Part shown: positions 1 through 51,457 of the stretch, piece after piece
How positions within the stretch are numbered: position 1 is the first letter of the stretch
How the letters are laid out: each line of letters opens with the position of its first letter
Virus record (IMG/VR): IMGVR_UViG_3300023112_000022
Location: 1 to 51,457 of that record
Source of the DNA: a virus
DNA length: 51,457 nt
Direction: 5' to 3' (one strand)
The notes under the pieces: generated by a model
Database searches by the model: none
What the model saw: the letters and a program-made list of their open reading frames with translations, nothing else
Told to the model about the DNA's origin: nothing
Position numbers and translations under genes: made by a program

Positions 1-2
1 CC

Positions 3-989
<987 letters not shown>

Positions 990-1035
990 TAATAGCGGAC
1001 AATAGTCCATTTGCTTAGGTTCTCCTAGGCTCACT

Positions 1036-1074
1036 GAACACCCACGACTCTGGTAGTTGTGGGTGTTCTTTTTT
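1036..1074 (+). terminator. Rho-independent terminator after the fibre-like gene
   Basis: A perfect 10-bp stem (GAACACCCAC with GTGGGTGTTC) is followed directly by six T. It lies 47 bases after the stop codon. Confidence 0.9.
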
Positions 1075-1115
1075 GTATAAACAGGAAGATCTTTCGGCGA
1101 ACACAGGAGGGATAA

Positions 1116-1124
1116 TCTATTTAT
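1116..1124 (+). promoter_or_regulatory. Late-promoter-like motif, variant TCTATTTAT
   Basis: One mismatch to the ACTAYTTAT motif that recurs before virion genes in this window. It sits 21 bases before the glutaredoxin start codon, just after the terminator. Confidence 0.35.
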
Positions 1125-1145
1125 GTTATTGAGGAGTTATTTTAA

Positions 1146-1433
1146 ATGAAAAGTGAAGATCAGACAGAAGCAGTAATAATCTATTCGAGAGAAAGCTGCC
1201 CTTGGTGCAAAAGAGCAAAGCAAATGATGGACTATTGGAGTGTCTTTTATTATGAGGTGGATATAGATAAAACCCCAGATGTAAAGGATGAAATGATAAA
1301 AATAACAATTGCCGCTGGAGGAGATCCTGGAGAACTTCCTGTGATGGTATACGGAGGCAAGACAATAGTCGGCTTCAAACATCAACAAATGCTAGATTTA
1401 TTCCCACTTCTTGATCCTAACGAGAAAGACTAA
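1146..1433 (+). CDS. Glutaredoxin
   Basis: A 95-residue protein with the thioredoxin-fold redox motif Cys18-Pro-Trp-Cys21 after a short beta strand, and a cis-proline motif (LPV) followed by a Gly-Gly-containing strand near residue 77. Length and motifs match phage and bacterial glutaredoxins, which keep dithiol enzymes such as ribonucleotide reductase reduced. GAGGAG at 1131-1136 supports the ATG at 1146. It lies between a terminator and a nuclease gene, not beside the class II reductase at 29 kb. A second, unrelated-looking glutaredoxin sits at 46 kb. The family is clear; the partner enzyme is not known from sequence. Confidence 0.9.
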   Translation: MKSEDQTEAVIIYSRESCPWCKRAKQMMDYWSVFYYEVDIDKTPDVKDEMIKITIAAGGDPGELPVMVYGGKTIVGFKHQQMLDLFPLLDPNEKD

Positions 1434-1442
1434 ACTACTTAT
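1434..1442 (+). promoter_or_regulatory. ACTACTTAT motif at the nuclease start
   Basis: Exact match to the recurring intergenic motif, directly after the glutaredoxin stop codon. It overlaps the proposed ATG at 1441, so as a promoter it would give a leaderless message or a later start. This is one of three copies placed unusually close to a start codon. Confidence 0.35.
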
Positions 1443-1992
1443 GGTTATGAGCAAGGGTCCGAGTTATTTTTACAAAGCCAAAGTTGTCTCTGTTTATGAT
1501 GGCGATACATGTAGGGCAGATATAGATGTCGGCTTTGGTATCGTCTTAAGAAATAAAACCATCCGTCTTTCTAATATCGATACTGCCGAAATAAGAAGTG
1601 AAGAAAAAGAATCAGCAATCAAAGCAAGGGACAGGCTTAGAGAACTGGTGTTGGACAAAGAAATAATGCTCCAGACGATGAAAGACAGAACTGGAAAGTA
1701 TGGAAGAATTATCGGCATACTCTATTCTGATGGGAACAACATAAACGATTTGTTGGTAGAGGAAGGCTTGGCTGTAAAAATAGTCAAGAAGTCTCGTCGA
1801 AGATCGAAGAAACAAACACAGGTAGAGAAAAAGCAAACAACCGAGAACCAGGCTCCTAAAAAGCAGGAAGAGCCAAAAGAAGAAGCCAGATCTTCCGATA
1901 GAGAAAAAAAAGAGCCAAAAGAAAAAGACGTGGCAGTCAAGATTGAAATACCCGAGAATCTCATTCAAGCAATCTCCAGCTCCTCCGAATAA
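1441..1992 (+). CDS. Staphylococcal-nuclease-like (SNase/TNase) endonuclease with a charged C-terminal tail
   Basis: The N-terminal two thirds carry the thermonuclease (SNase, OB-fold) pattern: VYDGDT near the start, RLSNIDTAE, then GKYGRIIG and a final LVEEGLA helix. These hold the Ca-binding and catalytic Asp, Arg and Glu positions of the family. From about residue 120 the protein becomes a Lys/Glu-rich low-complexity tail of some 50 residues with no domain I recognise. In-frame ATG codons at 1411, 1441 and 1447 are possible. I chose 1441 because 1411 lies inside the glutaredoxin gene; no good ribosome binding site decides between 1441 and 1447. A role in host DNA breakdown or DNA processing is likely but not proven. 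Confidence 0.8.
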   Translation: MVMSKGPSYFYKAKVVSVYDGDTCRADIDVGFGIVLRNKTIRLSNIDTAEIRSEEKESAIKARDRLRELVLDKEIMLQTMKDRTGKYGRIIGILYSDGNNINDLLVEEGLAVKIVKKSRRRSKKQTQVEKKQTTENQAPKKQEEPKEEARSSDREKKEPKEKDVAVKIEIPENLIQAISSSSE

Positions 1993-2010
1993 CAAGCTAA
2001 ATTTTTGTTT

Positions 2011-2139
2011 ATGTTGATGAAAAGCGAATACCACCTCGCTATGTGTTATAGTGTTTTTTTACCCAAACTCAAAAAAGAAATAAAACATTTAGCAAAGGTA
2101 TGGTATGATATAGCCAATATTGCTGATAAAAGACGATAA
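2011..2139 (+). CDS. Possible small basic protein, 42 residues
   Basis: An ATG-to-TAA frame fills most of the 216-base gap between the nuclease and scaffold genes. The product is rich in Lys, Tyr and hydrophobic residues. No clear ribosome binding site is visible and no family is recognised. In T4 very small prohead core genes lie upstream of the capsid genes, so a small virion protein is conceivable. The frame may also be chance. The rest of the gap holds a late-type motif. Confidence 0.3.
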   Translation: MLMKSEYHLAMCYSVFLPKLKKEIKHLAKVWYDIANIADKRR

Positions 2140-2163
2140 ACAGAGATTTTCAGGAAACTTACG

Positions 2164-2172
2164 ACTATTTAT
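2164..2172 (+). promoter_or_regulatory. Late-promoter-like motif ACTATTTAT before the capsid operon
   Basis: Exact match to the recurring motif, 37 bases before the scaffold gene start. It would drive the scaffold and capsid genes. Confidence 0.5.
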
Positions 2173-2208
2173 TTTGTGAAAAGATCTTTTTTATCGGGGA
2201 GATAATAT

Positions 2209-3276
2209 ATGTCTAATGAAATGTTAAAACAGGCGATTATAGATGCCGAGGCTTTGAAAGAAGTTGCTTTGAAAAATGCTGAAGCTGCTGTGGTAGAGAA
2301 ATACTCTCGGCAGATAAGAGAGGCAGTAGATAATTTGCTGGAACAAGGCGAAGACGAAGAGCTTACCATCGATACAATGGAAGAGCCAGCCCCTTCAGGT
2401 CTTGATGACCAACTGCCCTTGGCAGCCACTGACGGAGAGAACCTCTGCCCGTGCCCTGAAGAAGAAGAAACGATTGAGCTTGATTTCGATGACCTACAGA
2501 ACATCATGCAAGCATTAGATTCTGATGATGATGAAGCAAAGATGGCTGGACCGACTCCAGACGAAGTTCTTCCCGACGAGGAAGAGTTAGAGGTTTCACC
2601 GATAGCAGAGGATATTGCCGACACTGTAGCGAACATGCTCGATGGTGAAGAACAAGAAGAACAGTCGGACGAAGATGAGATTGTTGAGATTGCCATCGAA
2701 GAAGACGAAGACGAGATTGTTGAGATTGCTTTGGAAGAAGAGTCCAGCAATGATACCAAGGTGGAAGAAAAGAACAAGAAGAATATTGAAACCCTAGAGG
2801 AAGCTGTTGCCTTTTCTCACGATAAGACAAGCACTCTGTTGCAAGAAAACGGAAACCTCTCCCAGACGAATTCAAAAATAATCAAAGAAAATAAAGTTCT
2901 CAAAGAGAAGCAAGGAAAGATTCTTGTCGAGAATAAAGATCTAAAGAAACTTATAGGAAAACTTTCCAATACATTAGAGAGTGTAAATCTTTCTAATGCA
3001 AAACTAATTTATACGAATCAAATTCTAGGTAGCAACTCCTTGAATGAGCGACAAAAAGATAAAATTGTCGAGGCTATTGCCGATGCTGATTCTGTCGAAA
3101 CAGCGAAAGCCGTATTTGAAACCCTTCAAAGCGCAGTGGGCGGATCCTCCAGGGACGAGCCAAAATCACTAAGCGAAGTCGTGTCAAATAACCGGGTGTC
3201 GATGTTTAGGCGAAAAGAAAAACAAGCGAGCACCAACCCTCATACAGAACGTATGAAAAAGCTCGCTGGCATTTAA
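2209..3276 (+). CDS. 22: Prohead core scaffolding protein (gp22-like)
   Basis: A 355-residue, very acidic protein directly upstream of the major capsid gene, the place held by gp22 in T4-type phages. The central part (about residues 40-190) is dominated by Glu and Asp. A predicted coiled-coil stretch (about 195-265) with many Asn, Lys and Glu follows, and the C-terminus is basic (RRKEKQ..., ending near ...MKKLAGI). Gp22 forms the core on which the capsid assembles and is then cut up by the prohead protease. The call rests on position, charge and coiled-coil content more than on residue identity. GGGGAG lies just before the ATG. No gp21-type protease gene precedes it in this window. Confidence 0.75.
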   Translation: MSNEMLKQAIIDAEALKEVALKNAEAAVVEKYSRQIREAVDNLLEQGEDEELTIDTMEEPAPSGLDDQLPLAATDGENLCPCPEEEETIELDFDDLQNIMQALDSDDDEAKMAGPTPDEVLPDEEELEVSPIAEDIADTVANMLDGEEQEEQSDEDEIVEIAIEEDEDEIVEIALEEESSNDTKVEEKNKKNIETLEEAVAFSHDKTSTLLQENGNLSQTNSKIIKENKVLKEKQGKILVENKDLKKLIGKLSNTLESVNLSNAKLIYTNQILGSNSLNERQKDKIVEAIADADSVETAKAVFETLQSAVGGSSRDEPKSLSEVVSNNRVSMFRRKEKQASTNPHTERMKKLAGI

Positions 3277-3297
3277 TCATTTAAGGAGGAAAAACAA

Positions 3298-4977
3298 ATG
3301 TCTATTTTAGAAAAACTAACTGAAGGCATCGTTAGCCGTGACCTAAGCAAGGAGTCTCACGCCATTGTTAATAAATGGGAAAAGACTGGTCTGCTAGAAG
3401 GTCTTACTAACGATACCAAACGAACCAACATGGCTTGCCTGTTGGAAAACCAAGCTAAGGAACTTCTCCGTGAGTCATCTTCGATGCACACGGGAGATGT
3501 GGAAGGATTCGCCGCTGTTGCGTTTCCAATCGTGCGCCGAGTGTTCGCCGGACTGATTGCCAATGATTTGGTATCTGTTCAGCCTATGAGCCTACCAAGC
3601 GGACTTATCTTCTTCTTGGACTTTACCAAGGATCGAGCTCGCTTAGGCGATGCTGCTGGAGATTCGGTATATGGCGGCGGAGCCGTTGCTAACCAAATCA
3701 CTGGTGGGGTTTCCCTGACTGGCGCCGATGCCGAGAAATCGTTCTACAACTTGAACAACGGCTACTCATCTCCAACTGGTTCTGATACTGGTGTTAGCAT
3801 CAGCCAGATTCTGTCCGGCACCGTCGGCGGACCTGATGATGTCGATGCTGCTCTAGAGAAAATCTTACGTTTCGACCCAGACATTGCTTCTGGAACAGCG
3901 GCAATTGTTGCCTCCGTCGCCATCAACGATCTCGACCAACTTAACCTGGATGACCTTGTTACAGTTACTGTTGATTCGACAATCGTTGGTCGTCAAGCTC
4001 GTCGCTTGACACAACTTAGCGGCACTGCCGGCACTGACTTACTTCTTGTTGTTGCCGCTTCCGGCACTGAGACATCAAACGAGCTCTCAACGAGCCTAGG
4101 AGCCGCCTTGGACTTTTCATGGGCTCAAGTTGACGACTTTACCACGGGCGGAGCAATCGGCTCAGTTGTGGGGAGAGAAGCATGGGGACTAGAAGGAAAC
4201 GAAAACATTCCAGAAATCGACATCAAGGTTGACAGTGTTGCTGTGACGGCACAAACCAAGAAGTTGAAAGCTAAGTGGACTCCTGAATTGGGTCAAGATT
4301 TGAATGCTTATCACAATCTTGATGCCGAGGTAGAGCTCACCAGTATCCTTTCTGAGCAAATCGCTCTTGAGATCGACCAAGAAATCTTGGAAGATCTTAT
4401 CAAAGGTGCTACGGCTGGTAAACTTTTCTGGTCTCGCCGACCAGGCAAGTTCTTGAACCGAGATACCGGTGCCCCAATTAGCACGAGTGCTAATGAAGAA
4501 ATGTTGGGTGCTGATTTCACGGGAACCGTTTCGGAATGGTATGAAACCCTTCTCGAAACCATCAATGATGTTTCGGCTCAAATCCATCGTAAAACATTAC
4601 GGGGTGGAGCTAACTTCTTGGTCTGCGGACCAGAGGTTGCTAACATCCTTGAGTTTACCGCTGGCTTTAAAGCAACTGTAACTCACGATGATGATCGTGG
4701 TAATGCTGGTGCTATCAATGTTGGAAGCATCTCCAAGAAATGGGATGTGTATGTTGACCCATACTTCCCACGCAATGTCGTTTTGGTCGGACGTAAAGGA
4801 AACTCATTCCTCGAAAGCGGATATGTGTATGCTCCTTATGTGCCCCTCCAAACCACTCCTACCATTTTTGGTACTGAAGACTTCGTGCCTCGCAAGGGCG
4901 TGATGACTCGGTATGCTAAGAAAATGGTACGACCGGACATGTACGGGCTAGTTGTTGTGACAGATCTTCTCGGATAA
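3298..4977 (+). CDS. 23: Major capsid protein (gp23-like)
   Basis: A 559-residue T4-type major head protein. The segment around residues 70-105, with VQPMSLPSGLIFFLDF, is a hallmark of the gp23 family, and the C-terminal part (DPYFPRN, then YAPYVPLQTTPT) also fits. It assembles into the icosahedral and hexameric head lattice. In T4 the N-terminal arm is removed after a Leu/Ile-x-Glu site; here L57-R58-E59 is a candidate cut site, by inference. A very strong ribosome binding site (AAGGAGG) precedes the ATG, as expected for the most abundant virion protein. It follows the scaffold gene by 21 bases and is closed by a terminator. Confidence 0.97.
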   Translation: MSILEKLTEGIVSRDLSKESHAIVNKWEKTGLLEGLTNDTKRTNMACLLENQAKELLRESSSMHTGDVEGFAAVAFPIVRRVFAGLIANDLVSVQPMSLPSGLIFFLDFTKDRARLGDAAGDSVYGGGAVANQITGGVSLTGADAEKSFYNLNNGYSSPTGSDTGVSISQILSGTVGGPDDVDAALEKILRFDPDIASGTAAIVASVAINDLDQLNLDDLVTVTVDSTIVGRQARRLTQLSGTAGTDLLLVVAASGTETSNELSTSLGAALDFSWAQVDDFTTGGAIGSVVGREAWGLEGNENIPEIDIKVDSVAVTAQTKKLKAKWTPELGQDLNAYHNLDAEVELTSILSEQIALEIDQEILEDLIKGATAGKLFWSRRPGKFLNRDTGAPISTSANEEMLGADFTGTVSEWYETLLETINDVSAQIHRKTLRGGANFLVCGPEVANILEFTAGFKATVTHDDDRGNAGAINVGSISKKWDVYVDPYFPRNVVLVGRKGNSFLESGYVYAPYVPLQTTPTIFGTEDFVPRKGVMTRYAKKMVRPDMYGLVVVTDLLG

Positions 4978-5005
4978 GAACTGCCTTAACAGCCTAAAAA
5001 GAATT

Positions 5006-5035
5006 AGAGCCTCTTCGGGGGCTCTTTTCTTTTTT
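5006..5035 (+). terminator. Rho-independent terminator after the capsid gene
   Basis: An 8-bp stem (AGAGCCTC with GGGGCTCT, one T-G pair) with a TTCG loop, followed by a T-rich run. It isolates the capsid transcript from the neck operon. Confidence 0.9.
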
Positions 5036-5041
5036 GCCCAA

Positions 5042-5050
5042 ACTACTTAT
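5042..5050 (+). promoter_or_regulatory. Late-promoter-like motif ACTACTTAT before the neck operon
   Basis: Exact match, placed just after the terminator and 30 bases before the GTG start of the next gene, as expected for a new transcription unit. Confidence 0.55.
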
Positions 5051-5080
5051 AAAGGCAACTAGCAGCGGAGGAAAAATATT

Positions 5081-6346
5081 GTGGCAGTACCTACACTAAC
5101 ACCAACTTCAACGGTCAGTGCTATAACACTCCCAGCAACAGGATCTAGGACTGATGTGACGGCATCATTGCCTATTGGGGTATATACGGGAGAGCAGTTC
5201 ATCTCTGGTGCTGTCGATCAGGTTTCCTACACATATAGAAAGCTTGGCGGCGATGTTCTCGATATAGAATTGACTACTCGAAATGTCTATGCGGCATACG
5301 AAGAAGCTGTCCTGGAATATTCATATCTTGTAAATATCCATCAAAGCAAGAACACTATTTCAAACTTGATGGGACAAGTAACCGGCACCTTCGATAGCGA
5401 CGGTGAGTTAACCGACGGTAGCTTAAAAACCGAACTGAGTGGAGTTGGGGCAGAGCTTCGATACCCTAGATTCGATCTAGGGTATGCCAACACAATGGCT
5501 TCTGCTGCTTCGGAAAGAGCTCAAGTTGGTGGCAACTTAACATTCTACTCTGCCTCTATTGATATAACTGATGGTGTTCAAGATTACGATCTACAATCTA
5601 TAGTCTCCTCCAGTGCTGCAGCCGGCGGAGTACCATTTTCCGACATAGATACTTCCAAGAAGGTAAGAATTCAGAAAGTGTTTTACAAATCTTCAAGAGC
5701 AATGTGGCGATTTTACGGATACTATGGCGGACTGAATACCATAGGAAACCTCAACACATACGGGCAATACTCGGATGATAGCACTTTCGAAGTGGTACCA
5801 ACCTGGCAAAACAAGCTCCAAGCTATGGCATATGAGGATGCCCTCTCGACACGAACCTCGCATTACTCTTACGAGATAAGGAATAACAAAATAAGGCTAT
5901 ATCCAATTCCAGATAAAGACTGGGTTACAAAAATTTGGTTTGAGTTTACGGTAGACACAGACACAATATTTGACGAAGATGGTGTTGATACTGGTAGAAC
6001 AGGGGTCAACAATATGAACACTCTGCCGTTTGCAAACATTCCTTTCACCAACATAAACTCGATTGGTAAACAGTGGATAAGAAGATTCGCCCTCTCTCTA
6101 TGTAAAGAGACACTGGGACTTGTAAGAAATAAGTTCACAACAATACCAATCCCAGGCGAGTCGGTAACTCTAAACGGAGACTCTCTACTATCTCAAGCTA
6201 AAGAGGAACAAGGTATGCTGAGGGAAGAGCTCAAGACTGTGCTAGATGAGATGACATATAATAAGCTCGTGGAACAAGATGCTGAAATCATGGAAGCAAC
6301 TGCAAACTTACAGGCAAAAATTCCAATGAACATTTTCACAGGGTGA
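5081..6346 (+). CDS. Virion structural protein, possibly neck (gp13-like)
   Basis: A 421-residue protein that starts at GTG 5081 with GGAGG upstream. It opens with a Thr/Ser-rich stretch, then has a segment (residues about 35-95) of the type VDQVSYTYRKLGG...AAYEEAVLEYS seen in conserved structural proteins of marine T4-like phages, and a long C-terminal helical part. Position directly before the gp14-like and gp15-like genes suggests it is the gp13-like neck protein that closes the head and joins it to the tail. Residue similarity to T4 gp13 is not evident to me, so the gp13 label is inference from gene order. Confidence 0.55.
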   Translation: MAVPTLTPTSTVSAITLPATGSRTDVTASLPIGVYTGEQFISGAVDQVSYTYRKLGGDVLDIELTTRNVYAAYEEAVLEYSYLVNIHQSKNTISNLMGQVTGTFDSDGELTDGSLKTELSGVGAELRYPRFDLGYANTMASAASERAQVGGNLTFYSASIDITDGVQDYDLQSIVSSSAAAGGVPFSDIDTSKKVRIQKVFYKSSRAMWRFYGYYGGLNTIGNLNTYGQYSDDSTFEVVPTWQNKLQAMAYEDALSTRTSHYSYEIRNNKIRLYPIPDKDWVTKIWFEFTVDTDTIFDEDGVDTGRTGVNNMNTLPFANIPFTNINSIGKQWIRRFALSLCKETLGLVRNKFTTIPIPGESVTLNGDSLLSQAKEEQGMLREELKTVLDEMTYNKLVEQDAEIMEATANLQAKIPMNIFTG

Positions 6347-6360
6347 GAGGAGAATAGACA

Positions 6361-7173
6361 GTGGCTGAAAACATTACTTGGAAGCAACCCGCTAATCCTC
6401 CTCCTCCTATGTTTCTTGGGGAGAAAGAAAGAAACTTAGTTAAGCAGGTTAACGATGAGCTAATCGAACGAGTTATCGGGCAGGGGATTATCTATTATCC
6501 TGTTAGCTTAAAGCATACTAACTACCACTCTCTATATGGCGAAGCGATAAACAAGAGCTTTCTTACACCGATAAGAGTAAATGCTTTGATAAACTGGGAA
6601 GGCTCTCAGACAAGCACGACAGGCTTCGGAATAGATAGAAGATCCAGCATCACAATCAACTTCCACAAAAGAAGGTTGACGGAGGATCAAGATCTACAAG
6701 TTCAAGAGGGAGATTTTGTTCTTTACGGCAACTTGTTTTATGAAATAGTAACACTAGCACAGCCCAGAGAACTTTTCGGTCAAGTTGATCACAAGATGGA
6801 GATTGCAGCAAAGTGTATTCGAGCAAGGGATGGTATGTTCGAAGAGTCTAGTATGCCGGAAGTTACCATAGAGAAGTACAAGGCAACAGCAGCAGAAACT
6901 TCTTATGTCTATTTAACCACTCCCGCTTCTTCTTCGGCACCAGTTAGCAGTCATGTATCCGGATCCGGAGCAGTTCCCATCTACTCCGGCGCCGACTCTG
7001 GCTCTTTAGATTACCAGATCTTGGAAGATTTCGACTCTAATCCGTGTGAATATGTGGGATACCATTTCTACCTTACCGATCTCCCATCACCACCAATAGC
7101 CTCTTTCGTTATGGCGAATAAATGGTATTGGAATGAAAATTGTGTCTGGCACCCAAGCCCATTTATGATATAG
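6361..7173 (+). CDS. 14: Neck protein (gp14-like)
   Basis: A 270-residue protein starting at GTG 6361, with AGAGGAG upstream. The N-terminal 150 residues contain FLGEKERNLVKQVNDEL and a YYPVSL...YGEAINKSFL pattern typical of marine T4-type neck proteins, which form the collar between head and tail. A Ser/Ala-rich linker follows. The C-terminus ends in a short separate module, KWYWNENCVWHPSPF, whose last part matches the WHPSPF motif in the fibre-like protein at the start of the window. It is flanked by the putative gp13 and gp15 genes in the same operon, with short spacers. Confidence 0.7.
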   Translation: MAENITWKQPANPPPPMFLGEKERNLVKQVNDELIERVIGQGIIYYPVSLKHTNYHSLYGEAINKSFLTPIRVNALINWEGSQTSTTGFGIDRRSSITINFHKRRLTEDQDLQVQEGDFVLYGNLFYEIVTLAQPRELFGQVDHKMEIAAKCIRARDGMFEESSMPEVTIEKYKATAAETSYVYLTTPASSSAPVSSHVSGSGAVPIYSGADSGSLDYQILEDFDSNPCEYVGYHFYLTDLPSPPIASFVMANKWYWNENCVWHPSPFMI

Positions 7174-7182
7174 GAAAGACTT

Positions 7183-8019
7183 ATGACGAAAGAAAAGATA
7201 ACGGTATTGAGCCCGTCAAATTTAGAAAACATAGATGGAGCCATGCACGAGTGGGTAGACCAACAGATCAGTGCTTTCGCCACAACTAACCGAGGCTGGA
7301 AAAAGGTACCGGTCATTTGGGTATCGGCAGAAAGAGCATACCAGGCAAAGAGAGACAAGGGGCTACGGGATAAAGAGGGTGCTCTCATATATCCCATCAT
7401 AACAGTTGAGAGGATTAGTATGGAAAAAGATCCATCATTCAAAGGATCTCTACAGGCTAACATATTTCCCATAAACGATTACAGGGGAGGCTCGATACCA
7501 TTAGCCACCACCATAAATCAATCAAAGACCCAGAACTTTCAGAATGCCGACTCAAAGAGAGAAACCGGACAGCTAAACTTTAAGGTAAAGAAGAAGGATA
7601 ATAAGATAGTATATACCCATAAATCGATTCCGATCCCAACATACATTAGTATTATGTATCGAATCAGCTTAAGGGCAGAGTACCAACAACAGATTAACGA
7701 GATGAACGAACCGTTCATTGTCTCCACTGGAAACATCAGCAGCTTTATTATGAAGAAAGAAGGTCACCGATATGAGGGATTCTTTCAGCCATCTTACGAG
7801 CAGAATAACAACGCCGGAAGTCTCGACGAGGAAGAAAGAATCTACCAGACATCGTTCGATGTAAAAGTATTGGGATATTTAATTGGTTCCAAAGACAACC
7901 AAGAGCAGCCCCAAATTGTAGAAAGAGAGAACGCGGTAAAGCTGAAGACACCAAGAGAAAGGGTAATCGTGGGAGAAGATCCAGAACATCCCGATAATTG
8001 GGGAAAGTATAGGGAATAA
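7183..8019 (+). CDS. 15: Tail sheath terminator/stabiliser (gp15-like)
   Basis: A 278-residue protein close in length to T4 gp15 (272 residues). The order of features fits: a KVPVIWVSAERAYQAK strand early on, a YPIITVERISMEK segment, a central IPIPTYISIMYRISLRAEYQQQINEMN block, then a late strand (FDVKVLGYLIG) and an acidic Pro-rich end. In T4, gp15 caps the sheath and tube as a hexamer and docks the tail to the neck. It is the last gene of the neck operon; a new motif-led unit with the sheath follows. Confidence 0.75.
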   Translation: MTKEKITVLSPSNLENIDGAMHEWVDQQISAFATTNRGWKKVPVIWVSAERAYQAKRDKGLRDKEGALIYPIITVERISMEKDPSFKGSLQANIFPINDYRGGSIPLATTINQSKTQNFQNADSKRETGQLNFKVKKKDNKIVYTHKSIPIPTYISIMYRISLRAEYQQQINEMNEPFIVSTGNISSFIMKKEGHRYEGFFQPSYEQNNNAGSLDEEERIYQTSFDVKVLGYLIGSKDNQEQPQIVERENAVKLKTPRERVIVGEDPEHPDNWGKYRE

Positions 8020-8044
8020 AAAATAGCATTTAGAGTATTTTAAA

Positions 8045-8053
8045 ACTATTTAC
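8045..8053 (+). promoter_or_regulatory. Late-promoter-like motif ACTATTTAC before the tail sheath gene
   Basis: One mismatch at the last base. It lies 75 bases before the sheath start. A weak inverted repeat (AAATAAC at 8080-8086 with GTTATTT at 8102-8108) sits between motif and gene. Confidence 0.45.
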
Positions 8054-8128
8054 AACAGGCTAGATTCACATTTAAAGAAAAATAACGAATGTTTTACTAT
8101 TGTTATTTGTAGAGGAGAGTAAAAGGAT

Positions 8129-10942
8129 ATGTCGGCAAAGAAATTCAAGTTCGTATCACCTGGAGTTTTCGTTGATGAAATTGACAACTCACAGTTACCA
8201 GAAGCACCAGAGGGTGTAGGACCAGTAGTTATAGGAAGGACAGCGAGAGGACCAGCAATGGTGCCTGTCCAAGTTAACTCGTTTTCAGACTTCGTTGAAA
8301 CATTCGGTAATCCCGTTTTCGGAGGAGGTGTCCCTGATGCCTGGCGCGCCGGACCTAATTCCACTGCCCCGACTTATGCTTCTTATGCCGCCCAGGCATA
8401 CCTCAGAAATCAAAGCCCCCTGACGGTTGTGAGATTGGCAGGCATCGAAGATGCTAACCCAACAGCACTCGGTGGTGCCGGCTGGGAAACCAACTCAGAG
8501 GCAATGGATTCAGATCCAGCCAATGGTGGCGCTTACGGTCTTTTCTTGGTGGAGTCCGGCTCAAATCTCGAAGCTCTAGACACAGGCTCGCTGGCAGCAA
8601 TCTTCTATTGCTCCGAGGGTGTTGTTGAACTTACGGGTACCTTGGCTGACGGAGACACGACTGCCAGCGGCACGGCTGGACTTTTCTTGTCCGACGACAC
8701 TCCTCACCAATACACAGCACAAGTTCGAGATGCTTCAGGTGTAACTGATAAGGTTGTTTTCAACTTCAACGAAAACAGCAAGCTTTACATCCGAAATGTC
8801 TTCAACACGAACCCAACATTGGTCAATACCTTTGCTGGCGATAATGAGAAGAAATATTTCCTCGGAGAAACCTTCGATAGGAATATTGCTGATAAGCTCG
8901 CTAGCGGCACAAAATCTCTCGGTGTCATCTTGGGACTCGCTACATCTGAGTTCACAGCGGATATCCAACAGAACTGGCAAGAGATGCCTCTTTCCGATGC
9001 CTCCACTGGATGGTTCTTTTCTCAAGATTTGGGAGACCAATCATTATTCAATGCTTTGGCGAAACAAAAGCTTTTTAAATTCGAGACACTTTCTGGTGGA
9101 GAGTGGGCTCAAGGCAATCTTAAGATCTCAATCACTAGCATCAAAGCTTCCCCTAACGAGGATCAGCCATACGGCACTTTCTCGGTCCAGGTTCGAAAAG
9201 CAACAGATTCCGATGCAAGAGTTTCTCCAGTAGAGACTTTTAGTGATGTAAACTTAAATCCAAACTCCCCAGATTTCATTGCTCGAAGAGTCGGCGATTC
9301 TTATCGAGTGTGGGATGACGACGATAAGAGATATCAGACTTATGGAAACTATGTAAATCAGTCCCGATACATCCGGGTTGTACTGGATTCCTCTGTGGAT
9401 GCCGGCACAACCGATCCTAAATTCTTACCATTTGGAGTATATGGACCAACTAGGTACCAAGCCTTCCAAACAGTGAGCGGCTCGACAGGGTCATTCGACA
9501 GCTATGTTGTCGGCGGCAGCAGTATCCCTCGCTCGTTAGCTGATGGTACCGAGAAGGTGAATGTGGGAACACTTGCTCTCACCGCTTCTTTCGAATTCCC
9601 TGAGATTCCGACGAAAACAAACAGCAATGATTCATCACTTATAAATCAGAAAGATGTATACTTTGGAGCAACAACGAATGTCGCCAACAGTAGTCGCCTC
9701 CAACGCGATATTGTAGACTATGTTCGTCGTAAGCCAGGAAATGCTGATAATCTAGGTGTTACTGGTTCGCTGAACTACTCCTGGGTATTCACCCTTGACG
9801 ATGTTTCCGGCTCTAATGCCGATGGTGTTTTGGGCACATGGATATCCGGTTCTCGTGCTTCCGGCTCCTCAATCACGGCTCAGGCAGGAAATACTTACGA
9901 GTCAGTTCTCGATGCTGGGTTTAACAAGTTCACGACAATGCTACAAGGTGGCTTTGAGGGTGTTGATATCCTCGAACGAGAGCCTTTTGCTAATCGACTA
10001 TTATTAAACCAAACATCGCCCTCTGACTATGCCTATGCCTCTATTGAGCGAGCCATAAATACAGTAGCTGACCCTGATGTGGTTCAGTGTAATATGCTCT
10101 CTATGCCTGGTGTTACCAACGAGGCACTCACGGGCAAGCTTCTTGATGTCGCTGAAACCCGAGGCGATGCCTTGGCGATAGTTGACTTGAAGGGTGGCTA
10201 TGAGCCAGAGACAGAATCTACAGAGAGCTTGTCTGCTCGACTAGGCTCTGTATCTGAAACGATTACAAACCTAAATAACAGAAACATTAACAATAGCTAC
10301 GGATGTGCCTACTATCCTTGGGTTCAAATCACCGATACAGTCACCACAGGAGGCTCCCTATGGGTTCCCCCAAGTGTGGCTGTGCTTGGTACCCTCGCTA
10401 GCAGTCAGGCTTCTAGCGAGCTCTGGTTTGCTCCTGCTGGGTTTACCCGAGGCGGCTTGACGGAAGGTAGTGCCGGCATTCCAGTAACGAATGTTCGACA
10501 ACGACTGACTTCGGATAACCGTGACGATCTTTATACGGCAAACATTAATCCGATTGCCCAGTTCCCAGCAGAAGGAATTGTGATTTTTGGACAGAAGACA
10601 CTTCAAGTAACACCTTCCGCCCTAGACAGAATCAATGTTCGCCGAATGCTGATTTATGTTAAGCGACAAATCTCTTTCATAGCTTCCAGATTGCTTTTTG
10701 ATCAAAATGTTCAATCAACATGGGGTCGCTTCTTGGGAGAGGTTAACCCATTCTTAGGAAGTGTCAAGACTCGCTTAGGTCTTATGGACTATAAAGTGAT
10801 TCTTGATAACACGACGACAACCCCTGACTTGGTTGATAGAAATATCATGTATGCCAAGATATTGTTGAAGCCAGCGAAGGCACTTGAGTTTATTGCTCTT
10901 GATTTTGTTGTAACAAGATCTGGTGCTTCTTTTGATGACTAA
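8129..10942 (+). CDS. 18: Tail sheath protein (gp18-like)
   Basis: A 937-residue contractile sheath subunit. The N-terminus FVSPGVFVDEIDNS is the classic gp18 start, and the conserved C-terminal domain (about residues 700-937) has GLTEGSAGIP, the NPIAQFPAEGIVIFGQKTL region and RRMLIYVKRQI. These domains polymerise around the tube and drive contraction. It is much longer than T4 gp18 (659 residues), so the variable middle region (about 130-550), exposed on the sheath surface, carries extra domains. GAGGAG precedes the ATG. The gene has its own motif upstream and is followed by the tube gene in the usual gp18-gp19 order. Confidence 0.96.
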   Translation: MSAKKFKFVSPGVFVDEIDNSQLPEAPEGVGPVVIGRTARGPAMVPVQVNSFSDFVETFGNPVFGGGVPDAWRAGPNSTAPTYASYAAQAYLRNQSPLTVVRLAGIEDANPTALGGAGWETNSEAMDSDPANGGAYGLFLVESGSNLEALDTGSLAAIFYCSEGVVELTGTLADGDTTASGTAGLFLSDDTPHQYTAQVRDASGVTDKVVFNFNENSKLYIRNVFNTNPTLVNTFAGDNEKKYFLGETFDRNIADKLASGTKSLGVILGLATSEFTADIQQNWQEMPLSDASTGWFFSQDLGDQSLFNALAKQKLFKFETLSGGEWAQGNLKISITSIKASPNEDQPYGTFSVQVRKATDSDARVSPVETFSDVNLNPNSPDFIARRVGDSYRVWDDDDKRYQTYGNYVNQSRYIRVVLDSSVDAGTTDPKFLPFGVYGPTRYQAFQTVSGSTGSFDSYVVGGSSIPRSLADGTEKVNVGTLALTASFEFPEIPTKTNSNDSSLINQKDVYFGATTNVANSSRLQRDIVDYVRRKPGNADNLGVTGSLNYSWVFTLDDVSGSNADGVLGTWISGSRASGSSITAQAGNTYESVLDAGFNKFTTMLQGGFEGVDILEREPFANRLLLNQTSPSDYAYASIERAINTVADPDVVQCNMLSMPGVTNEALTGKLLDVAETRGDALAIVDLKGGYEPETESTESLSARLGSVSETITNLNNRNINNSYGCAYYPWVQITDTVTTGGSLWVPPSVAVLGTLASSQASSELWFAPAGFTRGGLTEGSAGIPVTNVRQRLTSDNRDDLYTANINPIAQFPAEGIVIFGQKTLQVTPSALDRINVRRMLIYVKRQISFIASRLLFDQNVQSTWGRFLGEVNPFLGSVKTRLGLMDYKVILDNTTTTPDLVDRNIMYAKILLKPAKALEFIALDFVVTRSGASFDD

Positions 10943-10956
10943 AAAACAAAGAAATA

Positions 10957-10965
10957 ACTACTTAT
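10957..10965 (+). promoter_or_regulatory. Late-promoter-like motif ACTACTTAT before the tail tube gene
   Basis: Exact match, 26 bases before the tube gene start, in the 49-base gap after the sheath gene. Confidence 0.55.
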
Positions 10966-10991
10966 TTTATAAGACGAGGAGAAAATAAATT

Positions 10992-11549
10992 ATGCCATTC
11001 TGGAGTGACGCAACAATAGCAGACCCTAAGAGACAGCACCGCTGGCTCATCAACATCGGAGCACCCGAGCTCAGCAGTTTCATCACATATGTGTGTAAGT
11101 CTGTAGCGAAACCGAAAGTGACAGTAGGAGAAACGGAGCATAAATTTATTAACCACACCTTCTACTATCCAGGCGGAGTCACTTATGACCCCATTACGAT
11201 AACACTGGTAGATCCGGCGAATCCCCACTCCTCACAAGCACTCTACGATCTCCTTCAGGTATCTGGCTATACTCTCCCTGGAAACATCACTGAGGCAACG
11301 ATATCTCCAGGACAGAAAGACATGTCCACGATCAGCAAGAGGCAAGCCATTGGAGCCCTTCAAAGCTGCTATATAAGTCAGCTTGACGGACTCGGCAACG
11401 AGATTGAAAAGCTTACCTTAAATCAGGCTTGGATCAAGAGTGTTGACTTCGGCGGAGATTTGAACTATGAGAACGAAGGGCTTGTTGAGCTTTCTCTTGA
11501 GCTTCGTTTTGATTCCTTTGATCTACAGACTTTCGGTCCATTCGGCTGA
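10992..11549 (+). CDS. 19: Tail tube protein (gp19-like)
   Basis: A 185-residue tube subunit. The pattern WLINIGAPELSSF near residue 20, then VGETEHKFINHTFYYPGGVTY and a strand ending in SLELRFDSF, matches the gp19 family; length is close to the T4 protein (163 residues). Six copies per ring build the inner tail tube through which DNA passes. It directly follows the sheath gene, as in T4. Spacing to the next gene is 85 bases and holds a long hairpin, so its transcript may end or be processed there. Confidence 0.93.
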   Translation: MPFWSDATIADPKRQHRWLINIGAPELSSFITYVCKSVAKPKVTVGETEHKFINHTFYYPGGVTYDPITITLVDPANPHSSQALYDLLQVSGYTLPGNITEATISPGQKDMSTISKRQAIGALQSCYISQLDGLGNEIEKLTLNQAWIKSVDFGGDLNYENEGLVELSLELRFDSFDLQTFGPFG

Positions 11550-11578
11550 TAAAAACAAAATAATACTTAATTTTGCTA

Positions 11579-11620
11579 GTTAGATGTGATATAGTAATTC
11601 TACCCTATGTCACATCTAAC
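11579..11620 (+). promoter_or_regulatory. Long intergenic inverted repeat (16-bp stem)
   Basis: GTTAGATGTGATATAG at 11579-11594 pairs with CTATGTCACATCTAAC at 11605-11620; 15 pairs are perfect and one is T-G, with a 10-base loop. No T-run follows, so it is not a standard terminator. It ends 14 bases before the start of the next gene, whose ribosome binding site (ACGAGG) stays outside the stem. Possible roles are RNA processing or stabilising, or a protein binding site. Confidence 0.75.
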
Positions 11621-11634
11621 AATACGAGGTATAA

Positions 11635-12519
11635 ATGACAAAGCGAAATAACGAGGAGAGACTCGGATTACCTTCGACGGGCGCGAAGGGATCTACGTCT
11701 GATCCTCCTCCACCAGGGTCCGATAATGGCGGACTATCTTTTGTGTCGCCCACCGAGTTGGTAGACCTGCCTTCTCAGGGAAGGTTCTACCCCGAAGGTC
11801 ACCCCCTTCACAATCAAGAGTCAATTGAGATTCGAGAGATGACAGCCAAAGAAGAAGATATCCTTACTTCTAAATCTCTAATACAAAAAGGTGTCGTATT
11901 CGACAAGCTTTTACAGAATCTTATTGTTGACTCTATGATCGGACCACAGCAGCTTCTAGTTGGCGACAAGAATGCTCTTCTGATTGCCGCTCGTCGAAGT
12001 GGATATGGCGAGCTATACGAAACAAAGGTGGGCTGCCCTTCTTGTGGAACAGCTCAAGAGATATCTTTTGATCTCACCGATGTAACCACTAAGGGTCCGC
12101 CTTCTTTAGAGCTATGCTCCGAGATTGTAGGAACTCCAGTTGTCCAGACTGACACCGGAACTTTTTTAGCTAGGCTCCCAAAATCAGATCTTGATGTGGA
12201 GCTAAAGTTGATTACAGGTGCCGATGAAAGAAAGCTCACTGCCACGCGAGAAATGAGAAAGAAGAAGAAGTTAGCGGAGAATCTGCTTACCGAGCACTTG
12301 AGGCTCTGCATTGCTTCTGTGGCAGGCAGCGACGATAGACAAGAGATAGATAGATTTATAGGAAAGATGCCGGCTAGAGATTCTAGGTTTATTAGAAGGG
12401 TTATGGCAGAAATTACCCCAAATGTTGATTTAAAGCAAGAGTTCGTTTGCGAGGAGTGTTATCACGAGCAGGATTTGGAGGTTCCTATTAACCCCGAGTT
12501 TTTTTGGCCTGACCAGTGA
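11635..12519 (+). CDS. T4_baseplate-family tail assembly chaperone/baseplate hub protein (gp26-like)
   Basis: A 294-residue protein with a low-complexity start, then VDLPSQGRFYPEGHPL and IEIREMTAKEEDILTS, which are hallmarks of the T4 baseplate family (gp26-like) in marine phages. Two CxxC pairs (GCPSCG at about residue 130 and CEECYHE near the C-terminus) suggest a zinc ribbon. It lies upstream of the tape measure gene, the place of the tail assembly chaperone in long-tailed phages. Its last codons cross a run of seven T (12499-12505). A +1 or -2 shift there continues into the next small frame without a stop, so the protein is probably made in a short and a long form. Confidence 0.75.
   Translation: MTKRNNEERLGLPSTGAKGSTSDPPPPGSDNGGLSFVSPTELVDLPSQGRFYPEGHPLHNQESIEIREMTAKEEDILTSKSLIQKGVVFDKLLQNLIVDSMIGPQQLLVGDKNALLIAARRSGYGELYETKVGCPSCGTAQEISFDLTDVTTKGPPSLELCSEIVGTPVVQTDTGTFLARLPKSDLDVELKLITGADERKLTATREMRKKKKLAENLLTEHLRLCIASVAGSDDRQEIDRFIGKMPARDSRFIRRVMAEITPNVDLKQEFVCEECYHEQDLEVPINPEFFWPDQ
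12499..12505 (+). other. Candidate +1/-2 ribosomal frameshift site (seven T)
   Basis: The run TTTTTTT is read as TTT TTT TGG, five codons before the stop of the gp26-like gene. A shift to the +1 (equal to -2) frame reads GGC CTG ACC AGT GAA TAC ATG and enters the 12524 frame with no stop. Tail assembly chaperone genes upstream of the tape measure commonly use such shifts. Confidence 0.55.
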
Positions 12520-12523
12520 ATAC

Positions 12524-12679
12524 ATGAAAATGGTATATGAGCAATTCTTTGTTCTAAAATACTATGGCGGCTGGAGCCTTATTGAAGCTTACAGTTTACC
12601 AATCCAGTTGAGGAATTGGTTTGTTGAGAGACTGGCGAAGCAGATAAAAGATGAATCAGATTCCGTCAAGAAGAAATAA
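12524..12679 (+). CDS. Small tail assembly protein, probable frameshift extension of the gp26-like chaperone
   Basis: A 51-residue frame with aromatic-rich, helical content (WSLIEAYSLPIQLRNWFVER, then a charged tail). Small proteins of this kind follow the gp26-like gene in other marine T4-type phages, to my recollection. It may be made alone from ATG 12524, five bases after the previous stop, but there is no good ribosome binding site. More likely, or in addition, it forms the C-terminal end of a fusion made by frameshifting at 12499-12505. In G/GT-type systems the extended form recruits the tail tube while the shared part binds the tape measure. A terminator follows directly. Confidence 0.65.
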   Translation: MKMVYEQFFVLKYYGGWSLIEAYSLPIQLRNWFVERLAKQIKDESDSVKKK

Positions 12680-12702
12680 GGCATTCCAAGAATGCCTTTT
12701 TT
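12680..12702 (+). terminator. Rho-independent terminator
   Basis: A perfect 7-bp stem (GGCATTC with GAATGCC) with a 3-base loop and six T, starting at the stop codon of the small tail protein. Confidence 0.9.
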
Positions 12703-12713
12703 CGTGCTAAAAA

Positions 12714-12722
12714 ACTACTTAT
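12714..12722 (+). promoter_or_regulatory. Late-promoter-like motif ACTACTTAT
   Basis: Exact match between a terminator and the next gene, 15 bases before its ATG. The terminator-motif-gene order supports a promoter role. Confidence 0.55.
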
Positions 12723-12737
12723 TGTGGAGGCTACCCT

Positions 12738-13091
12738 ATGAAAGATAGCAAAATAGAAGAAAGCGGCGAAATAGTACCGAGTGTTATTGATTTCACGAAG
12801 ATGAAAGATGAGAGCGGACAAATAAATGAATCTTGGGTTCTTACTTTCGGAGCAGCCCTCAGATGGATTATGCCATCTTTATTTAGGGGAGGAGCCCTCC
12901 CAGTTCAGATTCGAGGCAACAAGAGTCAAGTTAGCAATTTTGCTAATGTCTTGTCTAAAGAAAAGAAGTTTCTTCAAACTTGGAAGAATCAAGGGCTCCA
13001 CAGTCCGGCGACATATAGAAACAAGAGCAAGCTTAATTCAGCGATAAATAAATTCGAAAGAGCAACCGGGCTTAAGTGGCCGTTCAAATAA
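12738..13091 (+). CDS. Conserved virion-associated protein of unknown role
   Basis: A 117-residue protein with the pattern INESWVLTFGAALRWIMPSLF, a hydrophobic middle, then VRG-like strand and helices ending in KFERATGLKWPFK. I recall this pattern from conserved proteins in marine myophage tail gene clusters, but no function is known to me. GTGGAGG lies before the ATG. It sits between the tail assembly chaperone unit and the tape measure gene, so a tail or baseplate function is likely. The hydrophobic stretch (about residues 30-50) could contact a membrane or just be a buried helix. Confidence 0.6.
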   Translation: MKDSKIEESGEIVPSVIDFTKMKDESGQINESWVLTFGAALRWIMPSLFRGGALPVQIRGNKSQVSNFANVLSKEKKFLQTWKNQGLHSPATYRNKSKLNSAINKFERATGLKWPFK

Positions 13092-13113
13092 TAGACCATG
13101 GGAAAACGAGTAA

Positions 13114-15906
13114 GTGGCTGAGAAGACATTAGATGAATTAAAGGGAGAAGCCGAGGAGCTTTCCAAGATTGCCGACAAGATGTCGGAGGATCTCAAGGAG
13201 ACTGAGAAGTCTGCTAAGTCTATGACGGACTCTGTGCTTTCTTTTGGTGAAAAGCTCCTTGGGTCATTCGGCGAGGCTAATGCCCTCTCTGCAGAACAGC
13301 TAGAAACCCAAGAAGATATATTTGAAGCCCAGAAGATGACTAATGAGGCTAAGCAAAGGGCTATCCAGGCAGAGATAGAATATAACAAAGCTCAGGGAAA
13401 GTCAACTTCCGAACAAGAAAAGCAATCAAAAAAACTCAAAGATCAGAATGAAAAGCTAGATGCCCGTCAGAAGAAAGTTGAAAAGCAAACTAGATCTGCT
13501 CAAGCACAGAATAATGTATACCAGTCCAGCTCAGACATTTTTGGCTCGATTGCAGTTAGGCTTGGTATTTCAAAGAGCGAATCTGCTGGTATGGCTAAGA
13601 ATATGTTTAGCTCTTGGAGATCGGCAGTAAAACAAGATGGTATCATCAAAGGAACCCTCAAGAGTGTCCTGAGTATCGGCAAAGCTCTCTGGGACGCCTT
13701 CAACCCAGTAAGTATGATATCATCAGCGATGAAAGCGATTTTCAAAGCAAGTATCGAGTTCATGTTTAGGAGCTCAGAGGCTATATCTAACTTTAGTGCT
13801 GCCGCTGGTGATGCTGGAGCCATGGCAAGAGATGTTGGTGCAGCAATGAGCCTCGGCACCGGAGTCAACATAGAGCAAGCAGCCCAGGCTGCTTCTGGTT
13901 TGGCTGCTAGTTGGCAGGGCTTTGCCGATGCCTCTAAGGGAGCCAGAGTGTCTATGATAAGGACCGCTGCCGAGCTCGAAAGGCTAGGCATCGGGGCTCA
14001 GGAAACTGGTGCTAGTGTGAGTCTTTTGACGAAAGGCATGGGAATGTCTACTAAGCAGGCAGAGGACACGATGAAGGGAATGGCATCTGCGGCAATGTCC
14101 CTCGGCACAACTCCGGCTAAGCTAGCTTCTGATTTTGCCTCCGTTTCATCAAGCCTGGCTCTTTATGGCAACAGAATGATGGACGAGTTTTACGATTTGG
14201 CTGCAGCCGCAAAGGCATCAGGGTTAGAGATTCAGGAACTAGCTTCCCTTGGCGAGTCTTTTGATTCTTTCGATGATGCGTCCTCCAAAGCAGGAAACCT
14301 GAATGCGTTGCTGGGCGGACCTTTCGTTGATAGCATGGAGATGATGAGATTACAGGCAGAAGAAGGTCCGGATGCTGTAGCAGCAGCACTTAAGGATGCC
14401 TTCTCTTCCGCCGGAAAAACATTTGAAGACATGAACTATATGGAAAGGAAGTCATATGCCGAGACTCTAGGGATGTCTGCTGATAAATTTGCTAAACTTA
14501 TGGGGTATGAATCAGATGAAGCCAAGGCGGCAGCCAAGGCAGCAAAAAGAGATGCTAATACTCAAAAAAGATATCAATCGATGCTTCGGTCAACACTAAG
14601 CCTAGGCGAGCAGATAAGAAACTTTTTCCAAGCTGTCTTTGTTAAGGGTGGAGTAGCAAAAGCAATAAAAGAATTGATAGGTGTCCTGATGAGTTCCCAA
14701 AAGGGAGCAAAGTCAGTTACTGATGTGATCGCTGGACCGATGGTTTCAGCAATAAAGTTTGTGACAAAAGTGGCTAAGGTGTTAGTAAAGAGGTTTGAGA
14801 CTGATGTCGCCCCAGCCTTCAAAGATGTCGGCGAAATGATTGGAGGTTTTTTCTCAAAAAAGATGGAAGGTGCCGGCGATGCTGCTGAAGGTACCGCCAA
14901 TCTGATCATGGATGGAATAACTGGGATGTTAGCTTCGATTAAGAGATTTATTAAATGGGCAGATAAATGGTGGGAATCTCTAGATCCAGAGAATGGAGGC
15001 GCCGGAGACAAACTGACAACATTTTTCGACAACATGAAAACAAGTGTTTCAACTTTTATCGCCGATACTCTGGTGATGGCTTTTGAAAAAATCAAAACCA
15101 TCGTCTTGCCGGCACTGAAAGATTTCGCGTGGTACGTCGCTGGGGCCGCGGGAGCAATTTGGCTTTTTTCGAAAGCCATAGGTGCCGGTCTATCGTGGGC
15201 AGTTATAGGTAAAGTCACAGTCATCGTTGGCTTGCTGACCGTTACATTCCTCTCTTTTGCCGAAGTAGCAAAGCAACTTTCTGCTTTGTTTGATTCATGG
15301 GGAGACATTTTTGCAAAAGCCGGCGATGCCATTGAGAAGCTTGGCGCAACGGTAAAGTTATTGTTTGACATTTTTGAAAGTGCTAGCTGGTCCGAAGCCG
15401 GCGGCTTTGTGGGATTCCTCCTCGGCATAGCCGAAGGAATAAATGCGATAGCGGTAGCGGGGAATAAAATTAAGCAAGATAAATTTAATCACCTAAGCAA
15501 TATCATGAGAAGTATTGCCGCCCATTCAAAGGCTGCAGCCGATTCGACAAACAACTTTGTCTCAGCAATCAATAGCTTAGCAACTGCCCTTTCAGGCATT
15601 GATTCCGATAAGTTCGGCAAATTTTCTTGGGATCTTACGAGGACACTTGAAGCAACAGCACAAGTAACACCAGCAAGTGCTCGGGGAGCGGTACAGGTTA
15701 TCGAGGAAGCAAAAGAGTATCAAAAAGAAGTAGTAAAAAACAAAGACAATGTTGATGCTCTTGCCGAGATTCTAAAAGCCACAGGAGCTGCTCAGCCTGC
15801 TGGAGCAGGAGCCGGAGAGACAATTATCAGGCTCGAAATAGGCGGCAAAGCACTGAACGAATACATCTGGAATTCAGTCAACGGAACGATCAATCGGCGC
15901 CGATAG
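13114..15906 (+). CDS. Tape measure protein (gp29-like role)
   Basis: A 930-residue protein starting at GTG 13114. It has the usual tape measure build: a charged N-terminal coiled coil (about residues 1-130), long Ala/Ser/Gly-rich helical regions, and a hydrophobic part (about 668-720) with two or three possible membrane segments near AWYVAGAAGAIWLF and VIGLLTVTF-like stretches. It sets tail length and passes through the tube, and its hydrophobic part may help DNA cross the inner membrane. It is the longest helical gene downstream of the chaperone frames, which fixes the role. T4 gp29 is shorter (590 residues). Direct similarity to gp29 is not evident. Confidence 0.85.
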   Translation: MAEKTLDELKGEAEELSKIADKMSEDLKETEKSAKSMTDSVLSFGEKLLGSFGEANALSAEQLETQEDIFEAQKMTNEAKQRAIQAEIEYNKAQGKSTSEQEKQSKKLKDQNEKLDARQKKVEKQTRSAQAQNNVYQSSSDIFGSIAVRLGISKSESAGMAKNMFSSWRSAVKQDGIIKGTLKSVLSIGKALWDAFNPVSMISSAMKAIFKASIEFMFRSSEAISNFSAAAGDAGAMARDVGAAMSLGTGVNIEQAAQAASGLAASWQGFADASKGARVSMIRTAAELERLGIGAQETGASVSLLTKGMGMSTKQAEDTMKGMASAAMSLGTTPAKLASDFASVSSSLALYGNRMMDEFYDLAAAAKASGLEIQELASLGESFDSFDDASSKAGNLNALLGGPFVDSMEMMRLQAEEGPDAVAAALKDAFSSAGKTFEDMNYMERKSYAETLGMSADKFAKLMGYESDEAKAAAKAAKRDANTQKRYQSMLRSTLSLGEQIRNFFQAVFVKGGVAKAIKELIGVLMSSQKGAKSVTDVIAGPMVSAIKFVTKVAKVLVKRFETDVAPAFKDVGEMIGGFFSKKMEGAGDAAEGTANLIMDGITGMLASIKRFIKWADKWWESLDPENGGAGDKLTTFFDNMKTSVSTFIADTLVMAFEKIKTIVLPALKDFAWYVAGAAGAIWLFSKAIGAGLSWAVIGKVTVIVGLLTVTFLSFAEVAKQLSALFDSWGDIFAKAGDAIEKLGATVKLLFDIFESASWSEAGGFVGFLLGIAEGINAIAVAGNKIKQDKFNHLSNIMRSIAAHSKAAADSTNNFVSAINSLATALSGIDSDKFGKFSWDLTRTLEATAQVTPASARGAVQVIEEAKEYQKEVVKNKDNVDALAEILKATGAAQPAGAGAGETIIRLEIGGKALNEYIWNSVNGTINRRR

Positions 15907-15932
15907 AAATCACGATAAAAAAGCTCCACCTT

Positions 15933-15941
15933 CCTATTTAT
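15933..15941 (+). promoter_or_regulatory. Late-promoter-like motif, variant CCTATTTAT
   Basis: One mismatch to the recurring motif, 19 bases before the next gene's ATG, in the 54-base gap after the tape measure gene. Confidence 0.4.
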
Positions 15942-15960
15942 AATAGAGGAGAAAATCACT

Positions 15961-16923
15961 ATGGAAGACGATTTAGATCTGGATGGGTTGATTGCTGGTC
16001 ATGATCGAGCCCTGGGCGAAGACCCTAACCTGGCGAAGGCTCTATCTTATGGCAATGCCGCCCCAGATGCTCAAGGGAGTCAGTTCTACAATGATCCGAC
16101 AACAGAGGGCGCCATCAGGCGAGGACACTTCATTGAGATATATCACATCATTTCCAAGACATCCCTTTACTTCAAAGCCTTTCTGACAGACTTCAGCGAT
16201 AACTTCAATGTTAGTCACAACAAAGAGCAGGTCTTTGGTAGGACTGACCCTGTTATCACATACCAGAATACAGAGAGGATAATCAATGTGGCTTTTTCTG
16301 TCGTCGCCTCCAACCTCCAAGAAGCGAGAGCAAATATGGATAAGGCAAACCGATTCGCATCCATGATGTACCCGGCTTACGATGGAGACGGAGAGTCCAG
16401 TACAAATTTAAAAGCTGGACCAATGTTCAGAGTTAAGCTAGGGAACCTGATCTGTAAGCAAGGGCTGACTGAGGGTGAAGGCATGGCACTAGCCGAAACT
16501 GCTGGACTTACTTGTACTATAGGCGGCTTCAAATATAATCCGAGCTTAGATGAGGGATTTTTCGATCCCGAGCCCGGCATACTTTATCCCCAGGCTATAA
16601 CGATAGATCTTGAACTTTCCGTTATTCATGAGCAAAAATTAGGATACGGACCCGATGGCACTCGCCGGGAACCTGGACGATACCCATATGGTGGCGAGAG
16701 AGCACCCCACCCGCCTGCCATACCCCCGCCAGATCCAAGCACTTTAAAGCCATTCGAGCCGAAGCGACAGATCATTAGAGAGAGAAGCATCTCAACCGAT
16801 CTCAATCTACAGAAAGATCTCATGCTAGCTCGCTATGAAGTTCAGAAAAACAAAATGCTCTCCCCCGTTAGAAAGCTGGGCAGCTTATTTGGGACAATAA
16901 GCAGAACTGGCGGCGATAGCTAA
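15961..16923 (+). CDS. Baseplate protein, tube initiator/cap type (gp54/gp48-like)
   Basis: A 320-residue protein, the same length as T4 gp54. A segment around residues 85-130 (FGRTDPVITYQNTERIINVAFSVV) and a later strand pattern (DLELSVIHEQKLG) resemble tube-like baseplate proteins that start tail tube growth. The C-terminal 90 residues are Pro-rich and basic and probably extended. Its place after the tape measure and before the LysM-type gp53-like gene fits the central baseplate. I cannot separate gp48 from gp54, so no symbol is given. GAGGAG precedes the ATG. Confidence 0.6.
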   Translation: MEDDLDLDGLIAGHDRALGEDPNLAKALSYGNAAPDAQGSQFYNDPTTEGAIRRGHFIEIYHIISKTSLYFKAFLTDFSDNFNVSHNKEQVFGRTDPVITYQNTERIINVAFSVVASNLQEARANMDKANRFASMMYPAYDGDGESSTNLKAGPMFRVKLGNLICKQGLTEGEGMALAETAGLTCTIGGFKYNPSLDEGFFDPEPGILYPQAITIDLELSVIHEQKLGYGPDGTRREPGRYPYGGERAPHPPAIPPPDPSTLKPFEPKRQIIRERSISTDLNLQKDLMLARYEVQKNKMLSPVRKLGSLFGTISRTGGDS

Positions 16924-16945
16924 ATAAAGAAAATGGAGTTGACAA

Positions 16946-17293
16946 ATGGTATCCAGATATGATAATATGAAAATCTCCAGGAATAATTCCGAGAGAGATA
17001 AGAAGTTAAGAGAGAAGAGAGGAGTAAGAACTATGAGACAGTTCGGAACTCCTAGCATCAGTTACCCCACAGAAGAAGAGCAAGCTTTCTTGGAGAGCAC
17101 TACTGTTGTTTGGAAAGTGGGAGATAGGCTTTATAAGTTGGCTAACACCTTCTACGGAGATCCCACCCTGTGGTGGCTCATAGCCTGGTACAACCAAGCT
17201 CCCACCGAATCCCACATTACCGTCGGCGACACCATCGAAGTGCCTCAGCCGCTCGATAGGGCACTCTCAATCTATATGAGGAGATCAGCATAA
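16946..17293 (+). CDS. 53: Baseplate wedge protein with LysM-like domain (gp53-like)
   Basis: A 115-residue protein. After the N-terminus (MVSRYDN, like the RYEN start of other gp53 proteins, which supports ATG 16946 over ATG 17033) it has a LysM-like module: VWKVGDRLYKLANTFYGDP, then LWWLIAWYN, and GDTIEVPQPL. T4 gp53 uses such a domain to join wedges around the hub. It is shorter than T4 gp53 (196 residues) and close to a minimal LysM unit. The stop codon touches the GTG of the next gene, so translation is probably coupled. Confidence 0.8.
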   Translation: MVSRYDNMKISRNNSERDKKLREKRGVRTMRQFGTPSISYPTEEEQAFLESTTVVWKVGDRLYKLANTFYGDPTLWWLIAWYNQAPTESHITVGDTIEVPQPLDRALSIYMRRSA

Positions 17294-20056
17294 GTGGAAG
17301 ACGAAGAACTAGATGCTGCCCTATCCACCAACACTCAACGGGGGTGGACTAAGGGTGGTAAGCCAATTGAGGATAACAATAGCACCAAGGAGCCCATTTC
17401 AGATCTGGATCAATCCCTTGATCCAGCTTTAATCGCCCAATACTCGGACGAAGAAGATAGTCCGATATCGATAGACACAGATACTGGCAATGCTGCCGCC
17501 CTAGCTGAGCTTGGGATTGAACAGAGTTCGGTCGATGGACCTGACCTGGTTTACGGTGAACTTACCGGAGTAAGTAAAGACGAAAAAGAGCGCCAAAGGA
17601 AGTTACGAAGGCTAGCCGAAAGAGAGGCTGAAAGAAAGATTAGAGAAGGCAACAACAGAGTTGCTGGCGGCAGGAGAAAGAAGCGAGAATCAAGGAAAGG
17701 TATTTTTGAACAGACAGAGCAAGCATATTTGATTCAGAATGTTGAGAGCTTTATTGCTTCGAAAAACATACCAAAGCCAGAAGATATGAACAATCTGATA
17801 CTCGCTAACTCAGAAGGAAATCTGATAAACACATTAACCATCGGCACGGGTCTGTTGCCTTTGATGGCAATCACTCCTGCTCAATTGAGTAGCTTGATAC
17901 CATATATCAGATTCTTTAAGAGCAAGAAGGACACCACTGGAAAGCGGATCATAGAAGAGTTCAAGTTCTCTACAACATCGCCAGACATGAAAAAGTATTT
18001 TGCTGATGGCTCTGATAGTTATAAAAATGTTGGCTTAAAGAGCTTTTCTTGGGAGACTAACGGAGATAACTTGTTTAACGCACGAAGATCGTTGACTGCC
18101 GAAATTGTTCTTTCCTTCTCTTCGATGGTCGATCTGCAGAAGCCGTCATCCGGAATTTCGTGGATGGACCTGATTCTTCACAGTCCAGAAAATACGAAAG
18201 AGGAAGACGAAGCTGCCCAAGTTGATCCTGAGAAGATCGAAATCCTCGCCGAGATGGGATATAAGTATCCAGACAATGCCGATTTGTCGCCAGAACTAAA
18301 GCTTGCACTTGAGGACAGCCGGGTTTTCTTATCTCTGTACCCCAACCAGACAGAGTTTGATTTCAAAGAGGACGGCAGCATAGAGCTGAAAGTATCATAC
18401 ACTGCCTCCGGAGAATTTCTCTCCGATCAATACACATCCAATGTTCTCACGATTGGCACGAAAAAAGACTCAGACGACAAGACAGAAGAGGAACTTAAAA
18501 AAGTCAAAAACAAGATCGCGACAAACAAAAAGAATCTCAAAAACGAAAAGGAGTCAGAGGCAAAAAAGGCTTTGAAAGACAAAAGAGACGAGCTTCAAGA
18601 AGAGCTCGAAAAAGCCACTCAAAGAAATAGAGCATCGAACTACACGAAATTCCTCCAGCACCTCGTTGGAGCACAGCGGCTATTCTCGTTCTCCGTGAGC
18701 GAGGATCAGTATAAGAGCGGCATCCTGCCTAAGTCCAAGAGCTTGGGGCAGATCTTCCCAAAAGGAATTATAGACGAGCAAGCTGTAAAAGATCTTATTA
18801 AGGAATTTAGGGAGAAAGAGAAGGCTGGCAAAAACCTAGACAGCAAGCCTACACCAACAGGAAAGAGGACCATCTCGTATTTCTACCTGGGTGATCTCAT
18901 CAATTATATGGCTGAGGCTCTAAAGCAAAACGACTCCATGGTTTCCGAAGTAGTTGTTGGTGATTATGAATTTTACTTGTTCCCTCCACCAAGAGAAAAG
19001 AAGGTGAAAAACAAGAAGGGAAAAATCGAAATACAGCAAGAACAACTTTCTTCTGAGGACTTGAAGAATGTCAAGAGAATAAGGGTTAATCTTTCCTCGA
19101 TGCCAATATCTCTTGATATGTACAATCTCTTTATGTACGAAAATGTGATGAAGAGGGGAAGCTCAACATTCACATTTGATAATTTTATAAAGAAGGTAAC
19201 TACCGAGCTAATAGATAATGCCCTCGATAGCTTCGTTTCGAATCGAGTGGGAGAAGATGCTCGGAAAAAATTTACTGAAGACAGGGCTTCCATCAAAGCC
19301 ACTACTGTGTCTGGACACTCAAAAAAACTACAAAGAAATAAGGGCTCCATGTTGGACATCCCCAAACCACACCCAGATTTCCGGATCGCTCCACCAAGGC
19401 TATCGACTGATGGAGGCTTCCAGTCCCCATCCAATTTCTTTATCATTTACGGCTCACGAGTGCCAGCATGGCTCAGGCTAGATCCTAGCGAACAGACAAG
19501 TGCTGAGAATGGAGTTTATCATCTTACTCCTGGTTCAGACAGGGGAATCGTCAAGGGAGTTAAGTTCAAGCAGATGGAGAGCAGACTGAGAGATCAAAGG
19601 ATATTGAAATCCAGAGAGACGGGGAATGTTAATGTCGGTGTCCTCAAGCTACCATACAATTCGACTGTAGAACTGTTTGGCTCGTCACCGTTCTACCCAG
19701 GACAAGCTGTCTTTATTTCACCCGCACTTACAGGAGTTGGATCACTCAGCTCTAGACGATCCATTGCTACAAAACTCGGCTTGGGAGGCTACTATATAGT
19801 ACATAAGATATCATCAGAGATATCAATGGGAACCCTCCAGAGTTCGCTCGACTGTAATTTTCAGTCGTTCCCTCTTGGAAAAGACGAACTCGAAGACGAT
19901 GACGGAGGAGCACTAGGCGGTGTTAAGGCGATAGACGGCAACAAGTATTTATTGAGTCTTCCATCAGCCCCACCACCGCAGCCGCCAGAGCCGTCGCTAT
20001 CAGACATCACATCAACAAACTCTGATGCTGCCAACAGTAATTACGGTAGAAAGTAA
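17294..20056 (+). CDS. Large baseplate or tail structural protein, function unknown
   Basis: A 920-residue protein starting at GTG 17294, directly after the previous stop. Residues 1-110 are acidic and look unstructured. About 90-140 is a basic Arg/Lys-rich helix. The middle (about 150-400) has a mixed fold with FSTTSPDMKKYF and a LFNARRSLTAEI strand, interrupted by a charged coiled coil (about 395-440). The C-terminal third has GLGGYYIVHKISSEISMG, a beta-rich module like baseplate hub proteins, and a Pro-rich tail. Position between gp53-like and another structural gene implies a baseplate role, perhaps hub. No family is recognised with certainty. Confidence 0.6.
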   Translation: MEDEELDAALSTNTQRGWTKGGKPIEDNNSTKEPISDLDQSLDPALIAQYSDEEDSPISIDTDTGNAAALAELGIEQSSVDGPDLVYGELTGVSKDEKERQRKLRRLAEREAERKIREGNNRVAGGRRKKRESRKGIFEQTEQAYLIQNVESFIASKNIPKPEDMNNLILANSEGNLINTLTIGTGLLPLMAITPAQLSSLIPYIRFFKSKKDTTGKRIIEEFKFSTTSPDMKKYFADGSDSYKNVGLKSFSWETNGDNLFNARRSLTAEIVLSFSSMVDLQKPSSGISWMDLILHSPENTKEEDEAAQVDPEKIEILAEMGYKYPDNADLSPELKLALEDSRVFLSLYPNQTEFDFKEDGSIELKVSYTASGEFLSDQYTSNVLTIGTKKDSDDKTEEELKKVKNKIATNKKNLKNEKESEAKKALKDKRDELQEELEKATQRNRASNYTKFLQHLVGAQRLFSFSVSEDQYKSGILPKSKSLGQIFPKGIIDEQAVKDLIKEFREKEKAGKNLDSKPTPTGKRTISYFYLGDLINYMAEALKQNDSMVSEVVVGDYEFYLFPPPREKKVKNKKGKIEIQQEQLSSEDLKNVKRIRVNLSSMPISLDMYNLFMYENVMKRGSSTFTFDNFIKKVTTELIDNALDSFVSNRVGEDARKKFTEDRASIKATTVSGHSKKLQRNKGSMLDIPKPHPDFRIAPPRLSTDGGFQSPSNFFIIYGSRVPAWLRLDPSEQTSAENGVYHLTPGSDRGIVKGVKFKQMESRLRDQRILKSRETGNVNVGVLKLPYNSTVELFGSSPFYPGQAVFISPALTGVGSLSSRRSIATKLGLGGYYIVHKISSEISMGTLQSSLDCNFQSFPLGKDELEDDDGGALGGVKAIDGNKYLLSLPSAPPPQPPEPSLSDITSTNSDAANSNYGRK

Positions 20057-20071
20057 GATTAGGAGCAAAGA

Positions 20072-21292
20072 ATGAAGCTAAGTTTTGGATCAAATAGCCT
20101 CCCAGCAAGCAGCTCTTACAGCGAGAGACTGTCGTATATAAAGAACTACCCTGTCGGTATTTTAGAGCAGAGCTCTGCCGACTATTGGTACGACCATATT
20201 TTATTTGGCAGGATTGATAAGAACCAAGACTCAATATACCCATCCCAGAACTTCCTAAAAGAAATACCCGATGACGAGACAAGTGTGGTAGCTTTGAACT
20301 TTGTAGCAGATGCCTTTACCACATTCCGAAGAAATATGGACTTACTTCGTTCGGATGGGATGTTATATGCCGGAGGGTTCATAGAGGACACAAATTTTCT
20401 ACAACCCCTTCGAGGCTGGCAAAGCGTCAACAGCGATTACGATTCGTTTATAAACTCTTTTTATAGCAACTACCTCTTCCCATTTCTATCCTCCCCAGAA
20501 ATCAACGAGCGCATCCAAAGCTTCCAGGACTTCGTTGAGCAGTTCACGATACTGATAGACAGAACAACACTGCTCTCGCCATTTACAAAGACGGAATACA
20601 TAACAAGCAACTTGGGAACTCCAATGTATAGCGGACTTGCTGTCGAGATCGAAGACTCCCTCGATCACGGAGACGATCTAGAGAAAATACTATCCTACAC
20701 TAATGACTCCAACTTCGAAATATACAGGCAGATTGCAGCAAACAATGGATTCGTTCTCGATAAGAATGCCCCGTGGAGATTGCTAGCACTACCATATGCC
20801 CCTCAGATTCAAAATCATATGAATACCTACGGGATAAACTCCGAAACCATGGTAGACAAATACTACTATCGATCCCACCACTTTGATATACCAAATCTCA
20901 AAGTGTATATGAGAGAGTTTTACAATGCCTTCGTCAAAACCCTTCCGACAGTCAGAATCCCCCTCGTGGGAGGAAAAGGTAAAAAGAAAAGCTTGACAAA
21001 GATTATCCATCGTGATACCATTAGCAAAGAACAATATAACGAGGAGTGGTATTTTGATAATTCATTCTGGATTAGGCTGTATGTGTTTATTAGAGCGAAA
21101 GAGACGAACCGAGACTGGAACCAATACAAGCTTGACCAGGTTGCCTCAAAGGCAGCAGAGTTCTTTCTCTACTCCGGAGAAGAAGCAGCATACAAATTCA
21201 TCAATAAAGAGGTCCGCCGACCGTGGAAAGAAAGCTCTCAGATAGACAAATATCGCCGAGGAACTTTCATGCTTAAAAGAAAGCGAGGATAG
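20072..21292 (+). CDS. Conserved structural protein, probably baseplate
   Basis: A 406-residue protein rich in Tyr, Phe and Trp, with helical segments and a late basic loop (GGKGKKKSL). It ends in a basic tail (FMLKRKRG). The family is not recognised. It is the last gene before the replication module and follows the large baseplate-type gene by 15 bases, with a ribosome binding site (AGGAGC), so it is very likely a virion protein. The compact family A polymerase starts two bases after its stop, which implies that some virion and replication genes share a transcript here. Confidence 0.55.
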   Translation: MKLSFGSNSLPASSSYSERLSYIKNYPVGILEQSSADYWYDHILFGRIDKNQDSIYPSQNFLKEIPDDETSVVALNFVADAFTTFRRNMDLLRSDGMLYAGGFIEDTNFLQPLRGWQSVNSDYDSFINSFYSNYLFPFLSSPEINERIQSFQDFVEQFTILIDRTTLLSPFTKTEYITSNLGTPMYSGLAVEIEDSLDHGDDLEKILSYTNDSNFEIYRQIAANNGFVLDKNAPWRLLALPYAPQIQNHMNTYGINSETMVDKYYYRSHHFDIPNLKVYMREFYNAFVKTLPTVRIPLVGGKGKKKSLTKIIHRDTISKEQYNEEWYFDNSFWIRLYVFIRAKETNRDWNQYKLDQVASKAAEFFLYSGEEAAYKFINKEVRRPWKESSQIDKYRRGTFMLKRKRG

Positions 21293-21293
21293 C

Positions 21294-22469
21294 TTGTTTT
21301 ACATAACTCTTGATTCGAAGGAAGAGTGTTTAGGATATTACTATGACGGCGCCATCCACGATACGAGCCCCGATCCCGACAAAAACAATGTAACATGGGA
21401 CTACTCCCATTCTCATCACCAAGACGGAATAGAGTATCTGAAGCTTTATTGTGGCGGCAAATCTTTGGGAGAAATGTGCCCCGAGCATCTGGGTAGAGAC
21501 TGGGACGGAGCACTGGAAAAAAGAAAGGCATTCGAAACAGCCATCAAGAATAGTAAAATAGAAGTCCAAGATGTATGTGTATACGATCTGGTCCCGCCAT
21601 GGTTTATGAAAGAAATCTCCCAGCTCAAATGTGAGATTCTTGAGCATGTTCATCAAAACCTCCACAAGCCAGAGGCATACGACTTCATGCTTGGGCTGGA
21701 AAAACTATTTGCCGGAATCAAAGAAAACACTCTCAAGATTGATACATCGAGCCTCCGAGGCAAGCTCGGAAATTCGGCAGTTAGAAACTTCCTCCATAGA
21801 GTCAGAGGAAAGACTTCGATAGAATACAATCAGTTCGGGACTATTACCGGCAGGCTAACAGTAACAAATTCTAGCTTTCCCATTCTAAACATTGAGCGAT
21901 CTCTCAGGGAAATAGTCAAACCGAATAACGATCTGTTTGTGGAGTTTGATTACAATGCTGCCGAGCTAAGAACACTACTCTCTCTATCTGGACAAGAGCA
22001 GCCGAAAAGAGATATCCACGAGTGGAATATTGAGAATGTCTTCAAAAAGGAAATGACCAGAGCCGAAGCGAAGAAGAAGATCTTCTCTGCGATATATAAT
22101 CCGAACATTGACCAAGACTATTATAAGGTGGAAAAGGTATTAAAAAAGTATTACAACTCAGGTAAGATCAATACTCCATACGGAAGAGAAATAGAATGTG
22201 ACGACGGACATGCCCTGAACTATATTTTACAGAGCACTACTAGCGATCTGGTTCTTGATCAAGCTATGAAGATAAACAAGATCCTAGAGGGGAAGAAATC
22301 TAAGATAGTATTCTTGATCCACGACAGCTTTGTGGTGGATTTGGCACAGGAAGAGCGAGCCTTGATATACGAGATCAAGGAAATTTTTTCCCGGAACAAA
22401 ATTGGAGATTTTTTAGTCAATGTTAGTGCCGGCAGAGACTTCGGCAACATGAGGAGGATTGATATATGA
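21294..22469 (+). CDS. Compact family A DNA polymerase (polymerase domain only)
   Basis: A 391-residue protein starting at TTG 21294, six bases after GCGAGG. Family A motifs are clear in order: TGRLTVTNSSFPILNI (residues 185-200), motif A with FDYNAAELRTL and catalytic Asp219, motif B around 256-268 (RAEAKKKIFSAIY), and motif C with His343-Asp344. Both metal-binding Asp residues are present, so it is probably active. The N-terminal 150 residues show no 3'-5' exonuclease or 5'-3' nuclease motifs, and the stretch between motifs B and C is shorter than in Pol I. A gap-filling, primer-processing or repair role beside the DnaE polymerase at 34 kb is plausible. Confidence 0.85.
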   Translation: MFYITLDSKEECLGYYYDGAIHDTSPDPDKNNVTWDYSHSHHQDGIEYLKLYCGGKSLGEMCPEHLGRDWDGALEKRKAFETAIKNSKIEVQDVCVYDLVPPWFMKEISQLKCEILEHVHQNLHKPEAYDFMLGLEKLFAGIKENTLKIDTSSLRGKLGNSAVRNFLHRVRGKTSIEYNQFGTITGRLTVTNSSFPILNIERSLREIVKPNNDLFVEFDYNAAELRTLLSLSGQEQPKRDIHEWNIENVFKKEMTRAEAKKKIFSAIYNPNIDQDYYKVEKVLKKYYNSGKINTPYGREIECDDGHALNYILQSTTSDLVLDQAMKINKILEGKKSKIVFLIHDSFVVDLAQEERALIYEIKEIFSRNKIGDFLVNVSAGRDFGNMRRIDI

Positions 22470-22780
22470 AATACGATAAACTCGTTCGAGATAAAGTACC
22501 ACATCTCTTAATAAAGAAGAAGAAGGTATTCTCATGCCGAGAGGCACTGAAAGAGGAATACTTAGATTATGTTGATGACGCATTGCTTGAGCATGTAAAT
22601 GGCTATTTGGAGAATCGATCTCTCGGAGCACTGGCAGAAGTCTTGGAAGTGGTGTATGCTCTTTCTCTTGAGCTGGGATACACCATCGACGAGCTTATGG
22701 AAGAAAGAATCCAGAAAGAGGCTGACCTTGGGGCATATTACGAGGGAATCATCCTAGAGGAAGTGAAAGAAGATGATTAA
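22466..22780 (+). CDS. MazG/HisE-like NTP pyrophosphatase family protein
   Basis: A 104-residue all-helical protein. The start KYDKLVRDKVPHLL is typical of phosphoribosyl-ATP pyrophosphohydrolase-like (HisE/MazG superfamily) phage proteins. Further on, LGALAEVLEVVYALSLELG and a closing GAYYEGIIL match the family, although the usual EEXXD metal motif is only partly kept (E.LAEVLEV). Family members split nucleoside triphosphates to monophosphates and can tune nucleotide pools. It overlaps the polymerase stop by 4 bases (ATGA), so the two are coupled. Catalytic activity is uncertain because of the weak metal motif. Confidence 0.65.
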   Translation: MKYDKLVRDKVPHLLIKKKKVFSCREALKEEYLDYVDDALLEHVNGYLENRSLGALAEVLEVVYALSLELGYTIDELMEERIQKEADLGAYYEGIILEEVKEDD

Positions 22781-23615
22781 TGTGATTGGCTTGGGCAAAG
22801 TCGGATGTGCTATAGCCGAGAAGTTTAGAAAGCATCCCCAGTATGAAGTATATAAGATAGGAGCAGGGCTTCCCGATAAGGATAATAAGAACTGCTTTTC
22901 CATCAAGAAGAGATCGGCACCAGAAGACTACGAGGAAAAGTTTCCAGCGAGGGTTACGAATGCTCTCAAGAAGATTGATGGCGACATTCTCTTTGTGGTT
23001 TCAGGCGGCACAGACATTTCCTCAGCATCGCTAAGAATATTGGAGGCAGTAAGTCCGAGAAGGATAGAGGTACTATACATAAAGCCAGACCTTACTGACG
23101 ATCATTCAAAGAACCTCGACAGAGTGGTATCTAATGTATTCCAGGAATATGCTCGCTCTGGGCTATTCGAGAGACTCTATCTTATTTCAAATTCCGCAAT
23201 CGAAAAAGTCATTGGGAATATTCCGATTGGCAGATATCAAGACACGATCAATGAATTTGTCTCTTCCACCATTCATATGCTAAATGTCTATAGAAACACC
23301 GAAGCAGTAATATCCAGCTACCCAAAGGAGTCTGGTATCTGCCGAATTTGTACTATAGGAATCGGTGAGATGGAAAAAATGGCAGATCAGATGTGCTTTT
23401 CTCTTGACAATGTGAACGAAAAGAGCTATTATTTTGCTATAAACAAAAAACAGGTAGATAACGATTCTGATCTCCTCTTTAGGGTAAAGAAGAGAGTAAC
23501 ACAAAAAGACGAGGACATAAAAGTAGGTTTTGGAGTATACTCAACGGAATATGACAAGAACTACATCTATATTGTTTCTCAAACAAAGATAATTCAAGGA
23601 GTAAACTATGGTTAA
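22773..23615 (+). CDS. Divergent FtsZ/tubulin-like protein (fold inferred)
   Basis: A 280-residue protein of a family I know only as conserved in marine T4-type phages. Its segments line up in order with FtsZ: INVIGLGKVGCAIAEKF (FtsZ nucleotide loop 1), an ALKKIDGDILFVVSGGTD segment with SASLRILEAV (FtsZ glycine-rich loop and helix), a strand ending IKPDL (VTKPF), LYLISNSAIEKV (LITIPNDKLLKV), a helix like the FtsZ central helix, and a C-terminal domain with GIGEMEKMADQM, YYFAIN and VGFGVYSTEYDKNYIYIV. The diagnostic GGGTGTG loop is degraded to SGGTDIS, so GTP use is doubtful. It overlaps both neighbours, inside the replication operon. Confidence 0.55.
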   Translation: MINVIGLGKVGCAIAEKFRKHPQYEVYKIGAGLPDKDNKNCFSIKKRSAPEDYEEKFPARVTNALKKIDGDILFVVSGGTDISSASLRILEAVSPRRIEVLYIKPDLTDDHSKNLDRVVSNVFQEYARSGLFERLYLISNSAIEKVIGNIPIGRYQDTINEFVSSTIHMLNVYRNTEAVISSYPKESGICRICTIGIGEMEKMADQMCFSLDNVNEKSYYFAINKKQVDNDSDLLFRVKKRVTQKDEDIKVGFGVYSTEYDKNYIYIVSQTKIIQGVNYG

Positions 23616-23883
23616 AATTTTTACAGGTTCTTTTAAGAAGAAGAACGACGACATTCGGACTATGACTTTTGTAAAGCTGGAAGATCTCCCCTCCAGCTTT
23701 TTAAGTTCCAAGGTTAAGGATGGATCATCTCAGCGAAAAGTACCAGAAGGGCAAGAGCTCGTCTGGGATGTTTCCGAGTCTGCTTTCCGGACATTCAACT
23801 GGAACTCAGCACTGGGAGAAGTAGATGTGAAACTACTGGAAGGAAAGGAAAAAGAAAATTTTGAGAAAAAGCACTTGACATAA
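23608..23883 (+). CDS. WYL_2-type (Sm-like/SH3 barrel) small protein
   Basis: A 91-residue protein with the pattern RTMTFVKLEDLPSSFL, then LVWDVSESAFRTFNWNSALGEV, which matches the small Sm-like SH3 barrel proteins (formerly DUF2693) conserved in T4-type phages. The role is unknown; nucleic acid or protein binding is inferred from the fold. It overlaps the FtsZ-like gene by 8 bases. The -35 element of the strong promoter for SSB lies inside its last codons. Confidence 0.65.
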   Translation: MVKIFTGSFKKKNDDIRTMTFVKLEDLPSSFLSSKVKDGSSQRKVPEGQELVWDVSESAFRTFNWNSALGEVDVKLLEGKEKENFEKKHLT

Positions 23884-23903
23884 GCAAAGTGATCTGATAT
23901 AAT
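23875..23903 (+). promoter_or_regulatory. Consensus sigma70-type promoter for SSB
   Basis: TTGACA at 23875-23880, a 17-base spacer and TATAAT at 23898-23903, identical to the bacterial consensus. It starts 60 bases before the SSB start codon. Confidence 0.92.
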
Positions 23904-23934
23904 AGTGTCTAACAAAAAGTAAAAGGAGTCTTAA

Positions 23935-24687
23935 ATGACGATTGATATGAAAAAAATGAGAGAAAAGTACAGCACCCTCAAAAACCGAGGTCAGGGTGGT
24001 GGTAGTCAGTTCTGGAAACCTTCCGAGGGTTCACAGACTGTACGGATTGTTCCGACTGAAGACGGAGATCCTTTCAAGAGCTTTTCTTTCCATTATGGTG
24101 TCGGCAAAGAGGGCGGCTTCCTGTGTCCAAAGAATAACTTTGGAGAGGATTGCCCAGTATGTGGTTTTGTTCGTGGTCTTTACCAAGAAGGCGATGAAGA
24201 GAGCAAAGCTATGGCACGACAGCTCGGTGTGAAATCTCGATTCTTCTCTCCCGTCCTTGTTCGAGGGGAAGAGGAGCTTGGAGTCCGTCTATGGGGTTTT
24301 TCCAAGACGGTATATGAAACTCTCCTGGGTCTTGTGCTGAATCCGGACTACGGGGATATTACGGATATTGAAACTGGTATCGATCTGGATCTACATTACG
24401 GTAAGCCACCTGGAGGTCAATTTCCTATGACCAAGGTGACACCAAAGCGACGTTCTAGCCGCCTTTGCAGCGATAAGATTAGCGAAGAGCAGTGTGAAGG
24501 TCTTTTGGGTACTGTACCAGATTTTGAATCTCTCTTTGAGAAAAAGACGACTGTCGAAGTCCAAGGATTCTTGGATGTTCATTTGACAGCCGACAATCCA
24601 GAGGAGTTTTCCAGTGAAGTGGAAAAATATCCTGGAAAAAGTGTGAACAAGGTTGATAATGCCCTTGACGAATTGATGACTCGTTAA
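23935..24687 (+). CDS. 32: Single-stranded DNA binding protein (gp32-like)
   Basis: A 250-residue protein with the gp32 build: a short basic N-terminus, an OB-fold core and an acidic tail. The zinc site H53-x10-C64-x8-C73-x2-C76 closely follows the T4 gp32 pattern. It coats single strands at the fork and organises recombination with the UvsX-like protein encoded next. It has its own consensus promoter, a strong AAAGGAG ribosome binding site and its own terminator, which fits very high expression. It is somewhat shorter than T4 gp32 (301 residues), mostly at the C-terminal end, where acidic residues are fewer than usual. Confidence 0.93.
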   Translation: MTIDMKKMREKYSTLKNRGQGGGSQFWKPSEGSQTVRIVPTEDGDPFKSFSFHYGVGKEGGFLCPKNNFGEDCPVCGFVRGLYQEGDEESKAMARQLGVKSRFFSPVLVRGEEELGVRLWGFSKTVYETLLGLVLNPDYGDITDIETGIDLDLHYGKPPGGQFPMTKVTPKRRSSRLCSDKISEEQCEGLLGTVPDFESLFEKKTTVEVQGFLDVHLTADNPEEFSSEVEKYPGKSVNKVDNALDELMTR

Positions 24688-24705
24688 ACATCACACACCC
24701 ACGGG

Positions 24706-24737
24706 GAGGCACAGGGTTAACGGGTGCCTCTTTTTTT
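24706..24737 (+). terminator. Rho-independent terminator after SSB
   Basis: A 7-bp stem (GAGGCAC with GTGCCTC), an 11-base loop and seven T, starting 19 bases after the stop codon. Confidence 0.92.
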
Positions 24738-24759
24738 ACTTTATTTACGGAGTTGTGCT

Positions 24760-25884
24760 ATGGTGAGAAGTTTGAAACAGAAAAAAGGTTCTTTGAACAT
24801 CGATGAGCTTAGGAAGAAGATCAATAAAAAGGCTGGCATGAATGTAGCACACGATCTTACGACAGATAATCCAACTGAAGTCAAAGACTGGATTCCCACA
24901 GGCTCCACATGGCTAAATAGTGTCATTTGCCGAGGAAAGACTGCTGGCATCCCAGTAGGAAAGATATCAGAGATAGCAGGATTAGAAGCCTCCGGAAAGA
25001 GCTATATGGCAGCCCAGACAGCAGCCAATGCCCAGAAAATGGGAATCAATGTGGTATACTTCGACTCGGAATCATCCATCGATCCTACTTTTCTTAGCAA
25101 AAGCGGTCTGAATGTCGATGAAGTTCTGTATGTCCAGGCGAGCTCTGTTGAGTTTGTGCTGGAGACGATTGAGGAGCTCTTGAATTCGACGGAAGATAAG
25201 ATGCTGTTTATTTGGGACAGTCTCGCCTTGACACCAGCGGTAAGTGATGTAGAGGGAACATTTAACCCTAACGAATCGGTAGCTGTCAAGGCTCGTGTAT
25301 TGGCTAAGGGAATGTCCAAACTAATAGTGTCGCTAGCCAACTCACAGTCTACCCTTTTGGTATTAAATCAGCTCAAGACAAATCTCCAAGTAGCGAACCC
25401 GAAGTACGCGACGGATAGTGAAAAATATACCACTCCTGGAGGCAAGTCGATGATGTATGCCTACAGTTTGAGAATTTGGCTGACTGGCAAGCGAGGCAAG
25501 AAGAGCATCATCGCTGACGACAAGGGTTTCATTGTCGGCAACGAAGTTAAGGCTCGATTGGAAAAGTCTCGATTTGGAACAGCCGGCAGAATATGTAATT
25601 TCAAGATTATGTGGGGCAAAGACATCGGGGTGAGGGATGACGAGAGTTTATTTGAGGCTATACAGTCTTCGGACCAGTTGATGAACTCGGGTCCATGGTG
25701 GACTCTCAAATATGGTGATGGATCTGAACAGAAATTCCAAGCCGCCAAATGGGGTGAATTCATGCTGGATTCAAAATTCCGAGATAGAGTTTTACGGCTT
25801 GTGGACGAAGAAGTCGTCCTGAAGTTTGATAATAGGGATGTAGATGCCCAACACTTTTACGATGAAACTGAATCAGAGGTATAA
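24760..25884 (+). CDS. uvsX: RecA/UvsX-type recombinase
   Basis: A 374-residue strand-exchange ATPase. The Walker A motif is GLEASGKS (residues 74-81), the Walker B strand is LFIWDSLAL, and a loop with TPGGKSMMYAYSLRIWL follows, as in RecA and UvsX. It forms filaments on single-stranded DNA and supports recombination-dependent replication with gp32. ATG 24760 is chosen because GGAG lies 7 bases upstream and the longer in-frame start would lie inside the terminator. Motif A includes the Glu-Ala-Ser form common in phage UvsX. It opens an operon with ClpP and the exonuclease. Confidence 0.93.
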   Translation: MVRSLKQKKGSLNIDELRKKINKKAGMNVAHDLTTDNPTEVKDWIPTGSTWLNSVICRGKTAGIPVGKISEIAGLEASGKSYMAAQTAANAQKMGINVVYFDSESSIDPTFLSKSGLNVDEVLYVQASSVEFVLETIEELLNSTEDKMLFIWDSLALTPAVSDVEGTFNPNESVAVKARVLAKGMSKLIVSLANSQSTLLVLNQLKTNLQVANPKYATDSEKYTTPGGKSMMYAYSLRIWLTGKRGKKSIIADDKGFIVGNEVKARLEKSRFGTAGRICNFKIMWGKDIGVRDDESLFEAIQSSDQLMNSGPWWTLKYGDGSEQKFQAAKWGEFMLDSKFRDRVLRLVDEEVVLKFDNRDVDAQHFYDETESEV

Positions 25885-25886
25885 GA

Positions 25887-26495
25887 ATGAAAATGTTAAA
25901 GCAAGATAAATACTGGGGGAGCACTTGTGATATCCGCCTAGACGACAGCAGCTCGAACGAGAATGAGGTATCTTCCTTAAACAACAGGATCTATTTCTAC
26001 TCAGAAGTAACTCGACCGGAATGTCTGGCACTAAACAAAAACATCCAGACCCTATCTGATGCTATGTGTACAAATGGTCATAACTACAATATTCCAGTTC
26101 CCCCAATCCGGCTACATATCAATTCCTACGGAGGATCTGTCTTCGCTGGACTCTCATCGGTGGATTATATAATGGCTTCCAAGGCACCGATCCACTCGGT
26201 AGTAGAGGGATGTGCAGCATCAGCAGCAACACTGATGAGTGTCGTGGCTGAAAAGCGATACATCCATAAGAATTCATTCATGCTCATCCATCAACTATCT
26301 TCTGGTATGTGGGGCAAGTTTGAAGAGCTCAAGGACAGTATGGAGAATTGTGAGATTTTGATGCAGACCATCAGGGAGATCTATAACAAGCACACTAACA
26401 TTCCAAAAAAGAAGCTTGACGAGATTCTCAAGCACGATTTGTGGTTCGATGCTGACACCTGTCTAAAATATGGTTTAGTTGACGAAATTATTTGA
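25887..26495 (+). CDS. ClpP-like serine protease
   Basis: A 202-residue S14-family protease. The catalytic triad is complete: Ser112 in GCAASAATL, His135 in FMLIHQ and Asp184 in LKHDLWFDAD. The INSYGGSVFAG strand and the GLVDEI ending also fit ClpP. The first 35 residues are extra and charged. It follows the recombinase gene by two bases. No ClpX/A unfoldase is seen nearby. It could work with host unfoldases, or serve as a head maturation protease, a role that ClpP-related enzymes take in many phages; no gp21-type protease is seen before the scaffold gene. Confidence 0.9.
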   Translation: MKMLKQDKYWGSTCDIRLDDSSSNENEVSSLNNRIYFYSEVTRPECLALNKNIQTLSDAMCTNGHNYNIPVPPIRLHINSYGGSVFAGLSSVDYIMASKAPIHSVVEGCAASAATLMSVVAEKRYIHKNSFMLIHQLSSGMWGKFEELKDSMENCEILMQTIREIYNKHTNIPKKKLDEILKHDLWFDADTCLKYGLVDEII

Positions 26496-26507
26496 GCCGA
26501 TTCGTAG

Positions 26508-26684
26508 ATGAAAAAAACGAAAATAGAAACTCTCAAAGAGACAGTCAAGATATCTATAGATGCAATAGAAAACCTTCTTGACGAAATATTTCTACTGAGA
26601 GAAGAGAATGAAAAGATAAAGAAGAAGCTACAGTCTGTTAGGGCGAAGCTTAAGCGATTGGAATCTGAGAATGGGCGAAAATAA
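26508..26684 (+). CDS. Small coiled-coil protein, 58 residues
   Basis: An ATG frame between the ClpP and exonuclease genes, overlapping the latter by 14 bases. The product is almost entirely Lys/Glu/Leu-rich helix with heptad-like spacing (LLDEIFLLREENEKIKKKL), so a dimeric or trimeric coiled coil is likely. It has no cysteines and no recognised family. Its position in a gap of just the right size and the overlap with the next start support a real gene. The function is unknown; an accessory factor for its neighbours is possible. Confidence 0.65.
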   Translation: MKKTKIETLKETVKISIDAIENLLDEIFLLREENEKIKKKLQSVRAKLKRLESENGRK

Positions 26685-27657
26685 GAAAAGAATAATGATA
26701 GTTGACGGTCACAATGCTTTTATTAGGCACTATATTGTGAACCCAACTATCTCCTCCAACGGTCAGCCTATCGGAGGCTTAGTAGGCTTCCTCCAGGGAC
26801 TACAAAAGTTAGCAAGAACGATAAAGCCAGATCTAATATCTGTTGTATGGGACGGAGAAAACGGCAGCCGCCGACGTCGAAGCATCGTCAAGGGGTACAA
26901 GGAAGGCAGGAAGCCAGTCCGGCTCAATCGATTTATAAGAAACCTGCCTGAGAATGAGGAGTCAAAAAATCTCATCTGGCAGCAGGTCAGAGTCCTTGAA
27001 TATCTAAACGAGACACCTGTGATCCAGTTTATGTTTCCAGAAACAGAGGCAGATGACACCGTAGCATATGTGAGTCAACTCCCTCAGCTTAGTGACTGGC
27101 ACAAAGTGATAGTATCCAGCGACAAGGATTTCTTCCAGCTATGTGGCGATTCGACAGTCTTATACCGTCCCATACAGGACGAGGTTGTGAACAAGAATTC
27201 TATTTTGGAAAAATTCAGCATCCACCCCGATAACTTTGCCCTCGCTAGGGCAATCTCTGGGGATAAATCAGACAACCTTCCTGGTGTGCCGAGAGTTGGA
27301 ATTCCGACTGTGGCAAAACGACTCCCATTCCTGTCGGAGGACAAGGAATATCTGGTAGCTGATATAGAGAAATATTGTGAAGAGAGAGAGGAAGAAAAGG
27401 TTAAGTTTTATAGAGATGTCTTGGAGAATATTGATATCGTAAAAATCAACTACAAGATGATGCAGCTCTATTCACCATCCCTCTCAACTCAGACAACTAG
27501 AAAAATAAGGGAAACATTTGACGAGTATGTTCCCCTCTTTAATAAGACGGGAATGGTAAAGCTTCTGTTCGAAGACGGCTGCCCTCAAATCAACCTCGAC
27601 AATCTCTTTGCCCTATTTCAGAGAACTGTTTATGAACTAAAGAAACAAACCTCTTGA
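26671..27657 (+). CDS. 5'-3' exonuclease/flap nuclease (RNase H type, FEN family)
   Basis: A 328-residue PIN-like nuclease. Metal-binding acidic residues stand in the usual order: IMIVDGHNAF, VVWDGEN, ETEADDTVAY, SSDKDFFQL and SGDKSDNLPGVPRVG with the helix-hairpin-helix following. It is close in length to T4 RNase H (305 residues) and probably removes RNA primers from lagging strands, work that the compact family A polymerase cannot do because it lacks this domain. It starts inside the preceding small coiled-coil gene. The stop is followed by the helicase promoter, whose -35 overlaps the last codons. Confidence 0.9.
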   Translation: MGENKKRIMIVDGHNAFIRHYIVNPTISSNGQPIGGLVGFLQGLQKLARTIKPDLISVVWDGENGSRRRRSIVKGYKEGRKPVRLNRFIRNLPENEESKNLIWQQVRVLEYLNETPVIQFMFPETEADDTVAYVSQLPQLSDWHKVIVSSDKDFFQLCGDSTVLYRPIQDEVVNKNSILEKFSIHPDNFALARAISGDKSDNLPGVPRVGIPTVAKRLPFLSEDKEYLVADIEKYCEEREEEKVKFYRDVLENIDIVKINYKMMQLYSPSLSTQTTRKIRETFDEYVPLFNKTGMVKLLFEDGCPQINLDNLFALFQRTVYELKKQTS

Positions 27658-27682
27658 CTTTCGAAAGAAAAAAAGGTATACT
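27654..27682 (+). promoter_or_regulatory. Sigma70-type promoter for the helicase
   Basis: TTGACT at 27654-27659, a 17-base spacer and TATACT at 27677-27682, 21 bases before the helicase start. Confidence 0.85.
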
Positions 27683-27703
27683 ATATACCTGGGAGAAAAA
27701 TAC

Positions 27704-29059
27704 ATGGAACTAGACAACGATTCGACTTTTGGCTCTTTCGGAAAAGGATTCCAAGAATCCCTAGCAAAGATGATTCTAGATGATTCTCGCTTTTCGACAC
27801 AGATTGGCGAAGTGCTTAACATAAACTTCTTTGAACTAAAGTATCTTCAAAATTTTGTAGATAAAGTTTATCTGTACAAAGAGAAGTATAAGAAGCACCC
27901 ATCGAGAGACACATTCGAGAGCATTCTCAAGAGCGAAACTTCCTCTGGGAACGAAGCCGTTAGAAAGCAGGTTCGGGATTTCTATGTCCGAATCGCCAGC
28001 GGAAACTTCTCTAATGTTGATGAAGAGTTTGTCCAGGATAAATCCCTTGACTTCTGTCGGAAGCAAAAGCTCCAAGAAGCTATGCTCAAAAGTGTGAAGC
28101 TGATGCAAAAGTCTTCCTTCGACGAAGTTAGCAAGATCATCAATGATGCTCTCAAACTAGGTGTCGATAACGATACTGGGTATGACTTCATAAAAGATTT
28201 CGAGGCAAGGTACGAACTCAGATCCAGGCATCCAATTGCAACTGGCTGGGGAGAACTAGATAGAATCACTGGCGGAGGCATGGGAAAAGGAGAACTCGGA
28301 GTCGTTATAGCTCCTACTGGTGTAGGTAAAAGTATGGTGCTAGCTCACTTGGGTGCCATGGCTTTGAGGAACGGAGTAAATGTTGTTCACTATACACTAG
28401 AACTTCAAGACATGACAATCGGGAATAGATATGATAGTTGCCTGACTGGAATCCCCATCAACGAACTTCGCCACAGCAAAGAGGATGTATTCGAGGAGAT
28501 CAAAGAACTGCCAGGAAAGCTTTTGATCAAAGAATACCCAACGAAGTCGGCTACCACCCAGACTCTCAGGACTCACCTGGAGAAGCTCCGAAACCGAGAT
28601 TTCAAGCCTGGAATGATTGTTGTTGACTATGGCGACATTTTGAAGCCTATTTCACACTCGAAGGAGAAAAGGGAAGAGCTCGAAACTATTTATGAAGAGT
28701 TGAGGGCAATCGCTCATGAATTCGAGTGCCCCGTCTGGACAGCATCTCAAACGAACAGGAGTGGGATAAACGCTGAAGTCATTACAATGGAATCTATTAG
28801 TGAAGCATTCTCGAAATGTTTCGTGGCTGATTTTATTTTCTCAGTATCAAGAACTGGTGCTGACAAGATGAACAATACGGGGAGGGTTTATATAGCCAAA
28901 AATAGGAATGGTATTGACGGTGTAGTGTTTCCAATTTTTATGGACCCAGGAAATGTCTCGATAAAGGTATTTCCACAAGACGAGCACTCGGCAGAGGTTT
29001 TGTCGGGTCCACAGAAGGTATATAAGATGCTCAGGGATGAAACAAGAAAAGAAGATTAG
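27704..29059 (+). CDS. Replicative DNA helicase, DnaB/gp41 type
   Basis: A 451-residue RecA-fold hexameric helicase. Residues 1-150 form a helical N-terminal domain. Walker A is APTGVGKS (203-210), Walker B is in MIVVDYGD, and WTASQTNRSG and SVSRTGADKMNNTGRVYIAKNRNG follow as the later ATPase and DNA-binding motifs of DnaB and gp41. It unwinds the fork and would work with a primase not seen in this window. It is read from its own promoter together with the ribonucleotide reductase gene 26 bases downstream. Confidence 0.92.
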   Translation: MELDNDSTFGSFGKGFQESLAKMILDDSRFSTQIGEVLNINFFELKYLQNFVDKVYLYKEKYKKHPSRDTFESILKSETSSGNEAVRKQVRDFYVRIASGNFSNVDEEFVQDKSLDFCRKQKLQEAMLKSVKLMQKSSFDEVSKIINDALKLGVDNDTGYDFIKDFEARYELRSRHPIATGWGELDRITGGGMGKGELGVVIAPTGVGKSMVLAHLGAMALRNGVNVVHYTLELQDMTIGNRYDSCLTGIPINELRHSKEDVFEEIKELPGKLLIKEYPTKSATTQTLRTHLEKLRNRDFKPGMIVVDYGDILKPISHSKEKREELETIYEELRAIAHEFECPVWTASQTNRSGINAEVITMESISEAFSKCFVADFIFSVSRTGADKMNNTGRVYIAKNRNGIDGVVFPIFMDPGNVSIKVFPQDEHSAEVLSGPQKVYKMLRDETRKED

Positions 29060-29085
29060 TAAATAAAACAAATAGGAGAGAGAAA

Positions 29086-30942
29086 ATGGAATTAGCAAGT
29101 GAGATTTTGAGCAACATTACCGTCCACATGAAATATGCTCGGTACTTAGAGGATAAAAAGAGAAGGGAAACTTGGGATGAGCTAGTCACTAGGAACAAGC
29201 AAATGCACCAGAAAAAGTACCCTCACCTCTATGATGATATAGAAGAAGCTTACGAACTAGTTCACGACAAGAAGGTGCTACCTTCTATGAGGTCGCTACA
29301 GTTCAGCGGCAAGCCTATTGAGATTTCGCCTAACCGAATCTATAACTGTGCCTATTTGCCGGTAGATGATTGGCGAGCATTTGGGGAGATCTTGTTTCTC
29401 CTCCTCGGCGGCACGGGAGTAGGATATAGTGTACAATCCCATCATGTAGAAGATCTCCCAGAGATTAAAAAGCCAAATCCAGGCAAAGTAAAGAGATACC
29501 TAGTTAGCGATAGTATTGAGGGCTGGGCTGACTCCGTGAAAGTTCTTATGAAGTCTTACTTTCGAGGAACTGCCACCTTAGATTTCGATTTCAGTGACAT
29601 TCGCCCCAAAGGCTCCCAACTGATTACTAGTGGTGGCAAGGCTCCCGGACCAGAACCACTCAAAAACTGCCTGAGACACATCAAAAGTATCTTGAATGAA
29701 AAGTCTGACGGAGATCAACTTCGACCGATTGAGGTTCACGATATCGTTTGCTATATTGCTGATGCCGTATTGGCAGGCGGTATTCGTCGAGCAGCTTTGA
29801 TATCCCTGTTCTCTGCAGACGATGACGAGATGATAGCTAGCAAATACGGCAACTGGTATGAGCTCAATCCACAACGAGGGAGAGCAAACAATAGTGCTGT
29901 TCTTTTACGACACAAGGTGGACGAAGAGTTCTTTTTCCAGTTGTGGGAGAAGATAAAGTTAAGCAACTCGGGCGAGCCGGGGATATACTTTTCTAACGAT
30001 AAAGATTATGGCACCAACCCGTGCTGTGAAATTGCACTAAGACCGTTTCAGTTCTGTAACTTGTGTGAGGTTAATGCTTCAACGGTAGAGGGGCAGGAAG
30101 ACTTGGAAGCTAGGATTCGTGCTGCTACCCTTATCGGCACCCTACAGGCAGGATATACCAACTTTCATTATTTAAGATCTGTATGGCAACGAACCACCGA
30201 GAGAGAGGCTCTTTTGGGCATTAGTCTGACCGGTATTGCTTCGAATAAGATACAAGACTTGGATGTAAAGGCAGCGGCAAAAGCGGCACGGCAAAAGAAC
30301 AAAGAGGTGTCGTCATTGATTGGAATCAAGAGTGCCGCTAGGGTCACCACCATCAAGCCAGCGGGAACAACTTCGCTAGCACTTGGTTGTAGTTCTGGGA
30401 TCCATGCTTGGCATAGCCAGCATTATATTCGCCGGATAAGAGTAGGAAAAAACGAGCCAATATATGGATATCTATTAAAGAACCATCCAGAGCTTGTTGA
30501 GGATGAGTATTTTCGACCTCACGACACAGCCATTATCTCAGTCCCACAGAAAGCACCAGAAGGAGCAACCTTGAGGGATGAGAGTGCCCTCGACCTCCTC
30601 CAAAGGATCAAGTGGTTTTCCAAAAATTGGATAAAGCCGGGACATTCTAAAGGACAAAACACCCACAATATCTCTGCTACAATATCGATCAAAGATAACG
30701 AATGGGAAACCGTCGGTCGCTGGATGTGGGACAACCGAGGATGCTACAACGGGATTTCTTGCTTGCCGTATGATGGAGGCTCTTATGTTCAAGAGCCGTT
30801 CGAGGAATGTTCGGAGGAAACCTACGAGGAGATGATGAAGCATCTTAAGGATGTTGATCTCACTCAGATCAGTGAAGCGGAAGACAATACTGATCTCAAA
30901 GGTGAGCTAGCATGTGCCGGCGGAAGCTGTGAGATAAAATAA
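29086..30942 (+). CDS. nrdJ: Class II (adenosylcobalamin-dependent) ribonucleotide reductase
   Basis: A 618-residue monomeric-type reductase that makes deoxynucleotides. Active-site residues are all visible: the redox pair Cys88 (NRIYNCAY) and Cys324 (FQFCNL), and Asn311-Pro-Cys313-Cys-Glu315 holding the radical Cys. The tail ends CAGGSC, the flexible relay Cys pair (610 and 615). The form is that of the Lactobacillus reductase (RTPR, 739 residues) rather than T4 NrdA/NrdB, and no small subunit gene lies nearby. It needs vitamin B12 coenzyme, so the host must make or import cobalamin. GGAGAG precedes the ATG. Glutaredoxins at 1 and 46 kb could serve as reductants. Confidence 0.93.
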   Translation: MELASEILSNITVHMKYARYLEDKKRRETWDELVTRNKQMHQKKYPHLYDDIEEAYELVHDKKVLPSMRSLQFSGKPIEISPNRIYNCAYLPVDDWRAFGEILFLLLGGTGVGYSVQSHHVEDLPEIKKPNPGKVKRYLVSDSIEGWADSVKVLMKSYFRGTATLDFDFSDIRPKGSQLITSGGKAPGPEPLKNCLRHIKSILNEKSDGDQLRPIEVHDIVCYIADAVLAGGIRRAALISLFSADDDEMIASKYGNWYELNPQRGRANNSAVLLRHKVDEEFFFQLWEKIKLSNSGEPGIYFSNDKDYGTNPCCEIALRPFQFCNLCEVNASTVEGQEDLEARIRAATLIGTLQAGYTNFHYLRSVWQRTTEREALLGISLTGIASNKIQDLDVKAAAKAARQKNKEVSSLIGIKSAARVTTIKPAGTTSLALGCSSGIHAWHSQHYIRRIRVGKNEPIYGYLLKNHPELVEDEYFRPHDTAIISVPQKAPEGATLRDESALDLLQRIKWFSKNWIKPGHSKGQNTHNISATISIKDNEWETVGRWMWDNRGCYNGISCLPYDGGSYVQEPFEECSEETYEEMMKHLKDVDLTQISEAEDNTDLKGELACAGGSCEIK

Positions 30943-30945
30943 AGC

Positions 30946-30974
30946 TTGACACGGCAAAAAGAATATGCTATACT
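30946..30974 (+). promoter_or_regulatory. Sigma70-type promoter for the 31001 operon
   Basis: TTGACA at 30946-30951, a 17-base spacer and TATACT at 30969-30974, 26 bases before the ATG at 31001. Because of it I reject the in-frame ATG at 30965, which lies inside the promoter. Confidence 0.88.
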
Positions 30975-31000
30975 TAGACAATAAACAAAAAGGAGACTGT

Positions 31001-31279
31001 ATGTCTAATGGTAATTTGAAGGTAGTTGATGGTGGAAATGACGTGGAGAAGGAGAACAGAATTGTTGATTACATTAAATCACTTTCTGCCTTGGAAACCG
31101 AAATGGAACCATACAAAGAACAGAAGCGAGATCTAAAACAAAACTATGTGGAGAACGGTTGGCTCTCCAAAGAAGAGATCTCTGCCGCTGTTAAGGCTTA
31201 TCGGCTGATGAAGTCAGAAGTCGATCTTGAGCAAATGAGAGATTTCTTTGAGCTCTATTCTAAGACGAAGGTGTGCTGA
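31001..31279 (+). CDS. Small helical protein, loosely GapR-like
   Basis: A 92-residue protein with AAAGGAG before ATG 31001. The body (IVDYIKSLSALETEMEPYKEQKRDL, then LSKEEISAAVKAYRLMKSEVD) has the length and helix pattern of the GapR/DUF2312 DNA-binding proteins, but the match is weak and I would not assign the family. It is first in an early-type operon with the GroES-like gene, which starts within its stop codon. Confidence 0.55.
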   Translation: MSNGNLKVVDGGNDVEKENRIVDYIKSLSALETEMEPYKEQKRDLKQNYVENGWLSKEEISAAVKAYRLMKSEVDLEQMRDFFELYSKTKVC

Positions 31280-31554
31280 TGAAATATTCCCCCTTCAATA
31301 GGCACTTGATGCTAGAGGAGTGTGAAGCTAATGAGGAGGCTCCTATTTCAAAGGTACTGGTACCGGACGACTATAAAGCTGTTAAAGATTTTGGCACTTA
31401 TAGGGTTGTGGGCAAGTCTATGGACTGCTCTCCAGTATTCGCCGTTAATTCTAGAGTTATTGTAGAAGAGTCTATGGTAAGATCAGTAAGTTTAGGCGAC
31501 AAAAAGATATTCATAATCCCAGAGAACTTTGTTGTTCTTTATGAAAATGAATGA
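31279..31554 (+). CDS. GroES/gp31-like co-chaperonin (inferred)
   Basis: A 91-residue protein, close to GroES (97 residues). The N-terminal PFNRHLMLEECE strand corresponds to the GroES start PLHDRVIVKR, a central loop precedes VLVPDDYK (GroES VLTG region), then come YRVVGKSMDC, NSRVIVEESMV and a last strand ENFVVLY, like GroES ESDILAIVE. A phage co-chaperonin such as T4 gp31 lets GroEL fold the large capsid protein. A phage GroEL is encoded 12 kb downstream. ATG 31279 overlaps the previous stop (TGATG) and is preferred to GTG 31273. Structure prediction would settle the call. Confidence 0.6.
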   Translation: MKYSPFNRHLMLEECEANEEAPISKVLVPDDYKAVKDFGTYRVVGKSMDCSPVFAVNSRVIVEESMVRSVSLGDKKIFIIPENFVVLYENE

Positions 31555-32351
31555 AGAATAAAATATACCAATATGATAGAATAATAATTGGGGGATCCTT
31601 GGCATCGTTGTTATGTGGGTATTGTTATAATATTCCCGTAATCTATACGATGCCGAGGATACCTTTATTTTTTGAGACTGATGAGCGACTAGGCAGCAAG
31701 AGTCAGCTATGGAGAGAGTTGTCCGCAACCATGTCTCTGTCTGGCTTGCTCCCGATGGGAAACAAGACTCAAAGCATCCGAATTGAGGACGGCACCCTCA
31801 AAGCCTTTACAGAAGATCCGGTATACGGTCATTTCGCCTTTGATGATATCATTGTCTTTGACGACACCGAGATTCATGGCTGGGATGAGAAGATCGAAAA
31901 AGAAAAGAAGCTTATGGTGCTTGATTGGATGAACGATAGGGGGAGCTCTCCTCACGACATAGACTTCCTCGAAACTCCAGATGACTTTGTGAGAGATGTT
32001 CACTTTTATTTGTCTGATAGGATTTTCGGAAACCCCCAAAAGAAGAAAGACATTCTTTCTATCTCGTGGCTAACAGAGCAGCAGATCAGGAGTGTGGAAT
32101 ACACCGACACTTATGCCAGGTTCAAGGTATTGGAAATGATGACGGATGCTGGAATCAAAGGAAGAAAGAACGGCATAGATAAGAAGACTGGCAGAGAAAA
32201 GAACCTCTCTATAAAGCTAGAGACAGCCAGCAGAGATGTCCTTCCTGTATTTAGAGAGCCATTCTCCGAGGAGGAGCTTCTGAGGCTATACGAGAAAGAG
32301 CCCTCCCAGAACAAATATATCAGGACACTAAGAAAGTATCTGAATGGATGA
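31551..32351 (+). CDS. Conserved marine-phage protein with Rossmann-like N-terminus
   Basis: A 266-residue protein. The first 35 residues, YDRIIIGGSLASLLCGY and PVIYTM, look like the nucleotide-binding beta-alpha-beta start of FAD or NAD enzymes, but the GxGxxG loop is not standard (GGSLAS). The rest is charged and I do not recognise it; to my memory such proteins occur in pairs with the next gene's family in marine T4-like phages. It overlaps both neighbours by 4-8 bases, so the three are co-translated. A function in nucleotide or cofactor chemistry is possible but unproven. Confidence 0.5.
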   Translation: MKNKIYQYDRIIIGGSLASLLCGYCYNIPVIYTMPRIPLFFETDERLGSKSQLWRELSATMSLSGLLPMGNKTQSIRIEDGTLKAFTEDPVYGHFAFDDIIVFDDTEIHGWDEKIEKEKKLMVLDWMNDRGSSPHDIDFLETPDDFVRDVHFYLSDRIFGNPQKKKDILSISWLTEQQIRSVEYTDTYARFKVLEMMTDAGIKGRKNGIDKKTGREKNLSIKLETASRDVLPVFREPFSEEELLRLYEKEPSQNKYIRTLRKYLNG

Positions 32352-33288
32352 GATCAAGCCAATTGGCGACACGACATACTTTACCTTAGCGGGGATCATT
32401 CCCGTCGCTGGGGAGAAGCTGGATTTTGGCTTTCCGTGGCACGACTCCTTGATGCCCATTGGAAAGGATTATCTTGCTGTAGAGCGAAGTGTCTATGAGT
32501 GTGCCATGGCTGGCTGTGAGAGTATCTGGATAGTGTGCCATCGAGAGATGCAGCCCCTGATAAGGCACCGGATAGGAGATTGGATTGTTGATCCGGTTTG
32601 GACAGCAGCAAACAGAAGGAAGTTTTCATTCTTTGGCGGAGGCAAGCAGCACGAAAAGACGATACCCATCTTCTATGTCCCCATCCACCCAAAGGACAGA
32701 GACAAGCGAGACTGCTTGGCTTGGAGCGTCATCTACGGTTCGATGAGAGCATTCTCCGTATCTAAGATCATAAGTAAGTGGACTGTCCCAGACAAATACT
32801 ATGTTTCTTTTCCGTATGGAGTTCACAGTGTCCGAAGCCTTAGAAAACATAGGAAGGCTATATCCGACCAGAAGAAGAAGTTTTACATCTCTCACAACGG
32901 CAAGACGGTCAAGGATGGAGAGTATCTGTCTTTCACATTTGATGTGGAGGACTGGAAGAATTTCCGGAGGATAATAAGAAGTGAAGGCACTGGTATCTAT
33001 GAGCCAGGCTCTTATTTTGATGATGAAGAGAAGACTCTCAAGGGAGACAAGCTTCCGCCAGAGGAACGATACAGTGCCCGCCACTTCCCGTTAGAGAAAG
33101 TATTTGGGCAGCTAGACACGACAGGTCACACCATTATGGAAACAGACAGGTATTTCAACATCGGGAGTTGGGAGAACTATTGTACATATATGGCTGACGA
33201 ATATTCGAAATATGTAATAAAACCAAAAATGATACTTAAGTATCACGAACACAATCCTTTCGGCGAGGATACAAAAGAAGAAGTTTAG
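32344..33288 (+). CDS. Nucleotidyltransferase-like (GT-A fold) conserved phage protein
   Basis: A 314-residue protein. Its start (AGIIPVAG..., then SLMPIGKDYLAVERSVYECAMAGCESIWIVC) follows the pattern of sugar nucleotidyltransferases, where a GxG strand, a KPL-type Pro-Ile loop and a helix AG.ESI.IV bind the nucleotide. The usual GxGTRL signature is missing, so activity is uncertain. The remaining two thirds hold several Tyr- and Trp-rich stretches and no motif I can name. It overlaps the previous gene by 8 bases. The next gene begins a new motif-led unit. Confidence 0.5.
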   Translation: MDEIKPIGDTTYFTLAGIIPVAGEKLDFGFPWHDSLMPIGKDYLAVERSVYECAMAGCESIWIVCHREMQPLIRHRIGDWIVDPVWTAANRRKFSFFGGGKQHEKTIPIFYVPIHPKDRDKRDCLAWSVIYGSMRAFSVSKIISKWTVPDKYYVSFPYGVHSVRSLRKHRKAISDQKKKFYISHNGKTVKDGEYLSFTFDVEDWKNFRRIIRSEGTGIYEPGSYFDDEEKTLKGDKLPPEERYSARHFPLEKVFGQLDTTGHTIMETDRYFNIGSWENYCTYMADEYSKYVIKPKMILKYHEHNPFGEDTKEEV

Positions 33289-33289
33289 G

Positions 33290-33298
33290 ACTACTTAT
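33290..33298 (+). promoter_or_regulatory. Late-promoter-like motif ACTACTTAT
   Basis: Exact match directly after the previous stop codon and 19 bases before the ATG at 33318. Confidence 0.55.
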
Positions 33299-33317
33299 TA
33301 GGACTAAGGGAGAGAAA

Positions 33318-33965
33318 ATGAAAAAGATTATCAATGAATGGCGACAATACTTGAACGAGTCATCTCTGTCTCGTGTATACCAGCATATTGGAGAGCATGA
33401 CACGGCTATACTCACGGGCTTCCGTGGAGATCCATCTGACACCTCCAGGTGTGTAGAAGACTCAGCAGAGTATGAGGAAGAGGTAGAGGAAGTGAAGAAG
33501 GGTAAGGCGAAAAGCGCGAACATGCTTCGGAACCGAGATGTGAAGGCTTCCTTATTGGCTAGCGGCTACGGAGTTACCAAAGTGGATGGCTCTTACATCG
33601 AAGACTTTGATACACCCTCGGCAATGGAAGTGTCGGAAGATAGCTTTTTCGTAGTCAACCTCAAAGATGATCCTTCTTTCGCTTCCAGAGTTGAGGAGAT
33701 TGGTAAGAAGTTCTGCCAAGACTCCGTGTTAGTAATACCAAAAGGCGGCAAGGGAGCATACTTGCTTGGCACTAACAACAGCGAATTCCCTGGGCTCGGA
33801 CAACAAATATCCGTAGGGGATATAAAAATGGGCAAAGAGTCGGAATTTATGACCCGAGTCGGCAAACGTCCATTTACTTTCGCTGAAGGGCTGGAGACAT
33901 ATAATGATCTCTCCAAGAACGAGAGAATGGCTGTAAAGAACATCGCCAAGAAAATTCTCTCGTAA
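33318..33965 (+). CDS. Conserved phage protein, possibly capsid-internal
   Basis: A 215-residue protein with the N-terminus MKKIINEWRQYLNES, a short amphipathic helix that I recall at the start of many marine phage proteins; it recalls the cleaved capsid-targeting peptides of T4 internal proteins. The body has TGFRGDP, NRDVKASLLASGYGV and KFCQDSVLVIPKGG, ending GKRPFTFAEGLE, a conserved pattern with no function known to me. It is led by a late-type motif and followed by an early promoter, so it is a separate late unit inside the early region. Packaging into the head is an inference. Confidence 0.5.
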   Translation: MKKIINEWRQYLNESSLSRVYQHIGEHDTAILTGFRGDPSDTSRCVEDSAEYEEEVEEVKKGKAKSANMLRNRDVKASLLASGYGVTKVDGSYIEDFDTPSAMEVSEDSFFVVNLKDDPSFASRVEEIGKKFCQDSVLVIPKGGKGAYLLGTNNSEFPGLGQQISVGDIKMGKESEFMTRVGKRPFTFAEGLETYNDLSKNERMAVKNIAKKILS

Positions 33966-33997
33966 AATCAACAACTTACAAATACTCAACAAATCTC

Positions 33998-34026
33998 TTG
34001 ACAAGAGATCTGTGATATGATATACT
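33998..34026 (+). promoter_or_regulatory. Sigma70-type promoter for the DnaE gene
   Basis: TTGACA at 33998-34003, a 17-base spacer and TATACT at 34021-34026, 34 bases before the DnaE start. Confidence 0.9.
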
Positions 34027-34060
34027 CCTATAACTAACCCATTCCCAGGAGCTTTTTGAT

Positions 34061-37000
34061 ATGGAAAGAAAAGAATCAACGATTCCGTTCGTAGGATTAC
34101 ATGCCCACAGTGTCGCCAGTGTGTTTGACGGTCTTGGATACCCACAAGAACACATGGACTTTGCTTATGAGAACGGTATGGATGCCCTGGCTCTAACTGA
34201 TCACGGCAACATGAACGGGCTGGCATATCAAGTGCTTCATGCTAAAAAGATGAAAGAACAAGGTAAAGACTTTAAGCCAATTTTTGGTGTTGAGGCATAC
34301 TTTATTCCGTCCGTATCGGAATGGCGAGATGACTATGATCGAATCAAGAAAGAGCGAGCCGAGAGCAAAAAGCGGCAATCCAAGTTGGACGATGATGTAT
34401 CCGGTGCGACTGTCGAAGATGAGGAAGAGACAAAGAAGGCTATCAAGAGCATCCTGAATAGGCGACGCCACTTGATTCTATTAGCCCAGAACCAAAAAGG
34501 GCTAAATAACATTTTTCAACTAATCAGTAAGAGCTATAAGGAAGAGAACTATTATCGCTTTCCTCGCCTAGATTTTGATATGCTACAGGAACACAATGAG
34601 GGGGTCATTGCTGCCTCCGCTTGCCTAGGTGGTGTATATGCCGGAGACTTCTGGGAGAACCGAGAGGAAGGCTCTGAGGCAGTCAGAGAGGCAATGAGAA
34701 AGACAACATCGAGGATGGTGGACATCTTCGGCGACAGATGGTATGCCGAGCTCCAATGGAACAGAATCGATGAACAGCATCAACTAAACAAGCATATTAT
34801 CGAGGTAGCAAAAGAGTTTGATGTGAGTCTAATTAGTACCGCTGATAGTCACTATCCAAGACCCGATGTGTGGAAGCAGCGAGAGGTATACAAAAAGATC
34901 GGATGGCTCAAAAAGGGCGATGATGGCTCGGGAATCCCCGAGACAATCGACGAAATGGATTACCAGCTTTATCCCAAGAATGGTGATGAAATGTGGGCAT
35001 CTTACAAAGGGTACTCAAAGGATTGTGGATATGAATACGATGATAATCTGGTACGCGACTCTATTGCCGAGACGCATAACATTGCCCATGAGAGAATATC
35101 CAGGTTTTTACCAGATAACCAGGTACGGCTTCCAAGTTTTGTGGTCCCCGAAGGTAAAACGCCAGCAGATACTCTCATTGAGTGTTCCACTGAGGGGCTC
35201 CGAGAAGCCGGTCTTGATAAGAAAGATGTTTATGTAAATCGCCTAAACGAAGAGCTTGAGGTAATCAACACTAACGAGTTCTCTCAATACTTTCTTACGA
35301 TGAAAGCAATTGCAGACATCGCCTCATCCAAGCAGCTCGTAGGTCCAGCCCGTGGTAGTGCGGCAGGCTCTCTTGTTGCTTATGTTCTGGGTATAACCCA
35401 AGTGGATCCGATAAAGTATGATCTTCTGTTTGAGCGGTTCATGACGAGGAACCAGAAGGATGTAGGCTTTCCCGACATCGACTATGATGTTTCAGATCCT
35501 TTTGAACTGAAAGAGGCTCTGATAGAAGAGTGGGGCGACGATAAAGTTGTGCCCATCTCAAACTGGAACACCCTTCAACTAAAATCTCTGATAAAAGACA
35601 TCAGCAAGATGCAGGGCATTCCCTTCAAGGAAGTGAACTTAGTTACCAGTGTGATGATGAGAGAGGCAACCCCTTTGGCTAAAAAGGCGAAGGGCATGAC
35701 GGCAGGCATGTATATTCCAGGCTTCGAGGAAGTGAAAGAATACAGCCCTACATTACAGGAGTTCTTTCGAAAGTATCCCGATGTAGAGACTAATGTTGAT
35801 GTACTGTACGGTCAAGTGAGAAGCTGCTCTCGTCATGCTGGCGGAGTAGTTGTTGGAGACAATCTAGACCAGCATATGCCGATCATCAATAGTGGTGGTG
35901 TGAAACAGACTCCATGGAGCGAAGGGCAGAATGTCCGGCATCTAGAGCCCATGGGCTTCATTAAGTTTGATATCCTGGGACTAGCATCGCTTCGAATGAT
36001 GGAGTCAGCAATCGTCCATGTTCTCAAGCGACACAAGGGTAATCCTGAGCCCACTTTTGATGATGTGAAAGAATTCTACGACAAGAATCTTCACCCAACA
36101 GCTATCAACTTGGATGACCAGAATGTATACAAGAATATCTTCGGGAGAGGAAAATGGGCAGGCATCTTCCAGTTTACTGAAGACGGAGCCCAAAGGTTTT
36201 GTAAGCATGTCAAGCCAAACAACATCGTTGATCTCTCTGCTATTACGAGTATCTATCGACCTGGACCTCTCTCCGCTAAAGTGGACAAGCATTACATCCA
36301 AGCAAAGAACAATCCTGATGAGATTGAATATGCTCACGAGATTGTCGAGGAAGTAACCAAGGAGACTTACGGGTTTCTTATCTTCCAGGAGCAAATAGCA
36401 TTGCTAGCCCATCGCCTTGGTCACGACATCAGTCTAGACGAAGGGAATATGCTTCGTAAGATTTTGACCAAGCGAGGCTCTGGGAAAGACAAGCTCAAAG
36501 AGGATATCCACAATCGGTTCATCACGGGATGTTTAGAGAAAGACATGAGAGCAGACGATGCTCAAAGACTATGGGATACATTTGAGTTCTTCTCAGGGTA
36601 TGGATTCAACAAGTCTCATGCCTTGAGCTACAGCATCCTATCGTTTCAGTGTGCTTGGTTGCTGAACTACTATCCTTCCGAGTGGATGGCAGCATTCCTA
36701 GACAAGGAGCCAGAAGCACGAAAAGAGAAGGCTATCAACATAGCACGAAGTATGGGATTCGAAATTGAGAAGCTCAATGTAAATACTAGCGGCTTCACTT
36801 GGGAAATCAACGAAGATGGCAACACACTAATCCAGCCGCTTTCGAGCATCAAGGGCTTGGGGAGTACAGCCATCAAAGAGATAATGACCCACCGACCATT
36901 CAATACGGTGGAGGATTTCCTCTTCAACGATAGGATGCTCTACTCGAAGGTAAACAAGAAGAGCATCGATGCACTTGCTCGCTCTCAGGCGATGAACGAA

Positions 37001-37495
37001 CTTATTGACGATAGGTTTAGTGGGATGAGGCACTTCTGGATGGCGATAGCCAATGATCGTCCGAGAAAAGAGAAGAATCTTGTAGAGAACATAGAGAAGT
37101 ATGTTAGCGAAGGAGACTTCACCCCAGAGGAGAAGCTTGATTACCTCATTGACTTGACTGGGCTATTCCCATTCGAGCTTGTTATGACAAAGGAAGTGTC
37201 TCGACGCCTGGAAGAGGTTGCTGTCCCTCCCATCAGCGAGTATGATCCAGAGCTAGGAATTGTGTGGTTCATTCCCAGGAAAGTAGTGGAGAAAAAGACG
37301 AAGCACGGCAAGGATTGGTGGCTCATAGAAGCCATAGACAAGAACAGCACTGTGACAGCAATAAAGTGCTGGGGAGTCAAGAAGGGCTCTGACAGTGTAC
37401 AGCTAAACCGCCCCTACATGGCACGACTAGATCACGATCCGGTATGGGGATTTAGCACAAGAAGCATCAGGCATTCTTTTAGGATGCTAGGGTAA
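34061..37495 (+). CDS. dnaE: DNA polymerase III alpha subunit (DnaE type, family C) with intact PHP domain
   Basis: A 1144-residue family C polymerase, as long as bacterial DnaE. The palm has GPARGSAAGSLVAYVLGIT, PDIDYD (Asp472 and Asp474) and KFDILGL (Asp637), the three catalytic acids. The N-terminal PHP domain keeps all nine metal ligands expected for an active proofreading site: His14, His16, Asp23, His48, Glu78, His137, Cys188, Asp262 and His264. So it may copy and proofread alone, as mycobacterial DnaE1 does. Replicative polymerase of this phage is the likely role, in place of T4 gp43. No clamp or epsilon subunit gene is seen. It has its own sigma70-type promoter. Confidence 0.95.
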   Translation: MERKESTIPFVGLHAHSVASVFDGLGYPQEHMDFAYENGMDALALTDHGNMNGLAYQVLHAKKMKEQGKDFKPIFGVEAYFIPSVSEWRDDYDRIKKERAESKKRQSKLDDDVSGATVEDEEETKKAIKSILNRRRHLILLAQNQKGLNNIFQLISKSYKEENYYRFPRLDFDMLQEHNEGVIAASACLGGVYAGDFWENREEGSEAVREAMRKTTSRMVDIFGDRWYAELQWNRIDEQHQLNKHIIEVAKEFDVSLISTADSHYPRPDVWKQREVYKKIGWLKKGDDGSGIPETIDEMDYQLYPKNGDEMWASYKGYSKDCGYEYDDNLVRDSIAETHNIAHERISRFLPDNQVRLPSFVVPEGKTPADTLIECSTEGLREAGLDKKDVYVNRLNEELEVINTNEFSQYFLTMKAIADIASSKQLVGPARGSAAGSLVAYVLGITQVDPIKYDLLFERFMTRNQKDVGFPDIDYDVSDPFELKEALIEEWGDDKVVPISNWNTLQLKSLIKDISKMQGIPFKEVNLVTSVMMREATPLAKKAKGMTAGMYIPGFEEVKEYSPTLQEFFRKYPDVETNVDVLYGQVRSCSRHAGGVVVGDNLDQHMPIINSGGVKQTPWSEGQNVRHLEPMGFIKFDILGLASLRMMESAIVHVLKRHKGNPEPTFDDVKEFYDKNLHPTAINLDDQNVYKNIFGRGKWAGIFQFTEDGAQRFCKHVKPNNIVDLSAITSIYRPGPLSAKVDKHYIQAKNNPDEIEYAHEIVEEVTKETYGFLIFQEQIALLAHRLGHDISLDEGNMLRKILTKRGSGKDKLKEDIHNRFITGCLEKDMRADDAQRLWDTFEFFSGYGFNKSHALSYSILSFQCAWLLNYYPSEWMAAFLDKEPEARKEKAINIARSMGFEIEKLNVNTSGFTWEINEDGNTLIQPLSSIKGLGSTAIKEIMTHRPFNTVEDFLFNDRMLYSKVNKKSIDALARSQAMNELIDDRFSGMRHFWMAIANDRPRKEKNLVENIEKYVSEGDFTPEEKLDYLIDLTGLFPFELVMTKEVSRRLEEVAVPPISEYDPELGIVWFIPRKVVEKKTKHGKDWWLIEAIDKNSTVTAIKCWGVKKGSDSVQLNRPYMARLDHDPVWGFSTRSIRHSFRMLG

Positions 37496-37554
37496 AAAAA
37501 CATTAATATTGTTTCTCTCCCGTATTTTATACTTGAGAGACAAAAGGAGTAAAT

Positions 37555-37731
37555 ATGAAAAAAATTATAGTAGCAGGCATTTTGTCCTTGACAGGATGTA
37601 TCGAAGATGATAGAGTAAGATGTACCGACTTGGACGGTGGATTGTCCGATGCTGGAGCCGCCAGCGATGCTGGATGTGTGGATGAAGAAATCATTGCATT
37701 TCCAGATATGGTAGTCCACATAGAACGATAG
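37555..37731 (+). CDS. Small lipoprotein, 58 residues
   Basis: ATG 37555 follows an AAAGGAG site. The start MKKIIVAGILSLTGC is a textbook lipoprotein signal with lipobox Leu-Thr-Gly-Cys15. The mature part, about 44 residues, is acidic with a Asp-Ala-Gly-rich stretch and two more Cys. Such DAG-rich mature ends are common in Myxococcota lipoproteins. A possible -10 element (TATACT, 37528-37533) lies upstream without a good -35. Possible roles are superinfection exclusion or an o-spanin; the endolysin is 12 kb away, so a spanin role is less likely. Confidence 0.75.
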   Translation: MKKIIVAGILSLTGCIEDDRVRCTDLDGGLSDAGAASDAGCVDEEIIAFPDMVVHIER

Positions 37732-37741
37732 GAGAAAGAAA

Positions 37742-37915
37742 ATGATTAGAATGGAACTAGTAAGCGACCCGAACAATTATGAGGATAAGTTTGTCCGGGT
37801 AGAAGTTGACAAAGAAGTATCTGTGTATCGACAAACAGAGTTTGAGCTTGATGTAGAAGGAAACAAGAAGATCGTCCTTCCTCGTCAAATGCCCTTCTAC
37901 CAGGTAAAGGATTAG
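37742..37915 (+). CDS. Small hypothetical protein, 57 residues
   Basis: ATG 37742 follows the lipoprotein stop by 10 bases with GGAGAAAG upstream. The product is soluble, acidic and probably beta-rich (FVRVEVDKEVSVYRQTEFELDV). No family is recognised. Context between a lipoprotein and a GIY-YIG gene gives no clue. Good ribosome binding site and tight spacing support it as a real gene. Confidence 0.6.
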   Translation: MIRMELVSDPNNYEDKFVRVEVDKEVSVYRQTEFELDVEGNKKIVLPRQMPFYQVKD

Positions 37916-37921
37916 GGAATA

Positions 37922-38344
37922 ATGGTTCGTGCCTTCTTCATTTCTCTTTTCAAGAAGCTGAAGCGGTCTTCTGAGCTTGAAGACTCTGGCTGTGGCGTTT
38001 TTTCGATTACAAACTTAAAAACAGGCAAGAAATTCATAGGTCACTCCTCCGATCTAAGCAAGGAAGAGGAGATTCAGAGATTTATCTTGGGAAAGGGGCT
38101 CCACCGGAATGCCCGTCTCCAGGGAGATTATGATTCTCTGGGAGAAGACTCGTTCTCGTATGAGATAGAGCGAGCCGTTCTCGCTGAGAAGGGGCAGCAT
38201 GTTACTTTGTGGAACCTCTTGGAGATTTCATCAACAGTAAAGGCTGAATATGTAGAAGAGGGCACGAAAGTGTATAACCAAACAAAGACAGTAAAAATAA
38301 CGACAGAAACTTATTTGGATATGAACAAAGGAAGAAAAAAATGA
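37922..38344 (+). CDS. Divergent GIY-YIG-like nuclease
   Basis: A 140-residue protein. GVF at residues 25-27 and FIG at 38-40, joined by SITNLKTGKK, match the two GIY-YIG beta strands. GLHRNARLQGDYDSLGEDSFSYEI further on matches the later part of the family domain. The catalytic Arg normally on the next helix is not clear, so activity is uncertain. The protein has a basic N-terminal extension and no separate DNA-binding domain. Such frames are often mobile (homing) elements, but this one sits in a tight operon, overlapping dUTPase by 4 bases, so it may be a resident phage gene. Confidence 0.65.
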   Translation: MVRAFFISLFKKLKRSSELEDSGCGVFSITNLKTGKKFIGHSSDLSKEEEIQRFILGKGLHRNARLQGDYDSLGEDSFSYEIERAVLAEKGQHVTLWNLLEISSTVKAEYVEEGTKVYNQTKTVKITTETYLDMNKGRKK

Positions 38345-38871
38345 TACTAGAATATGTAAGAGTAAGAGAAGATGCTTTGCCTCCCGAACGGGCAAACCCG
38401 AGCGATGCAGGATTGGATTTGTTTTTCAATCCAGAAAACAAAGAGTCGATTTCAATCGAGCCCGGTCAAAGCAAGCTGTTTCAGACAGGCTACAAGTTTG
38501 GTATTCCTCACGGATACTGCTTGGAGGTGAAGAACCGCTCTGGTAATGCTTCCAAGAAGAATCTGCTGGTCGGAGCCTGTGTTATCGACCCAGGCTACGA
38601 TGGCGAAGTCTTTGTCAACCTACACAATGTTGGCACAGAGCAGCGACAAATCAGTCCAGGTGATAAAATTGCCCAGGTGGTGATGTATCCGATTGTCCAC
38701 TTCAAGGCATTCGAGAAGCATGACCAAGATTTGTATAACTACTATCCAATAGCGATGAGTGATCGTAAGGATGGCGCACTTGGGAGCACCGACAACAAGA
38801 AGCAGGATCTGCTTTCGAAGCTTCCTGTGTATGCTGATATGTGCTTCGACTTCGAAGGGGAGCGGTCTTGA
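38341..38871 (+). CDS. dut: dUTPase
   Basis: A 176-residue trimeric-type deoxyuridine triphosphatase that makes dUMP and lowers dUTP. The motifs stand in order: SDAGLDL (21-27), NRSGNA, VIDPGYDGEV with the catalytic Asp and Tyr, GDKIAQVV and the C-terminal P-loop-like DRKDGALGSTD. About 25 residues extend past motif V, more than in most dUTPases. It starts in the stop of the GIY-YIG gene (ATGA) and its own stop overlaps the TTG of a small membrane protein. Confidence 0.93.
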   Translation: MILEYVRVREDALPPERANPSDAGLDLFFNPENKESISIEPGQSKLFQTGYKFGIPHGYCLEVKNRSGNASKKNLLVGACVIDPGYDGEVFVNLHNVGTEQRQISPGDKIAQVVMYPIVHFKAFEKHDQDLYNYYPIAMSDRKDGALGSTDNKKQDLLSKLPVYADMCFDFEGERS

Positions 38872-39017
38872 GCGGCAAAAAACATTATGATGGTATCTTT
38901 TTGATAATAATAGCATCATTAGCAGGCTTCATTATCACAGCCCTCCTTCTTTCAGCTTTCACGGCTCCAATGGGGCTTGAGCGAATGTGTGAGGAGTTCA
39001 ATGATGCCGGAGAATGA
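38868..39017 (+). CDS. Small membrane protein, 49 residues
   Basis: TTG 38868 overlaps the dUTPase stop and lies six bases after GGGGAGCGG. A short charged start is followed by one strong membrane helix (GIFLIIIASLAGFIITALLL) and a short acidic tail. No family is recognised. Start choice is tentative because no ATG is available before the helix. A neighbouring second small membrane protein overlaps its 3' end by 17 bases; the two may work together, for example as lysis or exclusion factors. Confidence 0.55.
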   Translation: MSGKKHYDGIFLIIIASLAGFIITALLLSAFTAPMGLERMCEEFNDAGE

Positions 39018-39123
39018 TTGGCTAGGAGTAGACTTTTTACTCCTAGCCACGGAGACACTGATGCCCTGGGCATTTGTTGGAATCTTCATATGGACTATAA
39101 CCAAATATTACAGGAAACAATAG
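39001..39123 (+). CDS. Second small membrane protein, 40 residues
   Basis: ATG codons at 39001 and 39004 follow GAGGAG at 38991-38996. The acidic start is followed by one long hydrophobic stretch (FLLLATETLMPWAFVGIFIW) and a basic end (KYYRKQ), a typical single-span protein with its basic end inside. It overlaps the preceding small membrane gene in another frame. Family and role are unknown; a holin or anti-holin pair is one option. Confidence 0.55.
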   Translation: MMPENDWLGVDFLLLATETLMPWAFVGIFIWTITKYYRKQ

Positions 39124-39144
39124 TCACAAGAAAAGGAATGGAAA

Positions 39145-39624
39145 ATGGATAAGAATACAAAAAAGGTTATGTTTAGCAGTAAAGATATGAGTTGGGAAAC
39201 TCCTCAAAAGCTGTTCGACAAACTAAACGAGGAGTTCAGCTTTGATTTGGATCCTTGTGCCTCCACCGATAATGCTAAATGTAAGAACTTCTTTACGGAG
39301 GACGACGACGGACTAGCACAGGAATGGGGACCGAACAAATCAATATTCGTCAACCCACCATATGGCAAGGCGATAAAGAGCTGGGTAAAAAAGGCTTACG
39401 ACGAGAGTCGAAAAGAAAAGACCACTGTTGTAATGCTGATACCTTCTCGGACTGATACATCGTATTGGCACGAATATTGTATGAAAGCCGCCGAGATCTA
39501 CTTCATAAAAGGGCGAATCAAATTTAGCGATAGCAGTATGTCAGCTCCATTTCCGTCTGCAGTTGTTGTTTTTCGGGACCACTGGAAGCAACAAAACCCG
39601 CTGATGGGAGCGATCACTAGGTAA
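39145..39624 (+). CDS. Phage Dam-type DNA N6-adenine methyltransferase
   Basis: A 159-residue enzyme of the phage Dam family (DNA N-6-adenine methyltransferase). WETPQKLFDKLNEEF and FDLDPCAS form the SAM site, and Asn70-Pro-Pro-Tyr73 (VNPPYG) is the catalytic motif. It has the short length usual for this phage family and no target recognition domain to speak of. It would protect phage DNA from host nucleases or mark it. No restriction partner lies beside it. It is led by AAAAGGAATGG and closed by a new motif-led unit. Confidence 0.93.
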   Translation: MDKNTKKVMFSSKDMSWETPQKLFDKLNEEFSFDLDPCASTDNAKCKNFFTEDDDGLAQEWGPNKSIFVNPPYGKAIKSWVKKAYDESRKEKTTVVMLIPSRTDTSYWHEYCMKAAEIYFIKGRIKFSDSSMSAPFPSAVVVFRDHWKQQNPLMGAITR

Positions 39625-39628
39625 AAAT

Positions 39629-39637
39629 ACTACTTAC
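39629..39637 (+). promoter_or_regulatory. Late-promoter-like motif ACTACTTAC, close to a start codon
   Basis: One mismatch at the last base. It ends two bases before ATG 39640, so a transcript from it would be leaderless or the true start lies further on. Confidence 0.35.
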
Positions 39638-39639
39638 TT

Positions 39640-40320
39640 ATGGTGTCTAGAGTTTTTACCCTCCCCGTCGTATTATTAGCAGCCATATTTTTCCTGGGTG
39701 CTGGGTGTGTATCTCTCGGCGAAGATGTTAGGCTCCGACCACCTTCTTGTGAGGAAAAGAGCGAGATAACGAGGATACCAGGATGGGATATGTCCTATCA
39801 GATAGAACCATCTTGTAGCCTCCCCGATCCAGCCGACACATCGCTAGCATTACACATTTTCTACATGGAGTGGTATAAAAGATTCGGAGATAAGTCGAAC
39901 ATCGTGCTCAAGAACTTGAACAGGATGACTATTGAGTGGCGACTAGAAAAGATGGTATTCAACAATGGCTACCGGATGGACGGCACTTTCATAGAGCAAG
40001 GGACAGCAATTGGACTTACATTAGATAAAGATTATGTCGTTGTTTATTTAGGTCCAGGAGAAAAAGTACCAGACACATCTCTGATTCACGAACTTGTCCA
40101 TGCCTCGATAAGGGTTCTCTCTCCAGATAATCGAGGAGACCCAGACCACGAAGGTGGCATATACCCTGGATGGACAGAGAACCATACACGACTCATAAAA
40201 GAAGCAAACGAAATTTTAAAATTGATGGATTTAAGAAATGCCGAAAAAGATAAAAAAGACTACGAAGTCTTCCAAACGAGCGAAAAAAGACCTACAACAA
40301 AAAATGAACATGTTCGATAG
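39640..40320 (+). CDS. Secreted or lipoprotein zinc metallopeptidase-like protein
   Basis: A 226-residue protein with a signal peptide: hydrophobic residues 7-20 and Cys23 in LGAGC, a lipobox-like site though Gly stands at -3. The mature part has His150-Glu-Leu-Val-His154, the HExxH zinc motif of many metallopeptidases, with His170 or Glu171 (DPDHEGG) a likely third ligand, and W..EN after it. I do not recognise the family. A phage enzyme anchored in the cell envelope could remodel the wall or surface proteins, or block new phage entry. The last 83 bases overlap the next gene in another frame. Confidence 0.65.
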   Translation: MVSRVFTLPVVLLAAIFFLGAGCVSLGEDVRLRPPSCEEKSEITRIPGWDMSYQIEPSCSLPDPADTSLALHIFYMEWYKRFGDKSNIVLKNLNRMTIEWRLEKMVFNNGYRMDGTFIEQGTAIGLTLDKDYVVVYLGPGEKVPDTSLIHELVHASIRVLSPDNRGDPDHEGGIYPGWTENHTRLIKEANEILKLMDLRNAEKDKKDYEVFQTSEKRPTTKNEHVR

Positions 40321-40495
40321 ATTACCAGACGAGTGTAGTGCTTGCTTGAAATCGTTCGACAAAAAAGACAAGGAGATGGTGAAGTCCTGGCATGTAGTGG
40401 TAAAGAATGACGAGAATGTGGTCAGGCTTTATTGTACAAGTTGCTGGAAGGCAGCCACCTCGGTTGTTGAAGATTTCGAATCGAGCATAAAGTGA
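40238..40495 (+). CDS. Small zinc-finger protein with basic N-terminus
   Basis: An 85-residue protein. The first 25 residues are almost all Lys, Ser and Thr. After that come CSACLKSFDKKDKEM and LYCTSCW, a C-x2-C...C-x2-C zinc site. I recall this pattern in conserved small proteins of marine T4-type phages, without a known role. The start lies 83 bases inside the preceding metallopeptidase-like gene, but the basic N-terminus belongs to the family pattern, so the long overlap seems real. Nucleic acid binding is a guess. Confidence 0.6.
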   Translation: MPKKIKKTTKSSKRAKKDLQQKMNMFDRLPDECSACLKSFDKKDKEMVKSWHVVVKNDENVVRLYCTSCWKAATSVVEDFESSIK

Positions 40496-40794
40496 TCATC
40501 GGGTTCGAGGACGAAGACACCACTTATGCTAAGCTACTTACCAAGCTTAAGCATGAGGGCATCACAAAGAGACAGTTTTTCAGAGGGGTTGTGTCTTCTT
40601 TCCTGGAAGATGACCCGAAGTTTGCCGACTACATAATAGAGTTCAAAAAAAAGAAGCATCTTTTTGTAAAAAGTAAGCAGAAAATACTTGACAAAGAGAA
40701 GCAAATATCCGATAATACAAAGAGAAAGTTTAGACTATCAGAAGATGAGATAGAAGGCTTATTCGACATGTTTGAAGAGGAAATGGACATATGA
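40492..40794 (+). CDS. Conserved small phage protein
   Basis: A 100-residue protein starting at GTG 40492, which overlaps the previous stop (GTGA). It opens with GFEDEDTTYAKLL, then helical LKHEGITKRQFFRGVVSSFLEDD, a Lys-rich part and an acidic end. The order of this gene between the zinc-finger and sigma-like genes is one I associate with marine T4-type phages. No function is known. All helical content and the ribbon-helix-like start of residues 20-60 would allow nucleic acid or protein binding. Confidence 0.55.
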   Translation: MIIGFEDEDTTYAKLLTKLKHEGITKRQFFRGVVSSFLEDDPKFADYIIEFKKKKHLFVKSKQKILDKEKQISDNTKRKFRLSEDEIEGLFDMFEEEMDI

Positions 40795-41027
40795 AGGACT
40801 GCGCTAAGAAATGCTACACATCGGGCGATATGTGCCTGAAAGAGGATTGTAGGCTGTGGATAGAGCACAAAGAGGATAACAACTGTGTAGCGATATCCAT
40901 AGAGAAGAACGGAGAAATGACTCTCCACCAGATTTCTGAAAGGCTGGGAGTTAGTTATGTGAGAGTGAAGCAGATACAAGATAAGGCACTAAACAAGCTT
41001 AATAAAAGATTGCTTGTTATAGAGTGA
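40791..41027 (+). CDS. Sigma-region-4-like HTH protein with Cys-rich start
   Basis: A 78-residue protein. The first half has four Cys (DCAKKCYT, MCLKEDC) and WIEH. The second half (about 48-78) MTLHQISERLGVSYVRVKQIQDKALNKL is a clear sigma70 region 4 helix-turn-helix, the part that reads the -35 box. With no other sigma domain it may be a small transcription factor that redirects host polymerase. The late-type motif and probable virion gene downstream at 41055-41683 make a link to late transcription attractive, but this is inference. Confidence 0.7.
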   Translation: MKDCAKKCYTSGDMCLKEDCRLWIEHKEDNNCVAISIEKNGEMTLHQISERLGVSYVRVKQIQDKALNKLNKRLLVIE

Positions 41028-41054
41028 TAAAAAGGGATTTTTGCCTTTCTGAAC

Positions 41055-41063
41055 ACTATTTAT
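41055..41063 (+). promoter_or_regulatory. Late-promoter-like motif ACTATTTAT
   Basis: Exact match, 62 bases before the acidic virion-like gene at 41126, in the 98-base gap after the sigma-like gene. Confidence 0.5.
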
Positions 41064-41125
41064 AGATGATTTAAAGTTTCTTTATCGCCACAAAGGCGAA
41101 TTAATATTCATAGGGAGAGAGAGTT

Positions 41126-41683
41126 ATGTCTAAGAAAACGTTGCTAGAAGAAGGTTCAGTCCGTCATTTTATGAAATTGGCTAGCCTACAACCACTAGCT
41201 GAAGAGTTCGTATCGGATTTGTACAAGGAAGAAGTAGCCGAAGAGGAAGTCGCCGAAGCAGTTAAAGCTGATACGGCAGAAGAGATCAAGGAAGAAGTTG
41301 TTGACGAAGACGTGACCGAAGAAGTCGTTAGCGAAGAAGAGATGGCGATGGACTTCGAAGAAGAGCCAGCCGTAGAAGAGCCAGCCCCTGAGATGGACAT
41401 GGAAGCAGAAGAGCTCTCCATCACTCCAGAAGAGGCTGGAATTCTCGTGAAGCTGGGGCAGAAGATTGCTGCCGCTGGTGCCGAAGAGGCTCCTGCCGAA
41501 GACGAGATGGAAATGGATTCCGAGCTAGAGGCACCCGCTGACGACATGGGCGGAGAAGAGATGGAAATGGCTTCCGAGGAAGAGGAAGAAGCTCCTGCCA
41601 TGAGAGATATGTACGAGAACCTAGATGACTTGGTAGCCGAGGTTAGCAAGCGAGTAAAAGAACGACTAGCTGCTAAGCAATAA
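41126..41683 (+). CDS. Acidic protein, probable prohead core or capsid-internal protein
   Basis: A 185-residue protein. The N-terminus MSKKTLLEEGSVRHFMKLASLQPLAEE-like (residues 1-27) is a pattern I recall at the start of many marine phage virion proteins. Residues 30-165 are mostly Glu, Ala, Met and Val in loose repeats, extremely acidic, and the last 20 form a basic helix. Acidic, disordered proteins with a short leading helix fit prohead core or internal proteins of T4-type heads. It has its own motif upstream, GGGAGAG before the ATG and its own terminator, which fits a late, abundant product. Confidence 0.6.
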   Translation: MSKKTLLEEGSVRHFMKLASLQPLAEEFVSDLYKEEVAEEEVAEAVKADTAEEIKEEVVDEDVTEEVVSEEEMAMDFEEEPAVEEPAPEMDMEAEELSITPEEAGILVKLGQKIAAAGAEEAPAEDEMEMDSELEAPADDMGGEEMEMASEEEEEAPAMRDMYENLDDLVAEVSKRVKERLAAKQ

Positions 41684-41710
41684 GCTATACATCTAGAAGA
41701 AGATGGAAAA

Positions 41711-41745
41711 AACCACCTGCATCCCTTTGAGCAGGTGGTTTTTTT
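41711..41745 (+). terminator. Rho-independent terminator
   Basis: A perfect 10-bp stem (AACCACCTGC with GCAGGTGGTT), a 10-base loop and five more T. Confidence 0.93.
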
Positions 41746-41747
41746 GC

Positions 41748-41776
41748 TTGACAAGCTTGAAAAGAAGTTTTATAAT
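41748..41776 (+). promoter_or_regulatory. Sigma70-type promoter
   Basis: TTGACA at 41748-41753, a 17-base spacer and TATAAT at 41771-41776, a full consensus promoter right after the terminator. A late-type motif follows nine bases later. Confidence 0.92.
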
Positions 41777-41784
41777 CTTTCTGA

Positions 41785-41793
41785 ACTATTTAT
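41785..41793 (+). promoter_or_regulatory. Late-promoter-like motif ACTATTTAT in tandem with a sigma70 promoter
   Basis: Exact match, 24 bases before the ATG at 41818. It covers the expected start point of the sigma70 promoter just upstream. Confidence 0.5.
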
Positions 41794-41817
41794 TTTGAAT
41801 ATGGGAAGTTATTTATC

Positions 41818-42006
41818 ATGGTCGAGTTTTCTAGAAAGTTATGGTACAAGACAGTGCTACACACCCTACAGAAGAAATATGATCGGCAGTGGAGCAGATG
41901 TCTTAAACTGAGATGCTCCGGTCAGATCGGCAAGATGGCAACTGAATTTTTGAAAAGCGAAGAAATACGGACCAGAATTGAGTCCGAAAGGAAGAAGATG
42001 AGATGA
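41818..42006 (+). CDS. Small basic protein, 62 residues
   Basis: A 62-residue Lys/Arg-rich protein with aromatic residues at the start (FSRKLWYKTVLHTLQKKY) and two Cys. It looks helical. No family is recognised. It heads a two-gene unit with the large 42003 gene, overlapping it by 4 bases (ATGA), so both are made together. DNA binding is possible from charge alone. Confidence 0.6.
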   Translation: MVEFSRKLWYKTVLHTLQKKYDRQWSRCLKLRCSGQIGKMATEFLKSEEIRTRIESERKKMR

Positions 42007-43277
42007 AGAAAGAATCTAAGCTATTGCTGGAATTTATCGACGAAGAGATGGAGGCAATCGCCCCTTCAAAGGCTCGCCTTTTGAGAGAGGCTACTGAGGG
42101 CATGGGACTACACGATCTAGCGAGCTCGGGGCAGACCAAAGCATCGGCAGATGGATATGATTGTAGGCAGGATAAAGTAAACAGAGGAGACATCGTTGAG
42201 GGCATTGTGGCTGCAGCCATCGCTGCTTCTTTTTATAACAAAGGCGCGCCAGTTAAGGCAGGGCAGATCTTCTGGTGGCTCAAAGAAGGGGCAGGAGTTT
42301 TCGAGCTTCCAGGGCACCCCCACATCTCGATTGATTTCACTTCCAAGGTGGCTGGTGGTGGAGACTCTCACCTAGAAGATGTTAGATTTGTCCCGTGCCT
42401 AATCGGAGAATACGAGGGGGCACTAAGTTATGTGAACGATTATGCTGCTGGCATAGTTAAAGAGACAATAGAAGGGATTAATCGAGCTAAGAGTAAGTCG
42501 CCCCATACGATTTATATCGGAGCGGACGGAACTTCTGACCAAAAAGGGTCAAAGGCTGATGTAAAAGTGCTTCTGGATGATGAGCCTATAGCTGGCTTGA
42601 AGCCTCTGAGCCTGAAAGTAAAGGGTGGCGAGCAATTTTTTCAAGTGGCAGTCACCAATCCTGTTGCCGGCATTGACAAAATGTTTAACGATACCCTAAA
42701 GCTAGGTATTAGTGTTCCAGGCTTCAAAAAATACTATGACAATGAGCCAGGCTGGAAAACTCAATATTCTGCTAGAATTTCCCAGGAAAATGCTGAGAAA
42801 GATCCTAGGATGAAACGTTTTCTAGAGAAAGCAATCTTCGAGTATAAAAATGTTTATAAAAAAGCAGAAGAAAAGCTCAGCCAGCTTCTGAAGGATCCAG
42901 AGTACATAAAAACGACATTAGCTAGTGCGATTGTAGAGGGAATGGTTGGAAAAGAGGACATAGTTATGCTAAAGATTGATAACCGAGCGGGACGATACTT
43001 TGTGAGGAATAGGGAGGCGATATCTAAGCTGGCTGAAAAAGATGTTTTCGACTTTAAAACTGAGCTTGTCGGTGAAAAAGGCTGGCCAGAGATAAAGGTT
43101 AGTGTCGTCAACAAAACGACAGGCAAAGAGTATGAACTTCTCAAGATCAGACCCAGAGCAGACAGTGCTAAGAGCAGTTCAGGCAAATATTCTCCTTGGT
43201 TCCGACATCTAATGTCAACGGGATCTGGATTTTTCGATTTCGACGAAGATGTTGAAAGGCAAATTTCCGCTTCCTGA
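42003..43277 (+). CDS. PD-(D/E)XK nuclease-like protein, possibly virion-associated
   Basis: A 424-residue protein I cannot name. After a helical start come GDIVEGIVAAAIAASF (Glu66) and, at residues 180-210, KGSKADVKVLLDDE...PLSLKVKGGEQ with Asp186 and Ser-Leu-Lys205. Glu in a first helix, then D-x(19)-xLK on two strands, is the layout of PD-(D/E)XK nucleases such as restriction enzymes. The rest is mixed and ends in a Phe/Asp-rich tail. It is led by both promoter types. A phage nuclease packaged in the virion, or one that cuts host DNA, would fit. Confidence 0.5.
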   Translation: MKKESKLLLEFIDEEMEAIAPSKARLLREATEGMGLHDLASSGQTKASADGYDCRQDKVNRGDIVEGIVAAAIAASFYNKGAPVKAGQIFWWLKEGAGVFELPGHPHISIDFTSKVAGGGDSHLEDVRFVPCLIGEYEGALSYVNDYAAGIVKETIEGINRAKSKSPHTIYIGADGTSDQKGSKADVKVLLDDEPIAGLKPLSLKVKGGEQFFQVAVTNPVAGIDKMFNDTLKLGISVPGFKKYYDNEPGWKTQYSARISQENAEKDPRMKRFLEKAIFEYKNVYKKAEEKLSQLLKDPEYIKTTLASAIVEGMVGKEDIVMLKIDNRAGRYFVRNREAISKLAEKDVFDFKTELVGEKGWPEIKVSVVNKTTGKEYELLKIRPRADSAKSSSGKYSPWFRHLMSTGSGFFDFDEDVERQISAS

Positions 43278-43290
43278 CGAAAAATAATCC

Positions 43291-43318
43291 TTGACTTTCT
43301 AAATAATACGGTTATAAT
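43291..43318 (+). promoter_or_regulatory. Sigma70-type promoter for groEL
   Basis: TTGACT at 43291-43296, a 16-base spacer and TATAAT at 43313-43318, 33 bases before the start codon. Confidence 0.88.
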
Positions 43319-43351
43319 ACTAAGAGAGATTTTTCTTTTCTCGGAGGATAC

Positions 43352-44917
43352 ATGAAAAATTATGATGACGGCAGTTCTTTATCACAAAAAATTCTAGACG
43401 GAGTTAACAAGTTGGCGGACAATGTTGCCGCCACAATGGGACCAAGGGGCAGGAATGTTGTTATCCAGCCTAAGAATGGAAATCCGATCATAACCAAAGA
43501 CGGGGTAACAGTAGCACGGTTCATAGACTTTACTGACCCATTCGAAAATGTCGGTGCCCAAGTAATCAAACAGGCAAGCGAAGAGACGAACACCAGTGCT
43601 GGTGACGGCACCACCACAGCCATCGTCCTCTCTCGGGCAATCTTCATTGAGGCACAGAAATACATCGCTGCTGGAGCATCTCCAGTTGAGCTCAAGCGAG
43701 GCATCGACAAGGCAACAGCCGTTATCGTAAATAATCTCCGAGCCAGTGCTAAGAGGGTGACGAAGCTTGACGACATCGAAGACATCGCCACCATCTCGGC
43801 TAACGGTGATCGGACAATAGGAAAGCTCATCTCCACAGCCATCGACATGATCGGCAAAGACGGCTCAATAACCATCGAGGACGGCAAGTCGCTAGAGACC
43901 AGCCTAGATGTAGTTGAGGGCTTTCGCTTCGACAGCGGCTATGCCGCCAGTGCCTTTATCACTGATGAGCGGAGAGGAGTTCTAAAGTATAACGATCCTC
44001 TCTTCCTAATCACAGACGAAAAGATTGAGTTCGTGGAAGACATCCTCCCAGCACTAGAACTGGCGGCACGAGATGGTCGCCCCATCGTCGTCGTAGCAGA
44101 AGAGATTGAGGGTCAGGCTTTAGCGGCAATGATTATGAATACGGTGAGGGGAACAATGAAGGTTGCCGCCATCAAGGCACCTCGCTACGGAGACGAGCGA
44201 AGGAACATCCTCCAAGACTTGGCTACCAGTGTCGGTGCCACTTTTGTAACCAGGGAGTCAGGGCTCAGTCTTCGTGATATCAAATTGACTCACCTCGGAA
44301 ATGCTAAAACGATTGAGGCATCAAAGATAGCCACAACCATCGTTGGCGGCAACGGGGATACTGCCCAGGTAGAACAAAGGATCGAATCTCTCAAGTCACT
44401 CTTCGAGCAGACAGACAACATGCAGGCTTGTGAGAGAATTCAAGAGAGGATTACCAGATTGGCTAGCGGCATTGCTATCATTAGTGTGGGGGGCAACACT
44501 GAAATAGAGATGACAGAAAAGAAGCATCGCATCGAAGATGCTCTTGAGGCAGTGAAGTCAGCTCAGCAAGAGGGGATGGTATGTGGCGGAGGCATGGCAC
44601 TCCTGTCGGCAGCCCGAGGTGTGGAGATACAGGCAGATAACTCTGACCAGGAATATGGTGCTCAGATTGTGCTCAAGGCGATTCAGGAGCCCTTACGGCA
44701 AATGGCGGCTAATGCCGGCAAGAAGCCAGATGTCTTGCTAGACGGAGCTCTAGGGCTTGACGAGGGCTATGGCTTCGATATGTCAACAGGCAATACGGTG
44801 GATCTGCTGGGCAGCGGGATCATAGATCCGGCAAAAGTAACCAGGTGTGCTCTTCAGAATGCTGTATCGGCAATAGGGACACTTATTACTACGAGTCACG
44901 CCATTATCGAGGACTAG
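43352..44917 (+). CDS. groEL: Phage-encoded chaperonin GroEL
   Basis: A 521-residue group I chaperonin. ATP-site motifs are intact: MGPRGRNVVI, TKDGVTVA with Asp50, GDGTTTA (84-90) and the catalytic Asp in RIEDALEAV, then GMVCGGG. The apical domain and the helix-rich part are complete. The C-terminal Gly-Gly-Met tail of host GroEL is missing and it ends in ...SHAIIED; length is otherwise near that of bacterial GroEL (548). Phage GroELs are rare. It may fold phage proteins such as the capsid protein, perhaps with the GroES-like protein at 31 kb. A strong GGAGG and its own sigma70-type promoter point to high, early expression. Confidence 0.97.
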   Translation: MKNYDDGSSLSQKILDGVNKLADNVAATMGPRGRNVVIQPKNGNPIITKDGVTVARFIDFTDPFENVGAQVIKQASEETNTSAGDGTTTAIVLSRAIFIEAQKYIAAGASPVELKRGIDKATAVIVNNLRASAKRVTKLDDIEDIATISANGDRTIGKLISTAIDMIGKDGSITIEDGKSLETSLDVVEGFRFDSGYAASAFITDERRGVLKYNDPLFLITDEKIEFVEDILPALELAARDGRPIVVVAEEIEGQALAAMIMNTVRGTMKVAAIKAPRYGDERRNILQDLATSVGATFVTRESGLSLRDIKLTHLGNAKTIEASKIATTIVGGNGDTAQVEQRIESLKSLFEQTDNMQACERIQERITRLASGIAIISVGGNTEIEMTEKKHRIEDALEAVKSAQQEGMVCGGGMALLSAARGVEIQADNSDQEYGAQIVLKAIQEPLRQMAANAGKKPDVLLDGALGLDEGYGFDMSTGNTVDLLGSGIIDPAKVTRCALQNAVSAIGTLITTSHAIIED

Positions 44918-44930
44918 CATACTATTTATG

Positions 44931-44939
44931 GTATCTAGC
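44931..44939 (+). promoter_or_regulatory. Late-promoter-like motif ACTATTTAT
   Basis: Exact match, 13 bases after the groEL stop and 14 bases before the next start. Confidence 0.5.
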
Positions 44940-44953
44940 CAAGAGGATTTTTT

Positions 44954-45235
44954 ATGTCGCCCATGGACTCTGACGAGACAGTAAAACAACTAGTTGAGCT
45001 TAATTCTAAGCTGGATATGCTAGAGATGAAAATTGACGAAGTAAAAGAAAGGCAAGAAGACATGGCTGAAGACATGGCGAAAATCCGAGAATCGGTATAC
45101 CACCCCGATCAAGGATTGTATGCTCGACTTAGAGAGCTGGAGGCTTGGCAGAAGACATCCTCGAAGATCATCTGGATGGTTGTCTCGACGATGATAGGCA
45201 TTGTTGCATACACCATCACAAAAACCATAGGCTAA
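44954..45235 (+). CDS. Coiled-coil protein with C-terminal membrane anchor
   Basis: A 93-residue protein with a heptad-rich coiled coil (about 8-50), a conserved-looking YHPDQGLYARLRELEAW segment, and one membrane helix at the C-terminus (IIWMVVSTMIGIVAYTI). The form recalls XhlA-like phage proteins that help holins, and similar proteins in marine phages. AAGAGGA lies before the ATG. It stands alone behind a late-type motif. A lysis or envelope role is plausible, not shown. Confidence 0.6.
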   Translation: MSPMDSDETVKQLVELNSKLDMLEMKIDEVKERQEDMAEDMAKIRESVYHPDQGLYARLRELEAWQKTSSKIIWMVVSTMIGIVAYTITKTIG

Positions 45236-45247
45236 ACAAAAAAACAC

Positions 45248-45276
45248 TTGACTTATTTACACTAAGGTGCTATGAT
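45248..45276 (+). promoter_or_regulatory. Sigma70-type promoter for the 45310 operon
   Basis: TTGACT at 45248-45253, a 17-base spacer and TATGAT at 45271-45276, 33 bases before GTG 45310. Confidence 0.82.
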
Positions 45277-45309
45277 TATGACTAGCACTGGACAAGTATG
45301 GAGGTATTT

Positions 45310-45603
45310 GTGAGCGACGTAAAGATTTCTTTCCGAACATCCCTTAAGGATTTGCCGGGAGATATAAAATTATTGATTTCCGACATAGCTAATAACTTAC
45401 AGTTGGAAGCCAACAACAGTAGAGCGGCTTCTGACTCTCTATCCCAAGGCAGATGTAGTCGAGCCATCTCATCTCTAGAAGATATGAAGAAAGACATGAA
45501 AAAGATCGAATCCAGAATAGAGGACTGTATTTCTATTTTACGACAGTACGAGGAACACATGACACTTAGCACCTCAGAGGCAGAGCCCGATGAAGAGCGG
45601 TGA
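45310..45603 (+). CDS. Small helical protein, unknown
   Basis: GTG 45310 is chosen because GGAGG at 45300-45304 stands five bases upstream; the in-frame ATG at 45298 overlaps that site. The 97-residue product is helical and charged with two Cys in the middle (GRCSRAISSLEDM, EDCISILRQY) and an acidic end. No family is recognised. It heads a tightly packed early-type run of genes to 46727, the next one starting 14 bases before its stop. Confidence 0.6.
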   Translation: MSDVKISFRTSLKDLPGDIKLLISDIANNLQLEANNSRAASDSLSQGRCSRAISSLEDMKKDMKKIESRIEDCISILRQYEEHMTLSTSEAEPDEER

Positions 45604-45805
45604 TCTAGTTCATGTACCGTCAAATGTCCTTCTTCTTTCTGATACTGAAGGTTCGTTTAAGTTTACCACCGAGCCCACATTGGGCATCGTGACTCGGGAA
45701 AGCCTTAATGATGGAAAGTATTACAAGATTTATTGCCTAGGAAGGGAGTGGACGATTCGCCAAGAGTGTGCCTACCCTTTTGGCAAGAAGGAGGCGAGAT
45801 GTTAA
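45590..45805 (+). CDS. Small protein, possibly SH3-like barrel
   Basis: A 71-residue, probably all-beta protein: GDLVHVPSNVLLL, then LGIVTRE, YYKIYCLGREWTI and a closing basic end. The spacing of strands resembles small SH3-like phage proteins, including the one at 49178, but identity is low. Overlaps both neighbours. Function unknown. Confidence 0.55.
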   Translation: MKSGDLVHVPSNVLLLSDTEGSFKFTTEPTLGIVTRESLNDGKYYKIYCLGREWTIRQECAYPFGKKEARC

Positions 45806-46077
45806 TTGAGCTTGTAGAAGTAGTGGACAGAGGAAAGGGAGACTACGAAATAAAAGAGGTCTTCGTAAATCCAGATAGTATAGTGAGTGTCAAGAGGGAC
45901 GACAATACCAAGAGGCTCCTAGATGAAGGTAAGCTTCCGTGGGATCTCCACAAGCAGCAATCATTTTCTAGGATCGTGCTTGGAGCTACGACAGAAGAGA
46001 CTCTGGTAGTAATAGGAACCCCAGCACAGGTTATGGAAAAGTGCCATGTTGCAACCTCTCGCCTTTTGAAAGGGTAG
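45799..46077 (+). CDS. Hypothetical protein, 92 residues
   Basis: ATG 45799 follows a strong AAGGAGG, which is why I prefer it to the in-frame ATG at 45733 inside the previous gene. The protein is a mix of strands and helices: LIELVEVVDRGKGDYEIKEV, NPDSIVSVKRD and a late strand with IVLGATTEETLVVIG that ends in a short helix. No family is recognised. Spacing to the glutaredoxin gene is three bases, so translation is probably coupled. Confidence 0.6.
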   Translation: MLIELVEVVDRGKGDYEIKEVFVNPDSIVSVKRDDNTKRLLDEGKLPWDLHKQQSFSRIVLGATTEETLVVIGTPAQVMEKCHVATSRLLKG

Positions 46078-46080
46078 AAA

Positions 46081-46335
46081 ATGTTTTCATTTTATCATCT
46101 GTTTATAAAAGTGGATTGCCCATACTGCCGAGAAGCGATAGAGCTACTGGAAGAACATCGAGAAAGCTATGTGGTATCTGTTGTCGATAAGTGCCAGGGA
46201 TATCTCAACATGGTGAAAAAGCAATTCGGACACGAGACAGTTCCCGTCATCTTACACTGTAAGAGCGACGGAGCAATGGACTTAGTTGGCGGCGCCCGAG
46301 AACTCATTGAGTTTCTTGAGGCACAGAAAAAATAG
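46081..46335 (+). CDS. Second glutaredoxin-like protein
   Basis: An 84-residue thioredoxin-fold protein with Cys13-Pro-Tyr-Cys16 right after the first strand, the cis-Pro motif ETVPVIL and a Gly-Gly pair before the last helix (VGGARELIEFLE). This is the standard minimal glutaredoxin set, and CPYC is the classical glutaredoxin site, whereas the protein at 1146 has CPWC. It is far from that gene in sequence, so it is a separate acquisition or an old split. Electron supply to the ribonucleotide reductase is a possible role. Confidence 0.82.
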   Translation: MFSFYHLFIKVDCPYCREAIELLEEHRESYVVSVVDKCQGYLNMVKKQFGHETVPVILHCKSDGAMDLVGGARELIEFLEAQKK

Positions 46336-46343
46336 GAGCAGCT

Positions 46344-46727
46344 ATGGAAATCCCCTGTAAATGGAAACCAATCGAGGAGTTCTCATTTAGGAACGAAGAG
46401 AAGAAATACGGCAGGTATCACGGCTCTATGTTTTGGAATGTCAAAGGATTCGGCTTAAAGCGCTGGGTTGTCGGAGGATACCTAGAAGTTGATTATGAGG
46501 AGCTAAAGTCAGATGGGCTTACGGAGAAGGAAATAGTCGAGGGATGCTTGGCATACCTGAACAGACCTCCTCCGAGACAAAAGTTCCAGAGGAAAGAAGG
46601 CAAGCCACTTTATGGGTGCCTAGAATACTACAAGCATAAGATCACACCAGCCGGCATTGAAGTTCTGGTGATCACAAACGAAAGAAAGAATAAGCGTTTT
46701 TGGTCAGAAGGTGCCGTAGTTTCATAG
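46344..46727 (+). CDS. Hypothetical protein, 127 residues
   Basis: ATG 46344 follows AGGAGC. The product is rich in Trp, Tyr, Lys and Glu, with GRYHGSMFWNVKGFGLKRWV and LNRPPPRQKF. It shows no signal peptide or membrane segment. I recognise no family. It closes the early-type run; the tRNA gene has its own promoter downstream. Confidence 0.55.
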   Translation: MEIPCKWKPIEEFSFRNEEKKYGRYHGSMFWNVKGFGLKRWVVGGYLEVDYEELKSDGLTEKEIVEGCLAYLNRPPPRQKFQRKEGKPLYGCLEYYKHKITPAGIEVLVITNERKNKRFWSEGAVVS

Positions 46728-46751
46728 AGAACAGAAACATTGAGAAATAGC

Positions 46752-46780
46752 TTGACAGATTAGATGCGACCTGTTATGAT
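46752..46780 (+). promoter_or_regulatory. Sigma70-type promoter for the tRNA gene
   Basis: TTGACA at 46752-46757, a 17-base spacer and TATGAT at 46775-46780, 11 bases before the tRNA 5' end. Confidence 0.88.
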
Positions 46781-46791
46781 CTAATCTGCCT

Positions 46792-46866
46792 GGACTTGTA
46801 GCTCAGCGGTAGAGCGACCCGCTCATAACGGGTTGGTCGTAGGTTCAAATCCTACCGGGTCCACCA
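46792..46866 (+). tRNA. tRNA with CAT anticodon (Met or Ile2), CCA encoded
   Basis: All four arms fold. The acceptor stem is GGACTTG with CGGGTCC (two G-T pairs), the D arm is GCTCAGCGGTAGAGC, the anticodon arm is ACCCG-CTCATAA-CGGGT with CAT at 46824-46826, and the T arm is GTAGG-TTCAAAT-CCTAC. CCA is encoded. Pair 1-72 is G-C and the stem lacks the three G-C pairs of initiators, so it is not an initiator tRNA. The variable loop TTGGTCG is like that of the tRNA-Ile2 (CAU read as AUA after lysidine); elongator Met remains possible. Confidence 0.95.
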
Positions 46867-46873
46867 CTATAGA

Positions 46874-46904
46874 AAAACACACTTCGGTGTGTTTTTTCTT
46901 TTTT
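46874..46904 (+). terminator. Rho-independent terminator after the tRNA
   Basis: A 9-bp stem (AAAACACAC with GTGTGTTTT), a TTCG loop and a T-rich tail, seven bases after the CCA end. Confidence 0.92.
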
Positions 46905-46916
46905 AGCTTTTTAGGA

Positions 46917-46925
46917 ACTAGTTAT
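46917..46925 (+). promoter_or_regulatory. Late-promoter-like motif, variant ACTAGTTAT
   Basis: One mismatch to the motif. It lies between the tRNA terminator and the next gene, 42 bases before its ATG. Confidence 0.35.
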
Positions 46926-46967
46926 TTTAGGGAGAGTAAGCGGAAACAGTGCCTGAAACGAACAAAA

Positions 46968-47174
46968 ATGCCTGAAAATGAACATAACAAGCTCTACGTG
47001 AAGACGGGATGCCTAGTGTGCTTAAATAAATCGTATGCGTGTTCGTACTGTGACGGTGTTGGTAGTGTTTTTGTTGAAGCATCAGATAAAACTGTCTCAA
47101 AATGGCTCAGTCAGTTGACAGATGACAGAAGGCAAGATATAATAAATATGGCAGCAATAAAGGAAGGCGATTAG
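46968..47174 (+). CDS. Small DnaJ-type zinc-finger protein
   Basis: A 68-residue protein. Cys pairs in TGCLVCLNK and CSYCDGVGSV give C-x2-C-x8-C-x2-C with the CxxCxGxG form of DnaJ-type zinc fingers. The C-terminal helix is soluble. ATG 46968 is the only start that leaves the tRNA terminator free; a longer in-frame start lies inside the tRNA and is not credible. No strong ribosome binding site is seen. Function is unknown. Confidence 0.6.
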   Translation: MPENEHNKLYVKTGCLVCLNKSYACSYCDGVGSVFVEASDKTVSKWLSQLTDDRRQDIINMAAIKEGD

Positions 47175-47191
47175 CAAAAAAAGGTGAATCT

Positions 47192-49150
47192 ATGATAATC
47201 AGAAAGATATGGATGTTTCTTATAACGATGATGGCACTTACGAGTGCATGTAATTGTGACGATGACCTTCTCTCTTTTTCATGCCCAGAGCCTAGCCCGT
47301 GCCTAAATCTTTCTGACGGTGGTATATATGTTTTTGATGACGACATCATCTCCCGAGCAAAGGGCGAGTGTGAACTCGGCAATACCACCTGTGATGCTCT
47401 AAACCGACAAATCTGTGTCAACGAGATAAAGCCCGTTGATGAAGTGTGTGATGGTCTAGACAACGACTGTGACGGCACCATAGACAATGGACTATCCACT
47501 GATGCCGACGGTGATTTGTTCAATGACTATTGGTCATGCCTAAATCCTGCTGATTGTGACGACAGCGACCCATACATTCACCCAAGTGCCTCCGAGACTT
47601 GTGATGGCATCGACAATGATTGTAACGGCGAGATAGACGAGGTTGGTCCTTATGAGTGCTGGACCGGCGAATCTGACTCTGTTTTCGAAGGAACTCCATG
47701 CCAGACTGGGGTAGTCTCATGTATCGCTGGAGCTTGGACCGGATGTGAAGAACAGATATTACCAGCACACGAATTGTGTGATCTTGTTGATAATGATTGT
47801 GACGGGGAAGTAGACGAAGAGTCTTGGCTAGAGGGCTTTCCTTGCGGTCCAGACACTACTGTCGGGCAATGCTCTTACGGCAGAAATTCGTGTGTTGGCG
47901 GAGAGCTCCTCTGTATCGACGCCCAGTATTCCCAGAACGAAGTATGTGATGATATCGACAATGATTGTGACGGCATCATTGATAACGATTTGGAAAGGCT
48001 CTGTGAGACTGAGTGTGGAATGGGCATAGAGTTCTGCTCTTATGGCTCTTGGGGCGGCTGTACAGCACCATCACCAGGGATAGAATATTGTGATGGTGTT
48101 GATAATGACTGTGATGGAGAAGTGGACGAGAACTGTCCCTGTGTAGAGGGTGATGCCCAGACATGTCAAGAGGATCCTATGATGGATCAATACACGGGTG
48201 CTATGATGAGCTGCGGCATCGGAATCCAAGTATGTGATAACTTCGGAGTGTGGGGAGAATGCTTTTGGTTCGGTCCAGATGTCGAGGTATGTAACAATTG
48301 GGATGACGACTGTGACAACATCATAGACGGAATGGAAGTCATATGTGGTGTCCAGCCAGAGGAGAATATGGGAGTTGGAGAGTGCAAAGCCGGAGTTGCT
48401 ATTTGTACAGCCGGCGAGTTTGGCGAATGTGTTGGAGAGATAGTACCAACAGAGGAAGTGTGTGATGGCTTAGACAACGACTGTGACGGAGAAGTAGACG
48501 AAGATCTAAATATCCACGACAGAGTAGATATGGTATTCGCCATTGATATTTCCGGCTCTATGACTCCATACATTCTTGCTCTCGCCGAGGGCATCTCGAA
48601 CTATGTAGCAGACTTCGAAGACACAGAGCATCGCTTTGCCCTTGTTTCATTCCCAGACTATCCAGACGGCATGGGCGGAAGTGGAGCACCCTACACTGTT
48701 GAGTCGGCACCACCTCTGGTTGATGTAAATACCTTCCTTACCGCACTGACATCTATAATAAATGCCCAAGGCGGAGGGTATGAGCCATCCATAGATGTGA
48801 TGTATGACTTGGTAGATCCTGCTGATCCTGCCGACATCGGCTGGAGGGAAGATGCCTACCCTTACATAATCTTGATCAGCGACGAGCCAGCACAGAGCTG
48901 GTCCTCACTCCAAGCATCTTCGGTGTATTGGAATGCTCACAACTGCCAGATTGGTTCTTGTGAGCCAGGCGACGAGATAGAGACCTTTATCATAAACAAG
49001 ACACAGTTCTTTTTCGGCTTCCATGAGATAATTTATGGAGATCCAGACAGATATTATGAAATTTCTCCACCTGACGGAAATCGCTATACCGAAGTCCTAA
49101 ACGACATCTTCGCCAACATCTGCTTATACGGAGCAGACGGAGGGGCATGA
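47192..49150 (+). CDS. Large secreted lipoprotein-like protein with seven MopE-type repeats and a VWA domain
   Basis: A 652-residue protein with a signal peptide ending in LTSAC (Cys20), a likely lipid site. Residues about 70-440 hold seven acidic units of the form VCDGLDNDCDGEVDE, the putative metal-binding motif of MopE-like proteins, with linkers such as DADGD...DCDDSDP. A von Willebrand A domain follows, with the metal site DISGS at 452-456 and a fitting strand-helix pattern. It ends in a short Cys-containing tail. Such proteins are frequent in Myxococcota and kin and rare in phages to my knowledge. It may bind calcium, adhere to surfaces, or alter the infected cell. Host origin by transfer is likely. 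Confidence 0.85.
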   Translation: MIIRKIWMFLITMMALTSACNCDDDLLSFSCPEPSPCLNLSDGGIYVFDDDIISRAKGECELGNTTCDALNRQICVNEIKPVDEVCDGLDNDCDGTIDNGLSTDADGDLFNDYWSCLNPADCDDSDPYIHPSASETCDGIDNDCNGEIDEVGPYECWTGESDSVFEGTPCQTGVVSCIAGAWTGCEEQILPAHELCDLVDNDCDGEVDEESWLEGFPCGPDTTVGQCSYGRNSCVGGELLCIDAQYSQNEVCDDIDNDCDGIIDNDLERLCETECGMGIEFCSYGSWGGCTAPSPGIEYCDGVDNDCDGEVDENCPCVEGDAQTCQEDPMMDQYTGAMMSCGIGIQVCDNFGVWGECFWFGPDVEVCNNWDDDCDNIIDGMEVICGVQPEENMGVGECKAGVAICTAGEFGECVGEIVPTEEVCDGLDNDCDGEVDEDLNIHDRVDMVFAIDISGSMTPYILALAEGISNYVADFEDTEHRFALVSFPDYPDGMGGSGAPYTVESAPPLVDVNTFLTALTSIINAQGGGYEPSIDVMYDLVDPADPADIGWREDAYPYIILISDEPAQSWSSLQASSVYWNAHNCQIGSCEPGDEIETFIINKTQFFFGFHEIIYGDPDRYYEISPPDGNRYTEVLNDIFANICLYGADGGA

Positions 49151-49164
49151 CTCTCGAAGGGGGC

Positions 49165-49173
49165 ACTACTTAC
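49165..49173 (+). promoter_or_regulatory. Late-promoter-like motif ACTACTTAC, close to a start codon
   Basis: One mismatch at the last base. It lies 4 bases before ATG 49178, too close for a normal leader. Confidence 0.35.
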
Positions 49174-49177
49174 TGGT

Positions 49178-49456
49178 ATGATGACGGACCCTAAAGATTC
49201 GAACACACGACAGAAAAAAGTGCTTGACTTTCATGTGGGAGATCTGGTATACTTAAAAAGTGATCTCTCTCTGAGATCGGGAGTTGGGTTGATTTTATCA
49301 ACAGAATTCAGGAGTTTTGATATGCACGACTTGAGAGATCACAAGGCAGGAAAGTCATTTTCCGTGCTGTTACCAAAGGTGTATGTTTGGTGGACCCAAG
49401 GAGATAAGAAGCTTTGGATGGACGAGCAAGATCTTTGCTTGTTGGAAAAGAGCTGA
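49178..49456 (+). CDS. SH3-like small protein
   Basis: A 92-residue protein with a polar start and a beta-rich core: FHVGDLVYLKSDL, GVGLIL, then VYVWWTQGDKKLWMDEQDLCLL, the layout of small SH3-like barrels that occur in several phage proteins. ATG codons at 49178 and 49181 are both possible. A TTGACT...TATACT pair with an 18-base spacer (49224-49253) lies inside the coding part; the conserved barrel spans it, so it is either chance or an internal promoter for the lysis genes. Function unknown. Confidence 0.6.
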   Translation: MMTDPKDSNTRQKKVLDFHVGDLVYLKSDLSLRSGVGLILSTEFRSFDMHDLRDHKAGKSFSVLLPKVYVWWTQGDKKLWMDEQDLCLLEKS

Positions 49457-49467
49457 GCGGAGATAAG

Positions 49468-50007
49468 ATGATAGTTTCTAATATTTTACTTATGTTCTTC
49501 ATTAGCTCTGGCGATGTCAGTGCTGCCAATTTTTCTATGAAAGTTAGGGGGTATGAAAACGGAGAGCCTAAGCCTCTCTATGTATCTTCGATCCTACAGA
49601 AGAGAAAATCGAAGACCCTCCTTCTATCACGAGATGCTTCTGATAACTTTAGAGAGATGGTAGTTAGAGCAGCGAAGGATGGATTCCACTTAGATGTACT
49701 CAGTGCCTTCCGTACCCACGGAGAGCAGCATCGGATGAAAAGACAGAGAGGCGATTTAGCAGCTCCGCCCGGCTGGAGCAATCATCAAATGGGACTGTCC
49801 ATCGATGTGGGCGGCACAACTAGAATCATTCAAGGGAAGAGATACAGGACAATCTTGTATTGGTGGATGAAGCGAAATGCCAAGCGGTATGGATTCTACA
49901 ATGATGTGGAAGCAGAGCCATGGCACTGGACATTCTACGGAGATAATCCGCCACCCCCAAAAAAGAAGGTGAGAGAACCACCAAAGGAGAAAAGTGATAA
50001 TGTCTGA
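49468..50007 (+). CDS. LAS/VanY-type D-Ala-D-Ala peptidase endolysin with signal peptide
   Basis: A 179-residue zinc peptidase that would cut the peptide stems of peptidoglycan. Zinc ligands His106 and Asp113 (SNHQMGLSIDV) and His153 (Glu150-Pro-Trp-His-Trp) follow the LAS pattern, with LSAFRTHGEQH before them. The first 20 residues are a signal peptide (MIVSNILLMFFISSGDVSAA). ATG 49468 is chosen over an upstream in-frame ATG because of GCGGAG and the signal peptide. Export by the host Sec system would need no classical holin pore. A Pro/Lys-rich tail ends the protein, and a holin-like gene overlaps the stop. Confidence 0.85.
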   Translation: MIVSNILLMFFISSGDVSAANFSMKVRGYENGEPKPLYVSSILQKRKSKTLLLSRDASDNFREMVVRAAKDGFHLDVLSAFRTHGEQHRMKRQRGDLAAPPGWSNHQMGLSIDVGGTTRIIQGKRYRTILYWWMKRNAKRYGFYNDVEAEPWHWTFYGDNPPPPKKKVREPPKEKSDNV

Positions 50008-50281
50008 AGAGAAACAAGAAGAAACAAACAAAGAGAAGGAAGAACAAGCTCCCAGCCCCGATAGGTACGGTCTTTTGTGTATCCTAGCTTTCGCAATGCT
50101 TATTTCGTCCTTATTTACGGCAAGTACATTCATGGTTAAGGCGTGTCTAATCTGGATGCTCGTTCTTCGTAGCTATGGACTTTTGGTCAAGAAAATGAAT
50201 AGAGAGTGGTTAGCAGTTATTTTATATGGCTCGTGCTATGTATATTATGCTACTCAAGTTTATCCCACCGGGATACTATAA
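50000..50281 (+). CDS. Two-span membrane protein, holin candidate
   Basis: A 93-residue protein. A charged N-terminus of about 25 residues precedes two hydrophobic stretches (LLCILAFAMLISSLFTASTFM and, after a basic KK turn, WLAVILYGSCYVYYA) with a middle stretch WMLVLRSYGLLV that may make a third. It overlaps the endolysin stop by 8 bases, the usual setting of a holin. Size and topology fit; no family is recognised. GTG 49994 is a possible alternative start. If the endolysin is exported by Sec, this protein may act as a pinholin that depolarises the membrane. Confidence 0.6.
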   Translation: MSEEKQEETNKEKEEQAPSPDRYGLLCILAFAMLISSLFTASTFMVKACLIWMLVLRSYGLLVKKMNREWLAVILYGSCYVYYATQVYPTGIL

Positions 50282-50299
50282 AAGAAAAGGAGCGAGAAA

Positions 50300-50656
50300 A
50301 TGTCTAACAAACAAAGCCGAATTTCACCGGCACAACAACTGGCACAGGCGATGAGAGAAAACGGCAATGTGCATGTTATACCCACCAAGGCGGCAAAAAT
50401 CGTAAAAGAAATGGAAAAGCAAATTGAGAGTTTATTTGCCGAACTGGTCAAATCTAAATCGGAGGTGTCCAAGCTAAGTGATCTCGTAGAATACCAGAGA
50501 GATCGCATTCGGGTACTAGAGGGAGCTAACCAGTCGAAAAATAAGACGGAAACACCTAAAGCGAGTAAAAACAGCGACTTAGCAAAGCCAAAGAAATCGA
50601 GGGCAAAAAAGTCCAAGAAAACCAGCCGAGTAAAAAAATCCTCACAAAAGACTTGA
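50300..50656 (+). CDS. Coiled-coil protein with Lys-rich tail
   Basis: A 118-residue protein. Residues 35-75 form a coiled coil (VKEMEKQIESLFAELVKSKS and on), and the last 45 are Lys/Ser-rich (KKSRAKKSKKTS), much like histone tails. It may bind DNA or RNA through the tail as an oligomer. No family is recognised. AAAGGAGCG precedes the ATG. The promoter of the next gene overlaps its stop codon. Confidence 0.6.
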   Translation: MSNKQSRISPAQQLAQAMRENGNVHVIPTKAAKIVKEMEKQIESLFAELVKSKSEVSKLSDLVEYQRDRIRVLEGANQSKNKTETPKASKNSDLAKPKKSRAKKSKKTSRVKKSSQKT

Positions 50657-50680
50657 CATGATCTCTGCTTTGTGTAATAA
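50653..50680 (+). promoter_or_regulatory. Sigma70-type promoter
   Basis: TTGACA at 50653-50658, then TAATAA at 50675-50680 after a 16-base spacer (a shifted reading TAATAT at 50678 gives 19). It lies 38-60 bases before the gene at 50718. Confidence 0.7.
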
Positions 50681-50717
50681 TATGTAAATCAGCATTACTC
50701 ACAAAGGAGCAACAAGA

Positions 50718-50984
50718 ATGGTTTCCGTTAAGATTTATCAGAAAAGCAAAGATGGACTCAGTGTACCAACCGTGACGAAAGAATTTACAATGGATTCTTT
50801 CGAAAAGAAGACTATAATGGATATTATCTCCCTTTACGATCCAGATGAGTACATGGTTGTCGCGACCTACGGCAAGATTTCCCCCCGAGGCAAAAACTGG
50901 GTTCGTCTTTCTTCTGCTTTCGATGAGATACATATGAAATACGGCAATACTGATATGACAGATCATCTTATCGGAAAGGCATAA
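50718..50984 (+). CDS. Hypothetical protein, 88 residues
   Basis: ATG 50718 follows AAAGGAGC. The product is a mixed alpha-beta small protein: VSVKIYQKSKDGL, DSFEKKTIMDIISLYDPDEY, MVVATYGKISP and a helical end. No family is recognised, though its layout is that of a small one-domain soluble protein. It has its own early-type promoter and is followed by the zinc-knuckle gene after three bases, so the two form an operon. Confidence 0.6.
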   Translation: MVSVKIYQKSKDGLSVPTVTKEFTMDSFEKKTIMDIISLYDPDEYMVVATYGKISPRGKNWVRLSSAFDEIHMKYGNTDMTDHLIGKA

Positions 50985-50987
50985 GAA

Positions 50988-51457
50988 GTGGTTACGAAGC
51001 AGAGGAAGCCAAGAAGATGTTCCTACTGTCGAGATGAAGGTCACGACAGAAGGACATGTGCCCCTCTTAGGCGAGATAAGTCTAAGGCAGCCGAGGTAAA
51101 CAGAAGGTTTGTTGATCTTGTGGTGGAAGACATGGTAGAGCGAGGGATTGGTCCAGGCGCTCTTATCGAGTTCACTATTCCAAGCAAGGAGACTACAGAT
51201 GGAGAGCCCACGCCGCTGGCGATGGTTACTGATCTTCATTGGGAACAGCTCTTTTATAGAAAGCCAGGTCGCCGATGGGTATCAATAAAGATGATGAACG
51301 GAGTGCCCAACTATCATATCGGGAGCACTATCCGGAGAGTTAAATTCCCCCAACATGAGCTTGATAGAACTTACGATAGCAAGAAGGGAACATATATTTA
51401 TTCTGAAGTTTTGAAACCACATCGCACCCGGTCAGCCGACAGAGCCGCTGACTATAG
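50988..51457 (+). CDS. CCHC zinc-knuckle protein, 3' end outside the window
   Basis: The frame is open from GTG 50988 to the window edge (156 codons). The basic start leads straight into CSYCRDEGHDRRTC, a C-x2-C-x4-H-x4-C zinc knuckle, the single-stranded nucleic acid binding motif of retroviral nucleocapsids and some phage proteins. A helical part rich in Arg, Val and Asp follows, then a beta-rich region with WVSIKMMNGVPNYHIG. I recall such CCHC proteins in marine T4-type phages with no known role. The start is tentative as no ATG is available before the knuckle. Confidence 0.7.
   Translation, partial: MVTKQRKPRRCSYCRDEGHDRRTCAPLRRDKSKAAEVNRRFVDLVVEDMVERGIGPGALIEFTIPSKETTDGEPTPLAMVTDLHWEQLFYRKPGRRWVSIKMMNGVPNYHIGSTIRRVKFPQHELDRTYDSKKGTYIYSEVLKPHRTRSADRAADY

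Follow-up and report, generated by a model that had tools for sequence, protein, structure and literature searches.

The window, by which we mean the whole 51,457-nucleotide stretch of IMG/VR record IMGVR_UViG_3300023112_000022 that was analyzed, encodes a protein, named T1 here, that almost certainly has the tubulin/FtsZ fold along its whole chain, to judge from its predicted structure. The combined use of AlphaFold2, Foldseek, and VIA-align supports T1 as a distinct branch of the tubulin superfamily, as the original prediction from the sequence had proposed, and this branch is common to a large set of phages whose head genes are related to those of T4. T1 is a tubulin-superfamily member with a new architecture, in that its model lacks the T7 loop and helix H8, and with a new context, a phage replication module.

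The T1 gene is an ATG-initiated open frame that shares 8 bases with the frame upstream and 8 bases with the frame downstream (Table 1). Comparison of the window gene with that of L097, a close relative, shows 28 synonymous and 6 nonsynonymous codon changes, and T1 is therefore a real gene. (In another close relative, G004, represented by L004 and L098, the T1 gene lies in two frames, from either sequencing error or decay.) The window record, which is probably a fragment, also encodes the sheath of a contractile tail and a major head protein of the T4 type. The original prediction placed T1 in a T4-type replication operon, a description that holds for the gp32-like single-stranded DNA binding protein (SSB) and UvsX but not for the PolA-like protein, DnaB, and the DnaE-type polymerase, such that the module is only partly of the T4 type. 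Other genes of the window merit a separate remark: a DnaE-type polymerase III alpha and a separate family A polymerase-like gene occur here alongside the T4-type head protein, and the phage carries a full-length GroEL-type chaperonin gene (window positions 43352-44917; PHROG 5725, E 1.4e-144). The Clp-type protease belongs to a cluster of five sequences (one each from the window, from L123, and from three near-identical contigs), and in L123 it precedes the T1 gene.

Table 1. Features of the T1 gene and its surroundings in the window, with two examples of the second phage tubulin, T2, from other records
Feature	Position	Strand	Basis or remark
Family A DNA polymerase-like (PolA-like) protein	21294..22469	+	Usual upstream neighbor of T1
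Small MazG-like protein	22466..22780	+	Pfam E 0.0004, below cut-off; BLAST relatives in 14/80 T1 loci
T1, tubulin-superfamily protein, 280 aa	22773..23615	+	ATG-start open frame and predicted fold
T1, nucleotide loop, residues 5-12, IGLGKVGC (family IGLGxAGC)	22785..22808	+	Profile alignment
T1, T4 (Gly-rich) loop, residues 77-83, SGGTDIS (family GxGxIS)	23001..23021	+	Profile alignment
T1, N140, place of the FtsZ IPND Asn (T6)	23190..23192	+	Profile alignments; 63/66
T1, long central helix H7, residues 152-174	23226..23294	+	AlphaFold2 model, profile alignment
T1, H7-S7 link, residues 175-191, place of the FtsZ T7 loop (catalytic acids) and helix H8	23295..23345	+	Model, entropy
T1, C-terminal domain, residues 192-271, with four strands plus an H10-like helical segment	23346..23585	+	T1 model compared with T2 model
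Small protein, function not assigned	23608..23883	+	Cluster of 15 sequences including that of the window
gp32-like single-stranded DNA binding protein (SSB)	23935..24687	+	Usual downstream neighbor of T1
UvsX/RecA-like recombinase	24724..25884	+	
Clp-type protease	25887-26495		Between UvsX and the 5'-3' exonuclease; PHROGs name, head maturation protease
5'-3' exonuclease	26671..27657	+	
DnaB helicase	27704-29059		
DnaE-type DNA polymerase III alpha	34061-37495		Farther along the window; the family A polymerase-like gene is separate
T2 examples	L192:1030-2121 (G045); L193:991-2028 (G046)		Alignment A4

T1 is assigned to the superfamily because of its predicted structure, not because of a reading of its motifs. 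AlphaFold2, run without templates and with 66 relatives, returned a model with a pLDDT of 95.5 and a pTM of 0.92 (94.7 to 95.5 across the five models), in which two domains are joined by a long central helix, H7, as in the tubulin/FtsZ superfamily. When this model was compared with the PDB by Foldseek, the 50 matches listed were all FtsZ (best E 2.9e-13; TMq 0.62-0.72). A second comparison with VIA-align, run on the top chains from Foldseek and with Z differences under 1 treated as ties, matched the model to CetZ (Z 24.5, 3.1 Å over 256 residues), TubZ (Z 22.7, 3.1 Å over 272 residues), FtsZ (Z 22.5, 3.7 Å over 266 residues), and beta-tubulin (Z 21.6, 3.2 Å over 265 residues), at sequence identities of 10-15% among the matches listed. 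Within viral models, the best match is a phage protein annotated as FtsZ (E 2.6e-12), and the match to the PhuZ model is modest (E 3.6e-6, TMq 0.56). The fold search thus recovered FtsZ, tubulin, TubZ, and, less strongly, PhuZ, and the alternative that would have counted against the original prediction, a confident model with another fold such as that of a Rossmann dehydrogenase, did not appear among the matches listed, although absence from such a list does not by itself exclude a family.

Sequence comparisons place T1 only slightly above chance in its similarity to FtsZ, which is marginal. A T1 profile aligned with a 26-sequence FtsZ profile over T1 residues 3-168 and FtsZ residues 14-194 (E 0.009 in a single comparison) and with Escherichia coli FtsZ over T1 residues 70-166 (E 0.3). 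The two family profiles are in register at nucleotide loop 1, at the strand before the Gly-rich loop, at IKPD (VTKPF in FtsZ), at ISN (IPND in FtsZ), and at the start of H7; these are the correspondences that had been read by eye as FtsZ segments lying in order, a reading upheld by the profile alignment and, at full length, by the fold model. In a shuffle control confined to the columns used (E 0.015), 1 of 150 column-shuffled profiles scored as high, and the global-mode run of T1 against FtsZ aligned two residues. Profile searching therefore returned a co-linear FtsZ alignment but not a decisive score, and proof of FtsZ homology from sequence was set aside (E 0.009-0.3, with 1/150 shuffles as high). 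Against the profile of T2, the second phage tubulin described below, the T1 profile did no better than its controls: E was 0.041, 4/150 shuffles reached the true score, and reversal of the T2 profile raised the score. PDB sequence searches with T1 profiles at E values up to 10 contained no tubulin among the matches listed, and single-sequence scans of the window T1 against Pfam, PHROGs, and NCBIfam gave no tubulin match, with none to PF00091 or TIGR00065 at E values up to 1. Among 13 family members searched against Pfam, one reached PF00091 (E 0.043) and three reached saccharopine dehydrogenase (best E 0.0008); the window T1 itself matched ApbA, a Rossmann family, at an E of 0.23. An hhalign comparison with phiKZ PhuZ aligned only a C-terminal stretch (E 0.089) and not the GTPase domain.

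Conservation within the family was read from 66 nonredundant T1 sequences (alignment A3, which omits near duplicates, the G004 copy because it is split, and L104 because its start is unclear). The nucleotide loop is the most constrained of the pocket segments, with G6 present in 64/66 sequences, G8 in all 66, G11 in 65, and C12 in 62. The Gly-rich T4 loop has Gly at position 78 in 61/66 and at position 80 in 60/66, where the window has Thr, and S83 in 60/66. That its signature is reduced to SGGTDIS, as the original prediction stated, is correct as to the reduction itself, but the exact form is in part a quirk of the window, since most relatives retain the second Gly; the copies of L101 and L160, for example, have GxGxIS loops together with Tyr at position 156. 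Profile alignments set N140 on the Asn of the FtsZ IPND motif and set position 156 (Tyr in 48/66, Phe in 6/66, and Gln in the window) and N160 (63/66) on the Phe/Tyr and Asn/Asp of H7, all of which we take to be guanine contacts in FtsZ and tubulin. Entropy relative to the protein mean is 0.40 for the nucleotide (T1) loop, 0.71 for the guanine stretch of H7, 0.83 for the T4 loop, and 0.91 for T6; by sequence, the T4 and T6 stretches thus appear only moderately conserved and far less constrained than the nucleotide loop. The window copy departs from the family at positions 10, 30, 80, and 156, and its nucleotide binding may therefore be weak or absent, which would make it a weaker binder than its relatives.

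The opposite half of the subunit interface has a different character. The link between H7 and strand S7, which spans residues 192-198, contains no helix in the model, keeps the same 19-residue spacing in 66/66 sequences, and has no conserved acidic position, with an NxD- or DxxD-like pattern in 11/66. Its entropy exceeds that of 99.6% of the 15-residue windows of the T1 protein, making it the most variable part, whereas the same region in FtsZ and in T2 exceeds only 19-20% of windows. A counterpart of H9 is likewise absent from the T1 model, in comparison with the T2 model, which has a helix in this place, and the chain ends about 9 residues past the last strand, which in the model leaves no room for an FtsZ-type tail or C-terminal peptide. 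T2, modeled in the same way, served as the positive control for this reading of T7, H8, and H9. We infer that selection has acted on the nucleotide site and not on the catalytic, subunit-to-subunit half of T1. Normal GTPase activation has very probably been lost, judging from the model; the absence of GTPase activity, which the original prediction had raised as a possibility, is supported as a probable lack of normal activity by a model with no T7/H8 and by a link with no conserved acid. The predicted pI of the 66 members has a median of 5.9 and a range of 4.7-9.2, a spread too wide for charge to point consistently to DNA binding.

A direct search with the window T1 recovered four near-identical IMG/VR contigs, and tblastn of the same protein against 50,697 phage records gave no match at E values up to 1; with L109, a distant member, as the query, two partial matches in those records had E values of 3-5 and were taken as chance. 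Related phages were instead reached through the major head protein (80 loci), and 43 records were examined, comprising the 4 fetched by T1 and 39 fetched by the head protein. T1 is present in 16/43, namely, all 4 of the former and 12 of the 39 latter, many of which are short fragments, and these 12 copies are 30-66% identical to the window T1 over nearly their whole length. A 13-sequence T1 profile matched at least 581 stretches in IMG/VR. The single scan of a prokaryote genome collection yielded one copy of the T1 module, in a metagenome-assembled genome assigned to WOR-3 (CP070664.1, L304), where the 160 kb around the module has runs of N (100-345) in 7/8 stretches and, apart from PolA/T1/SSB/UvsX itself, resembled window proteins at just two more places, both weakly. 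This copy may be a binned phage contig, and we do not accept WOR-3 as a host.

The position of T1 is fixed within its lineage. Of 80 T1 loci, 71 have a same-strand gene of at least 150 residues upstream, and in 63 of these the nearest one is PolA-like; on the downstream side, the nearest such gene is the SSB gene in 65/68. To avoid choosing loci by T1, we searched with an SSB profile (A5, built from 30 sequences, all of them T1 neighbors), and among the best 80 SSB loci, T1 lies 16-684 bases upstream of SSB in 76/76 that were testable, the other 4 being too short; because these loci are the best matches to the window SSB, they sample one lineage, and the constancy applies within that lineage. 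By this behavior, T1 resembles a core gene of the replication module and not an accessory takeover gene. Outside the lineage, the T1 profile, which elsewhere matched 21/34 records, matched 0/5 of Mel-JY01, LR756508, immuto, RM378, and LR756511. Two cultured phages show what stands in its place: in Microcystis phage Mel-JY01, a 428-residue gene directly precedes SSB and the T1 slot is empty, and in Flavobacterium phage immuto, two small genes and no T1 lie between PolA and SSB. Since modules of this kind also occur in phages that manage without T1, it is not a general requirement; it is a lineage-specific yet fixed part of the replication module. (Two uncultured phage records that the T1 profile does not match, LR756508.1 of 484 kb and LR756511.1 of 595 kb, have major head proteins among the nearest to that of the window, at 50% and 41% identity over about two-thirds of the length.)

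When ten long records were searched with the Pfam tubulin model, two contained a different protein, T2 (about 350 residues). Its motifs are complete (GVGGGGGK, GGGGGTGS, and FDSKDL), and its profile matches FtsZ and CetZ in the PDB (best E 2e-10) and E. coli FtsZ (E 1.4e-9); matches to TIGR00065 (E 9.5e-8) and to Pfam fall below the respective cut-offs. The T2 model reaches a pLDDT of 88.8, with low quality over its first 29 residues; it shows helices at 250-257, in the place of H8, and at 278-288, in the place of H9, and it matches TubZ, CetZ, and FtsZ, with a Z of 32.6 for TubZ. An IMG/VR scan found 107 matching stretches, in large uncultured phages, and tblastn against the 50,697 phage records found none. 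T2 occurs in 7 of the 36 records searched (34 of which have T1), and all 7 carry T1, though T2 itself had been the query that fetched 5 of them. Among T1-bearing records not fetched through T2, it occurs in 2/29, both within the six records of 147-188 kb (2/6). Conversely, T1 is present in 5 of the 18 long records fetched by T2. A recognizable SSB gene is present in 8 of the 13 T2-fetched records without T1, and T1 was found in 0/8 of these within about 1.5 kb on either side of SSB, in a search that recovered it in both T1-bearing controls. The window record, probably only part of a genome, has no T2 match, and where both proteins occur, their genes are far apart. Strict pairing of T1 and T2 was rejected as a rule on these counts (5/18 and 2/29). 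In L192, the gene adjoining T2 looks by eye like one for a sigma factor.

Several known proteins share some part of this description. FtsZ has the same fold, order of nucleotide-loop segments, T6 Asn, and H7 positions but differs in possessing a full T4 loop, the T7 loop and H8, H9, and a C-terminal tail, and its sequence similarity to T1 barely exceeds chance. TubZ and CetZ are among the best structural scores; unlike them, T1 lacks T7/H8, H9, and a C-terminal extension and is encoded in a replication module. PhuZ (phiKZ gp39, from the nucleus-forming jumbo phages) is likewise a phage-encoded tubulin fold with a modest model match, but its GTPase domain does not align with T1, which occurs in a lineage with a T4-type head protein. 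The FtsZ-like protein Nmar_1262 of Nitrosopumilus maritimus is described as seeming to lack the T7 loop and the GGGTGTG motif and as not polymerizing in yeast (PMC3684127); it is encoded by a cell in an unrelated context, and we liken it to T1 from the published description only. T2 belongs to the same superfamily and to overlapping phage lineages but has complete T1-, T4-, and T7-loop motifs and helices in the places of H8 and H9 and is encoded elsewhere in the genome. Phage tubulins are described, mainly in jumbo phages, as positioning or segregating phage DNA or as building compartments (PMC7824862, PMC7162821, PMC13282480), and those named in the literature examined are of the PhuZ and TubZ types; a comparison of 224 jumbo phages reports two distinct FtsZ/tubulin representatives in such phages (PMC7824862), and a survey of huge phages (PMC7162821) and a 2026 review (PMC13282480) mention PhuZ. 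In the titles and abstracts among the matches listed by a literature search on phage FtsZ/tubulin and T7-loop loss, with subscription papers and preprints largely outside its coverage, no such protein is described for T4-type phages or for a replication operon.

The explanation that we put forward, tentatively and as one that stops somewhat short of probable, is that T1 takes part in phage replication and recombination as a nucleotide-binding but nontreadmilling switch or scaffold. The usual pocket of T1 would hold a guanine nucleotide, but the protein would be unable to give catalytic acids to a neighboring subunit, and because of this inability, a self-hydrolyzing, treadmilling homopolymer of T1 would not be expected. 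Instead, T1 could be a nucleotide-controlled switch or a single-ended scaffold that organizes a complex of SSB, UvsX, and the PolA-like protein, and it would perhaps set the position of this replication-recombination complex in the cell. The proposal follows from the retention of the pocket, the loss of T7/H8, and the constant company of SSB, UvsX, and the polymerase. The scaffold role as such is held with the same reserve, as a fair guess not yet tipping toward acceptance, given that a shared gene neighborhood is no proof that T1, SSB, UvsX, and PolA share a complex and that divergent tubulins can polymerize in unforeseen ways. A precedent for a phage protein of cytoskeletal fold that serves DNA replication is AlpC, a prophage actin-like protein reported to be required for efficient phage DNA replication (PMC4446434), although AlpC, unlike T1, is actin-like, hydrolyzes nucleotide, and forms filaments.

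The strongest alternative is that T1 is a true cytoskeletal filament that places or segregates phage DNA in the manner of PhuZ or TubZ and assembles without the T7/H8 of FtsZ. We regard this as unlikely: the fold matches TubZ and CetZ over its whole length (PhuZ more weakly), known phage tubulins are described as acting on the position of phage DNA (PMC13282480), and T1 is linked to DNA-handling genes, but T7/H8 is absent, and the chain stops shortly after its last strand, whereas for TubZ a C-terminal tail that is flexible is reported to be required (PMC5322520).

It is improbable, for its part, that T1 inhibits host division as a one-faced tubulin that caps FtsZ filaments by its nucleotide face and so poisons the Z-ring. 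Retention of the top (nucleotide) face and loss of the bottom (T7) face would give T1 the look of an end cap, and other phages do target FtsZ, as reported for lambda Kil (PMC3961180). Against this stand the place in the replication module at every testable SSB locus and the model, which has no room for an FtsZ-type C-terminal peptide. A fixed place of this kind would be unusual for a host-takeover gene. The suggestion that T1 is a decoy that binds host FtsZ, also made in the original prediction, gained no support: T1 behaves like a core-module gene and has no FtsZ-type tail, although some interaction with FtsZ is still conceivable.

A role for T1 as the regulatory partner, whether cap or nucleator, of the canonical tubulin T2 in some of the same phages we consider quite improbable. 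T2 carries GGGGGTGS and FDSKD, resembles FtsZ and CetZ by sequence and TubZ, CetZ, and FtsZ by model, and is accompanied by T1 in all seven of the 36 records that have it; however, five of these seven were fetched through T2, the remaining frequency is 2/29 (in records that are possibly incomplete), T1 is present in few of the long T2-fetched records, and the two genes lie far apart.

Finally, that the fold is a Rossmann-type coincidence and T1 a metabolic dinucleotide-binding enzyme is highly improbable, and a Rossmann dehydrogenase was rejected as the main reading, because the weak Pfam matches to ApbA and saccharopine dehydrogenase, of which the one with coordinates spans residues 2-80 only, are set against structural matches that span both domains and the central helix (256-277 of 280 residues among the matches listed) and that, as listed, all belong to the tubulin superfamily.

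The T1 family covers at least 581 IMG/VR stretches, yet it has no credible tblastn match in 50,697 phage records, and Pfam, PHROGs, and NCBIfam miss the window T1 as a tubulin. The occurrence of a canonical T2 alongside T1 in part of the lineage offers a natural pair for studying the division of labor between active and inactive members of the family. It is conceivable, if somewhat doubtful, that a tubulin relative gave up polymer-driven GTP hydrolysis and became a fixed, nucleotide-regulated component of a viral replication machine, with some members having a second, apparently catalytically complete tubulin. A widespread family without T7/H8 and locked in a replication module would represent a different use of the tubulin fold, and it raises the question of whether a relative of tubulin can serve as a GTP switch in DNA replication.
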